A DNA stretch of 51,750 bases from Motilibacter aurantiacus (GTDB lineage Bacteria; Actinomycetota; Actinomycetes; Motilibacterales; Motilibacteraceae), in assembly GCF_011250645.1 (NCBI RefSeq), contig NZ_JAANNO010000017.1:3355-55104 (forward strand), given 5' to 3'. Positions 1-51,750 of this stretch are shown here, piece after piece (position 1 is the stretch's first letter; the number at the start of each line of letters is the position of its first letter). A program made the translations under genes and the position numbers. The notes beneath the pieces are model-generated. The model saw only the letters and a list, made by a program, of their open reading frames with translations, did not search any database and was not told where the DNA came from.

Positions 1-465
1 AGTGGGCAGCCGCTAGAAGAGCGACCCGCCGGACACCTCGACCCAGCCTGGCCAGGCCCGAGCCGTCCGTCCATAGAACAAGTAGCCGCAGGTCGCGCGT
101 CCGCTCATTCGACGCAACGCATCGCTCCGTCTGAAGTCGGGAGCCGGGTCGGCCAGTATCCACTCGTCACGCCGCTTCCCTCCTCCACCCGCGACTGTCC
201 CGGCCGGCCTCCACCCCGTGCTCTCGCCGCTCCAGGACGACGGCTAACCAGGCATACCGGACAACCATCTGAGACAAGTCGCCGCCGTCTAGTTTCCACA
301 AACGCCGACAACAGCCGTCCGCACGTCCCTCCATTGAAGACCGTACGACAGGCTGCCCTCAGGCAACCGTTCGCACGTTCGGCGGGGAAGTGAGCTAGAT
401 TCTCAAGCGTTCTCACGAGCGAGCCGCTTTCTCAAGTAAGCGCACGCCGAACACAACGTCGACAG
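1..465. other. Region without a recognisable gene downstream of dnaB
   Basis: This is the flank beyond the dnaB stop. Its G+C is visibly lower than the neighbouring genes (roughly 60-63% by eye). The only open frame of any length is a minus-strand frame of about 100 codons at 105-416. It has no recognisable domain, an Arg/Gly-rich composition typical of a shadow frame, and no convincing ribosome-binding site. I see no tRNA, no strong terminator hairpin and no repeat beyond two short TTCTCAAG-like copies near 399 and 430. It may hold the 3' end of the dnaB transcript. Confidence 0.5.
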
Positions 466-1836
466 CTACGCCTGCGCCATGTCCACGAACCGCGAGTAGT
501 GCCCCTGGAACGCCACCGTGATCGTCGCCGTCGGGCCGTTGCGGTGCTTGGCCACGATGATGTCGGCCTCTCCGGCGCGCGGGGACTCCTTCTCGTAGAC
601 GTCCTCGCGGTGCAGCAGCATGACCATGTCGGCGTCCTGCTCGAGCGAGCCGGACTCACGCAGGTCGCTCATCATCGGCTTCTTGTCGGTGCGCTGCTCC
701 GGCCCTCGGTTGAGCTGCGAGAGCGCGATGACGGGGACGTCGAGCTCCTTGGCCAGCAGCTTCATCGACCGGGAGAACTCGGAGACCTCCTGCTGGCGGG
801 ACTCGACGCGCTTGCCCGACTGCATGAGCTGCAGGTAGTCGACGATGACGAGCTTGAGGTCGTGCCGCTGCTTCAGCCGCCGGCACTTCGCCCGGATCTC
901 CATCATCGTCATGTTCGGCGAGTCGTCGATGAACATCGGCGCCTCGGAGACCTCGCCCATGCGCCGCGCGAGCCGGTTCCAGTCGTCGTCGGTCATCGTG
1001 CCCGTGCGCATGTGGTGCAGCGGCACGCGCGCCTCCGCCGACAGCAGGCGCATGGTGATCTCGTTGCGCCCCATCTCCAGGGAGAAGAAGGCCGACGTCA
1101 GCCCGGACTTGATGGACGCGGCCCGCGCGAAGTCCAGGGCGAGCGTCGACTTCCCCATCGCCGGACGTGCCGCGATGATGATCATCTGCCCGCCGTGCAG
1201 GCCGTTGGTCAGCTCGTCCAGGTCAGCGAACCCCGTCGGCACCCCGACCATCGCCCCGCCCCGGGAGCCGATGGCCTCGATCTCGTCGAGCGCGCCCTCC
1301 ATGATGTCGGCCAGCGGGACGTAGTCCTCGCTCGTGCGCTTGTCCGTGACTCCGTAGACCTCGGCCTGGGCCGCGTCGACGATCTCGTCCGCGGTGCCGC
1401 CCTCGCCGGCGTACCCCATCTGCACGATCTTGGTCCCGGCCTCGACGAGCCGGCGCAGGATCGCCCGCTCGCGCACGATGCTCGCGTAGTAGCCGGCGTT
1501 GGCGGCGGTGGGCACCATCGAGATCAGCGTGTGGAGGTACGCAGCCCCGCCCACCTGGGCGATCTCGCCGCGCCGGGTCAGCTCCGCCGAGACGGTGACC
1601 GCGTCGGCCGGCTCGCCCTTGCCGTAGAGGTCGAGGACCGCGTCGTAGATGAGCTCGTGGGCCGGCCGGTAGAAGTCCGTGCCGCGCAGCAGCTCGACGA
1701 CGTCGGCGATGGCGTCCTTGCTCAGCAGCATCGCGCCGAGCACCGACTGCTCGGCGGCGACGTCCTGCGGGGGGAGGCGGTCGGCCGGCCGTCCGGAGCG
1801 CTCCTCGTCCGGAGGGTAGATCTCCGCGACCGACAT
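466..1836 (-). CDS. dnaB: Replicative DNA helicase DnaB
   Basis: Hexameric 5'-3' helicase that unwinds the fork and recruits primase. The 456-residue protein has the N-terminal DnaB domain (about 22-125) and a RecA-like C-terminal domain with Walker A AARPAMGKST (222-231) and Walker B LVIVDYLQL (329-337). The normal length shows that no intein is present, unlike some mycobacterial DnaBs. The ATG at 1836 was chosen because GGGAGGT lies 9 nt upstream; a longer frame to 1932 has no such site and would read through the LexA box. The probable SOS box sits 28 bp upstream of this start. The gene follows the rpsF-rplI operon and MATE gene as in other Actinobacteria. Confidence 0.97.
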   Translation of the reverse strand: MSVAEIYPPDEERSGRPADRLPPQDVAAEQSVLGAMLLSKDAIADVVELLRGTDFYRPAHELIYDAVLDLYGKGEPADAVTVSAELTRRGEIAQVGGAAYLHTLISMVPTAANAGYYASIVRERAILRRLVEAGTKIVQMGYAGEGGTADEIVDAAQAEVYGVTDKRTSEDYVPLADIMEGALDEIEAIGSRGGAMVGVPTGFADLDELTNGLHGGQMIIIAARPAMGKSTLALDFARAASIKSGLTSAFFSLEMGRNEITMRLLSAEARVPLHHMRTGTMTDDDWNRLARRMGEVSEAPMFIDDSPNMTMMEIRAKCRRLKQRHDLKLVIVDYLQLMQSGKRVESRQQEVSEFSRSMKLLAKELDVPVIALSQLNRGPEQRTDKKPMMSDLRESGSLEQDADMVMLLHREDVYEKESPRAGEADIIVAKHRNGPTATITVAFQGHYSRFVDMAQA

Positions 1837-1863
1837 CCGGTGACGACCTCCCTGACGAGCAGC

Positions 1864-1879
1864 TCGAACGTGTGTTCGA
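1864..1879. promoter_or_regulatory. Perfect actinobacterial LexA/SOS box upstream of dnaB
   Basis: The sequence reads TCGAACGTGTGTTCGA, an exact match to the mycobacterial SOS-box consensus TCGAAC-N4-GTTCGA with both 6-bp arms intact. It lies 28 bp before the dnaB ATG and about 300 bp before the divergent MATE gene. LexA binding here is inferred from the consensus; the position best fits repression of dnaB transcription. Confidence 0.75.
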
Positions 1880-1980
1880 ATACTATCGGCCCCCGCTGAC
1901 GGCTTCCGGCAGCACCGCGACGAGCGACGCACAAGCTAGGGAACGATCGCCTCCGGGTCCAACCGCCCCTGTGCACAGGT

Positions 1981-2112
1981 TGTGGACCAGCTGGGGACGA
2001 GGCCGCGTCACGAATGTGCAACGGCTGGGGAAAACCCTGGGGATATGTGGATAACCGCAGCCGACACGCCGAGCCCCACCTGCGCAGACGCCAGTTCACC
2101 GCATGTGGACGG
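1981..2112. promoter_or_regulatory. Cluster of DnaA-box-like 9-mers in the dnaB/MATE gap
   Basis: Six motifs of the form TGTGGA/TGGGGA occur in the same orientation within about 130 bp: TGTGGACCA (1981), TGGGGACGA (1992), TGGGGAAAA (2026), TGGGGATAT (2038), TGTGGATAA (2046-2054) and TGTGGACGG (2104). The one at 2046 is the exact complement of the canonical box TTATCCACA; the others carry one to three mismatches. Possible roles are DnaA-dependent control of dnaB or the MATE gene, or titration of DnaA. Confidence 0.5.
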
Positions 2113-2163
2113 CAACTCGTTCCGGTGAATCGGAGCCGCGCGCCTCCCGCACAGGCCCGTCCC

Positions 2164-2169
2164 TAGGCT
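2164..2169 (+). promoter_or_regulatory. -10 element of a leaderless promoter for the MATE gene
   Basis: TAGGCT ends 6 nt before the GTG start at 2176, so transcription should begin at or next to the start codon. The same geometry recurs before at least six other genes in the window. No good -35 hexamer is visible. Confidence 0.6.
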
Positions 2170-2175
2170 GCACTG

Positions 2176-3522
2176 GTGCAGTACGTGCCCGGCCCGGACC
2201 GCGACGCCGGGGAGCCGAGCCTCGAGCGCCAGCTGGTCCGGCTGGCCGTCCCCGCCTTCGTCGCGCTGGTGGCCGAGCCGCTGTTCCTGCTCGTCGACTC
2301 CGCCATCGTGGGCCGGCTCGGCACCGTCCCGCTCGCCGCGCTCGGCATCGCCGGGGCCGCCCTCACCGTCGTCGTCAGCCTCTGCGTCTTCCTCGCGTAC
2401 GCCACCACCGCCGCCGTCGCCCGGCAGGCCGGCGCCGGGGACCTGCGCGGCGCCGTGGCCCAGGGCATGGACGGGCTCTGGCTCGCCGGCGCCATCGGGG
2501 CGGTCTGCGCGGTCGCCGGGCAGGCCGTGGCGCCCTGGGCGGTCGCCGCGCTGGGCGCATCGGAGGCGGTCGCCCCCGGCGCCACCACGTACCTGCGGAT
2601 CGGCCTCACCGGCCTGCCCGGGATGCTCCTCGTGCTGGCCGCCACGGGGGTCCTGCGCGGCGTCCAGGACACCCGCACGCCGCTCCTCGTGGCCTCGGCG
2701 GGCGGGGTGCTCAACGCGGTCCTCAACTACCTCCTGGTCTACCCGGCCGGCCTCGGCCTTCCCGGGTCCGCGCTCGGCACCGTGCTCACCCAGACCGCCA
2801 TGGGAGCCGCCCTGGCCCTGCCCGTCGTGCGCGCGGCCCGCCGCCACGACGTGCCCCTGCGGCCGCACCCCGCCGGCCTGGGCCGCTCGGCGGCCGCCGG
2901 CGTGCCGCTGCTCGTCCGGACGCTGACCCTGCGGGCGGCCCTGCTGCTGGGGACGTACGTCGCCGCTCGCACCCCCCGCGGCGACGTCGCGCTCGCGGCG
3001 CACCAGGTGGCCGGCAGCGTGTGGAGCTTCCTGGCGTTCGCCCTCGACGCCCTGGCCATCGCGGCCCAGGCGCTCGTGGGGCACGCCCTGGGCTCCGGCG
3101 ACCCCGCCCGCGCCCGCCGGGTGCTGCGCCGGACGCTCGAGTGGGGGCTCGTCTCCGGGGTCGTGCTGGGGGCCGCCGCGCTCGCGCTGCGCGGGGCGTA
3201 CGTCCCGGTCTTCAGCTCCGACCCCGCGGTGCAGGACGCGCTGTCCTCGGCCCTGGTCGTCGTGGCCCTGCTCCAGCCCGTCGCCGCCCTCGTCTTCGTC
3301 CTCGACGGGGTGCTCATCGGCGCCGGGGACGGGCGCTACCTCGCGGTGGCCGGGGTCGTGACGCTCGTCGTGTACGCCCCGCTGGCGCTCGCGGTGCTCG
3401 CGGCCGACGGCGGGCTGGTGCCCCTGTGGTGGGCGTTCGGGGCGTTCATGGGCGCGCGGCTCGTCACGCTGGTCCTGCGGGCGCGCGGGGAGCGGTGGAT
3501 GGTGCTCGGCGCAGGGCGGTGA
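2176..3522 (+). CDS. MATE family efflux transporter (DinF-like)
   Basis: The 448-residue polytopic membrane protein has about 12 predicted hydrophobic segments and the two-fold repeat of MATE exporters. It begins RLAVPAFVALVAEPLFLLVDSA and carries the second-helix signature SAIVGRLGTVPLAALGIA. MATE proteins export cationic or oxidative compounds by Na+ or H+ antiport; the substrate here cannot be read from sequence. The GTG start is supported by the leaderless -10 at 2164-2169. A MATE gene beside dnaB/rplI is standard in Actinobacteria. The DinF subfamily name comes from the SOS-controlled E. coli gene, and the intergenic region here does hold a LexA box, although that box lies nearer dnaB. 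Confidence 0.92.
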   Translation: MQYVPGPDRDAGEPSLERQLVRLAVPAFVALVAEPLFLLVDSAIVGRLGTVPLAALGIAGAALTVVVSLCVFLAYATTAAVARQAGAGDLRGAVAQGMDGLWLAGAIGAVCAVAGQAVAPWAVAALGASEAVAPGATTYLRIGLTGLPGMLLVLAATGVLRGVQDTRTPLLVASAGGVLNAVLNYLLVYPAGLGLPGSALGTVLTQTAMGAALALPVVRAARRHDVPLRPHPAGLGRSAAAGVPLLVRTLTLRAALLLGTYVAARTPRGDVALAAHQVAGSVWSFLAFALDALAIAAQALVGHALGSGDPARARRVLRRTLEWGLVSGVVLGAAALALRGAYVPVFSSDPAVQDALSSALVVVALLQPVAALVFVLDGVLIGAGDGRYLAVAGVVTLVVYAPLALAVLAADGGLVPLWWAFGAFMGARLVTLVLRARGERWMVLGAGR

Positions 3523-3846
3523 TCGTCCGGCCATGGAGGTCGTGGAGCAGCCACCGGGGCCGACCGACTCCTTCGCGGCGCCACCCCGGGCGAGGCCGCG
3601 GCGCCCACTGCCGCCGGCACGACAGCCAGCGCCGCATGCCGCGGACCGGCTGGACCGAGCGGGCCGCGACTGCCGCACCACCACACCGCAACGCCCCGGC
3701 ACCCGGCGACGGCGACTCGGTTGTGCGAGGCGGTCGTCCGGGCAGCCAACCCAGCCAACTGACTCCTCAGAGGCAGCCACCACGAGGGGGAAGGCACGGC
3801 GCGGACGGTTGAAGCCTCCAGCTCGAGAGCCCGCGCGCACGACGAC
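3523..3846. other. Convergent intergenic region without a gene
   Basis: This stretch separates the 3' ends of the MATE gene and rplI. Long open frames run through it on both strands, but their Arg/Ala/Pro-rich translations are shadows of GC-rich DNA with no domain. No RNA gene or repeat was seen. The rplI-side terminator follows at 3847. Confidence 0.5.
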
Positions 3847-3883
3847 GAGGCCCCGCCCCCGCACGTGGCGGGGACGGGGCCTC
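3847..3883 (-). terminator. Hairpin terminator of the rpsF-rplI operon
   Basis: A 16-bp inverted repeat (left arm 3847-3862, right arm 3868-3883) has a 5-nt loop and a single mismatch. It starts 18 bp beyond the rplI stop. The stem is extremely GC-rich with no U tract, as is usual for actinobacterial terminators, and it could act on both converging transcripts. Confidence 0.75.
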
Positions 3884-3900
3884 GAACGGCGCTACGGGCG

Positions 3901-4347
3901 TCAGCCCGCGACGACCTCGACCGGGACGGTCGCCGACACCTCGGGGTGCAGGCGGACCGAGACCGAGTGCTTGCCGGCCGTCTTGATCGGCGTGCCGATC
4001 TCGACGCGGCGCTTGTCGAGGGCGGGGCCGCCGGCGGCGCGGACGGCGTCCACCACGTCGGCGACGGTGACCGAGCCGAAGAGACGGCCGCCGGCGCCCG
4101 CACGAGCGGAGAGCCGGACGCTGAGCGCCTCGAGCTGGGCCTTGATCTCCTGCGCGTGGCTGCGGTCGCGGATCTCGCGGGCAGCGCGCGAGCGCTGGAT
4201 CGCCTCGATCTGCTTCTCCGCGCCGCGCGTCCAGCGCATCGCGAAGCCCTGGGGAACCAGGTAGTTGCGGCCGTAGCCGTCCTTGACCTCGACCACGTCG
4301 CCGGCGGCGCCGAGGTTCGAGACCTCCTGCGTGAGGATGAGCTTCAT
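3901..4347 (-). CDS. rplI: 50S ribosomal protein L9
   Basis: Large-subunit protein that binds 23S rRNA near the L1 stalk. The 148-residue product has the normal bacterial length. The N-terminal domain begins [20 protein letters not shown] and continues with the [14 protein letters not shown] rRNA-binding signature (about 21-34). A long connecting helix and the C-terminal domain follow. GGGGAG lies 9 nt before the ATG at 4347. It is the last gene of the rpsF-ssb-rpsR-rplI operon, 14 bp after rpsR, and is followed by the terminator at 3847-3883. Confidence 0.98.
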
Positions 4348-4361
4348 CTCGTCGTCTCCCC

Positions 4362-4598
4362 TCAGCGAGCGGTGCTGGTGTAGGGCAGGAGCGCCATCTC
4401 GCGGGCGTTCTTGATCGCGATCGCGATCTGGCGCTGCTGCTGCACGGAGACACCGGTCACTCGACGGGCGCGGATCTTGCCGCGGTCGGAGATGAACTTG
4501 CGCAGGAGCGCGGTGTCCTTGTAGTCGACGTACTCGATGCCGGCGACCTTGAGCGGGTTGCTCTTCTTCTTCGGCTTGCGAATCGGTGGCTTGGCCAT
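4362..4598 (-). CDS. rpsR: 30S ribosomal protein S18, zinc-free variant
   Basis: Small-subunit protein that pairs with S6 on the platform. The 78-residue product begins [12 protein letters not shown] and ends LLPYTSTAR, close to actinobacterial S18 as I recall it. The zinc-ribbon ligands are all replaced: the N-terminal CxxC position reads SNPL, and the usual NCxxH position (about 49-53) reads VSVQQ. This is therefore a C-minus S18 in the operon position where the zinc-binding form is usual. Conserved cores [18 protein letters not shown] and KIRARRVTG are intact, so it should be functional. It lies 151 bp after ssb. Confidence 0.97.
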
Positions 4599-4749
4599 CG
4601 TGGTGCTCCATCTCGTGCCCGCTGGTGCGGGCATCGTGGTAGCCCGGCGCTGTGCCGGGAGGGCCTGTCGAACGTCGGGCGCCGCCGGAGCGGTGCCCTG
4701 CCCCCGCCGCCAGGGCGGCAGGAGCGGGTGCTGCGAGCAGCGAGCGGGA

Positions 4750-5328
4750 CTAGAAGGGAGGCTCGTCGTTGTAGGAGCCGCCCCCGCCGCCACCCCAGCC
4801 GCCGCCACCGCCGGCGTTGCCGCCGGAGGACTGCTGCGGGCTGGCCCACGGGTCGTCGGACGGGCCGGACTGCTGCCCGCCGCCGTAGCCGCCGCCACCT
4901 CCGCCGTAGCCGCCACCGCCGCCCTGACCGCCGCCGAAGCCGCCGCCGCCGCCCTCGCCGCCGCGGCTGGTCCGGTTGACCTTGGCCGTGGCCGAGCGAA
5001 GGGACGGGCCGACCTCGTCGACCTCGAGCTCGATGACGGTGCGCTTCTCGCCCTCCTTGGTGTCGTACGTCCGGCTCTTGAGCCGGCCCGTGACGATCAC
5101 CCGCATGCCGCGCTGGAGGGACTCGGCGACGTTCTCCGCCGCCTGGCGCCAGACGGAGCACTGCATGAACAGCGTCTCCATGTCCTTCCACTCACCCGAC
5201 TGCCGGTCGAACTGCCGCGGCGTCGAGGCGACGCGGAAGTTGGCCACGGCCGCCCCGGACGGGGTGAAGCGCAGCTCGGGGTCGCCGGTCAGGTTGCCGA
5301 CGATCGTGACGACGGTGTCGCCTGCCAT
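4750..5328 (-). CDS. ssb: Single-stranded DNA-binding protein
   Basis: Tetrameric SSB that coats single-stranded DNA during replication and repair. The 192-residue protein has an N-terminal OB fold (about 1-112, beginning [20 protein letters not shown], with [16 protein letters not shown]). A glycine-rich linker (about 123-187) follows, then the acidic tip NDEPPF that recruits partner proteins. The linker is encoded by GC-rich near-repeats of Gly codons around 4785-4970, a likely spot for length variation. It is the second gene of the rpsF operon. GGAGC lies upstream of the ATG at 5328. Confidence 0.97.
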
Positions 5329-5361
5329 GGGCAGCGCTCCTTCGGGATCGGGAGTGGACGG

Positions 5362-5380
5362 GCCTGAGCGAGGCTCAGGC
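5362..5380 (-). other. Small hairpin between rpsF and ssb
   Basis: A perfect 8-bp inverted repeat, GCCTGAGC and GCTCAGGC, with a 3-nt loop abuts the rpsF stop codon in the 52-bp rpsF-ssb gap. It may attenuate transcription or protect the rpsF 3' end, and so set different S6 and SSB levels. The role is inferred. Confidence 0.45.
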
Positions 5381-5671
5381 TCAGCGCGCGTCGGTCCGCA
5401 GGACCTTCGTGCGCAGGACGGACTCGTTGAGGTTGAGCTGGCGGTCGAGCTCCTTGACGACAGCCGGCTCGGCGTTCAGGTCGACGACCGCGTAGATGCC
5501 CTCGGGCTTCTTCTTGATCTCGTACGAGAGCCGGCGACGGCCCCAGATGTCGACCTTCTCCACGGTGCCGCCACCCTGACGGATGACGTTGAGGAACTGG
5601 TCGAGCGACGGGGCGATCGTGCGCTCTTCGAGGTCGGGGTCGAGGATGACCATGAGCTCGTAACGACGCAT
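5381..5671 (-). CDS. rpsF: 30S ribosomal protein S6
   Basis: S18 partner on the 30S platform. The 96-residue product begins [18 protein letters not shown] and keeps the [20 protein letters not shown] core (about 41-60). Its length matches the family. A near-ideal Shine-Dalgarno AAAGGAGGTG precedes the ATG at 5671. It is the first gene of the rpsF-ssb-rpsR-rplI operon, transcribed from a promoter in the gap shared with the divergent endonuclease gene. Confidence 0.98.
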
Positions 5672-5700
5672 GCGGTACCCACCTCCTTTGGACTCGGGCG

Positions 5701-5754
5701 GCCACGGTCTCTCCGTGGCAGGAGGGCTACTGCGTCAGCAGTGCGTCCAGAGTA
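5701..5754 (-). promoter_or_regulatory. rpsF promoter -10 and structured leader
   Basis: On the minus strand a -10-like TACTCT (5754-5749) is followed by two short hairpins. The first is ACTGC-4 nt-GCAGT (5729-5742), at about the predicted RNA 5' end. The second is a perfect 7-bp stem with a 5-nt loop (5701-5719) ending some 20 nt before the Shine-Dalgarno. In other bacteria rpsF leaders bind the S6:S18 complex for autoregulation. A structured leader here is compatible with that, but I could not match the known motif with certainty. Confidence 0.4.
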
Positions 5755-5868
5755 CCGGCCCGGCCGCCCGGGCTCCCCGGTTCTGCACAGCGCGTGGACT
5801 CCCAGCGAGTGGCTGCCGGGCGCGCCCACAGCCCCGCGCGAGCGGTGGAGGCCGTCAGGGGCGAGCCG

Positions 5869-5874
5869 TACCGT
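5869..5874 (+). promoter_or_regulatory. -10 element of a leaderless promoter for the endonuclease IV gene
   Basis: TACCGT ends 6 nt before the ATG at 5881. A weak -35, GTGGAG, lies 18 bp upstream (5845-5850). Confidence 0.6.
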
Positions 5875-5880
5875 GGGCGC

Positions 5881-6684
5881 ATGAGCGAGCTGCGCATCGG
5901 CGCCCATGTCGACCAGGAGGACCCGGTCGCGGCGGCCCTGGACCGCAAGGCCGGGCTGGCGCAGTTCTTCCTCGGCGACCCGCAGGGGTGGAAGGGCCCG
6001 GAGGTCCGGTACGCCGGGGGCGCCGAGGCGCTCAAGGCCGCCGCCGCTGCGGCGCAGCTGGACCTCTACGTGCACTCGCCGTACGTCATCAACGTCGCGA
6101 CGAGCAACAACCGGATCCGCATCCCGAGCCGCAAGCTGCTCACCCAGCACATGACGGCGGCCGCAGAGGTCGGGGCCAAGGCGCTCGTCGTGCACGGCGG
6201 CCACGTGCTCAAGGCCGACGACCCCGAGCTCGGGTTCGAGAACTGGGTGAAGACGTTCGAGCGCATGGAGCTGCAGATCCCGGTCCTCATCGAGAACACC
6301 GCCGGCGGGGACAACGCGATGGCGCGCACCTTCGACCGGCTGGGCCGGCTCTGGGAGCGGCTCGCGGACCGCTGCGACATGGACCGGGTCGGCTTCTGCC
6401 TCGACACCTGCCACGCGCACGCCGCCGGGGAGGAGCTGCTCGGCATCGTCGACCGGGTGAAGGCGATCACCGGCCGGATCGACCTCGTGCACGCCAACGA
6501 CAGCCGTGACGACTTCGGCTCCGGCGCCGACCGCCACGCCAATCTCGGCGCGGGGCGGATCGACGCGGAGGCCATCGTCGCGGTGGTCGCGGCCGCCGGG
6601 GCGCCCGTCGTCGTGGAGACCCCGAACGGCGTGGAGGGCCAGGCGGCCGACATCGAGCTGCTGCGCGGAGGGCTCGCAGGCTGA
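5881..6684 (+). CDS. Endonuclease IV-like deoxyribonuclease (AP endonuclease)
   Basis: TIM-barrel protein of the AP endonuclease family 2, which cleaves abasic sites 5' to the lesion in base excision repair. The 267-residue product keeps the metal-ligand pattern of E. coli Nfo: H65 (HSPYVIN), E138 (IENTAG), D175 and H178 (CLDTCHAH), H204 (VHANDS), D217 and H219 (DRHANLG) and E246 (VVETP). The near-complete trinuclear zinc set argues for a real nuclease and not a sugar isomerase of the same fold. The leaderless -10 supports the ATG at 5881; a longer frame from 5794 is less likely. It diverges from rpsF. Confidence 0.88.
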   Translation: MSELRIGAHVDQEDPVAAALDRKAGLAQFFLGDPQGWKGPEVRYAGGAEALKAAAAAAQLDLYVHSPYVINVATSNNRIRIPSRKLLTQHMTAAAEVGAKALVVHGGHVLKADDPELGFENWVKTFERMELQIPVLIENTAGGDNAMARTFDRLGRLWERLADRCDMDRVGFCLDTCHAHAAGEELLGIVDRVKAITGRIDLVHANDSRDDFGSGADRHANLGAGRIDAEAIVAVVAAAGAPVVVETPNGVEGQAADIELLRGGLAG

Positions 6685-6829
6685 ACCGGCACAGCGGGCC
6701 CGACCGGCCGCAAGTGTCACCGGGCGAACAGTGCAAACCGGTGCATCGGGTCTAGCGTCCCCCTCGTCCTGACAATCCGGAGGATGCCGCCCACCGCCGC
6801 ATCCCCGGCCGATTCCCGGGGGGGAACTC

Positions 6830-7789
6830 ATGCACCGGACGCTCGTTCGCCTGCTTCTTCCACTGCTGGCGCTGGGAGGCGCGCTCCTCGTCGCGCCGAC
6901 CGCCACGGCGGCGACACCCACGACCGTTGAGCTGGCGCCGGTCACGCCGAGCCCGGTCTACGCGACGTACCTCGGGACCGCCGTGGCGGTCACGGCGGCC
7001 GTCACACCGGGCGTGGCCGGCACGGTCTCGTTCTACCGGCAGTCTTCCGGATAGCGGTACCTCCTCGGCACCGCAGCCGTGGACGACGGCCGCGCGTCCC
7101 TGTCCGGGTCGTTCCCGCAGGGCTTCTGGGAGGTCGTCGCGGAGTTCGCGCCGAGCGACGCGGCCTACACGCCCTCGGCGTCCGCTCCGCGCCCGGTCAC
7201 GGTGCTGCCCTATCCGCTGCGGCTCGACGTGACGCCAACGACCGCCCCGTTGGGCGGGCCGGTCACCCTCGAGGCCACCGGCGAGTGGCCGTTCGCCGCG
7301 GGGACACTGCGCTTCTACGCCGGAGACACCGAGGTCGCGAGCACGCAGGTCGCCCTTCCGCGCGGCACGGTGTCGCTCCCGGTCACCCTGGCCGCCGGCA
7401 ACCACCGGCTCTGGGCGCGGTTCACGCCGGCCGGGCTCGCGCAGCCGCTGACCTCGAACAGCATCTACTACTCGGTGCCGGCAGCCGCCGGGCCCGCAGC
7501 GGTCGCGGTCACCCCGGTCACCGGCCTGCGCTTCCCGCAGGGCCGTCCGCTCTCGGCCGTGGTCGCGACCGTCGACGCGCCGGGCGTCCCGGTGAGCAGC
7601 CTGTCGGCGGTGATCGACTGGGGCGACGGCACGACGTCGCCGGGCGTCGTCGCGGGGCCTGCCGGCCGCCCGGCCGTGTTCGCCACGCACTCGTTCGCCG
7701 TCGCCCCGTCGTCCATGGTCAACGTCTCGGTCATCGGTCCCGACGGCCGCTACTACTACAACGGCCCGGTGTCCGTCGCCGTCGGCTGA
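6830..7789 (+). pseudogene. Secreted Ig-like/PKD-domain protein interrupted by one in-frame TAG
   Basis: ATG at 6830 opens a signal peptide (LLLPLLALGGALLVAPTATAA, cleavage near residue 28) and an Ig-like repeat. Translation stops at TAG 7052-7054 after 74 codons. The same frame continues without another stop to 7789, so read-through would give about 319 residues. The reading TVSFYRQSSG-stop-RYLLGTAAVDDG matches the continuous strand pattern of bacterial Ig-like repeats. A second Ig-like unit (about residues 125-220) and a PKD-like segment with VIDWGDGTTS follow. A single point change from CAG or TGG would create the stop. Options are recent pseudogenisation, a base-calling error, phase-type silencing or read-through. 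The function is unknown; cell-surface adhesion or a structural role is plausible. Confidence 0.7.
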
Positions 7790-7813
7790 GCTCGGGTGAC
7801 GTGCACGGGTGGG

Positions 7814-7819
7814 TAGTGT
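7814..7819 (+). promoter_or_regulatory. -10 element before the femX-like gene
   Basis: TAGTGT lies 8 nt before the GTG at 7828, consistent with a leaderless or near-leaderless transcript for the femX/racemase pair. Confidence 0.45.
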
Positions 7820-7827
7820 CGCCACCC

Positions 7828-8943
7828 GTGCACGTACGCCCGATCGACGCGAAGCAGCACCTCGAGTTCATCGCCCGGCGCGGCAGCGCGAGCTTTCTCC
7901 AGACCCCGTCCTGGGCGCAGGTCAAGGCAGAGTGGCGCGGCCAGTCCCTCGGCTGGTTTCACGGGGAACATCTCGTCGGGGCCGGGCTCGTCCTCTACCG
8001 GCAGCTGCCCCGGGTGAAGCGGTCCCTCGCCTACCTGCCGGAAGGGCCCCTGCTGGACTGGGACGCCGTCGCCGACGCTCCCGGCGAGTGGCTCGACCCG
8101 CTGGTACGCGGGCTCCGGCGCGAGGGGGCCTTCGGCGTACGCATGGGGCCGCCGGTGGTCACCCGGCGCTGGGGGTCGGAGACGCTCAAGGCCGCGGTCG
8201 CGACGGGGCAGGCGACGAAGCTGGATGCCGTCCCCGCCGACGAGACGACCGCGACCGGCGCGAAGCTCGCCGCGGCGCTCCGCGGGCAGGGCTGGCGCCC
8301 GCCACGAGCGGAGGGGGGCTTCGCCGCCGGTCAGCCGCAGTACGTCTTCCAGCTGCCGCTCGCCGGCAAGTCCGAGGCCGACCTGCTCAGGGGCTTCAAC
8401 CAGCTGTGGCGGCGCAACGTGAGGAAGGCGGAGAAGGCGGGCGTCACCGTCGAGCTGGGCGGCCTGGAGGACCTGCCAGCCTTCCACACCCTGTACGTCG
8501 AGACCGCGCAGCGCGACGGCTTCACCCCGCGGCCGCTGCCGTACTTCCAGCGCATGTGGCGCGCGATGTCGGCCGAGGACCCGGAGCGGATCGCGCTCCT
8601 GCTGGCCCGGCACGAGGGCCGGCTCCTCGCCGCGACGACGCTGGTGCGGGTGGGCCGGCACTCCTGGTACTCGTACGGCGCCTCCTCGACGCAGGGACGA
8701 GACGTCCGGCCCAGCAACGCGGTGCAGTGGCAGATGATGCGGATGGCGTCGGAGTCCGGGTGCGACGTCTACGACCTGCGCGGGATCACCGACACGCTCG
8801 ACCCGCAGGACCCGCACTTCGGGCTCATCCAGTTCAAGCTCGGCACCGGCGGCGAGGCGGTCGAGTACCTCGGCGAGTGGGACCTGCCGCTCAACCGCCC
8901 GCTGTACGCGGCGTTTGACCTGTACCTCCGGCGGCGAGGCTGA
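7828..8943 (+). CDS. FemX-like peptidyltransferase (FemAB/GNAT fold, peptidoglycan bridge formation)
   Basis: FemABX proteins transfer an amino acid from aminoacyl-tRNA to the stem peptide of lipid II, starting or extending the cross-bridge. The 371-residue product has the FemAB double-GNAT layout. It shows an N-terminal SFLQTPSWAQVKAEWRG, central GFNQLWRRNVRKAEKAGV (the usual N-R-KA core) and a C-terminal YDLRGITDTLDPQDPHFGL and FKLGTGG signature. The GTG start follows the -10 TAGTGT; the same frame is open far upstream, but only as a shadow of the Ig/PKD gene. It is 4 bp from the racemase-fold gene, so the two are co-translated. The amino acid transferred is unknown. Confidence 0.88.
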   Translation: MHVRPIDAKQHLEFIARRGSASFLQTPSWAQVKAEWRGQSLGWFHGEHLVGAGLVLYRQLPRVKRSLAYLPEGPLLDWDAVADAPGEWLDPLVRGLRREGAFGVRMGPPVVTRRWGSETLKAAVATGQATKLDAVPADETTATGAKLAAALRGQGWRPPRAEGGFAAGQPQYVFQLPLAGKSEADLLRGFNQLWRRNVRKAEKAGVTVELGGLEDLPAFHTLYVETAQRDGFTPRPLPYFQRMWRAMSAEDPERIALLLARHEGRLLAATTLVRVGRHSWYSYGASSTQGRDVRPSNAVQWQMMRMASESGCDVYDLRGITDTLDPQDPHFGLIQFKLGTGGEAVEYLGEWDLPLNRPLYAAFDLYLRRRG

Positions 8944-8947
8944 CCCG

Positions 8948-9970
8948 GTGACCCTGGCACTGACCATCGACGCGGACCGCTGGCGGCGTCACCTGCGCAC
9001 CGTCGTCGAGCGCAACCCGGGCCTGGTGCCCGTCATCAAGGGCAACGGGTACGGCTTCGGGGTGGCCCGGCTGGCGGCCGAGGCCCAGCGTCTCGGCGTC
9101 GACACGGTCGCCGTGGGGGAGCCGGCCGAGGTCGAGAAGGTCCGGGAGCGCTTCTCCGGGCAGGTCCTCGTCCTCGCCCCATGGCATCCGCGCCTCGGGC
9201 CGTTCGAGCCCGACCCGAAGCTGCTGCGCACGGTCGCGCACGTCGAGGCCGTGCAGGCGCTGTCCGGCTCCAACCACCGGGTGGTGGTCGAGCTGCGGAC
9301 CGCGATGAACCGCTCCGGGCTGGATGCCGTCCAGCTCGAGCAGGCGCGCGATGCCCTGCGCCGGCTACCGAGCGCCGGCTTGGCGCTGCACCTGCCGCTG
9401 GCCGGTGACACGGTCGCCGAGGCGGCCCGCGTGCTCGGGGCCGCCGGGGTAAGCGGCCGGGACGAGACCGTATGGGTCAGTCACGTGCTCGACGCAAAGC
9501 TGCAGTCCCTGCACCGCAAGGCTGCCGGGGTGCGGCTGCGCCCGCGGGTGGGCACGGCGCTGTGGCTCGGCGACCGCAAGGCCTTCCGCGCGTCGGCCAC
9601 CGTGCTCGACATCCACCGCCTGCGGCGCGGGACGCCGTACGGCTACCGCCAGCGGCGGATGACGCGCGACGGGTACCTGCTGGTGCTCTCCGGCGGGACC
9701 GGGCACGGCGTCGGGCTCGAGGCCCCCCGATCCGTACGCGGCCTGCTGCCGCGCGCCAAGCTGGCCGCGGTCGGCCTGCTGAGTGCCGGCGGCCGCACGC
9801 TGTCGCCGTACGTCGTGCAGGGGCGCCAGCGCTGGTTCGCCGAGCCGCCGCACATGCAGGCCTCGCTCGTGCTGCTGCCCGACTCCGTGCGCCCGCCCGC
9901 CATCGGCGACCGCGTCGACCTCGACGTCCGCATGACCGCGACGAGCTTCGACGTCGTCGAGGGGCTCTGA
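8948..9970 (+). CDS. Alanine racemase-fold PLP protein paired with FemX
   Basis: The 340-residue product fits the PLP-barrel plus C-terminal beta domain of alanine racemases but is divergent. The PLP lysine is K31 in PVIKGNGYGFG. RTAMNRSG (117-124) replaces the usual D-G-MGR-G strand. GTPYGYRQR (228-236) carries Y231, the likely counterpart of the second catalytic base. The canonical GY-DG motif is replaced by GGTGHGVG. The GTG start at 8948 is 4 bp after the femX stop. Alanine racemase activity is uncertain; it may racemise or bind another amino acid used for the peptidoglycan bridge. As I recall it, this pair is conserved near rpsF/dnaB in Streptomyces. Confidence 0.8.
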   Translation: MTLALTIDADRWRRHLRTVVERNPGLVPVIKGNGYGFGVARLAAEAQRLGVDTVAVGEPAEVEKVRERFSGQVLVLAPWHPRLGPFEPDPKLLRTVAHVEAVQALSGSNHRVVVELRTAMNRSGLDAVQLEQARDALRRLPSAGLALHLPLAGDTVAEAARVLGAAGVSGRDETVWVSHVLDAKLQSLHRKAAGVRLRPRVGTALWLGDRKAFRASATVLDIHRLRRGTPYGYRQRRMTRDGYLLVLSGGTGHGVGLEAPRSVRGLLPRAKLAAVGLLSAGGRTLSPYVVQGRQRWFAEPPHMQASLVLLPDSVRPPAIGDRVDLDVRMTATSFDVVEGL

Positions 9971-10082
9971 CCCAGGGGCTGCGGGCAACGGACGCGGCCG
10001 TGCAAGATCACCGCGGAGGGCCAGGCGCGGGCGGTGAGGGCGCGGGCGGCCGGTCTGCCCGGCCGGGTGGCGCGGCGCGGCG

Positions 10083-11309
10083 TCAGCCGGCCCAGCGGCC
10101 GTCGACGAAGAGGATCGTCCAGTGCGCGGCCAGCGGGGCGACGGCCGCGAGGTAGAGCACGAGGAGCTTCGGCCGGCGGACGGTGGCGCGGGCCAGGGCG
10201 ATCCACAGCGGGAACCAGAGCAGTGACGCGCGCGGCGTGGAGAAGTACCACGTCGAGGTGCCGAGGGCCACGACGCTGAGCCCGACGTACGTCGCCTCGC
10301 CCCACTCGCGGCGCACGAGCAGGTAGACCGTGAGCGCGACCCCGACGGCCATGGCGAGCAGCTCGAGCCGGAAGTCCATGCGGAAGGCGATGGCCTGGGA
10401 CTGGCCGAAGGCGGCGTCCCAGGTGTTCGAGAAGACGGTCCAGGGCCACTCGAAGCTGCGGCCCCAGCCCCGCTCCTGCGCCCGCTGCCAGGCGAGCCAG
10501 CCGCAGACCTCGTCGCTCGTCGGGGTGCACGGGCCGCGCAGGTTGCGCAGGTAGGCCATGTAGCCGAGGACCGGCAGGAACGGGAGCACCAGCGCGGGCG
10601 CCTGGCCCCAGTCGCGGCGCGGCCGGTCGGTGACGAACTGGACGACGAGCGCGGCGGCGAGGAAGAGGCCGGTGACGCGCGTCGTCGACGCCGCCGCGCC
10701 GAGCAGCCCCGCCGCCCACCACTGGCCGCGACGTGCGCACAGCCATGCAGGCAACGCGAATCCAAGGAAGAGCGCTTCGGTGTAGCCGGCTGCCAGGAAG
10801 ACCGCTGCAGGGCTCAGCGTCAGCAGCAGGACCGCGCGCTCACCCGTGCCGCGCGGCCCGTCCAGCTCGCCGAGCTGGGCCAGCGCCACCGACGCGAACG
10901 CCCCGGCGACGAGGGACACCAGCAGCCCGGCCAGGGCCCCGTCGACGCCGACCGCGTGGACGGCGCGCAGCACCAGCGGCAGGCCGGGGAAGAATGCCTC
11001 GATGTTCGGGTCGAACCGCGAGTCGTAGCCGTTGCGGGCGATGTACTCGAAGTGGTGCCAGTCCCACTGGGCCCAGCGCCGGACGTACGAGCCGAGCGGC
11101 TCGTTCTCGACGAAGTGGTAGACCGCGACCCAGCCGAGCAGGAAGGTGCCGAGCCGGGTCGCCACCCAGACCCAGAGGGCCGACACGGACGCCTCCCGCA
11201 GCGCCACCGGGTCACCCACGGGCACCGGGCGCCAGAGCCGGCGCCGGGCCGCGACCGAGGCACCCGCGGGCTGCGCGGACGCCTCGTCGCGGTCCTCTAC
11301 TGCGCTCAT
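10083..11309 (-). CDS. PIG-V-type membrane mannosyltransferase (GT-C)
   Basis: The 408-residue polytopic membrane protein has about 9-10 hydrophobic segments. Its first extracytoplasmic loop carries WAQWDWHHFEYIARNGYD, the WD-containing loop of PIG-V/Gpi18-like GT-C mannosyltransferases that use polyprenyl-phosphate sugar donors. A luminal-type loop follows (CTPTSDEVCGWLAWQRAQ, two Cys). It is the last gene of the PBP-GT87-PIG-V operon and its ATG overlaps the upstream stop by 4 bp. It probably glycosylates a lipid or protein outside the membrane; the acceptor is unknown. Confidence 0.85.
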   Translation of the reverse strand: MSAVEDRDEASAQPAGASVAARRRLWRPVPVGDPVALREASVSALWVWVATRLGTFLLGWVAVYHFVENEPLGSYVRRWAQWDWHHFEYIARNGYDSRFDPNIEAFFPGLPLVLRAVHAVGVDGALAGLLVSLVAGAFASVALAQLGELDGPRGTGERAVLLLTLSPAAVFLAAGYTEALFLGFALPAWLCARRGQWWAAGLLGAAASTTRVTGLFLAAALVVQFVTDRPRRDWGQAPALVLPFLPVLGYMAYLRNLRGPCTPTSDEVCGWLAWQRAQERGWGRSFEWPWTVFSNTWDAAFGQSQAIAFRMDFRLELLAMAVGVALTVYLLVRREWGEATYVGLSVVALGTSTWYFSTPRASLLWFPLWIALARATVRRPKLLVLYLAAVAPLAAHWTILFVDGRWAG

Positions 11310-12730
11310 CTCGGGGCGGTCAGCGCCGGCGGGCGGGCCTCGGCGTCAGCGGGGGCGGGCCCCAGGGCGAAGACGTCGGGGGCCTTGTCGAACGTGCCGC
11401 CGCCCGGGTCGTCGTCGATGCCGTCGGCGCGCACCGGGTCGTCGGCGGGCTTGAGGATGTCGCGGACGACGACCGCCACCAGCCAGAGCGTGCCGGCCAG
11501 GTGCGCGACGATCGTCCAGATGTAGGCCTTGTCGCCGAGGCCTCGGTCGGCGTCGACGTAAGCGCCGAGGTAGAGCCAGATGCCGACGAAGTGGACGAGC
11601 TCGCCGGCCTGCCAGACGAGGTAGTCCCTCCACCGCGGGCGGGCGAGCGCCGCGAGCGGGACGAGCCAGAGCAGGAACTGCGGCGAGTAGACCTTGTTGG
11701 TCAGCACGAAGGCGGCGACGACCAGGAACGTCAGCTGCGCCAGGCGCGGGCGGCGCGGCGCGGCCAGGGCGAGCCAGGCGATCGCGGCGAAGAGCAGCAC
11801 CGTCAGCCCACTGGCGACGGCGTTGAGGCCGGGAACCGGGTAGCCGGCCAGCTGGAGGGCGTACCAGATCGAGCTGAAGCCCTCCTGCCGCTCCTGGCTG
11901 AACTTGAAGAAGCGGAACCAGCCGTCCCAGTTCGCGATCATGAACGGGACGTTGACGTCGAGCCAGACGAAGGCTGCCGTCCCGCCCGCGAGCAGCGCGG
12001 GGCGCCAGCGCCCGGTGCGGACCGCCAGCAGCAGGATCGGCAGCAGCAGCAGCGCCGGGTAGAGCTTCGCCGACGTGCCGAGGCCGATGAGGACGCCGGC
12101 CAGCGCCGGGCGGTCGCGCGCCCAGGCCCACATCCCGCCCGCCAGCAGCGCCACGGCGAGCATGTCCCAGTTGACCGTCATCGCGAGCGCGGCCGCCGGG
12201 CAGAGCGCGACCATCGCCGCGTCCCAGGGCCTGCGCCGGCCGGCCGTCCACGCGGTCAGGGCGACCGTGGCGAAGAGGAAGCCGACCGCGAAGAGCAGGT
12301 TGATGTCGAAGTACGTCGTGGCCCGGTCGGCCACGCCGTCCGGGACGAGCTTCGCCTCCAGCCACATGAGCAGCCCGGTCAGCACCGGGTACTCGACCTG
12401 CTGCACGCCCTCGGGCAGCGCCTCGTCGAGGTAGGGGAAGATCCCCTGGTCCATGCCACGGCCGCTGTAGAGCGCCGGGACGTCGCTGTAGCAGGCGTGG
12501 AAGTACATGTTGCTGCTCGTCCAGCCCTCGGCCCGGCAGTGCTGCTTGCCCGCCACGGCGAGCAGCGCGGTCACCACCGCGAGCAGCAGCAGGACGCGTA
12601 CGGGCGTCAGCCAGCGCCGCTCGCTGAGCATCCGACGGCCGGCCGGGCCGCCGATGGCCGTGCTGGCGGCCCGGACGACCGGGTCCTCCACGCTCGGCAG
12701 GACGAGGCCGTCCTCGGCCGCCCGGGTCAT
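11306..12730 (-). CDS. GT87 (DUF2029) family alpha-mannosyltransferase
   Basis: The 474-residue membrane protein has about 11 hydrophobic helices typical of GT-C enzymes. The first extracytoplasmic loop contains CYSDVPALYSGRGMDQG, with the acidic residue expected of the polyprenyl-phospho-mannose-dependent catalytic site. TNKVYSPQFLLWLVPL near the C-terminus is the usual GT87 motif. The C-terminal 45 residues are cytoplasmic and Asp/Pro-rich. It overlaps the PBP gene and the PIG-V gene by 4 bp each (ATGA), so the three products are tightly coupled. Confidence 0.88.
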   Translation of the reverse strand: MTRAAEDGLVLPSVEDPVVRAASTAIGGPAGRRMLSERRWLTPVRVLLLLAVVTALLAVAGKQHCRAEGWTSSNMYFHACYSDVPALYSGRGMDQGIFPYLDEALPEGVQQVEYPVLTGLLMWLEAKLVPDGVADRATTYFDINLLFAVGFLFATVALTAWTAGRRRPWDAAMVALCPAAALAMTVNWDMLAVALLAGGMWAWARDRPALAGVLIGLGTSAKLYPALLLLPILLLAVRTGRWRPALLAGGTAAFVWLDVNVPFMIANWDGWFRFFKFSQERQEGFSSIWYALQLAGYPVPGLNAVASGLTVLLFAAIAWLALAAPRRPRLAQLTFLVVAAFVLTNKVYSPQFLLWLVPLAALARPRWRDYLVWQAGELVHFVGIWLYLGAYVDADRGLGDKAYIWTIVAHLAGTLWLVAVVVRDILKPADDPVRADGIDDDPGGGTFDKAPDVFALGPAPADAEARPPALTAPR

Positions 12731-15060
12731 GGCGCGCCCTGCCCGGCTGCGGGCGGGACGGCCCCGACGACCGGGTCGGCCGGCGGCACCGCACCCTCCA
12801 CCACCGGCGGCGACTGCGCCGGCGGCTGCACGCCGCCCGAGCTCGGCGTCGGGGCCGGGGCCGGCTCCTGCGCGGTGGGCGTCGAGGACGGCGTCGGCGT
12901 CGGCTCGTCCGCGGGCTCCGGCGAGCTGGACGGGGTGGGGGTGGGCTCGGACCCCGACTCCGAGCTGCCGCTGGAGCCGTTGTCGTCGTCGCGGTCCCAG
13001 GAACGCGCATTCACGTAGGCAGGATCAGGGAAGTCCGTGTTCCCGTCGTAGCCGGGCAGCTCGACGGCGGCGCTCATGTACGCGGTCCAGATGCGGGCGG
13101 GATAACCACCTCCGAAGAATGCCGCAGTGTCCTGGCCGCCCACACCGTCGAGGTCCTCCTGCGTCTCCTCGCCCCGGTAGAACGACACGGCGGTCGAGAG
13201 CTCCGGCGTGAAGCCGACGAACCACGCGGTGAGCGTCTTGTCGTCGACGCCGTGCGTCCCGGTCTTGCCCGCCACGTCGGTGCCCACGCCCTGGGCCTCG
13301 GTGCCGGTGCCGTCGCGGACGACCTGCTCCATCGCGTACGTCACGTCACGGGCGATGTCGCGGGAGAAGACCCGCACGCGGTCCGGCTGCTTCGGCGCCT
13401 GGATCAGGACCCGGTCGGGGTCGTCGACCGCCCACACCTTCTGGACGCTGTACGCCTTCTTCGGCCGCATGCCCTCCCCGGCGAACGTGGAGTAGCCGAG
13501 CGCCATCTGCAGCGGGGAGACCGACGCGATCCCCAACGGGATGCGGGCGTTCGTCTCCAGCCCGGGGGCGTCGTCCGGGATGCCGGACGCCACGATCGCC
13601 TGGCGGACCTTGGCCGGCCCGACGTCGATCGCCTCGTCGACGAACACCGTGTTGACCGAGCTGCGCAGCCCGGAGAGGAGGCTGACGTTGGAGCCGTACG
13701 ACTGGTTGAACTCGTTGCGCACGGACCCGCCGCCGGGCAGCGACATCGGGCTGTTGCCCTCGTAGGTGCTGTAGAGGCTCTTGCCGTCCTCGAGCGCGGC
13801 GGCCAGGGCGAACGGCTTGAACGTTGAGCCGGGCTGGACCTTCGCGGTCGCGTCGTTGAACTGGCGGTCGAGGTAGTCGCGCCCGCCGTACATGGCCTTG
13901 ATCGCGCCGGTGCGCGTGTCGATGCTGACCAGGCCCGCGTGCACCCCCTCGGCGTCGGTCGCGGGGTACTCGCCCTCCTCGGGGTCCATCGCCTTGACCG
14001 CCGCCGCCTGGGCGTCCTTGTCGAAGGTCGTGACGACGCGCAGGCCCCCGCCCTCGATCTCCTGCTCGGTGCGGCCCGAGGCGAGCAGCTCGTCGTTGAC
14101 GTAGTCGAGCAGGTAGCCCTGCGGGCCCTTGTACGCGTTGACCTTCGTCGGCCTGGCGATCAGCGGGAACTTCGCGCGCGAGCGCTGCTCCTGGGTGATC
14201 CAGCCCTGCTCGAGCATGCCGTCGAGCACGTAGTTCCACCGCCGCTGGGCCGCGGCCTTGCGGTCGGCCACCTGGGCCTTGGACAGGCCCTGCTTCTGGA
14301 AGTCGAACGTGTCCGGGGCCTGGATGATGCCGGCGAGGAACGCCGCCTGGCTGACCGTCAGCTTCTGGTAGCTGTTCTGCCCGCGCGGGAACCACGCCTG
14401 CGCGGCGGCGTTCAGGCCGTACGACCGCCGGCCCCACCAGATCGTGTTGAGGTAGTCCTGCAGGATCTCGTCCTTGGACTTCTGCTTGTTGATCTTGATC
14501 GCCAGCACGGCCTCGCGCAGCTTGCGCTGGTACGTCTTCTGCGAGCCGACGTCGCTGTAGTAGTTGCGGACGTACTGCTGGGTGATGGTGGACCCGCCCT
14601 GGCCCCGGCTGTCGCTGCTGAGGTTGCTCCAGAAGGCGCGCACGATGGCCTTCGGGGACACGCCGCTGTTGCTGTAGAACGACCGGTCCTCCGCGGCGAG
14701 CACCGCGTCCTTGACCGACTCGGGGACCTTCTCGATCGGCACGCTCGTCCGGTTCTGCTCGCCGGACAGCCGCCCGAGCAGCGTCTTGCCGTCGGAGTAG
14801 TAGACCGCCGAGGACTGGGCCAGCGCCGCCGAGCTCGCCTCCGGGATGGTCGTCTGGGCGTACACCCAGGCGAACGCGCCGACGAGGGTCAGCGCGCCCA
14901 TCACGCCGAGCAGCAGCACCTGCCGCCAGGACGGCAGCAGCTTGAGCACCCCGCGGCGGTGGCTGCGCGGGTAGTCGATCAGGCGCGACCGCTGCGGGGC
15001 ACTGGTGGCGCGGCGCTTGCCGTGCCGGCCGCGCGGGTCGAGATGACCGGGCAGGGTCAC
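12727..15060 (-). CDS. Class A penicillin-binding protein (bifunctional transglycosylase/transpeptidase)
   Basis: Polymerises glycan strands and cross-links stem peptides at the cell surface. In the 777-residue form there is a basic cytoplasmic N-terminus and one membrane anchor (about 46-67). A GT51 domain follows with catalytic E124 (AAEDRSFYSNSG) and GGSTITQQ (156-163). The transpeptidase domain has STFK (412-415, nucleophile S412), SVN (468-470) and KTG (599-601). A disordered Ser/Pro/Thr-rich tail (about 690-777) ends the protein. GTG at 15060 was chosen because GAGGA lies 7 nt upstream; a TTG at 15192 in the same frame is the alternative. It is the first gene of the operon with two mannosyltransferases, and the tail could be their substrate. 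Confidence 0.93.
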   Translation of the reverse strand: MTLPGHLDPRGRHGKRRATSAPQRSRLIDYPRSHRRGVLKLLPSWRQVLLLGVMGALTLVGAFAWVYAQTTIPEASSAALAQSSAVYYSDGKTLLGRLSGEQNRTSVPIEKVPESVKDAVLAAEDRSFYSNSGVSPKAIVRAFWSNLSSDSRGQGGSTITQQYVRNYYSDVGSQKTYQRKLREAVLAIKINKQKSKDEILQDYLNTIWWGRRSYGLNAAAQAWFPRGQNSYQKLTVSQAAFLAGIIQAPDTFDFQKQGLSKAQVADRKAAAQRRWNYVLDGMLEQGWITQEQRSRAKFPLIARPTKVNAYKGPQGYLLDYVNDELLASGRTEQEIEGGGLRVVTTFDKDAQAAAVKAMDPEEGEYPATDAEGVHAGLVSIDTRTGAIKAMYGGRDYLDRQFNDATAKVQPGSTFKPFALAAALEDGKSLYSTYEGNSPMSLPGGGSVRNEFNQSYGSNVSLLSGLRSSVNTVFVDEAIDVGPAKVRQAIVASGIPDDAPGLETNARIPLGIASVSPLQMALGYSTFAGEGMRPKKAYSVQKVWAVDDPDRVLIQAPKQPDRVRVFSRDIARDVTYAMEQVVRDGTGTEAQGVGTDVAGKTGTHGVDDKTLTAWFVGFTPELSTAVSFYRGEETQEDLDGVGGQDTAAFFGGGYPARIWTAYMSAAVELPGYDGNTDFPDPAYVNARSWDRDDDNGSSGSSESGSEPTPTPSSSPEPADEPTPTPSSTPTAQEPAPAPTPSSGGVQPPAQSPPVVEGAVPPADPVVGAVPPAAGQGAP

Positions 15061-15193
15061 GGAGGAGTCCTCGGGGGTAGGCCGACGGCGGACGTGGCTG
15101 CCCGCCACACGCTCCCGGGGGGTCCCGGTCGGAGCTGCGGGCGGGCGCAGACGTGCCGGACCGCCAGCACGCTCTGCAACTGCACGGGACAAC

Positions 15194-15199
15194 AGCGTA
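15194..15199 (-). promoter_or_regulatory. Candidate -10 for the PBP operon
   Basis: Read on the minus strand, TACGCT lies about 134 nt upstream of the GTG at 15060, implying a leader of some 125 nt. No -35 match supports it, so the call is weak. Confidence 0.3.
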
Positions 15200-15252
15200 C
15201 GGCTGACGGTCGTTCCCGGCGTGTTCCGTTTGCCCCTTCGTCACCTGAGAGC

Positions 15253-15317
15253 TATCGTCCAGATGTATCGGCTCGATACATCGAGTCGACAGGACGGTTC
15301 GATACGTCCACGCGATA
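15253..15317. promoter_or_regulatory. Putative PadR operator: array of CGATA half-sites
   Basis: The centre is a perfect inverted repeat, ATGTATC-GGCTC-GATACAT (15263-15281), which carries the ATGT...ACAT ends typical of PadR/LmrR operators. Further half-sites flank it: TATCG at 15253-15257 and CGATA at 15300-15304 and 15313-15317. The array lies 125-190 bp before padR and also in the upstream region of the divergent PBP operon. Autoregulation with control of ino1 is the simplest reading. Confidence 0.6.
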
Positions 15318-15440
15318 GGTCCACGAGCGGCGGCCCAGCATCTCGTACGGGCTGTAGGCGTACGGACACGGGCCCGCCCGGTGCAGACCAGCGCCGGACG
15401 AGCCACCCAGCGGCAGCATCCAGACCGGGCAGGAGCGACG

Positions 15441-16133
15441 ATGGCCACGAGGAGCAGCGGCGTGCTCGAGCTCGCCGTCCTCGGCCTGCTGCACGAGGGG
15501 CCGATGCACGGCTACGAGCTGCGCAAGCGGCTCAACGCCCTGCTGGGGACCTTCCGGGCGTTCTCCTACGGCTCGCTGTACCCCGCGCTGCGCAAGATGC
15601 TCGACTCCGGCCTGATCGCGGAGGACACGCCCGAGGGCGCGGGCTCCGACGGGTCGGCGCCGAGCCCGGCTCTCGCGGGCAAGCGCGCGCGGATCGTCTA
15701 CCGCATCACCGCGGAGGGCAAGGAGCAGTTCCAGCAGCTCCTGGCCGAGGCGGGGCCGGACACGTGGGAGGACGAGCGGTTCGGCGTCCACCTGGCGTTC
15801 TTCCGGCACACGGACGCGGCGACGCGGCTGCGTGTGCTCGAGGGCCGGCGTTCCCGGCTGGAGGAGCGCCGTGAGCGGGTCCGCGGGTCACTCGCCCGCA
15901 CCCGTGAGCGGCTCGACTCCTACACTCTCGCGCTGCAGAACCACGGGCTCGAGTCCGTGGAGCGCGAGGTCCGGTGGCTCAACGAGCTGATCGACGGCGA
16001 GCGCGAAGGGGCGCCGCCCACGACGCTTCCCCCCGTCGACGGGGCTGCAGTGCCGGACAGCCTGCAGAAGCTCGACATCCACTCACACAACGACGTGACC
16101 GGCTCCCCGTCCGGCGCGGGCACCAAGAACTAG
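15441..16133 (+). CDS. PadR family transcriptional regulator
   Basis: The 230-residue protein has an N-terminal winged helix beginning SSGVLELAVLGLLHEGPMHGYELRKRL. It continues with FSYGSLYPALRKMLDSGLI (recognition helix region) and RIVYRITAEGKEQFQQLL. A charged C-terminal coiled coil (about 130-190, many Arg/Glu) forms the dimer arm. AGGAG 6 nt before the ATG at 15441 fixes the start. It is 9 bp ahead of ino1, as is the PadR-type gene beside ino1 in mycobacteria, and an inverted-repeat operator candidate lies upstream. It probably represses its own operon in response to an unknown ligand. Confidence 0.92.
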   Translation: MATRSSGVLELAVLGLLHEGPMHGYELRKRLNALLGTFRAFSYGSLYPALRKMLDSGLIAEDTPEGAGSDGSAPSPALAGKRARIVYRITAEGKEQFQQLLAEAGPDTWEDERFGVHLAFFRHTDAATRLRVLEGRRSRLEERRERVRGSLARTRERLDSYTLALQNHGLESVEREVRWLNELIDGEREGAPPTTLPPVDGAAVPDSLQKLDIHSHNDVTGSPSGAGTKN

Positions 16134-16142
16134 GAGATCAGC

Positions 16143-17222
16143 GTGGGTTCCGTACGCGTAGCGATCGTCGGGGTCGGCAACTGCGCCGCCTCGCTCGTGC
16201 AGGGCGTGGAGTACTACAAGGACGCCGACCCTCAGGCGCGCGTCCCCGGCCTCATGCATGTGCAGTTCGGCCCGTACCACGTGCGTGACGTCGAGTTCGT
16301 CGCCGCGTTCGACGTCGACGCCAAGAAGGTCGGCCAGGACCTCGCCCACGCGATCTTCGCGAGCGAGAACAACACCATCAAGATCTCCGACGTCCCGCCG
16401 ACCGGCGTGACCGTGCAGCGCGGCCACACGCTCGACGGCCTCGGCAAGTACTACACGCAGACGATCACCGAGTCCGACGAGGAGCCGGTGGACGTCGTCC
16501 AGGCGCTCAAGGACGCCAAGGTCGACGTGCTCGTGTCGTACCTGCCCGTGGGCTCCGAGGACGCGGACAAGTTCTACGCCCAGTGCGCGATCGACGCGAA
16601 GGTCGCCTTCGTCAACGCGCTGCCGGTCTTCATCGCCTCGGACCCGGAGTGGGCGCAGAAGTTCGCCGACGCCGGCGTCCCGATCGTCGGCGACGACATC
16701 AAGTCCCAGGTCGGCGCGACGATCACGCACCGCGTGCTCGCCAAGCTGTTCGAGGACCGCGGCGTCCAGCTCGACCGGACGTACCAGCTGAACGTCGGCG
16801 GCAACATGGACTTCAAGAACATGCTCGAGCGCGAGCGCCTGGAGTCCAAGAAGATCTCCAAGACGCAGGCCGTCACCTCGAACCTGCAGCACGACCTCGG
16901 CGCGCGCAACGTGCACATCGGCCCGTCGGACTACGTGCAGTGGCTCGACGACCGCAAGTGGGCGTACGTCCGCCTCGAGGGCCGCGCCTTCGGCGACGTC
17001 CCGCTGAACCTCGAGTACAAGCTCGAGGTCTGGGACTCCCCGAACTCGGCCGGCATCATCATCGACGCCGTCCGCGCGGCGAAGATCGCCCTCGACCGGG
17101 GCGTCGGCGGCCCGATCCTGTCCGCGGCGTCGTACTTCATGAAGTCGCCGCCGGTGCAGTACGCCGACGACGTGGCGCGTGCGCAGGTGGAGGACTTCAT
17201 CCTGGGGAACGTCGAGCGCTGA
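16143..17222 (+). CDS. ino1: Inositol-1-phosphate synthase (myo-inositol-3-phosphate synthase)
   Basis: NAD-dependent enzyme that converts glucose 6-phosphate to 1L-myo-inositol 1-phosphate, feeding phosphatidylinositol and mycothiol synthesis in Actinobacteria. The 359-residue product has the actinobacterial short form. It has an NAD-binding [16 protein letters not shown] (6-21), [16 protein letters not shown] (about 139-154), catalytic-core [11 protein letters not shown] (about 183-193) and [11 protein letters not shown] (about 218-228). TAGGAG precedes the GTG at 16143. It is co-transcribed with padR and ends at a strong terminator. Confidence 0.97.
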
Positions 17223-17234
17223 GACACCGCCCGC

Positions 17235-17266
17235 GAGGCCCGGTACCCCTAGGGGTGCCGGGCCTC
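17235..17266 (+). terminator. Terminator of the padR-ino1 operon
   Basis: A 15-bp inverted repeat (17235-17249 with 17252-17266) has one G-U wobble and a 2-nt apex. It begins 13 nt after the ino1 stop. There is no U tract, as is common in high-GC Actinobacteria. Confidence 0.8.
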
Positions 17267-17590
17267 GGCGCGTCCCGGTCGGCGGCGGCAGGCCGTGGGA
17301 AGCCGTGCTCGCTCCGGCGAGCACAACTCTCCACGGGGCCCCGGGCTCATGAGCCACGGTTCCCGAGGACAGCGCATCGTCACCGTCGGCCAACGCCACG
17401 CAATGCCCGCTTTTCCCGAGGCGTCACCCTTGCCGGCAATTGCGGGTGGTGCTGGTACCACTTCCACGCATTCGCCGACCCGACGGCGTATCTGGCGGGG
17501 CATGATCCCCTCACTTCCCCCGTGCGGGTGCCGACGCAGGCACCCCGGTAGGGGCGGAGAGCCCGCCGCAGAAGTCCTTGGAGAACGCTC
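17267..17590. other. Upstream region of the secreted beta-propeller gene
   Basis: No gene is evident. The stretch 17400-17530 is less GC-rich than its surroundings and is the likely location of the promoter for the gene at 17591. I see no convincing -10/-35 pair or operator. Confidence 0.4.
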
Positions 17591-18775
17591 ATGACATATC
17601 GTCACCGCAAGGCCGCGATCGCGACGATCAGTGCCTTGTCCGCTCTCGCCGCCGTCACCGGCACGGCCGCCTCGGCCGCGGCCGAGGACGAGCCGCAGGC
17701 ACCGTGGGCCGACCACGAGGTCGTTCTCGGCGGCCTGGACAACCCCCGCCAGATCAGCTGGGACGGCCGCGGCGAGATGTACGTCGCCGAGGCCGGCCGC
17801 GGTGGCGACGAGTGCATCGGCGAGGGCGAGACGGCGACCTGCCTCGGCGAGACCGGCTCGATCATCCGCATCAAGCGCCCCGAGAAGACCGTGAACGGCA
17901 CGCCGGACCGCGTCATCGACGGCATCGTCTCGGTGGCCGGCCGCGACGGCTCCGGCGCCGTGGGCGTGGACGGCGTCGCCGCGATCAACAGCAAGGTCTG
18001 GTTCGCGACGACGTTCGCCCCGCCGGAGATCACCCCCGCCCCGTTCGCCCCGCAGCTGGGCAAGCTCTTCTCCGGCCACGGCAGCAGCGGCAACTACAAG
18101 CAGCTCGCGGACGTCACGGCCTACGAGGTCGCCAACGACCCCGACGGCGACGGGGTCGAGTCCAACCCGTACGCGGTCCTCGCCCAGGCCAACCGCACGC
18201 TCGTGGTCGACGCGGCCGGCAACACCGTGCTCTCGGTGTCGCCCGCCGGCAAGGTCACGACGTTCGCGGTCATCCCGGAGTACGCCCCCGGCCTCGACAG
18301 CGTCCCGACCTCCATCGCGCAGGACGCGGCCGGCAACGTGTACGTCGGCGACCTCGGTGGCGAGGTGCCCGGCAACGCGAGCGTCCGCAAGTACAGCCCG
18401 ACCGGCACGCTGCTGCAGACGTACGGCGGCTTCACCACCATCACCGGCGTGGCGGTGGGCGCCGACGGCTCGATCTACGCCGCGGAGCTCTTCGGCGGCT
18501 CCCACGCCTTCCCCGGCCAGGTGACGAAGCTGGCGCCGAACGGCACCCGCACGGTCGCCGCCGTCCCGTTCGCCGCCGGCGTCGCGGTGTCCCCCAACGG
18601 CGACGTCTACACCTCGGCCTTCGGCATCGCGACCGCCGAGGGCATGGGCCTGCCGGGCAGCGACGGCGCGGTCTGGCGGCTGAAGCCGGCGGCGTTCACC
18701 ACGGCCCCGACCGGCACGCCGACCCCCACCGGCACGGACGCGCCGGAGGCGGCGCGGGTTCTGTCGATCGGCTGA
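17591..18775 (+). CDS. Secreted ScyD/ScyE family beta-propeller protein
   Basis: The 394-residue protein has a Sec signal peptide (AAIATISALSALAAVTGTAASA, cleavage near residue 31). A six- or seven-bladed propeller follows, with NHL/SMP-30-like blades such as LDNPRQISWDGRGEMYVAE and VPTSIAQDAAGNVYVGDLGG. A short Thr/Pro-rich C-terminus, TGTPTPTGTDAPE, ends the protein. ScyD/ScyE names come from cyanobacterial scytonemin clusters; the actinobacterial homologues have no known substrate. GGAG lies 7 nt before the ATG. It is a single-gene transcript between two terminators. Confidence 0.85.
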   Translation: MTYRHRKAAIATISALSALAAVTGTAASAAAEDEPQAPWADHEVVLGGLDNPRQISWDGRGEMYVAEAGRGGDECIGEGETATCLGETGSIIRIKRPEKTVNGTPDRVIDGIVSVAGRDGSGAVGVDGVAAINSKVWFATTFAPPEITPAPFAPQLGKLFSGHGSSGNYKQLADVTAYEVANDPDGDGVESNPYAVLAQANRTLVVDAAGNTVLSVSPAGKVTTFAVIPEYAPGLDSVPTSIAQDAAGNVYVGDLGGEVPGNASVRKYSPTGTLLQTYGGFTTITGVAVGADGSIYAAELFGGSHAFPGQVTKLAPNGTRTVAAVPFAAGVAVSPNGDVYTSAFGIATAEGMGLPGSDGAVWRLKPAAFTTAPTGTPTPTGTDAPEAARVLSIG

Positions 18776-18811
18776 CGCCAGCACCGCATCCGCGTCCCGG
18801 CGCTCGACCGC

Positions 18812-18845
18812 AACGGCCCGGCTCCCCCTGTGGAGCCGGGCCGTT
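18812..18845 (+). terminator. Terminator after the beta-propeller gene
   Basis: A perfect 14-bp inverted repeat (18812-18825 with 18832-18845) has a 6-nt loop, 36 bp after the stop codon. It is followed by the promoter of the MFS gene. Confidence 0.85.
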
Positions 18846-18864
18846 CGGCGTCCGCCGTGTCACC

Positions 18865-18870
18865 TATCGT
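18865..18870 (+). promoter_or_regulatory. -10 element of a leaderless promoter for the MFS gene
   Basis: TATCGT ends 6 nt before the ATG at 18877. Confidence 0.6.
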
Positions 18871-18876
18871 GGCCCG

Positions 18877-20232
18877 ATGCCACGGCCGGGCTCGTTCGTC
18901 GGCGACCTCGTCGACGTGCTCGAGGGGCCGCGCTTCCGCAAGCTCTACGCGACGCGGCTCTGTGCGCAGGCGGCCGACGGCGCCACGACCGTGGCCCTCA
19001 CCTCGTTCGTCTTCTTCTCCCCCGAGCGCCAGGCCACGGCGGGGGACGTGGCGACCGCGTTCGCGGTGACGCTGCTGCCGTACAGCCTGGTCGGGCCGTT
19101 CGCCGGTGTGCTGCTCGACCGGTGGCGCCGCCGGCAGATCCTCGTCGTGGCCAGCCTGCTCAAGGCGCTGCTGGTGCTCGTGCTCGCGGCCCTGGTCGCG
19201 CTGGACTACGCCGGCGCCGGCTTCTACGCCGTCGGCCTGCTCGTGCTGTCGGTCAACAGGTTCTACCTGTCGGCGCTGTCGGCCGCCCTCCCCCACGTGG
19301 TGCCCGGGCGCGAGCTGGTCATGGCCAACAGCGTCTCGACCACGTCGGGGACGGTCAGCTCGCTGCTCGGCGCGGCCCTGGCCTTCGCGATCCGGGCCGT
19401 GCTGGGCGACGGCACGGCGGCGACGGCGGGCGTCCTCGTGGCCTCGGCGCTCACGTCCACCGGGGCAGCCGCGCTGGCCGCCCGCATGGAGCGCGACCTG
19501 CTCGGCCCGGACCTCGACGGCCCGGCCCCGCACCTGCAGGAGGCCCTGCACGGGGTCGCGCGCGGCATGGCCGAGGGCGGGCGGCACATCCGCGAGCGCA
19601 CGGCGGCCCGCCGCGCCCTGACGGCGATCGCGGCCCACCGGCTGGTCTACGGGCTGTGGACGGTCGCGACGCTGCTGCTCTACCGCAACACGCTGCACGA
19701 CCCCGGCGACACCGACGCCGCCATCGCCGGCCTGGCCACGGTGGTCGGCGCCAGCGGGGCCGGCTATTTCCTCGCCGCGCTGGCGACCCCCGAGGTGACG
19801 GCGCACGCCCGCAAGAGCACGTGGGTGACGACGCTTCTCGCGGTGGCCGGGCTGACCCAGCTCACGCTGCTCGCCCTGCCAATGCGGGAGGGGACGGTCA
19901 TCGGCTCGGCACTGCTGCTCGGGCTGGCCGCGCAGGGGGTGAAGATCTGCGTCGACTCGATGGTCCAGGAGGCCGTGAGCGACGAGTTCCGCGGCCGCGT
20001 GTTCTCCGTCTACGACACGGTCTTCAACGTCTGCTTCGTCTCGGCCGCCGCCTTCGCCGCCGCGGCCGTCCCCACCTCGGGCCGGTCCGCACTGCTGACC
20101 GCGGGGCTCGGCGCCGGCTACCTGCTCGCCGCCGGGTGGTACGGCGCCGTCACCACGCGCCGCCCGGACCCCGTCGAGGGCCGGATCGCCGGGGTCAGCC
20201 CTGCGGCTGCTGCTGCTCGCGGTGCCACCTGA
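18877..20232 (+). CDS. MFS transporter
   Basis: The 451-residue polytopic protein has about 12 hydrophobic segments. It has the MFS loop 2-3 signature GVLLDRWRRRQILV (about 72-85) and a later FRGRVFSVYDTVFNV (about 372-386), as in the MFS_3/enterobactin-exporter-like group. The substrate is unknown. The start at 18877 follows the leaderless -10. Its last 38 bp overlap the 3' end of the convergent cca gene, an antisense overlap with no terminator between them. Confidence 0.88.
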   Translation: MPRPGSFVGDLVDVLEGPRFRKLYATRLCAQAADGATTVALTSFVFFSPERQATAGDVATAFAVTLLPYSLVGPFAGVLLDRWRRRQILVVASLLKALLVLVLAALVALDYAGAGFYAVGLLVLSVNRFYLSALSAALPHVVPGRELVMANSVSTTSGTVSSLLGAALAFAIRAVLGDGTAATAGVLVASALTSTGAAALAARMERDLLGPDLDGPAPHLQEALHGVARGMAEGGRHIRERTAARRALTAIAAHRLVYGLWTVATLLLYRNTLHDPGDTDAAIAGLATVVGASGAGYFLAALATPEVTAHARKSTWVTTLLAVAGLTQLTLLALPMREGTVIGSALLLGLAAQGVKICVDSMVQEAVSDEFRGRVFSVYDTVFNVCFVSAAAFAAAAVPTSGRSALLTAGLGAGYLLAAGWYGAVTTRRPDPVEGRIAGVSPAAAAARGAT

Positions 20233-21712
20233 TCAGCTCCGCCACCGCGGCGTCGTGCTCCATCGGCCCGTTGTCCATGCGCAGCTCGAGCAGGTGCTTG
20301 TAGGCCTTGCCCACCAGCGGCCCGGGCGCGATCCCGAGGATCTGCATGATCTGCGTCCCGTCCAGGTCCGGGCGGATCGCGTCGATCTCCTCCTGCTGGC
20401 GCAGCTGCTCGATCCGCTGCTCGAGCGAGTCGTACGCCACCTGCAGCGCCGCCGCCTTGCGCTTGTTGCGGGTGGTGGAGTCCGAGCGGGTCAGGGCGTG
20501 CAGCCGGCCGAGCAGGGGCCCGGCGTCGCGGACGTAGCGGCGGACCGCGGAGTCGGTCCACTCGCCGCCGGAGTAGCCGTGGAAGCGCAGGTGCAGCTCG
20601 ACCAGGCGGGAGACGTCCTCGATCGTCGCCTTGTCGAACCGCAGCTCCTTGAGCCGGGCCTTGGTCAGCTTGGCCCCGACCACCTCGTGGAAGTGGAAGC
20701 TCACCTTGCCGTCGGGCTCGAACCGCCGTGTCCTGGGCTTGCCGATGTCGTGCAGCAGCGCGGCGAGCCGCAGGACCAGGTCGGGGCCGCCGCCGACGTA
20801 GCGCTCCTCCAGCGCGATCGCCTGCTCGAGCACCGTCAGGGTGTGCTCGTAGACGTCCTTGTGGTGCGCGTGCTCGTCGATCTCCAGCTGCAGCGCGGGC
20901 AGCTCGGGCAGCACGACGTCCGCGAGCCCGCTCTCCACCAGCAGCGCGAGCCCGCGGCGCGGGTGGGCGCCGAGCACGAGCTTGGACAGCTCGACCTGGA
21001 CCCGCTCGGCCGACACGATGCGGAGCCGCTCGGCCATGTCCCGCATGGCCCGGACGGCCTCGGGGTCGACGCCGAAGCCCAGCTGGGAGGCGAACCGGGC
21101 GGCTCGCAGCATCCGCAGCGGGTCGTCGTCGAAGGAGTCCTCGGCCCGGCCGGGCGTGCGCAGCACCCGTCGTTCGAGGTCCTGGATGCCGCCGAACGGG
21201 TCGACGAAGCGCGCGCCGGGCAGGGCGACCGCCATCGCGTTGACCGTGAAGTCGCGCCGGGCCAGGTCGTCCTCGAGCGAGTCGCCGTACGCGACCTCGG
21301 GCTTGCGGGACTCCCGGTCGTACTTCTCGGCCCGGTAGGTCGTGATCTCGCAGTCCCACCCGCCCTTGCGGGCGCCGACCGTGCCGAAGGCGATCCCCAC
21401 GTCCCAGGTGGCGTCGGCCCAGGGCTTGACGATGCGGAGCACCTGCTCCGGGCGGGCGTCGGTGGTGAAGTCCAGGTCGTGCCCGAGCCGGCCGAGCAGC
21501 GCGTCCCGGACCGACCCGCCGACGAGCGCGAGCTGGTGCCCGGCGTCGGCGAACCGCCGGCCGAGCTCCTCGGTCACGGGGGCGGCCCGCAGCAACGCCG
21601 CGACCGCCTGTCGACGGGGGTCGCCGGCGGGCGCCGCGGCGGAGCGGGAGGCGGATCCGGCGGCGGACGAGGCGGGCTGGTCCGACGGCAGATTCGGTGG
21701 GGCCACTGGCAC
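20195..21712 (-). CDS. cca: CCA tRNA nucleotidyltransferase
   Basis: Adds or repairs the 3' CCA of tRNAs from CTP and ATP. The 505-residue form has a disordered N-terminus and a class II nucleotidyltransferase head with GGSVRD (65-70) and metal-binding DLDF (79-82). The RRDFTVNAMA and DDPLRMLRAARFA neck motifs follow. An HD domain with LLHDIGKPRT comes next, as in the actinobacterial Cca/PcnA form. GTG at 21712 was chosen because TAGGCT (21726-21721) is 8 nt upstream; an in-frame TTG at 21721 would overlap that -10. It diverges from the Nudix gene and overlaps the MFS gene tail to tail. Confidence 0.94.
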   Translation of the reverse strand: MPVAPPNLPSDQPASSAAGSASRSAAAPAGDPRRQAVAALLRAAPVTEELGRRFADAGHQLALVGGSVRDALLGRLGHDLDFTTDARPEQVLRIVKPWADATWDVGIAFGTVGARKGGWDCEITTYRAEKYDRESRKPEVAYGDSLEDDLARRDFTVNAMAVALPGARFVDPFGGIQDLERRVLRTPGRAEDSFDDDPLRMLRAARFASQLGFGVDPEAVRAMRDMAERLRIVSAERVQVELSKLVLGAHPRRGLALLVESGLADVVLPELPALQLEIDEHAHHKDVYEHTLTVLEQAIALEERYVGGGPDLVLRLAALLHDIGKPRTRRFEPDGKVSFHFHEVVGAKLTKARLKELRFDKATIEDVSRLVELHLRFHGYSGGEWTDSAVRRYVRDAGPLLGRLHALTRSDSTTRNKRKAAALQVAYDSLEQRIEQLRQQEEIDAIRPDLDGTQIMQILGIAPGPLVGKAYKHLLELRMDNGPMEHDAAVAELIRWHREQQQPQG

Positions 21713-21720
21713 GGGGCTCA

Positions 21721-21779
21721 AGCCTAGAGGGCGACGCGCGCTCCCGACGCAGGCCAGCGGCCCGAAGCGCGGTTAGCAT
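21721..21779. promoter_or_regulatory. Divergent leaderless promoters of cca and the Nudix gene
   Basis: On the minus strand TAGGCT (21726-21721) lies 8 nt before the cca GTG. On the plus strand TAGCAT (21774-21779) lies 6 nt before the Nudix ATG. The two -10 elements are only about 47 bp apart, so the upstream elements must overlap. Confidence 0.55.
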
Positions 21780-21785
21780 CGATCC

Positions 21786-22523
21786 ATGGCGCGGGCGCCG
21801 GGCGACGACGAGCGGTCGCGGCGGGCGGGAGGGTCCCGCGCCGCCGCGGGGAGCCGTGCTGCCCGCAGGTCGGGAGGCCGGTCGGGGGACGAGCCCTCCC
21901 CGCGCGGCACCGCTCCGCGCGACGGCGCCACCACGCCGAGCGACAGCGGCGCACCCAAGGACGGCGCATCCAAGGACGGCGCACCCAAGGACAAGGCCGG
22001 TGGCCGCCGGGCCGCGCGCGCCGGCAGGGCCGCCGCGAGCGGCGGCAGGACCGACGGCGACGGAGGGAGCCGCACCGGGCGCCGGCGGCTCACCCGGGTG
22101 GAGGAGACGTCCGCCGGAGGGCTCGTCGTGGACCTGCAGGGCCCGCGCCGGCAGGCCGCGCTCATCGGCCGGCTGGACCGGCGCGGCCGGCTGCTCTGGT
22201 CGCTTCCCAAGGGGCACGTCGAGGCCGGCGAGACCACCGAGGACGCCGCCGTGCGCGAGGTCGAGGAGGAGACCGGCATCCGCGGGCGCGTCCTGGCCCC
22301 GCTGGGCACCGTCGACTTCTGGTTCGTGGCCGAGGACCGCCGGATCCACAAGACGGTCCACCACTTCCTGCTCGAGGCGCGCGGCGGTGAGCTCTCCGAC
22401 GCCGACGTCGAGGTGACCGAGGTGGCGTGGGTCCCGCTCGAGGAGCTGCGGGAGCGGCTCGCCTACGACGGCGAGCGCCGGCTCGTCGACGCGGCCGAGC
22501 AGTTGCTCGCGGACAGCGCGTGA
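21786..22523 (+). CDS. Nudix hydrolase
   Basis: The 245-residue protein has a long disordered N-terminus (about 1-105, Arg/Ala/Gly/Asp-rich with KDGA repeats). A C-terminal Nudix fold follows with the full Nudix box [23 protein letters not shown] (starting near residue 146). Nudix enzymes hydrolyse nucleoside diphosphates linked to another moiety. The substrate is unknown, and the MutT label would be a guess. The start follows a leaderless -10. The gene overlaps the DUF6049 gene by GTGA, giving a Nudix-DUF6049-murJ operon. Confidence 0.88.
21948..21992 (+). repeat. Three tandem 15-bp units in the Nudix gene
   Basis: GGCGCACCCAAGGAC is repeated three times, the middle copy with one C-to-T change. 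It encodes [15 protein letters not shown] in the disordered N-terminal part. Repeat number could vary between strains. Confidence 0.8.
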
Positions 22524-24868
22524 GGGGTTCGCGACGTCGTACGGCCTCCCGCCCGACCGCCGCCCGCCCCGCACGCCCCCGTTCCTCCCGCCGGTGGGCG
22601 GGCGCCGCGATCCCCCGCGCCCTGGCCGCCGCCGTCCTCCTGCTCGTCCCCACGCTGCCGGCCGCCCCCACCGCTGCCGCGCCCACGGCGGCCGAGCGGG
22701 CCGCCGCACCGCTCGTGGAGCCCTCCGCCGAGCCGAGCGCGACCCCGGCCGCCGAGGCGGAGGCCACGGTCACGCTGAGCGCGGTCACGCCGTCGGTGTC
22801 CGGCCCGGGCCGGGACGTCACCCTCAGCGGGTACGTCGTGGCCCGGGTGCCCGCACAGGACGTCACCGTGCGGGCGACGGTCCGGTCCGGCGCGGTCCCG
22901 CTCGTGGCCCGCGTCCAGCTGGCCAACGCCGCCGGGGCCGGCGAGCCGCAGGGGGCTCCCGTCGCCGGCACCGAGGCGCCCGTGGCCGAGCGGCTCGCCG
23001 CCGGCGCGACCGCCCGGTTCAGCCTGCGGGTGCCCGCAGCGGCGCTCGAGGGAGACGGGGAGTTCGGGGCCCGGGCGCTGTCGGTGGAGGCCCGGGGCAC
23101 GCGCACCGACACCGCGGAGCCCACCGGCCCGGACCGGCTCGGCTTCGTCACCACCTTCGTCCCCTGGGCGCCCCCCGGGGCCACGCCCGCCGCGACCCGG
23201 CTCGCGTGGCTCTGGCCGCTCACCGACGTCCCGCACCGCACCGCGGACGGCACCTTCCTCGACGACCGGCTCGCTGCGTCCGTCGGCAACAACGCCGACG
23301 GGCGGCCGGGCCGGCTGCGCCGCCTGCTCGACGCCTCCGCCGGGTGGACCGTCGCGGTCGACCCGATGCTGCTGGAGGAGGTGCAGGCCCTCACCGCGCC
23401 GTACGCCGTCGTCGGCCAGCGGGTGATGCGCCCGGCGAGCAGCGCGGCCGTCGCGTGGCTCGCCGAGATGCGCCGGCGGGCCGACGCCGGCTCGGTGCTG
23501 CTGCTGCCGTACGGCGACGTCGACGCGGCCTCTCTCGTGCACGCGGGCAAGGGCGGGGAGCTCGAGACGGCCATGGCCGAGGGAGCCGTCACCGCCGCGG
23601 CCGTGCTCGGCTCGGCCGTCCCCTCGACGGTCGCCTGGCCGGCCCGCAGCGCGGTCGACACCGCGACGGCCGACGCGTACGCCGCGGCGGGCGCGCGCAC
23701 CCTCGTGGTCTCCACCGACGCGGTCGAGCAGGACCCGGAGGCGAGCTACACCCCCAGCGCGCGGGCGACGGCCACGGGCACGGCCTCCACCGGCCAGGGG
23801 CTGCTGCTCGCGGACCGGCTGCTCTCGTCCACGGGCGTCGCCGGCGCGCGCGGCTCGACCCCGGGCCAGCGCGTCCTCGCCGTGCAGCGGCTGCTCGCCG
23901 AGACCGCGGTGCAGTCCGCCGAGCGGCCCAACGCGGCCCGCACCATGCTCATCGCGCCGGCCCGGGGCTGGTCCCCGGACGCCCGGCTGCTGGAGGCGCT
24001 GAACTCCGCGGTCCGCTCGGCCGGCTGGATCACCCGGGCGCCGCTCGCCGACCTCGCGGCCGAGGACCCGGACGGCGACTACGCGGCCGGGGAGCTGGCG
24101 CTGGCGTACCCGCGGCGGGCGAGGGCGGCCGAGCTCGACCCCGGCTACCTCGAGACGGTGACCGCGCTCGGCGCCCAGGGGGCCAGGCTCGCGTCGATGC
24201 TGGCGAGCACGGACGAGGTGCAGAAGGCGGAGCGGCGCTACCGGCGCGAGCGGCTGGGCCTGGAGTCCGTGTCGGCGGGGGCGGTCGGCCCCGCGCTCGT
24301 CCGGCGCGCCCGCGGCACGCTCGAGGCCCGGGCGGGCCAGGTGCACGTCGTCGTCAACCGGCGGATCTCGCTGCCCGGGTCGCAGAACGTCCCGATCACC
24401 GTCGTCAACGACCTGCCCGACACCGTCCGGGTGGCGCTCACCTTCACCGCCAGCCCGCCCCGGCTGCGCATGGGGAACACCCCGGTGGTCCGGGTGGCGG
24501 CCGGGCAGACCGCCACCGTCCAGGTCCCCGCCGAGGTCTACGCCAACGGCAACGTCCGGGTCACGGTCCGCCTGATCACCCCGCGCGGCCAGGTCGTCGG
24601 CGAGCCCGCGCTGGTGACCGTGTCGGTCCGGGGTGCCCGCGGCGCGGCGACGGTGGTCGTGGTCGCGGCCACGGCCCTGCTCGTGCTCATGGCGGTGCTG
24701 CGGCTCGTGCGCCGCCGGCGCGGAGGTGCCCGGGCCCCCGGTGGACCTGACCCGGCTCCCGACGACTCTGCCCCCGACCACGCCGTCGCCGACGAGGACG
24801 CCGGGGTCAGCCCGCAGCCCGCGCAGGAGCGCGTGACCACGCCCGAACGCCCTGGAGGAGACACGTGA
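22520..24868 (+). CDS. DUF6049 family secreted/membrane protein
   Basis: The 782-residue protein has a basic N-terminus and signal sequence ([22 protein letters not shown], about 33-54). A large extracellular region follows, and one transmembrane helix near the C-terminus ([23 protein letters not shown]) is followed by a short acidic cytoplasmic tail. The ectodomain starts with an immunoglobulin-like section (about 75-210). It contains a middle part resembling glycoside-hydrolase/deacetylase barrels ([29 protein letters not shown]) and ends with a beta domain. No catalytic residues can be named. The position between the Nudix gene and murJ, with GTGA overlaps on both sides, is conserved in Actinobacteria as I recall and suggests a role in cell-wall assembly. 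Confidence 0.82.
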
Positions 24869-26529
24869 GCGGCGGAGGGCTGGTCCGGTCCAGCAGCGTG
24901 ATGGTGGTCGGGACGGTCGCGTCCCGGCTGCTCGGCTTCGTCCGCTCGATCGTCATCGCCACGGCGATCGGCACCGCGCTGGTCGGCACGACCTACTCGG
25001 TGGCCAACACCGTGCCGAACATCGTCTACCTGCTGCTCATCGGCGGGGTGATCAACTCCGTGTTCGTGCCGCAGCTCGTCCGGTCGGCCAAGGAGGACCC
25101 GGACGGGGGGCAGGCCTACACGGACCGGCTGCTCACGCTGACCGCCCTCTGCCTGCTCGTCATCACGGTGGTCGCCACGCTCGCCGCCCCGTTGCTCATC
25201 GACGCCTACGCGTCGACGGGCTGGAGCAGCCGCGACAAGGCCGTCGCAGTGGCCTTCGCCTACTGGTGCCTGCCCCAGATCCTCTTCTACGGCGTCTACA
25301 CCATGCTCGGGCAGGTCCTGAACTCGCGACGCAGCTTCGGCCCGATGATGTGGGCCCCGGTGGCCAACAACATCGTCGTCATCGCGATGGCGCTGGCCTT
25401 CCTGGTCTTCGGCAGCGTCGACGTCGTCGACACGGACAGCCTCTCGACGGGGGAAATCGCGTTCCTGGGTGCGGGGACGACGATCGGCGTAGTAGTGCAG
25501 GCTCTGGTGCTGCTGCCGGCGCTGCGGGCGGCGGGCTACCGCTACCGCCCGCGCTTCGACTTCCGCGGCCACGGGCTCGGCCACGCGCTGAGCCTGGCCA
25601 AGTGGACCATCGGGTTCGTGCTGGTCAACCAGGCTTCCTACGTCGTGGTGACGCAGCTGGCCACCGGCGTGGACTCCGCCGCGAAGGAGGCCGGCATCGA
25701 CTACGGCGTCGGCTACAACGCATACCAGAACGCATACCTCTTCTTCATGCTTCCGCATTCGGTGATCACGGTCTCGGTCGTCACCGCGATGCTCCCGGCG
25801 ATGTCCGGGGCGGCGGCCGACGGCCGGGTCGGGGAGGTCCGCCGCCAGCTGTCACAAGGGCTGCGCCTCATCGGCACGGCGCTGGTGCCCGCCGCCGCCC
25901 TGCTGGTCCTCGTCGGTCCGGTGGTCACCACGGTGCTGTTCAGCGTCGGGGACAACCTCACGACCGACGCCGGCGCCTACATCGGGCTGCTCGTCGCCAC
26001 CTTCGCCCTCGGGCTGATCCCCTTCAGCGCGCACCACGTGCTGCTGCGGGCCTTCTACGCCTACGAGGACACCAGGACCCCGTTCAAGATCGCCTGCATC
26101 GTCACGGTGACCAACATCGTGCTGGCCCTCGCCGTCGTGCCCGCCCTGCCGGTGCGCTGGAAGACGGTCGGGCTGGCCGGCGCCTACGCCGCGACGTACT
26201 GGATCGCCCTCGCGGTGACGGCGGCGTCGGCCCGCCGCAGGCTCGACGGCATCGACGGCGCCCGGGTGGTGCGGACGTACGTGCGGCTGGTCCTCGCGGT
26301 GCTGGTGGCCGCCGCGGCCGGGGCGGCCGTGCTGGTGGCGCTGCGCTGGGCCATCGGGTCCGCGCTCCCGGCCGCCGTGGTGCAGACCCTCGCCGTCACC
26401 GTCGTGCTCGTCGCGGTCTTCGCGCTCGCCGCCCGCCGCATGCGGGTCAGCGAGCTGGATCAGCTGCTGGGCTCGTTGCCCGGGGGGCGGCGCGGCCGCC
26501 CGCAGGGCCGCGGCCGCCATCGGCGCTGA
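24865..26529 (+). CDS. murJ: Lipid II flippase MurJ
   Basis: Flips lipid-linked peptidoglycan precursor across the membrane. The 554-residue MviN/MurJ protein has about 14 transmembrane helices. It begins SSSVMVVGTVASRLLGFVRSIVIA and contains NTVPNIVYLLLIGGVINSVFVPQLV and the YGVYTMLGQVLNSRRSFGPMMWAPVANN region. Unlike mycobacterial MviN, it ends shortly after the last helix (about 25 basic residues) and has no fused kinase domain; that module is the next gene. GGAGGAG precedes the GTG at 24865, which overlaps the DUF6049 stop. Confidence 0.95.
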   Translation: MSGGGLVRSSSVMVVGTVASRLLGFVRSIVIATAIGTALVGTTYSVANTVPNIVYLLLIGGVINSVFVPQLVRSAKEDPDGGQAYTDRLLTLTALCLLVITVVATLAAPLLIDAYASTGWSSRDKAVAVAFAYWCLPQILFYGVYTMLGQVLNSRRSFGPMMWAPVANNIVVIAMALAFLVFGSVDVVDTDSLSTGEIAFLGAGTTIGVVVQALVLLPALRAAGYRYRPRFDFRGHGLGHALSLAKWTIGFVLVNQASYVVVTQLATGVDSAAKEAGIDYGVGYNAYQNAYLFFMLPHSVITVSVVTAMLPAMSGAAADGRVGEVRRQLSQGLRLIGTALVPAAALLVLVGPVVTTVLFSVGDNLTTDAGAYIGLLVATFALGLIPFSAHHVLLRAFYAYEDTRTPFKIACIVTVTNIVLALAVVPALPVRWKTVGLAGAYAATYWIALAVTAASARRRLDGIDGARVVRTYVRLVLAVLVAAAAGAAVLVALRWAIGSALPAAVVQTLAVTVVLVAVFALAARRMRVSELDQLLGSLPGGRRGRPQGRGRHRR

Positions 26530-26579
26530 TCGGGCAGCGACACCCGTCGCAGGACGCGGTCCCGGCGCGCCCCCGCGCC

Positions 26580-26585
26580 TAGCAT
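26580..26585 (+). promoter_or_regulatory. -10 element of a leaderless promoter for the pseudokinase gene
   Basis: TAGCAT ends 6 nt before GTG 26592. This spacing favours 26592 over the GTG at 26586. The gene therefore has its own promoter 50 bp after murJ. Confidence 0.55.
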
Positions 26586-26591
26586 GTGGCG

Positions 26592-28160
26592 GTGCGGCCG
26601 CCTGCCGTCCCGTCCGGGACCCTCGTCGCGGAGCGCTACCGCCTCGAGGACGCCCTGGGCGGCGAGGCCATGCCCACCGCCGCCGACGCGTCGTCGACGC
26701 ACGAGCCGCCCGCCCGGCCGGCCCGGCACCGGCGCCCCGACACTGCGCGCCGCTGGCGGGCCATCGACGAGGTGCTGGCGCGCCCGGTCGTCGTCCACCT
26801 GCTGCCGGCCGGCTCCGCGAGCGAGCGGCTGCTGCGCGGGGCCCGGGCGACCGCGTCCGTCGTCGACCCGCACGTCGTCCGGGTGCTCGACGTGCTCGAG
26901 CCGGCCGTCGCGTGGGGGCAGCCGGGCGCATCCTTCCCCGAGGGTCAGGCCCCTGCCGTCGTGGTCGTCGAGTGGGTCGAGGCCGACGGGCTCGACGCGG
27001 TGCTCGCCAGCGGGCCGCTCGCCGACGAGGCCGCCGGCCGGCTCGCCAGCGGGGTGGCCGAGGCGCTGCGCGCCGTCGAGGCGGCCGGCCTCCCCGTCCC
27101 CGCGCTGCGCCCGGCCGATGTGCTGCTGCCCGCCGAGGGCGGGACCCGCGTACGCCTCGACGCCCACTGGGCCGCGGCCGACCCGCGGGCGCACGCCGGG
27201 GGCTCGCCGACCGCCGCCCAGGTGTGCGGGGCGCTGCTCTACGCCGCCCTGACCGCCCGCTGGCCCGGGCCCGAGGACGTCGGGCTCGAACGCGCCCCGG
27301 CGGCCGACGGAGCCGCGTGGGCGCCCCGGCAGGTCAGGGCCGGGCTCTCCCCGGACCTGGACGACGTGGCCTGCCGGGCGCTGGGGCTGCCTCCGGGCCG
27401 GCGCGGGGCGCCCCCGCTGCGTTCGGCCGACGAGGTCGTCGCCGCGCTGCACACCATCCACGCGCCCGGCCTCGACGTGCCTGCCCTGCCCGCTGCAGGG
27501 CCGGCGCACGCCCCCGACCGGCCGAGCCGGTGGGTGCGTGCCCTGCGCCTGGCCCCGGCGGCCGTCCTCGCGGCCGGGCTGGCCCTGCTCGGCTGGCAGG
27601 TCGTGGACCTCGCCCGCTCGGACCCGCCGCCGGCCCCGCGACGGGCGGCGCCACCGGAGCCGTCACCCACCCCCACCCCGGTCCTGCTGCGCGCAGCCGG
27701 CGCCTCCGGGTTCGACCCGCTCGGTGACGGGGTCGAGGGGGTCGGCAGCCGGGCGGTCGACGGGGACCCGGACACGACGTGGGACACCGCGACGTACTTC
27801 CGCCGCCCGGACCTCGGCGGGCTCAAGCCCGGTGTCGGGCTCCTCGTCGACCTGGGAACGCCCGCCCGGGTCGCCCGGGTCGTGGCCGACCTGGCGCCCG
27901 GGGCCGACGTCGAGGTCTTCCTCTTCGCCGAGGAGCCGCCCGCGCAGGAGCCCGTCGATGAGCCGGTGGCCGCCGTGACGGGCGCCGGCGAGCGGCTCAC
28001 GGTCGAGGTCGCGGGCTCGCCCCCGGCCCGCTACGTCCTGCTATGGCTGACCCGGCTGCCTCCCGCCGCCGAGGACCCGACGAACTACCGGGGCGTCGTC
28101 CGCGAGGTGACCGTGACCGGCTGGCCCGTCGCCGCCGGGGCGAGCGGGCCGCCGGGCTGA
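26592..28160 (+). CDS. Membrane pseudokinase with discoidin-like ectodomain (MviN-associated module)
   Basis: The 522-residue protein has a cytoplasmic kinase-like domain (about 1-300), one membrane helix (about 317-340), a Pro-rich stalk and an extracellular discoidin/F5-8C-like domain (about 365-515, SRAVDGDPDTTWDTATYF, GVGLLVDLG). The kinase motifs are degenerate. The ATP-lysine strand reads VVVHLLPAG (K to H), the HRD loop reads ALRPADVLL and no DFG is visible. It should therefore bind and not phosphorylate. In mycobacteria the equivalent domain is fused to MviN/MurJ and, when phosphorylated, binds FhaA to control lipid II flow. Here it is a separate gene next to murJ, so it probably partners with MurJ in trans. 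Confidence 0.85.
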   Translation: MRPPAVPSGTLVAERYRLEDALGGEAMPTAADASSTHEPPARPARHRRPDTARRWRAIDEVLARPVVVHLLPAGSASERLLRGARATASVVDPHVVRVLDVLEPAVAWGQPGASFPEGQAPAVVVVEWVEADGLDAVLASGPLADEAAGRLASGVAEALRAVEAAGLPVPALRPADVLLPAEGGTRVRLDAHWAAADPRAHAGGSPTAAQVCGALLYAALTARWPGPEDVGLERAPAADGAAWAPRQVRAGLSPDLDDVACRALGLPPGRRGAPPLRSADEVVAALHTIHAPGLDVPALPAAGPAHAPDRPSRWVRALRLAPAAVLAAGLALLGWQVVDLARSDPPPAPRRAAPPEPSPTPTPVLLRAAGASGFDPLGDGVEGVGSRAVDGDPDTTWDTATYFRRPDLGGLKPGVGLLVDLGTPARVARVVADLAPGADVEVFLFAEEPPAQEPVDEPVAAVTGAGERLTVEVAGSPPARYVLLWLTRLPPAAEDPTNYRGVVREVTVTGWPVAAGASGPPG

Positions 28161-28230
28161 GCGTTCCGCCGAAGGCGGGTGCCGAGCAGGCGCCGCCCTG
28201 GTGGGATGGGGCAGACGAGAGGAGGCGGCC

Positions 28231-28929
28231 GTGGGCCCCGGCAACACCCCCGGCAGCAGCCCGGACGACGTCCTCGACGCACCCAGCGACCGGGAGCTGC
28301 TCGACCGGCACCGTCAGGGCGACCCGGACGCCTTCGGCGAGGTCGTCCGCCGGCACCGCAACCGGCTCTGGGCGGTCGCGCTGCGCACCGCCGGCGACCC
28401 GGAGGAGGCCGCCGACGCGCTGCAGGACGCCCTGGTGTCCGCCTTCCGCGCCGGGCGCGGATCGAGCGCGAGCGGCTACCGCGGGGAAGCCGCGGTCACG
28501 ACCTGGCTGCACCGGGTCGTCGTGAACGCCTGCCTGGACCGGGCGCGCCGCCGCCGGGCCCGCGACACCGTCCCGCTCCCCACGGCGGAGAGCGGCGAGG
28601 ACCTCGTCCCCGCGCCCGGAGACCCGGTGGGGGCGCGCGAGGACGCGGTCGACATCGCCACCGCGCTGGCGACCCTCCCACCGGACCAGCGGGCCGCCAT
28701 CGTGCTGGTCGACGTGCAGGGCATCGCCGTCCGCGACGCGGCCGAGCTGCTCGGCGTCGCGGAGGGGACGGTGAAGAGCCGGTGCTCGCGCGGGCGGGCC
28801 CGGCTCGCCGTGCTGCTGGCGCCGGGCCGGAGCGCGGACGCCGGACCGGGCAGGGACGGAACGACGGCACCACCCGCCGCGTCCCAGAGAAGCACGAGCG
28901 ACCACGTCGAGGAGGAGAGGGCCAGGTGA
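28231..28929 (+). CDS. sigM: ECF sigma factor SigM
   Basis: Group 4 sigma factor directing RNA polymerase to stress promoters. The 232-residue product has region 2 (about 28-105: DPDAFGEVVRRHRNRLWAVALR, DALQDALVSAF, TWLHRVVVNACLDRARRRR). Region 4 (about 140-195: LPPDQRAAIVLVDVQGIAV, AELLGVAEGTVKSRCSRGRARL) has an intact helix-turn-helix. AGGAGG is upstream of GTG 28231; a GTG at 28201 is less likely. The C-terminal 35 residues are disordered. It overlaps its anti-sigma gene by GTGA. The sigM-antisigma-trxB-trxA-cwlM order is the same as in Mycobacterium, which supports the name. Confidence 0.9.
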   Translation: MGPGNTPGSSPDDVLDAPSDRELLDRHRQGDPDAFGEVVRRHRNRLWAVALRTAGDPEEAADALQDALVSAFRAGRGSSASGYRGEAAVTTWLHRVVVNACLDRARRRRARDTVPLPTAESGEDLVPAPGDPVGAREDAVDIATALATLPPDQRAAIVLVDVQGIAVRDAAELLGVAEGTVKSRCSRGRARLAVLLAPGRSADAGPGRDGTTAPPAASQRSTSDHVEEERAR

Positions 28930-29873
28930 CGACCGAACGACGGCCCGGGCACCTGGGCCTGAACGACCTCGCCGACCTCGACGCCGGGCTGCTCGAGGCG
29001 GAGCAGGCGGCGTACGCCTCGTCCCACCTGGCCGGCTGCGCGACGTGCCGGCAGCGACAGGAGCAGCTGGCCGCGGTCGACACGGGGCTGCACGCGCTGG
29101 GCGCCGAGGTGGAGATGCCGCCCGGCGTGGCCGCCCGCCTCGACGCGGCGCTCGCCGCCGAGGCCGCGGGCCCGCTCGCGGGCGAGGAGCCGGCCGCGGT
29201 CCCGCTGCAGGCCCGAGGGCGGCACCGCGCGGCCGGCCGGACAGGGACGGCGCGCCCGGGCCGCCCACGGCCCTCCCGGCAGCGGGTCGGCGCGCTGGCC
29301 GCCGCCGCGGGCGTGGCCGCCGTCGCCGTGCTCGCCCTCGGGACCGTGCTCTCGCCGGGCGGCGGCGGCAGCGACGACGCGGGCTCGGCGGTCGCCCCGC
29401 AGACGCAGGCCCAGCTCAAGGCCGATCAGGAGGCACGTGCCACCGGGCCCGCCGGGACGCTCGCCGCGCCGGGCGCGCCGAGCGCAGCGGCGGGCACGGC
29501 GCCCGACGGCCCGCGCGACTCGGCGGGGGGTGGGGAGGACGTGGCCGCCGCGGTGCCCGGACCGGCGCCGCTCGGCCGCACGACCGTCTCGGGCGCCGCC
29601 TACACCGAGCAGCGCGTACGCCGGCTGGCCCCGCAGCTCGCCGCCGGCACCCTGCCGGAGGCGGCCCTGCGCCGCGCCCCGTCCGCCGAGTGCGTCGCCA
29701 TGCTCACCGCCGGGAACGCCGTGGTCGCGGTCGACGAGGGGACGTGGCAGGGCCGTCCCGCGCTCCTCGTCGTGACCCGGTCCTCCGGCGGGCTGGCCGG
29801 GACGGTCGTCGCCGCCCCGTGCACCCCGTCGGCCGTACGCACTCCGTTGCTGAGCGTGCCGATCGACCAGTGA
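28926..29873 (+). CDS. Anti-sigma factor for SigM (zinc-binding, single-pass membrane)
   Basis: The 315-residue protein has a short cytoplasmic anti-sigma domain with the ZAS motif HLAGCATC (HxxxCxxC, about 33-41). One transmembrane helix lies in the middle (about 122-139, VGALAAAAGVAAVAVLALGTVL). A long Gly/Ala-rich linker and an extracytoplasmic C-terminal domain (about 220-315) follow. It is translationally coupled to sigM, so it should hold SigM at the membrane until a redox or envelope signal releases it; zinc and thiols suggest redox sensing. Confidence 0.85.
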   Translation: MTTERRPGHLGLNDLADLDAGLLEAEQAAYASSHLAGCATCRQRQEQLAAVDTGLHALGAEVEMPPGVAARLDAALAAEAAGPLAGEEPAAVPLQARGRHRAAGRTGTARPGRPRPSRQRVGALAAAAGVAAVAVLALGTVLSPGGGGSDDAGSAVAPQTQAQLKADQEARATGPAGTLAAPGAPSAAAGTAPDGPRDSAGGGEDVAAAVPGPAPLGRTTVSGAAYTEQRVRRLAPQLAAGTLPEAALRRAPSAECVAMLTAGNAVVAVDEGTWQGRPALLVVTRSSGGLAGTVVAAPCTPSAVRTPLLSVPIDQ

Positions 29874-30017
29874 TCCCGTCACCACGCCGTGCGGGAGCGC
29901 GCACCCCCGGGAATGCTCCAGCCCTACGATCAGTTCGAGCAAGAGCCTCCCGGCGACGCCGTGGGGCCCGTTCCGCGGCGTGGCCGCGGCGCGAGGACGA
30001 ACGAGGGGCGGAAGACT

Positions 30018-30995
30018 GTGGGCGACGTGCGGGACGTCATCATCATCGGGTCGGGCCCGTCCGGCTACACGGCCGCGATCTACGCGGCCCGCGCCGGGCT
30101 GAAGCCCCTCGTGCTCGAGGGCGCCGTGACCCAGGGCGGCGCGCTGATGAACACGACCGAGGTCGAGAACTACCCCGGCTTCCCCGACGGGGTGCAGGGC
30201 CCGGACCTGATGCAGATGCTGCAGAAGCAGGCCGAGCGGTTCGGCGCCGAGCTCAAGCTCGAGGACGCCGTCTCGGTCGACCTCACCGGGCAGATCAAGA
30301 CCGTCGTGGACGGCGAGGGCCTCGAGCACCGGGCGCGCGCGGTCATCCTCGCCACCGGTTCCGGCTACCGGGAGATCGGGCTGGCCAACGAGAAGCGGCT
30401 CTCCGGGCACGGCGTGTCCTGGTGTGCCACGTGTGACGGGTTCTTCTTCAAGGACCAGGACATCGTGGTCGTGGGCGGCGGCGACTCCGCGATGGAGGAG
30501 GCGACGTTCCTCACCCGCTTCGCGCGCACCGTGACGCTCGTGCACCGGCGGTCCGAGCTGCGGGCCAGCAAGATCATGCAGGAGCGGGCGCGCAGCAACG
30601 AGAAGATCGTGTGGGCGCTCAACTCCGAGGTCGTGGACATCCTGGGCGAGGACAAGGTCTCGGGCGTGCGGCTGCGCGACACCCAGACCGGCGCCGAGCG
30701 CACCCTCGACGTCACCGGCGTGTTCGTCGCGATCGGCCACGACCCGCGGAGCGAGCTGCTGCGCGGCCAGGTCCGCCTCGACGAGGACGGCTACGTCCTG
30801 GTCGAGGGCCGGTCCACCCGGACCAACCTGCCCGGCGTCTTCGCCTGCGGCGACCTCGTCGACCACACCTACCGCCAGGCGATCACGGCCGCCGGCTCCG
30901 GCTGTGCCGCCGCGCTGGACGCCGAGCGCTACCTGACGTCCCTCGAGGACGCCGAGCTGACCGGTGACCCGGCGCAGGCCGTCGTCACCTTCTGA
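30018..30995 (+). CDS. trxB: Thioredoxin-disulfide reductase
   Basis: NADPH-dependent flavoenzyme that reduces thioredoxin. The 325-residue protein has FAD-binding [20 protein letters not shown] (8-27), the redox motif CATC (C136, C139), NADPH-binding [13 protein letters not shown] (about 150-162) and the C-terminal [23 protein letters not shown]. The GTG at 30018 was chosen; a longer frame from 29889 lacks homology in its first 43 residues. It is preceded by a 144-bp gap with a possible -10 TACGAT at 29925, and trxA follows after 34 bp. Confidence 0.96.
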
Positions 30996-31029
30996 GCCCG
31001 CTTCCGCACATTCCTTCTGGAGGACTCCT

Positions 31030-31356
31030 ATGGGCAACGCCACGAAGACCGTCACCGACGCGTCCTTCGCCACCGACGTACTCGGCAGCGACAAGCCGGT
31101 GCTCGTCGACTTCTGGGCCGAGTGGTGCGGGCCGTGCCGCCAGGTCGCCCCGATCCTCGAGGAGATCGCGACGGAGTACGCCGACAAGATCGAGGTCGTC
31201 AAGCTCAACATCGACGAGAACCCTGCGATCGCGGCGCAGTACGGGATCGTCTCGATCCCGACGATGAACGTCTACGCCGGCGGCGAGGTCGTCAAGACCA
31301 TCGTGGGGGCGAAGCCGAAGCGCCTGCTCCTCAAGGACCTCGAGGGCGTCATCTGA
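31030..31356 (+). CDS. trxA: Thioredoxin
   Basis: General protein-disulfide reductant. The 108-residue thioredoxin fold has the active site WCGPC (C33, C36) in LVDFWAEWCGPCRQVAPIL, and a cis-proline SIPTMNVYAGG (about 76-86). GGAGGA 6-7 nt before the ATG gives the start. It sits 34 bp after trxB, as in the mycobacterial trxB-trxC pair, and is followed by a terminator. Confidence 0.97.
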   Translation: MGNATKTVTDASFATDVLGSDKPVLVDFWAEWCGPCRQVAPILEEIATEYADKIEVVKLNIDENPAIAAQYGIVSIPTMNVYAGGEVVKTIVGAKPKRLLLKDLEGVI

Positions 31357-31372
31357 CCTCCCCCTGTGCCCG

Positions 31373-31404
31373 CGGCGCCTCTTCCCTGGGGGGAAGGGGC
31401 GCCG
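31373..31404 (+). terminator. Terminator after trxA
   Basis: A 14-bp inverted repeat (31373-31386 with 31391-31404) has one wobble pair and a 4-nt loop, 16 nt after the trxA stop. It is followed by TCGTCTGTG. Confidence 0.75.
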
Positions 31405-31550
31405 TCGTCTGTGCGGCGCTGCCGCCCGCAGGCGGCCGCTGACGCCCGTTCCGGCAGCACTGCGTACGCAGATGTGCGCCGGTAGTGCGCGCCGCCGAAC
31501 GGTCGCGCGACCGCGGCGTGTGCACCCCGAGGACCCCTGCTGCCCCCGGT

Positions 31551-31556
31551 TAGGAT
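31551..31556 (+). promoter_or_regulatory. Candidate -10 for cwlM
   Basis: TAGGAT lies 51 nt before the cwlM ATG at 31608, giving a leader of about 45 nt. An in-frame ATG at 31578 is the alternative start. Confidence 0.4.
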
Positions 31557-31607
31557 GCCGCTTTCCCCCGCAGGCACATGCCTTCGGCGAGACCTTCGGA
31601 GCCGTGT

Positions 31608-32780
31608 ATGAGTTCGCTGCTGCGTCTGGGGAGCACGGGGCCGGCGGTCGCCGAGATCCGGCACAAGCTCACCCTGCTGGGCCTCCTCTCCGACACCGGG
31701 GCCCCGGCCCCCGGCGCCGAGGGCCGGCTGGCGGACCTCGAGTCCGCCCGCTTCGACGGCGCGGTCGACGCCGCGGTCCGCGCGTTCCAGCAGCAGCGCG
31801 GCGTCACGGTCGACGGGATCGTCGGCCCGCAGACCTACCGCGCCCTGGACGAGGCGCGGTGGCGGCTCGGGGACCGCATCCTGACCCACGCCGTCAGCCA
31901 CCTGCTCGCCGGCGACGACGTCGTGACCCTGCAGCAGCGCCTGCTCGAGCTCGGGTTCGACTGCGGCCGTGTCGACGGCATCTTCGGACGGCGCACCGAG
32001 GCCGCCCTGCGGGAGTTCCAGCGCAACGTCGGGCTCGTCCCCGACGGCACGTGCGGGCCCAAGACGTTCAAGGCGCTCGACCGGCTCAGCCGCACGGTCC
32101 GCGGGGGACGGCCGGACGCGCTGCGAGAGGACCTCGACATCGCGGCGCGCGGCCCCCGGCTCTCCGGGAAGGTCGTCGTCATCGACCCGGGCCACGGCGG
32201 TGCCGACCGCGGCGCCTCCGCCGGTGCACTGGACGAGGCGACCGTGGTCGAGGACCTCGCGGCGCGCATCGAGGGCCGGCTCACCGCCACCGGAGTGGTG
32301 GCCTACCTCTCCCGCGGCGTCGACTGGGAGGTCGACGAGGCGGGCCGGGCGGCGTTCGCGAACGGGCTGCAGGCCGACCTGCTCATCTCGCTCCACGTGG
32401 ACTCCGCGCGCAACCCGCTGGCGTCCGGCGTCGCGACCTACTACTACGGCGTCGCCCACGGCGGCTCGTTCTCCGCCGTCGGCGAGCGCTTCGCCGGGCT
32501 CGTGCAGCGCGAGATCGTCGCCCGCACCGACCTGCTCGACTGCCGCGCCCACGCGAAGACCTGGGACCTGCTGCGGCTCACGCGCATGCCGGCGGTCCGC
32601 ATCGAGGTCGGCTACCTCAGCAACCCGGGCGACGCGGCCCGGCTCTCCGACCCCGCCTTCCGCGACGCCGTGGCCGAAGCCGTCGTGGTCGCCGTCCAGC
32701 GCCTCTACCTGGCGCAGGAGGACGACGCCCCGACCGGCACCCTCCGCCTGGACGAGCTGCTCGGCTCCGCCTCCGCCTGA
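31608..32780 (+). CDS. cwlM: CwlM-like N-acetylmuramoyl-L-alanine amidase with two peptidoglycan-binding domains
   Basis: The 390-residue protein has two PG_binding_1 repeats (about 1-80, AVRAFQQQRGVTVDGIVGPQT, and 88-160, ALREFQRNVGLVPDGTCGPKT) and a C-terminal Amidase_3 domain (about 178-370). No signal peptide is visible, matching cytoplasmic CwlM. In mycobacteria CwlM is catalytically dead and, when phosphorylated, activates MurA and interacts with MurJ. Here the amidase ligand residues appear retained: His in IDPGHGG, Glu in EATVVED, His in SLHVDS and Glu in IEVGYLSNPGDA. GGAG lies upstream of the ATG at 31608. It is convergent with the GNAT gene, 15 bp apart. Confidence 0.9.
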   Translation: MSSLLRLGSTGPAVAEIRHKLTLLGLLSDTGAPAPGAEGRLADLESARFDGAVDAAVRAFQQQRGVTVDGIVGPQTYRALDEARWRLGDRILTHAVSHLLAGDDVVTLQQRLLELGFDCGRVDGIFGRRTEAALREFQRNVGLVPDGTCGPKTFKALDRLSRTVRGGRPDALREDLDIAARGPRLSGKVVVIDPGHGGADRGASAGALDEATVVEDLAARIEGRLTATGVVAYLSRGVDWEVDEAGRAAFANGLQADLLISLHVDSARNPLASGVATYYYGVAHGGSFSAVGERFAGLVQREIVARTDLLDCRAHAKTWDLLRLTRMPAVRIEVGYLSNPGDAARLSDPAFRDAVAEAVVVAVQRLYLAQEDDAPTGTLRLDELLGSASA

Positions 32781-32795
32781 GCGGGGGGCGCCCCG

Positions 32796-33413
32796 CTAGA
32801 CGGGGCGGAAGGCCGGCTCCGGCGCCATCGACCCGAGCAGCCGCTCCAGAGCCACTTCGACGTCCTCGCGCCACGAGAGCGCGTTGCGCAGCTCCAGGCG
32901 CAGCCGGGGGAAGCGCGGGTGCGGGCGGACCGTCTTGAACCCGACCGACAGCAGGAAGTCGGCGGGGATCAGGCAGTGCGGCCCCTCGTGACGGGCGTCC
33001 CCGAACGCCTCGATCGCGCGTACGCCGCGGCGGGCCACGTCCTTGGCCACCCCCTGCACGAGCATCCGGCCCAGCCCCCCGCCACTGAACTCCGGCAGCA
33101 CGAAGGCCGAGGCCAGCAGCACCGCGTCGGCCGAGACGGGCGAGGTCGGGAAGGCCACGGAGCGCGGGACGTAGGCGGGCGGGGCGTACAGCGCGAACCC
33201 GGCCGGGACCGAGTCGACGTACAGGATCTTCCCGCAGGAGCCCCACTCGAGCAGCGCCGCGGACACCCATGCCTCCTTCTCCAGCCCGGTGTCCCCCGAG
33301 TGGACGGCACGCTCGGCGGCCACCGGGTCCAGCTCCCAGAAGACGCAAGACCGGCAGCGCAGCGGCAGGTCGTCGAGGTTGTCCAGCGTGACGGCGACGA
33401 GGCGACGGGACAT
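32796..33413 (-). CDS. GNAT family N-acetyltransferase
   Basis: The 205-residue protein has a GNAT core: acceptor-side LYVDSVPAGFALYAPP (about 64-79), beta4 VLLASAFVLPEFSGGGLGRML (about 98-118, with the acetyl-CoA pyrophosphate loop GGGLG) and AIEAFGD. An N-terminal CRSCVFWE is notable, with Cys close to the start. It is the counterpart of the mycobacterial gene between cwlM and parB, whose acceptor is unknown. GGGAGGTGA precedes the ATG. It is 150 bp downstream of parB and may share its transcript. Confidence 0.85.
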   Translation of the reverse strand: MSRRLVAVTLDNLDDLPLRCRSCVFWELDPVAAERAVHSGDTGLEKEAWVSAALLEWGSCGKILYVDSVPAGFALYAPPAYVPRSVAFPTSPVSADAVLLASAFVLPEFSGGGLGRMLVQGVAKDVARRGVRAIEAFGDARHEGPHCLIPADFLLSVGFKTVRPHPRFPRLRLELRNALSWREDVEVALERLLGSMAPEPAFRPV

Positions 33414-33563
33414 CGGCTCACCTCCCCCCGACGAGCGGGAGGACAGGGCAGGCGGTGACCGACGAGCCCGTGGCCATGGTGCGCAGTACGTACGTCATCG
33501 ACGAAAGCACTCCGTCCGTCCAGCTCGCGCGCGCCCGCCGCAGCAGCGGACACGCGCCCCTTC

Positions 33564-34658
33564 TCAGCCTCCTGGCGGGGACTCCGCCCCTGGCTCCAGG
33601 ATCCCCACGATCCGCTCGAGGTCGTCGAGCGAGGCGAACTCCAGCACGATCTTGCCCTTGCGCCGACCCAGGTCGACACGGACCCGGGTCTCGAACTTGT
33701 CCGACAGCCGGTCGCTGAGCTCGCTGAGCCGCGGGGAGACCGGCTGACGGAGCCGTCGCCGCGGCGTCGTCTCCGGCTCCCGCTTGCCGAGCGCGACGAT
33801 CTCCTCCACCGCACGCACGGACAAGCCCTCCGCGACGATGCGCTGGGCCAGCCGCTCCTGCGCGGCTGGGTCGCTGAGCCCGAGCAGCGCACGAGCGTGC
33901 CCGGCGCTGAGCACCCCGGCGGCGACGCGCCGCTGCACCACCGCCGGCAGCTTGAGCAGGCGCAGGGTGTTGGAGATCTGCGGGCGCGAGCGGCCGAGCC
34001 GCTTCGACAGCTCCTCGTGGGTGCACCCGAAGTCCTCGAGCAGCTGGCCGTACGCCGCCGCCTCCTCCAGCGGGTTCAGCTGGCTGCGGTGCAGGTTCTC
34101 GAGCAGGGCGTCCCGCAGCAAATCGCCGTCGGAGGTCGTGCGCACGATCGCCGGGATCGCGTCGACACCGGCGCGCTGGGACGCCCGCCACCGGCGCTCG
34201 CCCATGACCAGCTCGTAGCGCCCGTCGCCCACGGGGCGTACCACGACCGGCTGCAGCAGGCCGACGACCGAGATCGACTCGGCCAGCTCGGCCAGCTCGT
34301 CCTCGTCGAAGACCTGTCGGGGCTGACGCGGGTTGGGGCTGATCGAGGAGATCGGCAGCTCGGCATAGTGGGCACCGGTCGCGTCAGGCTCCTGCTGGCC
34401 GTCCTCGGCCGTTCCAGCGGGCCGCGAGCTGGCCTGCTCACCCGCCTGCGGGTCGGCGGGAGCCGCTGGCCGGCCTGGCTTCCCCTCCGAGGCTCCACCC
34501 GCGGCGTCCGGCGTGCCCACGCCGGCCCCGGAGGGCGCGGACCCGTCCGTGGGCGGGCCGGGGGACTCGCCGGAGCCGGCGGCAACCGGCTCCGGTCGTG
34601 CCGACGTGGGGATCAGCGCGCCCAGACCTCGCCCGAGACCGCGACGACGGTCGCTCAC
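33564..34658 (-). CDS. parB: Chromosome-partitioning protein ParB
   Basis: CTPase that loads on parS and spreads to form the segregation complex. The 364-residue protein starts [16 protein letters not shown] (ParA-interacting, 2-17). It has a Gly/Pro/Ala-rich linker (about 20-95) and an N-terminal domain with [20 protein letters not shown] and GERRWRAS (CTP motif). [14 protein letters not shown] and a helix-turn-helix ([22 protein letters not shown]) follow. It ends with a C-terminal dimerisation domain ([19 protein letters not shown]). The GTG start overlaps the parA stop (GTGA). Two parS sites lie 1-2 kb upstream. Confidence 0.97.
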
Positions 34659-36109
34659 GCAGACTCCTCCTGTCGCGCAGCCCGCCGGGCGACCTCTCGG
34701 GCCGCCTCGAGGTAGGCGAGTGCTCCGCTCGACCCCGGATCGTAGGTCAGCACCGTCTGCCCGTAGCTGGGGGCCTCGGAGATGCGCACCGAGCGCGGGA
34801 TCGCGGTGTCGAGTACCAGTGCCTCGAAGTGCTTGCGCACCTCGTCCGCCACCTGGGCGGCGAGACGGGTACGACCGTCGTACATCGTCAGCAGGATCGT
34901 CGACACGTGGAGCGTCGGGTTCAGGTGGGCCTGGATCAGCTCGACGTTCCGCAGCAGCATGCCGAGCCCCTCCAGTGCGTAGTACTCGCACTGGATCGGG
35001 ATGAGCACCTCGCGGGCGGCGACGAGCGCGTTGACGGTGAGCAGACCCAGGCTCGGTGGGCAGTCGATGAGCACGTAGTCCACCCGGGCACCGGCGGCGG
35101 CGCGGGCCTCGAGGTACGCGTCGAGGGCACGGCGCAGCCGCGACTCGCGCGCGACGAGGGAGACGAGCTCGATCTCGGCACCGGCGAGGTCGATGGTCGC
35201 CGGCGCGCAGAGCAGGGTCGGGATCTCGGCCACCGGAACGACGACCTCGGCCAGCGGGCGGTCCTCGATCAGGACGTCGTAGATGCTCGGGACGTCGGCC
35301 CGGTGGTCGACACCGAGAGCGGTGGATGCGTTCCCCTGCGGGTCCAGGTCGAGAACGACCACGGCGAGGCCCTGGGAGGCGAGCGCCGCGGCCAGGTTCA
35401 CCGTGGAGGTCGTCTTGCCGACCCCGCCCTTCTGGTTGGCGATGGTCAGGACACGGGTCTTCGGTGGCGACGGCAGCGGGGCGCCGTACAGCGGAGGCTT
35501 CGAGGGCGTCTTGCCCCGCCGCTCCGCCTCCAGCTCCGCGTAGAGCGGTACCGACTCCAGGTCCTCCACCGTGCTGTCCTCGTCCTCGCTCTCAGTTTCA
35601 CGTGGAACGGCCGGCTCTGCCGCGAGGGAAACCCCAAAGGGATCCCCTTCGGGCTGAGCAGACGCCCCGGCGACGGCGGGCTGCCCACCACGGGGCAGTC
35701 GCCCGGTCGACTGGCCGATGCGCGGCTGCGCCCTTCCCGTCTCCACCGAAACGACACCGAGCGGCACGGCGTCGACCGCAGCGTCCTCGACGACGGTGGC
35801 GGTCTCCTCGCGCAACGGGTCACCTGCCCGGGACCCGCTCCCCACCGGCGGGCCGGTGCCGGCATCCTCGTCGTGCGCTTCGGGGGCGGTAGCAGGCTCA
35901 GCGGCTGACCCGGCCGCTTCCGCGCCAGCGAACTCCGCGCCCGCTACCTCGCCGGCGAACTCCACGCCCGGTGCCTCCGCGCCCGATGCCGCCGCGCCGC
36001 TGGGCGGCAGCTCGGCCTCGGCGGCCAGCAGGACGGGCCAGCCGAGCCCGGGAGTCGCGGTAGTGCCGGTGCCGGCGGAAGGCCAGCCCAGGCCGGTCTG
36101 CCTCGTCAT
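34655..36109 (-). CDS. parA: Chromosome-partitioning ATPase ParA with long N-terminal extension
   Basis: Deviant-Walker ATPase that drives ParB-parS separation. The 484-residue product has a 216-residue Ala/Glu/Pro-rich extension before the conserved domain, which begins [17 protein letters not shown] (Walker A 227-234). Other motifs are [26 protein letters not shown] and [12 protein letters not shown]. The extension is longer than in typical homologues. It includes a segment VPRETE encoded by the parS at 35595-35608, reminiscent of the VSRET in mycobacterial ParA. The ATG at 36109 overlaps the rsmG stop (ATGA); internal starts exist, so the extension could be partly untranslated. Confidence 0.94.
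35595..35608. promoter_or_regulatory. parS site inside parA
   Basis: GTTTCACGTGGAAC matches the actinobacterial parS pattern with the CACGTG core intact and differs from a perfect palindrome by one base pair. It is a probable ParB-binding site about 6 kb from the dnaA-dnaN gap. Confidence 0.8.
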
Positions 36110-36813
36110 GCGCGCTCCTCCCGCTTCTCGCTTCCCGACGGGCCGCCCGGGTCCCCCTTACGTACCCGGACCACCGTTGCCGCGAGGTCGCCCTCCGGCT
36201 GACCGAGCTGCTCGATCGTCCATCCCGTGGCGCCGAGCCGGGTCAGTACCGACCCGGCCTGCTCGACCTCCTCCGCGGCGGACTGCCCCTTCAGGGCCAC
36301 CAGCTCACCACCGCGGCGCAGAAGGGGGAGCGCCCATTGGGAGAGCTTTGCGAGCGGGGCCACTGCACGCGCGGTTGCCAGGTCGTACGTCCGCTTCTTC
36401 TGCTCCTCGGCGCGTCCGCGCAGCACCACCACGTTGGCCAGCCCGAGGTCCGTCACGACCTCGGTGAGGAACTGGGAGCGGCGGAGCAGCGGCTCCAGCA
36501 GGACGACCTCGAGATCGGGACGGCGCAGCGCGATGGGCAGCCCCGGCAGGCCGGCGCCCGAGCCGATATCCACCAGGCGACCTGTCGTCGGCAGCACGTC
36601 GGCGACGAGGGCCGAGTTGCCGACGTGACGGTCCCAGACCCGGTCGGCTTCCCGCGGGCCGAGCAGGCCGCGCTCGATCCCGGGCCCGACCAGCAGATCC
36701 ACGTACCGCGCGGCCAGCGCCAAGCGCTCCCCGAAGACGCCCTCGGCCCAAACGGGAGCGCCCGTTCCACGTGGAACGGGCGCCGACGTGAGACCGTCCG
36801 ACGGGGAGCTCAC
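36106..36813 (-). CDS. rsmG: 16S rRNA (guanine-527-N7)-methyltransferase RsmG
   Basis: SAM-dependent methyltransferase acting on G527 of 16S rRNA; loss gives low-level streptomycin resistance. The 235-residue protein has the GidB fold: N-terminal helix LALAARYVDLLVGPGIERGLLGPRE, VWDRHVGNSALV, SAM motif LVDIGSGAGLPGLPIAL (about 80-96) and EPLLRRSQFLTEVV. RAVAPLAKLSQW follows, with the usual RAV/APL catalytic segment. The GTG at 36813 overlaps the jag stop. A perfect parS palindrome lies in its first codons and encodes VPRGT. Confidence 0.96.
   Translation of the reverse strand: MSSPSDGLTSAPVPRGTGAPVWAEGVFGERLALAARYVDLLVGPGIERGLLGPREADRVWDRHVGNSALVADVLPTTGRLVDIGSGAGLPGLPIALRRPDLEVVLLEPLLRRSQFLTEVVTDLGLANVVVLRGRAEEQKKRTYDLATARAVAPLAKLSQWALPLLRRGGELVALKGQSAAEEVEQAGSVLTRLGATGWTIEQLGQPEGDLAATVVRVRKGDPGGPSGSEKREERA
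36761..36780. promoter_or_regulatory. parS site inside the 5' end of rsmG
   Basis: GTTCCACGTGGAAC (36764-36777) is a perfect palindrome, extended by CCC and GGG to 20 bp, and matches actinobacterial parS. Together with the site at 35595 it makes a two-site ParB loading region left of oriC. Confidence 0.88.
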
Positions 36814-37379
36814 GCGCCCAGCGGCAGGACGACCACGTGCCGCGCAGGCTCGACGCCCTCCGACTCGGAGCTGAGCCCGGCAGCGGCGACGGCGTCGTGC
36901 ACCACCTTGCGCTCGAAGGGTGACATCGCCGGAAGGGCGACTCGCTGGCCGGTGGACCGGGCCCGCTCCGCAGCCTCCTTGCCCACCTGGGTGAGCTCCT
37001 CGCGCCGCTTGGCGCGGTAGCTGCCGATGTCGAGCAGCAGCCTGCTCCGGTCCCCGGTCCGCGTCTGCACCGCGAGCCGGGTCAGCTCCTGCAGTGCGTC
37101 GAGGACCTTGCCGTCCCGGCCGATGAGGTGCTCGAGGTCCTGGCCGACGATCGCCACGGAGGCACGGTCCGCCTCCACGTCCATGTCGATGTCGCCGTCC
37201 AGGTCGGCGATGTCCAGCAGGCCCTCGAGGTAGTCGGCGGCGATGTCCCCCTCCTCCTCGAGGCGCTCCACGAGGGACCGCGGGCGGTCCTGCCCGACCG
37301 GCGCTGCCGGGTCGCGGTCGTCGGTGGGCTGCGCCTCGACGTCGGAGGCGCCCGCCGTCGGGCTGGTGGTCTCGGTCAC
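36810..37379 (-). CDS. jag: Jag/KhpB RNA-binding protein (KH and R3H domains)
   Basis: The 189-residue protein has an acidic N-terminus, a KH-like domain (about 60-118: DMDVEADRASVAIVGQDLEHLIGRDGKVLDALQ) and an R3H domain (about 130-187). The signature YRAKRREEL and MSPFERKVVHDAV are present. Jag partners with YidC genetically and binds RNA, influencing cell division and wall growth. GTG at 37379 was chosen because GGGAG lies 8 nt upstream and the upstream frame has no homology. It sits between yidC and rsmG in the standard order. Confidence 0.95.
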   Translation of the reverse strand: MTETTSPTAGASDVEAQPTDDRDPAAPVGQDRPRSLVERLEEEGDIAADYLEGLLDIADLDGDIDMDVEADRASVAIVGQDLEHLIGRDGKVLDALQELTRLAVQTRTGDRSRLLLDIGSYRAKRREELTQVGKEAAERARSTGQRVALPAMSPFERKVVHDAVAAAGLSSESEGVEPARHVVVLPLGA

Positions 37380-37422
37380 GTAGAAGCTCCCAGTTCTTCC
37401 GATGCCGGCCGAAGGCGCCGGA

Positions 37423-38451
37423 TCAACGCTTGTTGCGCGGCTGCCGCTTGGGCTGGTTGCGCTTCGGCTGCTGTCGCTGGCCCGTCCGGCTCGCACCGCC
37501 GGCGGCAGGCCCACCGGCCGGAGCCGGGGACCCCGGCGTGCCCGGGACGCTCGACCCGCCGTCGTCCGGCCCCTTGCGCAGGGACGGCGCCTCGTCGCGG
37601 CCACGGCCGAACAACCGCCCGATCCAGCCGAACGGGCCCGTCGCTCGGCCGGCGTGCTCGGCCCGGCGCTTCTCCAGGGCGATGGCGGCCGGCGAGCCGG
37701 GGGTCGGGTTGCGCTGGATCACGTAGAGCTGCTGCCCCAGCGACCACACGTTGGTCGTGAGCCAGTAGATGAGCACGCCGATCGGGAAGTTGACGCCGGA
37801 GACGGCGAAGACCAGCGGGAAGACGTAGAGCAGGATCTTCTGCTGCTGCGCGAACGGGCTGTCCATGCTCGACGGCGGCATGTTCTTCGTCATGACCTGG
37901 CGCTGGGTCAGGAACGTCGTCACCGACATGAGCACGATCAGGACGATGGTCAGGACCCGCGACGAGGCGTCGCTCGTGCCGAGGAAGGTGTCGGAGATGC
38001 GGGCACCGAAGAGCGCCGCGTTGTACGCCGGCTCCACCAGCTCGGGCGGGAAGCCCGGCGGCGTGTTCTCGTGGGCGACACCGTTCAGCACCCGGAACAG
38101 CGAGAAGAAGATGGGGGCCTGCAGCAGGATCGGCAGGCAGCTCGCGAACGGGTTCGTGCCCGTGCGCTTGTAGAGCTCCATGAGCTCCTTGCTCTGCCGC
38201 TCGCGGTCGTTCTTGTACTTCTCCTGGATCTTCTTGATCTCCGGCTGCAGCACCTGGAGGCCGCGCTGGGCCTTGATCTGGCGCACGAAGAGCGGGATCA
38301 GCAGGATCCGCATGACGATCACGAGCCCGACGATCGACAGCGCCCAGGTGACACCGGACGCCTCGGGCAGCCCGGCGGCGGTGAGCACCGAGTGCCACGC
38401 CTGAAGGATCTTCGAGACGACGTACTCGAGCGGGGCGAGGATCTGGCCCAC
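37423..38451 (-). CDS. yidC: Membrane protein insertase YidC
   Basis: Inserts and folds membrane proteins with or without SecYEG. The 342-residue short (Gram-positive type) protein has five transmembrane segments: VTWALSIVGLVIVMRILLIPL, the groove helix with IKAQRGLQVLQPEIKKIQEKYKND and LLQAPIFFSLFRVL. Two more follow near 165-185 and 205-245 (FPIGVLIYWLTTNVWSLGQQ). The positively charged groove residue is in RILLIPLFVR. The C-terminal tail is basic (KRNQPKRQPRNKR), a ribosome-binding feature. AGGAGA precedes the GTG at 38451. Confidence 0.97.
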   Translation of the reverse strand: MGQILAPLEYVVSKILQAWHSVLTAAGLPEASGVTWALSIVGLVIVMRILLIPLFVRQIKAQRGLQVLQPEIKKIQEKYKNDRERQSKELMELYKRTGTNPFASCLPILLQAPIFFSLFRVLNGVAHENTPPGFPPELVEPAYNAALFGARISDTFLGTSDASSRVLTIVLIVLMSVTTFLTQRQVMTKNMPPSSMDSPFAQQQKILLYVFPLVFAVSGVNFPIGVLIYWLTTNVWSLGQQLYVIQRNPTPGSPAAIALEKRRAEHAGRATGPFGWIGRLFGRGRDEAPSLRKGPDDGGSSVPGTPGSPAPAGGPAAGGASRTGQRQQPKRNQPKRQPRNKR

Positions 38452-38523
38452 GTGCTGGGTCTCCTGGTGGCTATCGCGCGCTGGCGCGGGTCGGGGCTGC
38501 GGGAGGGCGTGCGGTGCCGGCCG

Positions 38524-38766
38524 TCAGGCCGGAGCGTCCTGCGACACCGCCGAGCGTGGCGGCACCGGGTCGTACCCCCCCGACGTGAACGGATGGCACC
38601 GGCCCAGGCGCCGTGCTGCGAGCCACGACCCGCGCAGTGCGCCGTGGGTCGCGACAGCGGTGTAAGCGTAGTTGGAGCACGAGGGGTAGTAGCGGCACTG
38701 CGGCGGAGTCATCGGCGAGACCCACCGCTGATAGAACCGCACCGCCCCCAGCAGCAACGTCCTCAC
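38524..38766 (-). CDS. yidD: Membrane protein insertion efficiency factor YidD
   Basis: The 80-residue protein has the conserved [20 protein letters not shown] core and HG...[22 protein letters not shown]. YidD is a small peripheral membrane protein that helps YidC-dependent insertion. The GTG start at 38766 overlaps the rnpA stop (GTGA), and 72 bp separate it from yidC. Confidence 0.95.
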
Positions 38767-39197
38767 GTGACGCTCCGTGCCGGGCGGCCCGCCGACCGGA
38801 TCGCCTGGCCCAGCGCCCGGTCCAGCTCCTCGGCCAGCACGGAGAAGCGCACGGCCGCGGCGGCCGGCAGGGCGCGCACGACCACGCGCGACCCCTGCGG
38901 GAGCGTCTCGAGCCGGTCGCGGACGAGCGCGCGCAGCCGCCGGCGTACGCCGTTGCGGACGACGGCGTTGCCCACGGCCTTGGACACAGCGAAGCCGACG
39001 AGCGCATCGCTCGTCGGCTGGCTGGGATGCTCGACCGCGCGGGACGCGTCCGCAGGGCCGGCCGCGGCCGTCTCCGCGTCCGGGAGCCGGACGTGGACGA
39101 CGACACAGCGGCTCGCGCCGCGCCCACTGCCGGGCCCGCGCCTCAGGGCGAGGGCGAAGTCGGAGCGGGAGCGCAGACGCGCAGCGGCCGGAAGCAC
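38763..39197 (-). CDS. rnpA: Ribonuclease P protein component
   Basis: Protein subunit of RNase P, which matures tRNA 5' ends with the M1 RNA. The 144-residue product has [14 protein letters not shown] at the start and the RNA-binding signature [22 protein letters not shown] (about 69-90, with the RNR motif NGVRRRLR). A short acidic/Ala insertion (about 43-63) makes it slightly longer than usual. It lies 19 bp after rpmH. Confidence 0.96.
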
Positions 39198-39216
39198 GGA
39201 CGGGCGCTACGGCTCG

Positions 39217-39354
39217 TCAGGCGGAGAGACGCTCGCGGCCCTTGGCGCGCCGCGCGGCGAGGATCGCGCGCCCCGCACGGGTGCGCATGCGCAGCCGGAA
39301 GCCATGGGTCTTGCTGCGGCGCCGGTTGTTCGGCTGGTACGTGCGCTTGCTCAC
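39217..39354 (-). CDS. rpmH: 50S ribosomal protein L34
   Basis: The 45-residue basic protein [20 protein letters not shown]... ends RERLSA with a TGA stop at 39217-39219. AGGAG lies 11 nt before the GTG at 39354. It is the first gene of rpmH-rnpA-yidD-yidC-jag-rsmG-parA-parB, divergent from dnaA. The normal length and full motif [19 protein letters not shown] leave no doubt. Confidence 0.98.
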
Positions 39355-39487
39355 GGGTAGAGGCTCCTGCGTCCGATCCGGGGAAGGCCGATGCCTGACG
39401 GGTGGAGCTGTCCACCCGCGGCACCCGACGAGAACGTCGGGACAGCGGAAGGATTCGGGCAGCCGTCAGGCACTGCTCGACCTACCC

Positions 39488-39517
39488 ACGGTACGGGGGC
39501 TGCTCGCAGCCGGTCAA
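39488..39517 (-). promoter_or_regulatory. Predicted rpmH promoter
   Basis: On the minus strand TTGACC (39517-39512), an 18-bp spacer and TACCGT (39493-39488) form a good sigma-70-type promoter. The leader would be about 125 nt. Confidence 0.6.
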
Positions 39518-39696
39518 ACCGGTCCTCCACAGGGGGACCGGCCGCACGGCGACGACGGCAGCCGCATAGTCTCTCCCGGCACGGTCCGCACCGCCCCGGC
39601 GACACGCTGGGAGCGGGGCACGATTCCTCGGGAACGAGGGGCTGGACATGGGCAGGAAGCGCCGCCACCCGGACGGACGCCGATGACCAGGAGCGG

Positions 39697-39725
39697 TTGA
39701 ACGACCCGCCCCGCGTTGTTAGCGT
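39697..39725 (+). promoter_or_regulatory. Predicted dnaA promoter
   Basis: TTGAAC (39697-39702), a 17-bp spacer and TAGCGT (39720-39725) match the housekeeping sigma consensus well. Transcription would start near 39732, about 93 nt before the dnaA GTG and ahead of the box-like motifs at 39753-39773, a layout suited to autorepression by DnaA. Confidence 0.65.
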
Positions 39726-39752
39726 CGTCCGCCGTACCGCCCGTCCCCAACC

Positions 39753-39773
39753 TGTGGACACGGCTGTGGAAAC
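39753..39773. promoter_or_regulatory. Two DnaA-box-like sites upstream of dnaA
   Basis: TGTGGACAC (39753-39761) differs by one base from the complement of TTGTCCACA. TGTGGAAAC (39765-39773) differs by two. Both lie just downstream of the predicted dnaA transcription start. Confidence 0.5.
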
Positions 39774-39824
39774 AGGGACGCCGGCCGGCGCGCTACCGGG
39801 CGTGCAGGATGACGAGGAGGACCG

Positions 39825-41399
39825 GTGGCCGACGAGTCGCTGAACCTGGCCGCTGTGTGGCGACGGGCCCTGGAAGAGCTGGTCGTCGAGGCCGATCTCG
39901 CCCCGCGGTCGCGCTCCTTCCTGCGGCTCACCCGCGCGGTCGGGCTGCTGGACGGCACCGCCCTGATCGCGGCGCCCAACGACTTCACCAAGCACCAGCT
40001 CGAGACCGAGCTGCGCGGCCTGCTCGCGACCACCCTGGCCCGCGCGCTCGGCCAGGACGTGCGCGTGGCGGTGACGGTGGACCCGGACCTCACCCTGGGC
40101 GAGGACGGCGAGCCCGGCGACGCCACGGCCGACGGCCCCCTCGCGCCGCCCTACCCCGAGCCTGCGGACTCCACGGGCATGCCCGCGCCACCGGTCGCCG
40201 TCCCCGCCCCCGCGGACCGGCACAACGGCGTCGTCGGCCACGAGGGCCGCAACGCGTCGGGCACACCGGCGCCCGGCCCCGGCGCGGTGGCCGGGCCGAT
40301 CCCCCCGGACCCCTTCCGGCCCGGCACCGGGCGCGAGCCGGGCGTGCGCCGCGAGGCCGAGCCCCCACGGCTGAACCCGCGCTACGTCTTCGAGACCTTC
40401 GTCATCGGCGCGAGCAACCGCTTCGCCCACGCGGCTGCCGTCGCGGTCGCCGAAGCGCCGGCCAAGGCGTACAACCCGCTCTTCGTCTACGGGGAGTCCG
40501 GGCTCGGCAAGACCCACCTGCTGCACGCGATCGGGCACTACGCCCCGCACCTCTACCCCGGCGTCCGCGTGCGCTACGTGAGCTCCGAGGAGTTCACCAA
40601 CGACTTCATCAACTCGATCCGCGACGACCGGCAGTCGGCCTTCCGTGATCGCTACCGCGACGTGGACATCCTGCTCGTCGACGACATCCAGTTCCTGGAG
40701 AACAAGGAAGGGACCCAGGAAGAGTTCTTCCACACCTTCAACACTCTCTACAACGCGAGCAAGCAGATCGTGCTGTCCAGTGACCGGCCGCCCAAGCAGC
40801 TGGTCACGCTGGAGGACCGGCTGCGCAGCCGCTTCGAGTGGGGCCTCATCACCGACGTCCAGCCGCCGGACCTTGAGACGCGGATCGCGATCCTGCGCAA
40901 GAAGGCGGCTCAGGACGGCCTGGCGGCCCCGCCGGAGGTGCTGGAGTACATCGCCAGCAAGATCTCGACCAACATCCGCGAGCTCGAGGGCGCGCTGATC
41001 CGGGTCACGGCGTTCGCCAGCCTCAACCGCCAGGGTGTCGACCTGGCGCTGGCCGAGATCGTCCTCAAGGACCTCATCCCCGACGACTCGGGGCCCGAGA
41101 TCACCGCCGCGACGATCATGGCCCAGACCGCGGCGTACTTCGGGCTGACGATGGACGACCTGTGCGGCCAGTCGCGCTCACGGGTCCTCGTGCAGGCCCG
41201 GCAGATCGCGATGTACCTCTGCCGCGAGCTCACCGACCTCTCGCTGCCCAAGATCGGCCAGCAGTTCGGCGGCCGCGACCACACGACGGTCATGCACGCC
41301 GACCGCAAGATCCGCCAGCAGCTCGGGGAGCGCCGGTCGCTCTACAACCAGGTCCACGAGCTGACCAACCGCATCAAGAGCCAGTCCCGCAAGGGCTGA
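39825..41399 (+). CDS. dnaA: Chromosomal replication initiator DnaA
   Basis: AAA+ initiator that binds DnaA boxes, melts oriC and loads DnaB. The 524-residue product has domain I (about 1-80) and a disordered Pro/Gly/Ala-rich domain II (about 90-180) typical of Actinobacteria. The AAA+ domain III has Walker A GESGLGKT (223-230) and Walker [10 protein letters not shown] (281-289). DNA-binding domain IV carries the signature [13 protein letters not shown]. The GTG is preceded by GAGGAGG. It is the first gene of the rightward replication cluster. Confidence 0.98.
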
Positions 41400-42108
41400 G
41401 CAGGCTCCTGGCGCTCCGGACGGGCGGCAGGCCGGGGCACGCGCCCAGGCCTACCGCCCGTTCCCGTACGCGCCCCTGCCGGCGCTGCCCCGCCGCTGCC
41501 GTGCAGGGGAGGCCCGCACCACCACGGCCCGCCCAGCCGCACCTCGGCCCCAGGACGCCAGCGGCCTGCCGGAAGCACCGGGAAAGCGCCGCCTACACCC
41601 GCGACCCCTGCGTACACAAGATGGGGACAACCCTGTGGATTGTTGGGGGCCCCGCGGGGAAGGACGGTGGGGTTGCCGGGACAACCCCGCCGGGCCCCCA
41701 GGTCGGTGCGCCCGTCCCCGGGCCCGTCCCCACGCCGATGTGGGCCCGCGCCGGGCCCCGACCGGGCGCGGCCGACCGCCGGTGACCTGTGGGAATGACA
41801 CGAGCCGGCGTGGTCGCAGGGCGCGGGCCCACAGGGCCCACAGCCCCTACTACGACCCCCAGAGTTCTCTCTCTCCTTCTCCAACGCACGAGCAAGGGCC
41901 CCCGGGCCACTGTGGAGAGCCGCCGGGAGCGGTACGGTCACACCCGCCCGCTAGCGTCGGCCTGACATGCTCGGGTGGGCCGTCGGCCCTCCTCGCCCGG
42001 CCGGCTCGACTGCGTCGGGCCAGGGCGCGGCGGACGGCGCGGCGGGAACGATCGAGAGACGCGGCACCCCGACACGGGTAGGTGCGCGGACGTGAAGGGC
42101 GGGTGGCC
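41400..42108. other. dnaA-dnaN intergenic region, probable oriC
   Basis: This 709-bp gap is the usual site of oriC in Actinobacteria, and genes diverge around the dnaA neighbourhood. DnaA-box-like 9-mers are few and degenerate: TGGGGACAA (41622-41630, one mismatch to the complement of TTGTCCACA), TGTGGATTG (41634), TGTGGGAAT (41788) and TGTGGAGAG (41911). The least GC-rich stretch is around 41850-41890 (CTACTACG, TTCTCTCTCTCC). A possible dnaN -10, TAGCGT, is at 41952-41957. No RNA gene or ORF is evident. Confidence 0.65.
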
Positions 42109-43242
42109 GTGAGGTTCCGGGTTCAGCGAGAGGTCCTGGCCGAGGCCGTGGCGTGGGCCGCACGGAGCCTGCCCGCGCGGCCTCCGGTGCCCGTGCTGGC
42201 CGGCCTGCTGGTCGAGGCCGGCGACGACGGCGTGGTCCTGGCCGGCTTCGACTACGAGGTCAGCGCCCGGGTGGGCCTGGACGCCGAGGTCGTCGAGCCC
42301 GGGCGCGTCCTGGTCAGCGGCCGCCTGCTCGCCGACATCTGCCGCAGCCTGCCGCCGCAGCCGGTGGAGATCGCCACCGACGGGGCCAAGGTCGTCGTCC
42401 GCTGCGGCAGCGCCCGGTTCACGCTGCTCACGCTGCCCGTCGAGGAGTACCCCGCGCTGCCGGTGATGCCGACCGCGTCCGGGTCGCTGCCCGGTGACGT
42501 CTTCGCCGCCGCCGTGGCCCAGGTGTCGCTGGCCGCCGGGCGCGACGACACGCTTCCGGTGCTGACCGGCGTACGCGTCGAGATCGACGGCGAGAAGGTC
42601 GTCCTCGCGGCGACCGACCGCTACCGGCTCGCGGTGCGCGAGCTGGCCTGGACGCCGGAGGAGGCCGGGCTGTCCGCCGTGGCCCTGGTGCCGGCTCGCA
42701 CGCTGTCCGAGAGCGCCCGCTCGCTGCAGGCCGGCGAGAAGGTCGTCGTCGCGCTCGCGTCGGGCGGGGCCGGCGAGGGGCTGGTCGGGTTCGAGGGCGG
42801 CCGCCGCCGGACCACGACCCGGCTGCTGGACGGGGAGTTCCCGAAGTACCAGTCGCTGCTGCCGACCACCTCGGCCAGCATCGCGGTCGTCGAGACCGGC
42901 CCGTTCGTGGACGCCGTCAAGCGCGTCGCGCTCGTCGCCGAGCGCAACACCCCCATCCGGCTGTCGTTCACCGACGGCTCGCTGACGCTGGAGGCCGGCA
43001 GCGGCGAGGAGGCCTCGGCCTCGGAGTCCATCGACGCGGCGCTCGAGGGCGACGACATCGCGATCGCCTTCAACCCCCAGTACCTCCTCGACGGCCTGCA
43101 GGCGATCGACGCGCCGTACGCCCAGCTGTCGTTCACGACCTCGACCAAGCCGGCCGTCGTGACCGGCCGGGCCACGGCCGACACCGAGCCCAGCGGGGAC
43201 TACCGCTACCTGCTGATGCCCGTGCGGCTCTCGGGGGCATGA
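42109..43242 (+). CDS. dnaN: DNA polymerase III beta sliding clamp
   Basis: Dimeric ring that tethers the replicative polymerase. The 377-residue product has three clamp domains. It begins VRFRVQREVLAEAVAWAARSLPARPP and has LPVLTGVRVEIDGEKVVLAATDRYRLA in the middle. The protein-binding C-terminus reads YRYLLMPVRLSGA. The GTG at 42109 was chosen because GAAGGGCGG lies upstream; GTGs at 42103 and 42082 are in frame but worse placed. Confidence 0.97.
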   Translation: MRFRVQREVLAEAVAWAARSLPARPPVPVLAGLLVEAGDDGVVLAGFDYEVSARVGLDAEVVEPGRVLVSGRLLADICRSLPPQPVEIATDGAKVVVRCGSARFTLLTLPVEEYPALPVMPTASGSLPGDVFAAAVAQVSLAAGRDDTLPVLTGVRVEIDGEKVVLAATDRYRLAVRELAWTPEEAGLSAVALVPARTLSESARSLQAGEKVVVALASGGAGEGLVGFEGGRRRTTTRLLDGEFPKYQSLLPTTSASIAVVETGPFVDAVKRVALVAERNTPIRLSFTDGSLTLEAGSGEEASASESIDAALEGDDIAIAFNPQYLLDGLQAIDAPYAQLSFTTSTKPAVVTGRATADTEPSGDYRYLLMPVRLSGA

Positions 43243-43325
43243 CCCGCCTCGTTCGGGCATAAGCCGCTACGTCGGCACAGACACCACATCAGTCGCACAA
43301 CAGAGCTATCCCCCGGGAGGGGCGC

Positions 43326-44231
<906 letters not shown>

Positions 44232-44309
44232 CCGCTCCCCGAAGGCCCCGTCGCGTCCGGGCCGGTGTCGCTGCCTGCGCCCCGGCCCGGAGGCGCCGTA
44301 CCCTGCAGC

Positions 44310-45446
44310 GTGCACGTCGCGCACCTCTCGCTCACCGACTTCCGGTCCTACCCGGAGGTCGAGGTGCCCCTCGAGCCCGGGACCACGGCCTTCGTGGGCC
44401 CCAACGGGCAGGGCAAGACCAACCTCGTCGAGGCCGTCGGCTACGTCGCGACGCTGGGCTCGCACCGGGTGCCGGCCGACGCGCCGCTGGTGCGCATCGG
44501 CGCCGAGCGGGCGGTGGTCCGCGCCAGCGTGGTCCGCGAGGGCCGCCCGGTCCTGGTGGAGATCGAGGTCAACCCGGGCCGCGCCAACCGCGCCCGCATC
44601 AACCGCTCCCCCGTCCCCCGCCCGCGCGAGGTGCTGGGGCTGCTGCGCACGGTCCTGTTCGCCCCGGAGGACCTCGCGCTCGTCAAGGGCGACCCCGGTG
44701 AGAGGCGGCGCTTCCTCGACGACCTGCTCGTCTCCCGAGCCCCCCGTTTCGCCGGGGTACGCGCCGACTACGAGCGGGTGCTCAAGCAGCGCAACGCGCT
44801 GCTGAAGTCCGCGGGGGCCAAGGTCCGGTCCGGGGGCGGGGACGTCGCCACGCTCGACGTGTGGGACGCCCACCTGGCCCGCACCGGCGCCGACCTGCTC
44901 GCCGCACGCCTCGAGCTGGTCGACGCGCTGCGCCCGCTCGTCGACAAGGCCTACGACGAGGTCTCCCGCGGCAAGGGGCCGACGGGTCTGGACTACCGCT
45001 CGTCGCTGGAGGGCGCACTGGGCCAGGAGGTCCCGGCTCAGGACCGAGAGACCCTGGCCGAGGCGCTGCTGGAGGCCGTACGCCGGCTGCGCCGCTCCGA
45101 GCTCGAGCGCGGGGTGTCACTGGTCGGGCCGCACCGCGACGACCTCGTCCTGCGGCTGGGCGCCGCCCCCGCCAAGGGCTACGCGAGCCACGGTGAGTCC
45201 TGGTCGTACGCGCTGGCCCTGCGGCTGGCCTCGTACGACCTGCTGCGCGCCGACGGCGGTGAGCCGGTGCTGGTGCTGGACGACGTGTTCGCCGAGCTCG
45301 ACACCGACCGGCGCGAGCGGCTCGCGGCCCGGATCGCCCCCGCCGAGCAGGTGCTCGTCACCGCGGCCGTCCCCGGTGACGTGCCGGAGGCGCTGGCCGG
45401 CGCCCGGTTCGACGTCGCCGAGGGCTCGGCCCGTCGGGTGCGGTGA
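44310..45446 (+). CDS. recF: DNA replication and repair protein RecF
   Basis: SMC-like ATPase that helps load RecA at gaps. The 378-residue product has Walker [19 protein letters not shown] (about 33-50), the signature region [16 protein letters not shown] and Walker [20 protein letters not shown] (44299-44304) ends 5 nt before the GTG at 44310, indicating a leaderless start; an upstream in-frame start at 44265 is unlikely. DciA follows within 8 bp. Confidence 0.96.
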
Positions 45447-45453
45447 CAGGCCG

Positions 45454-46026
45454 GTGACCGAGGAGCCGAGCGCGGCGGACCGCCCCGGGGAGGCGGCCGC
45501 GCCCCGGCGTACGGGCGTCGAGATCGCCCGGGAGGCGCTCGCGGCGGCCCGCCTGGCCGCGCGACGCGGCGGAGCGCGTCCTGTCGGGATGCGCGGCGAG
45601 CCGGCGACGCCGGGCAGCAGGCGTGCGTACGCCCGTGGCGAGGAGCTGCGCAGCGGCCCCGGGCCCGACGACCGGGACCCGCAGCCGGTGGGCTCGGCGG
45701 TGCGGCGGCTGCTGGCCGAGCGCGGGTGGGAGGTCGAGGCCGCGGTCAGCGGGCTGCTCGGCCGCTGGCCCGAGCTGGTCGGCCCGGAGGTGGCGGCGCA
45801 CGCGACCCCGGAGCGCTTCGACGACGGCGTCCTCGTGGTCAGGGCGGACTCCACGGCCTGGGCCACCCAGCTACGGCTGCTCGTCCCGGCGCTGCGCGCG
45901 CGCATCGACGCCGAGCTCGGCCGGGGCGTCTGCCGGGCGATCTCGGTGCAGGGCCCGGCCGCCCCGTCGTGGCGGCGCGGCCCGCTGTCGGTCCGCGGCC
46001 GCGGCCCGCGCGACACCTACGGCTGA
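45454..46026 (+). CDS. dciA: DciA family protein (DUF721, helicase-loading factor)
   Basis: The 190-residue protein has a charged disordered N-terminus (about 1-70) and a C-terminal DUF721 KH-like domain (about 80-165: VGSAVRRLLAERGWEVEAAVSGLLGRWPELVGPEVAAHATPERF, GVLVVRADSTAWATQLRLL). DciA is the ancestral loader of DnaB in bacteria without DnaC, and this cluster also carries dnaB at its left end. The GTG at 45454 lies 7 bp after the recF stop. The order recF-dciA-gyrB is conserved. Confidence 0.9.
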   Translation: MTEEPSAADRPGEAAAPRRTGVEIAREALAAARLAARRGGARPVGMRGEPATPGSRRAYARGEELRSGPGPDDRDPQPVGSAVRRLLAERGWEVEAAVSGLLGRWPELVGPEVAAHATPERFDDGVLVVRADSTAWATQLRLLVPALRARIDAELGRGVCRAISVQGPAAPSWRRGPLSVRGRGPRDTYG

Positions 46027-48411
<2,385 letters not shown>

Positions 48412-48467
48412 CGCGTACGGCCGCGCGATTCCCATAGCTGCAGTCGTACTCGTGAGAAGGACTTCTG

Positions 48468-51145
<2,678 letters not shown>

Positions 51146-51149
<4 letters not shown>

Positions 51150-51685
51150 GCACCTCCGAGACCCGCTACTACGGCGGTGCCGCGTCGCCGGCTCCGAAGC
51201 AGCAGGCCGGCCAGCAGACGGGCCCCTCGGGCGCCGAGCAGCGGCGGCCGGGAGGCTTCCTGGGCCGTGGCGCCGCAGGGCAGCCGGCGCAGCAGCCGGC
51301 CCCGGGCGCTCGCCCCGCACGCCGGGCGCGGCTGGTGCTGTCCCGGGTCGACCCGTGGTCCGTGATGAAGCTCGCGGCTCTCGCCTCGATCGCGCTCGGG
51401 ATCATGCTGGTCGTCGCGGTGTTCGCACTGTGGTCCGTGCTGAACCAGATGGGCGTGTTCGAGGCGGTCACGACCACCGTCGGTGACATCACGAGCGACT
51501 CCTCCGGCGAGGGCACCGACCTGTCGAGCGTGCTGTCGCTGCAGCGGGTCATGGTCGCCGCGCTGATCCTGGCGGCGGTCGACGCGGTCCTGATCACGGC
51601 GCTGAGCACGATCGGGGCGTTCCTCTACAACGTGTCAGCGCGGCTGGTGGGCGGGCTGCACGTCACGCTGACCGAGGACAACTGA
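51146..51685 (+). CDS. DUF3566 membrane protein
   Basis: The 179-residue protein has a disordered Gln/Pro/Ala-rich N-terminus (about 1-60) and the conserved [34 protein letters not shown] with a first helix near 74-96. A Ser/Asp loop and a second helix ([27 protein letters not shown], about 134-161) follow. The DUF3566 family follows gyrA in most Actinobacteria; the mycobacterial member is linked to cell division/wall proteins. The GTG overlaps the gyrA stop by GTGA. Confidence 0.92.
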
Positions 51686-51750
51686 GGCGACGACCACGGC
51701 GGGCGGCGGCGGAGGGTGTCAAGCTCGGTGAGACAAGACTGCTTCAGGCG
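51686..51750. other. Window end after the DUF3566 gene
   Basis: These 65 bp contain no recognisable gene. The tRNA genes that often follow this position in Actinobacteria are not reached. Confidence 0.5.

Follow-up and report, generated by a model that had tools for sequence, protein, structure and literature searches.

A perfect SOS box on a PafBC-type promoter points to probable damage control of the replicative helicase gene dnaB in Motilibacter aurantiacus

Results

A perfect SOS box adjoins a putative -10 hexamer upstream of dnaB

The stretch of DNA analysed here (the window; 51,750 nucleotides of the M. aurantiacus genome) carries dnaB and, facing away from it across a gap of 339 bp (1837-2175), a gene for a MATE family transporter that begins with a GTG codon (Table 1). 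This gap contains the only perfect SOS box of the window, reading TCGAAC-N4-GTTCGA on the plus strand with no mismatch, the form quoted as the mycobacterial SOS-box consensus (PMC4181829). A first-pass annotation made from the sequence alone had placed such a box in the gap common to both genes, 28 bp before the dnaB ATG; this is borne out in full, the distance being correct if one counts to the A of the ATG, with 27 bases (1837-1863) intervening.

Directly adjoining the box is the hexamer TAGTAT, a putative -10 element of dnaB. This hexamer ends a sequence, running from 1901 down to 1880, that had gone unnoticed in the annotation and that resembles the PafBC (RecA-NDp) motif, given for M. tuberculosis as TGTCGG-N10-TA-N3-T with the variants TGTCAG and TGTCAC (PMC8151990). 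PafBC is activated by single-stranded DNA and adapts the housekeeping sigma factor to its promoters (PMC11804915). The copy in the window has lost the first T of TGTC, a position where 0.99 of the aligned copies have a T, under a collecting rule that is itself biased to T. A scan for consensus sigma-70 promoters and for terminators found neither within 1700-2300, which fits a promoter without a -35 element and proves nothing. A TGTCGG at the coding start in the window, which the scoring rule had chosen over the promoter motif, was not counted.

Table 1. Genes and candidate control elements around the dnaB promoter (window coordinates)
Feature	Position	Strand	Basis and remarks
dnaB, replicative DNA helicase, 456 aa	466..1836	minus	TIGR00665, 551.3 bits (cut-off 385.25); PF00772, PF03796
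SOS box (LexA operator)	1864..1879	.	TCGAACGTGTGTTCGA, perfect palindromic consensus; recurs upstream of dnaB in relatives
Putative -10 hexamer TAGTAT	1880..1885	minus	Sequence; register is that of the TA of relatives' PafBC motifs
PafBC motif, one mismatch, CGTCAG-N10-TAGTAT	1880..1901	minus	Three places equally good per 2 x 51,728 window positions; includes the -10 hexamer
Divergent MATE family efflux transporter	2176..3522	plus	TIGR00797, 295.7 bits (cut-off 147.4); judged to lie outside the control unit

The source genome encodes both damage regulators and has boxes at usual SOS genes

From the base composition of the window, about 0.0007 perfect boxes are expected per window and 0.06 per genome. 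Seven window matches have at most two mismatches, against a shuffle mean of 1.86, and none of 100 shuffles got to seven. In the genome as a whole (4.59 Mb in 62 contigs) there are three perfect boxes, that of dnaB included; places with no more than one mismatch number 32, compared to 10 for a reversed control pattern. The genome is G+C rich and has many near matches, some of them inside genes, so that the box upstream of dnaB could be taken for a functionless chance palindrome; the expected number per genome, the shuffles, the reversed-pattern control and the local excess of boxes upstream of dnaB in relatives (below) lead us to reject this explanation as very improbable.

Both LexA (TIGR00498, 254.7 bits) and RecA (TIGR02012, 570.8 bits) are encoded, with scores above cut-off. 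One-mismatch boxes precede recA, lexA, a radical-SAM gene and a gene which, recognised by eye, we take to be ruvC. A perfect box precedes an operon comprising a DUF6504 gene and a gene for a PHP-domain polymerase, which we take for dnaE2; here a strict PafBC motif is followed by the box, the same order as at dnaB. The operon belongs to a damage polymerase, a usual SOS member, whereas dnaB encodes the essential replicative helicase. The third perfect box (contig C23 of the source genome, 29182-29197) is flanked by a tadA-like gene and a transposase-like remnant and has no clear target.

Profile libraries also revealed a pafA-pafB-pafC cluster, in which adjacent WYL/WCX proteins lie downstream of pafA. 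PafC is recognised by its HTH_PafC domain (134.8 bits), while the name PafB is suggested by WYL/WCX domains and by the place of the gene between those of PafA and PafC. Strict PafBC motifs number 22 in the genome, against three reversed, and 10 of them precede repair or replication genes. One of the 22 stretches is the dnaE2-type operon, and downstream frames were scanned for 15 of the remaining 21: nine correspond to recA, uvrA, uvrB, ligA, a DnaE-type polymerase, a gyrase-B-type gene, sbcD, a LigD polymerase domain and a DEDD exonuclease, the other six to transporters, an antitoxin-like protein or no match. With ligA, the DnaE-type polymerase III alpha subunit and the gyrase-B-type gene among those preceded by a strict motif, further replication genes may be damage-inducible in the source genome.

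SOS boxes recur upstream of dnaB in a patchy fashion

Recurrence was assessed in two sets of loci, the best 80 of 591 relatives ranked by DnaB similarity to the window, in which near families are over-represented, and 140 loci, window included, from a class draw of 296 genomes (289 matched), part of them best matches and part hand-chosen for spread over families. A common anchor was placed in DnaB and up to 450 bases upstream were scanned; removal of four duplicates from the 220 regions left 216 distinct ones. Perfect boxes were found in 21 of the 220 regions, boxes with at most one mismatch in 37 and with at most two in 59, compared to means of 0, 0.15 and 3.75 in 20 rounds of dinucleotide shuffling. 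Among the best 80 of 591 relatives, the density of boxes with at most one mismatch was 0.72 per kb upstream of dnaB (19 matches) and 0.0037 per kb elsewhere (two matches), a local enrichment of about 195-fold. Boxed lineages in this set comprise Mycobacterium, Amycolatopsis, Saccharomonospora, Thermocrispum, Tamaricihabitans, Geodermatophilus, Modestobacter and Actinomycetospora, not all loci of each genus being boxed; in the 140-locus set, boxes with at most one mismatch occur in 10 of 44 family codes.

On conservation of the box in related genera, which the first-pass annotation had proposed as a check, the answer is mixed. A box with at most one mismatch is present in 37 of the 216 distinct regions and missing from 179, and in three sister-genus genomes the best box has two (G002), two (G003) and four mismatches (G004). 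In the available genome of the same genus, a contig edge leaves residues 162-456 of DnaB only, with the promoter outside. The distribution is patchy, and weak in the sister genera, and we count both the unboxed regions and the weak sister-genus boxes against LexA control.

In one family (code f18; L146, L149, L158, L231-L234), seven of the eight dnaB regions lack a PafBC motif and have a box with at most one mismatch. Most of them show TTGAC(A) 15-17 bases before the box, which looks as if a housekeeping promoter controlled by LexA had taken the place of the PafBC promoter.

The box goes with dnaB rather than with the divergent exporter

The box lies in an intergenic gap common to both genes, and the annotation had suggested that DNA damage may raise either DnaB or a divergent 'MATE (DinF-like)' exporter. 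Membership in the MATE family is upheld (Table 1); the DinF label is loose, as the protein falls far short of the DinF equivalog PRK10367 (83.1 bits, cut-off 409). The box is 296 bp away from the start of the exporter gene. Among the best 80 of 591 relatives, 22 loci have a MATE match, 18 of which we counted by hand as near and divergent; left out were one match about 2.1 kb upstream and cut by the locus start (L009) and three downstream of dnaB (L040, L041, L073), and none of these four loci has a box with at most one mismatch. In this set, none of the 18 loci where a MATE gene is near and divergent has such a box, and none of the 19 boxed loci has such a gene there. The operator belongs with dnaB, and we reject control of the exporter as extremely unlikely, given its distance, its family score and the lack of co-occurrence in this set. 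For the dnaB half of the suggestion, the presence of LexA and RecA, the boxes at usual SOS genes and the recurrence in distant families speak in favour of a damage response, as far as sequence can tell.

A PafBC motif is widespread at dnaB promoters

All three sister-genus genomes have TGTCAG or TGTCGG with the TA in register (TGTCRS-N9-11-TA). This pattern, in the 90-360 base range, is present in 101 of the 216 regions; eight of these also have a LexA box within one mismatch of the consensus and 93 do not, while 29 regions have the box only and 86 have neither. The narrower TGTCRG-N9-11-TA, 60-260 bases upstream of the anchor, occurs in 91 of 216 regions, compared to 1.9 in ten shuffles, and TGTCRGTG in 66 (3.3 shuffled), with six for the reversed GTGRCTGT (1.5 shuffled). 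The hexamer TGTCRG alone, found in 149 regions against 39.3 shuffled, exaggerates the enrichment, since the reversed hexamer GRCTGT also exceeds its shuffles about twofold (46 of 216 against 21.0); the longer motifs are less affected. Among the best 80 of 591 relatives, the motif in sense orientation has a density of 1.742 per kb upstream of dnaB and of 0.0437 per kb and strand elsewhere, a 40-fold local excess, and no antisense motif was found upstream of dnaB in this set.

Right at the PafBC -10, four loci of family code f20, which includes Jiangella (L116, L119, L186, L189), share the recurrent sequence TAGAACGTGTGTATGA. This Jiangella-type sequence has three mismatches and may represent a LexA box in decay, its left half serving as the -10 hexamer. 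Separately, DnaB matches ending near residue 398 and frames of 912-967 aa, in two Jiangella loci (L070, L072) and in G002 and G003, hint at inteins in dnaB of these relatives; the DnaB of the window, at 456 aa, is without an intein.

Box and PafBC motif meet at one spot in several lineages

A PafBC motif and a box with no more than two mismatches occur together in 22 regions, and 16 of the 22 boxes lie 13-37 nt past the T of TGTC, where they would sit on the -10 or the likely transcript start, a usual position for a repressor. The remaining six, two-mismatch 'boxes' of a Nocardioides type 90-133 nt past TGTC, fall into coding-like sequence and were excluded as operators. The offset is 13-16 nt in two sister-genus genomes and one Pseudonocardiales genome, 22 in the window, 26-27 in Geodermatophilaceae and 34-37 in mycobacteria and code f4-g6.

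Across lineages we tentatively distinguish the PafBC motif alone (most Nocardioides loci examined, Jiangella), PafBC and LexA sites together (mycobacteria, some Geodermatophilaceae), and a LexA box whose PafBC partner site is lost or decayed (Amycolatopsis and its kin, the window's genus). On a quick DnaB tree of 81 rows, in which 25 of 71 inner branches are open and many forks poorly supported, the box requires at least eight changes and the PafBC motif 10. We infer repeated gain or loss of the operator at one functional spot.

Discussion

Judged by its sequence setting, the box upstream of dnaB is real and recurrent, and probably a damage-control element; its evolutionary context makes it interesting. 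Our preferred reading, to which we assign a probability of about 0.7, is that positions 1864-1879 constitute a LexA operator over the likely dnaB transcript start, and that it confers a mostly LexA-driven damage response on a PafBC-type promoter. Binding, repression, induction and a benefit from more helicase are what we infer from the motifs, their position, their recurrence and the genes of both regulators. LexA, bound just downstream of the TAGTAT hexamer, would block RNA polymerase at the start site and so, in undamaged cells, lower dnaB transcription without fully shutting off an essential gene. Upon damage, RecA filaments on single-stranded DNA would trigger self-cleavage of LexA, and its loss would raise dnaB jointly with recA, the ruv genes and the dnaE2 operon; the additional DnaB could then serve to reload the helicase at stalled or broken forks. 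Where its motif is intact, PafBC would work on this promoter too, from the upstream side; in the window its action may be weak.

The roles of the two regulators could also be reversed, with damage control of dnaB resting mainly on PafBC and the LexA box acting as a secondary fine-tuner. The abundance of the PafBC motif at dnaB, the presence of pafB and pafC and the strict motifs at repair and replication genes of the source genome are in line with this, as is M. tuberculosis dnaB, which is partially PafBC dependent (PMC8151990). We nevertheless consider it rather unlikely for the window, where the PafBC copy is without the first T of TGTC while the LexA box is perfect; given this mismatch, LexA probably carries most of the response. 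Returning to LexA as the main regulator here, we think it probable that dnaB has a damage-inducible promoter that is served by PafBC, LexA or both, depending on lineage, and that DNA damage leads to more DnaB in the source organism and in related actinobacteria.

The first-pass annotation knew of no well-described LexA control of the main replicative helicase in Actinobacteria. This needs correction: in M. tuberculosis, dnaB is overexpressed on mitomycin C, depends in part on PafBC and has a putative upstream SOS box (PMC8151990), so that neither LexA nor PafBC is proposed here for the first time as an input to a dnaB gene. According to the same work, dnaB is still overexpressed when recA is missing and pafBC turned down, which its authors explain by low LexA (PMC8151990); overexpression without recA departs from what plain RecA-LexA control would predict. 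The likeness between the two promoters is considerable, yet they differ in that the M. tuberculosis box is termed putative and its PafBC input derives from expression data (PMC8151990), whereas the window has a perfect box and a PafBC motif with one mismatch; moreover, the mycobacterial box lies farther from TGTC, as described above. A further parallel is mycobacterial recA, a single gene under both PafBC (P1, RecA-NDp) and LexA (P2), as we propose for dnaB; in recA the two inputs use separate promoters (PMC5656591, PMC8223512), while at dnaB both motifs are fused into one core promoter. RecA-NDp extends to other actinobacteria, and several genes have both sites (PMC8223512). M. smegmatis dnaB is listed only as changed in biofilms (PMC12702967), and the term dnaB is absent from the main texts of a LexA ChIP-seq paper on S. 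venezuelae (PMC9380542) and of a survey of SOS in the gut (PMC3998124), both of which we count against LexA control. A class-wide survey, perfect operators in distant families and an apparent switch of regulator were not found in the open-licence literature searched; supplementary tables of LexA and PafBC binding studies in mycobacteria and Streptomyces may list dnaB.

The replicative helicase is usually regarded as a constant housekeeping component and not as a stress gene. Somewhat short of even odds, and thus tentatively, we suggest that damage induction of dnaB goes far back in the class Actinomycetes, its output kept while the regulator was exchanged, with an increase in helicase as a standard part of fork restart. 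If this is true, two unrelated systems that sense single-stranded DNA would switch the helicase across the Actinomycetes, a class with antibiotic producers and mycobacteria among its members. That would suggest that helicase supply limits replication restart in this class, and dnaB would offer a natural case in which one transcriptional output moves from activator to repressor control or back.
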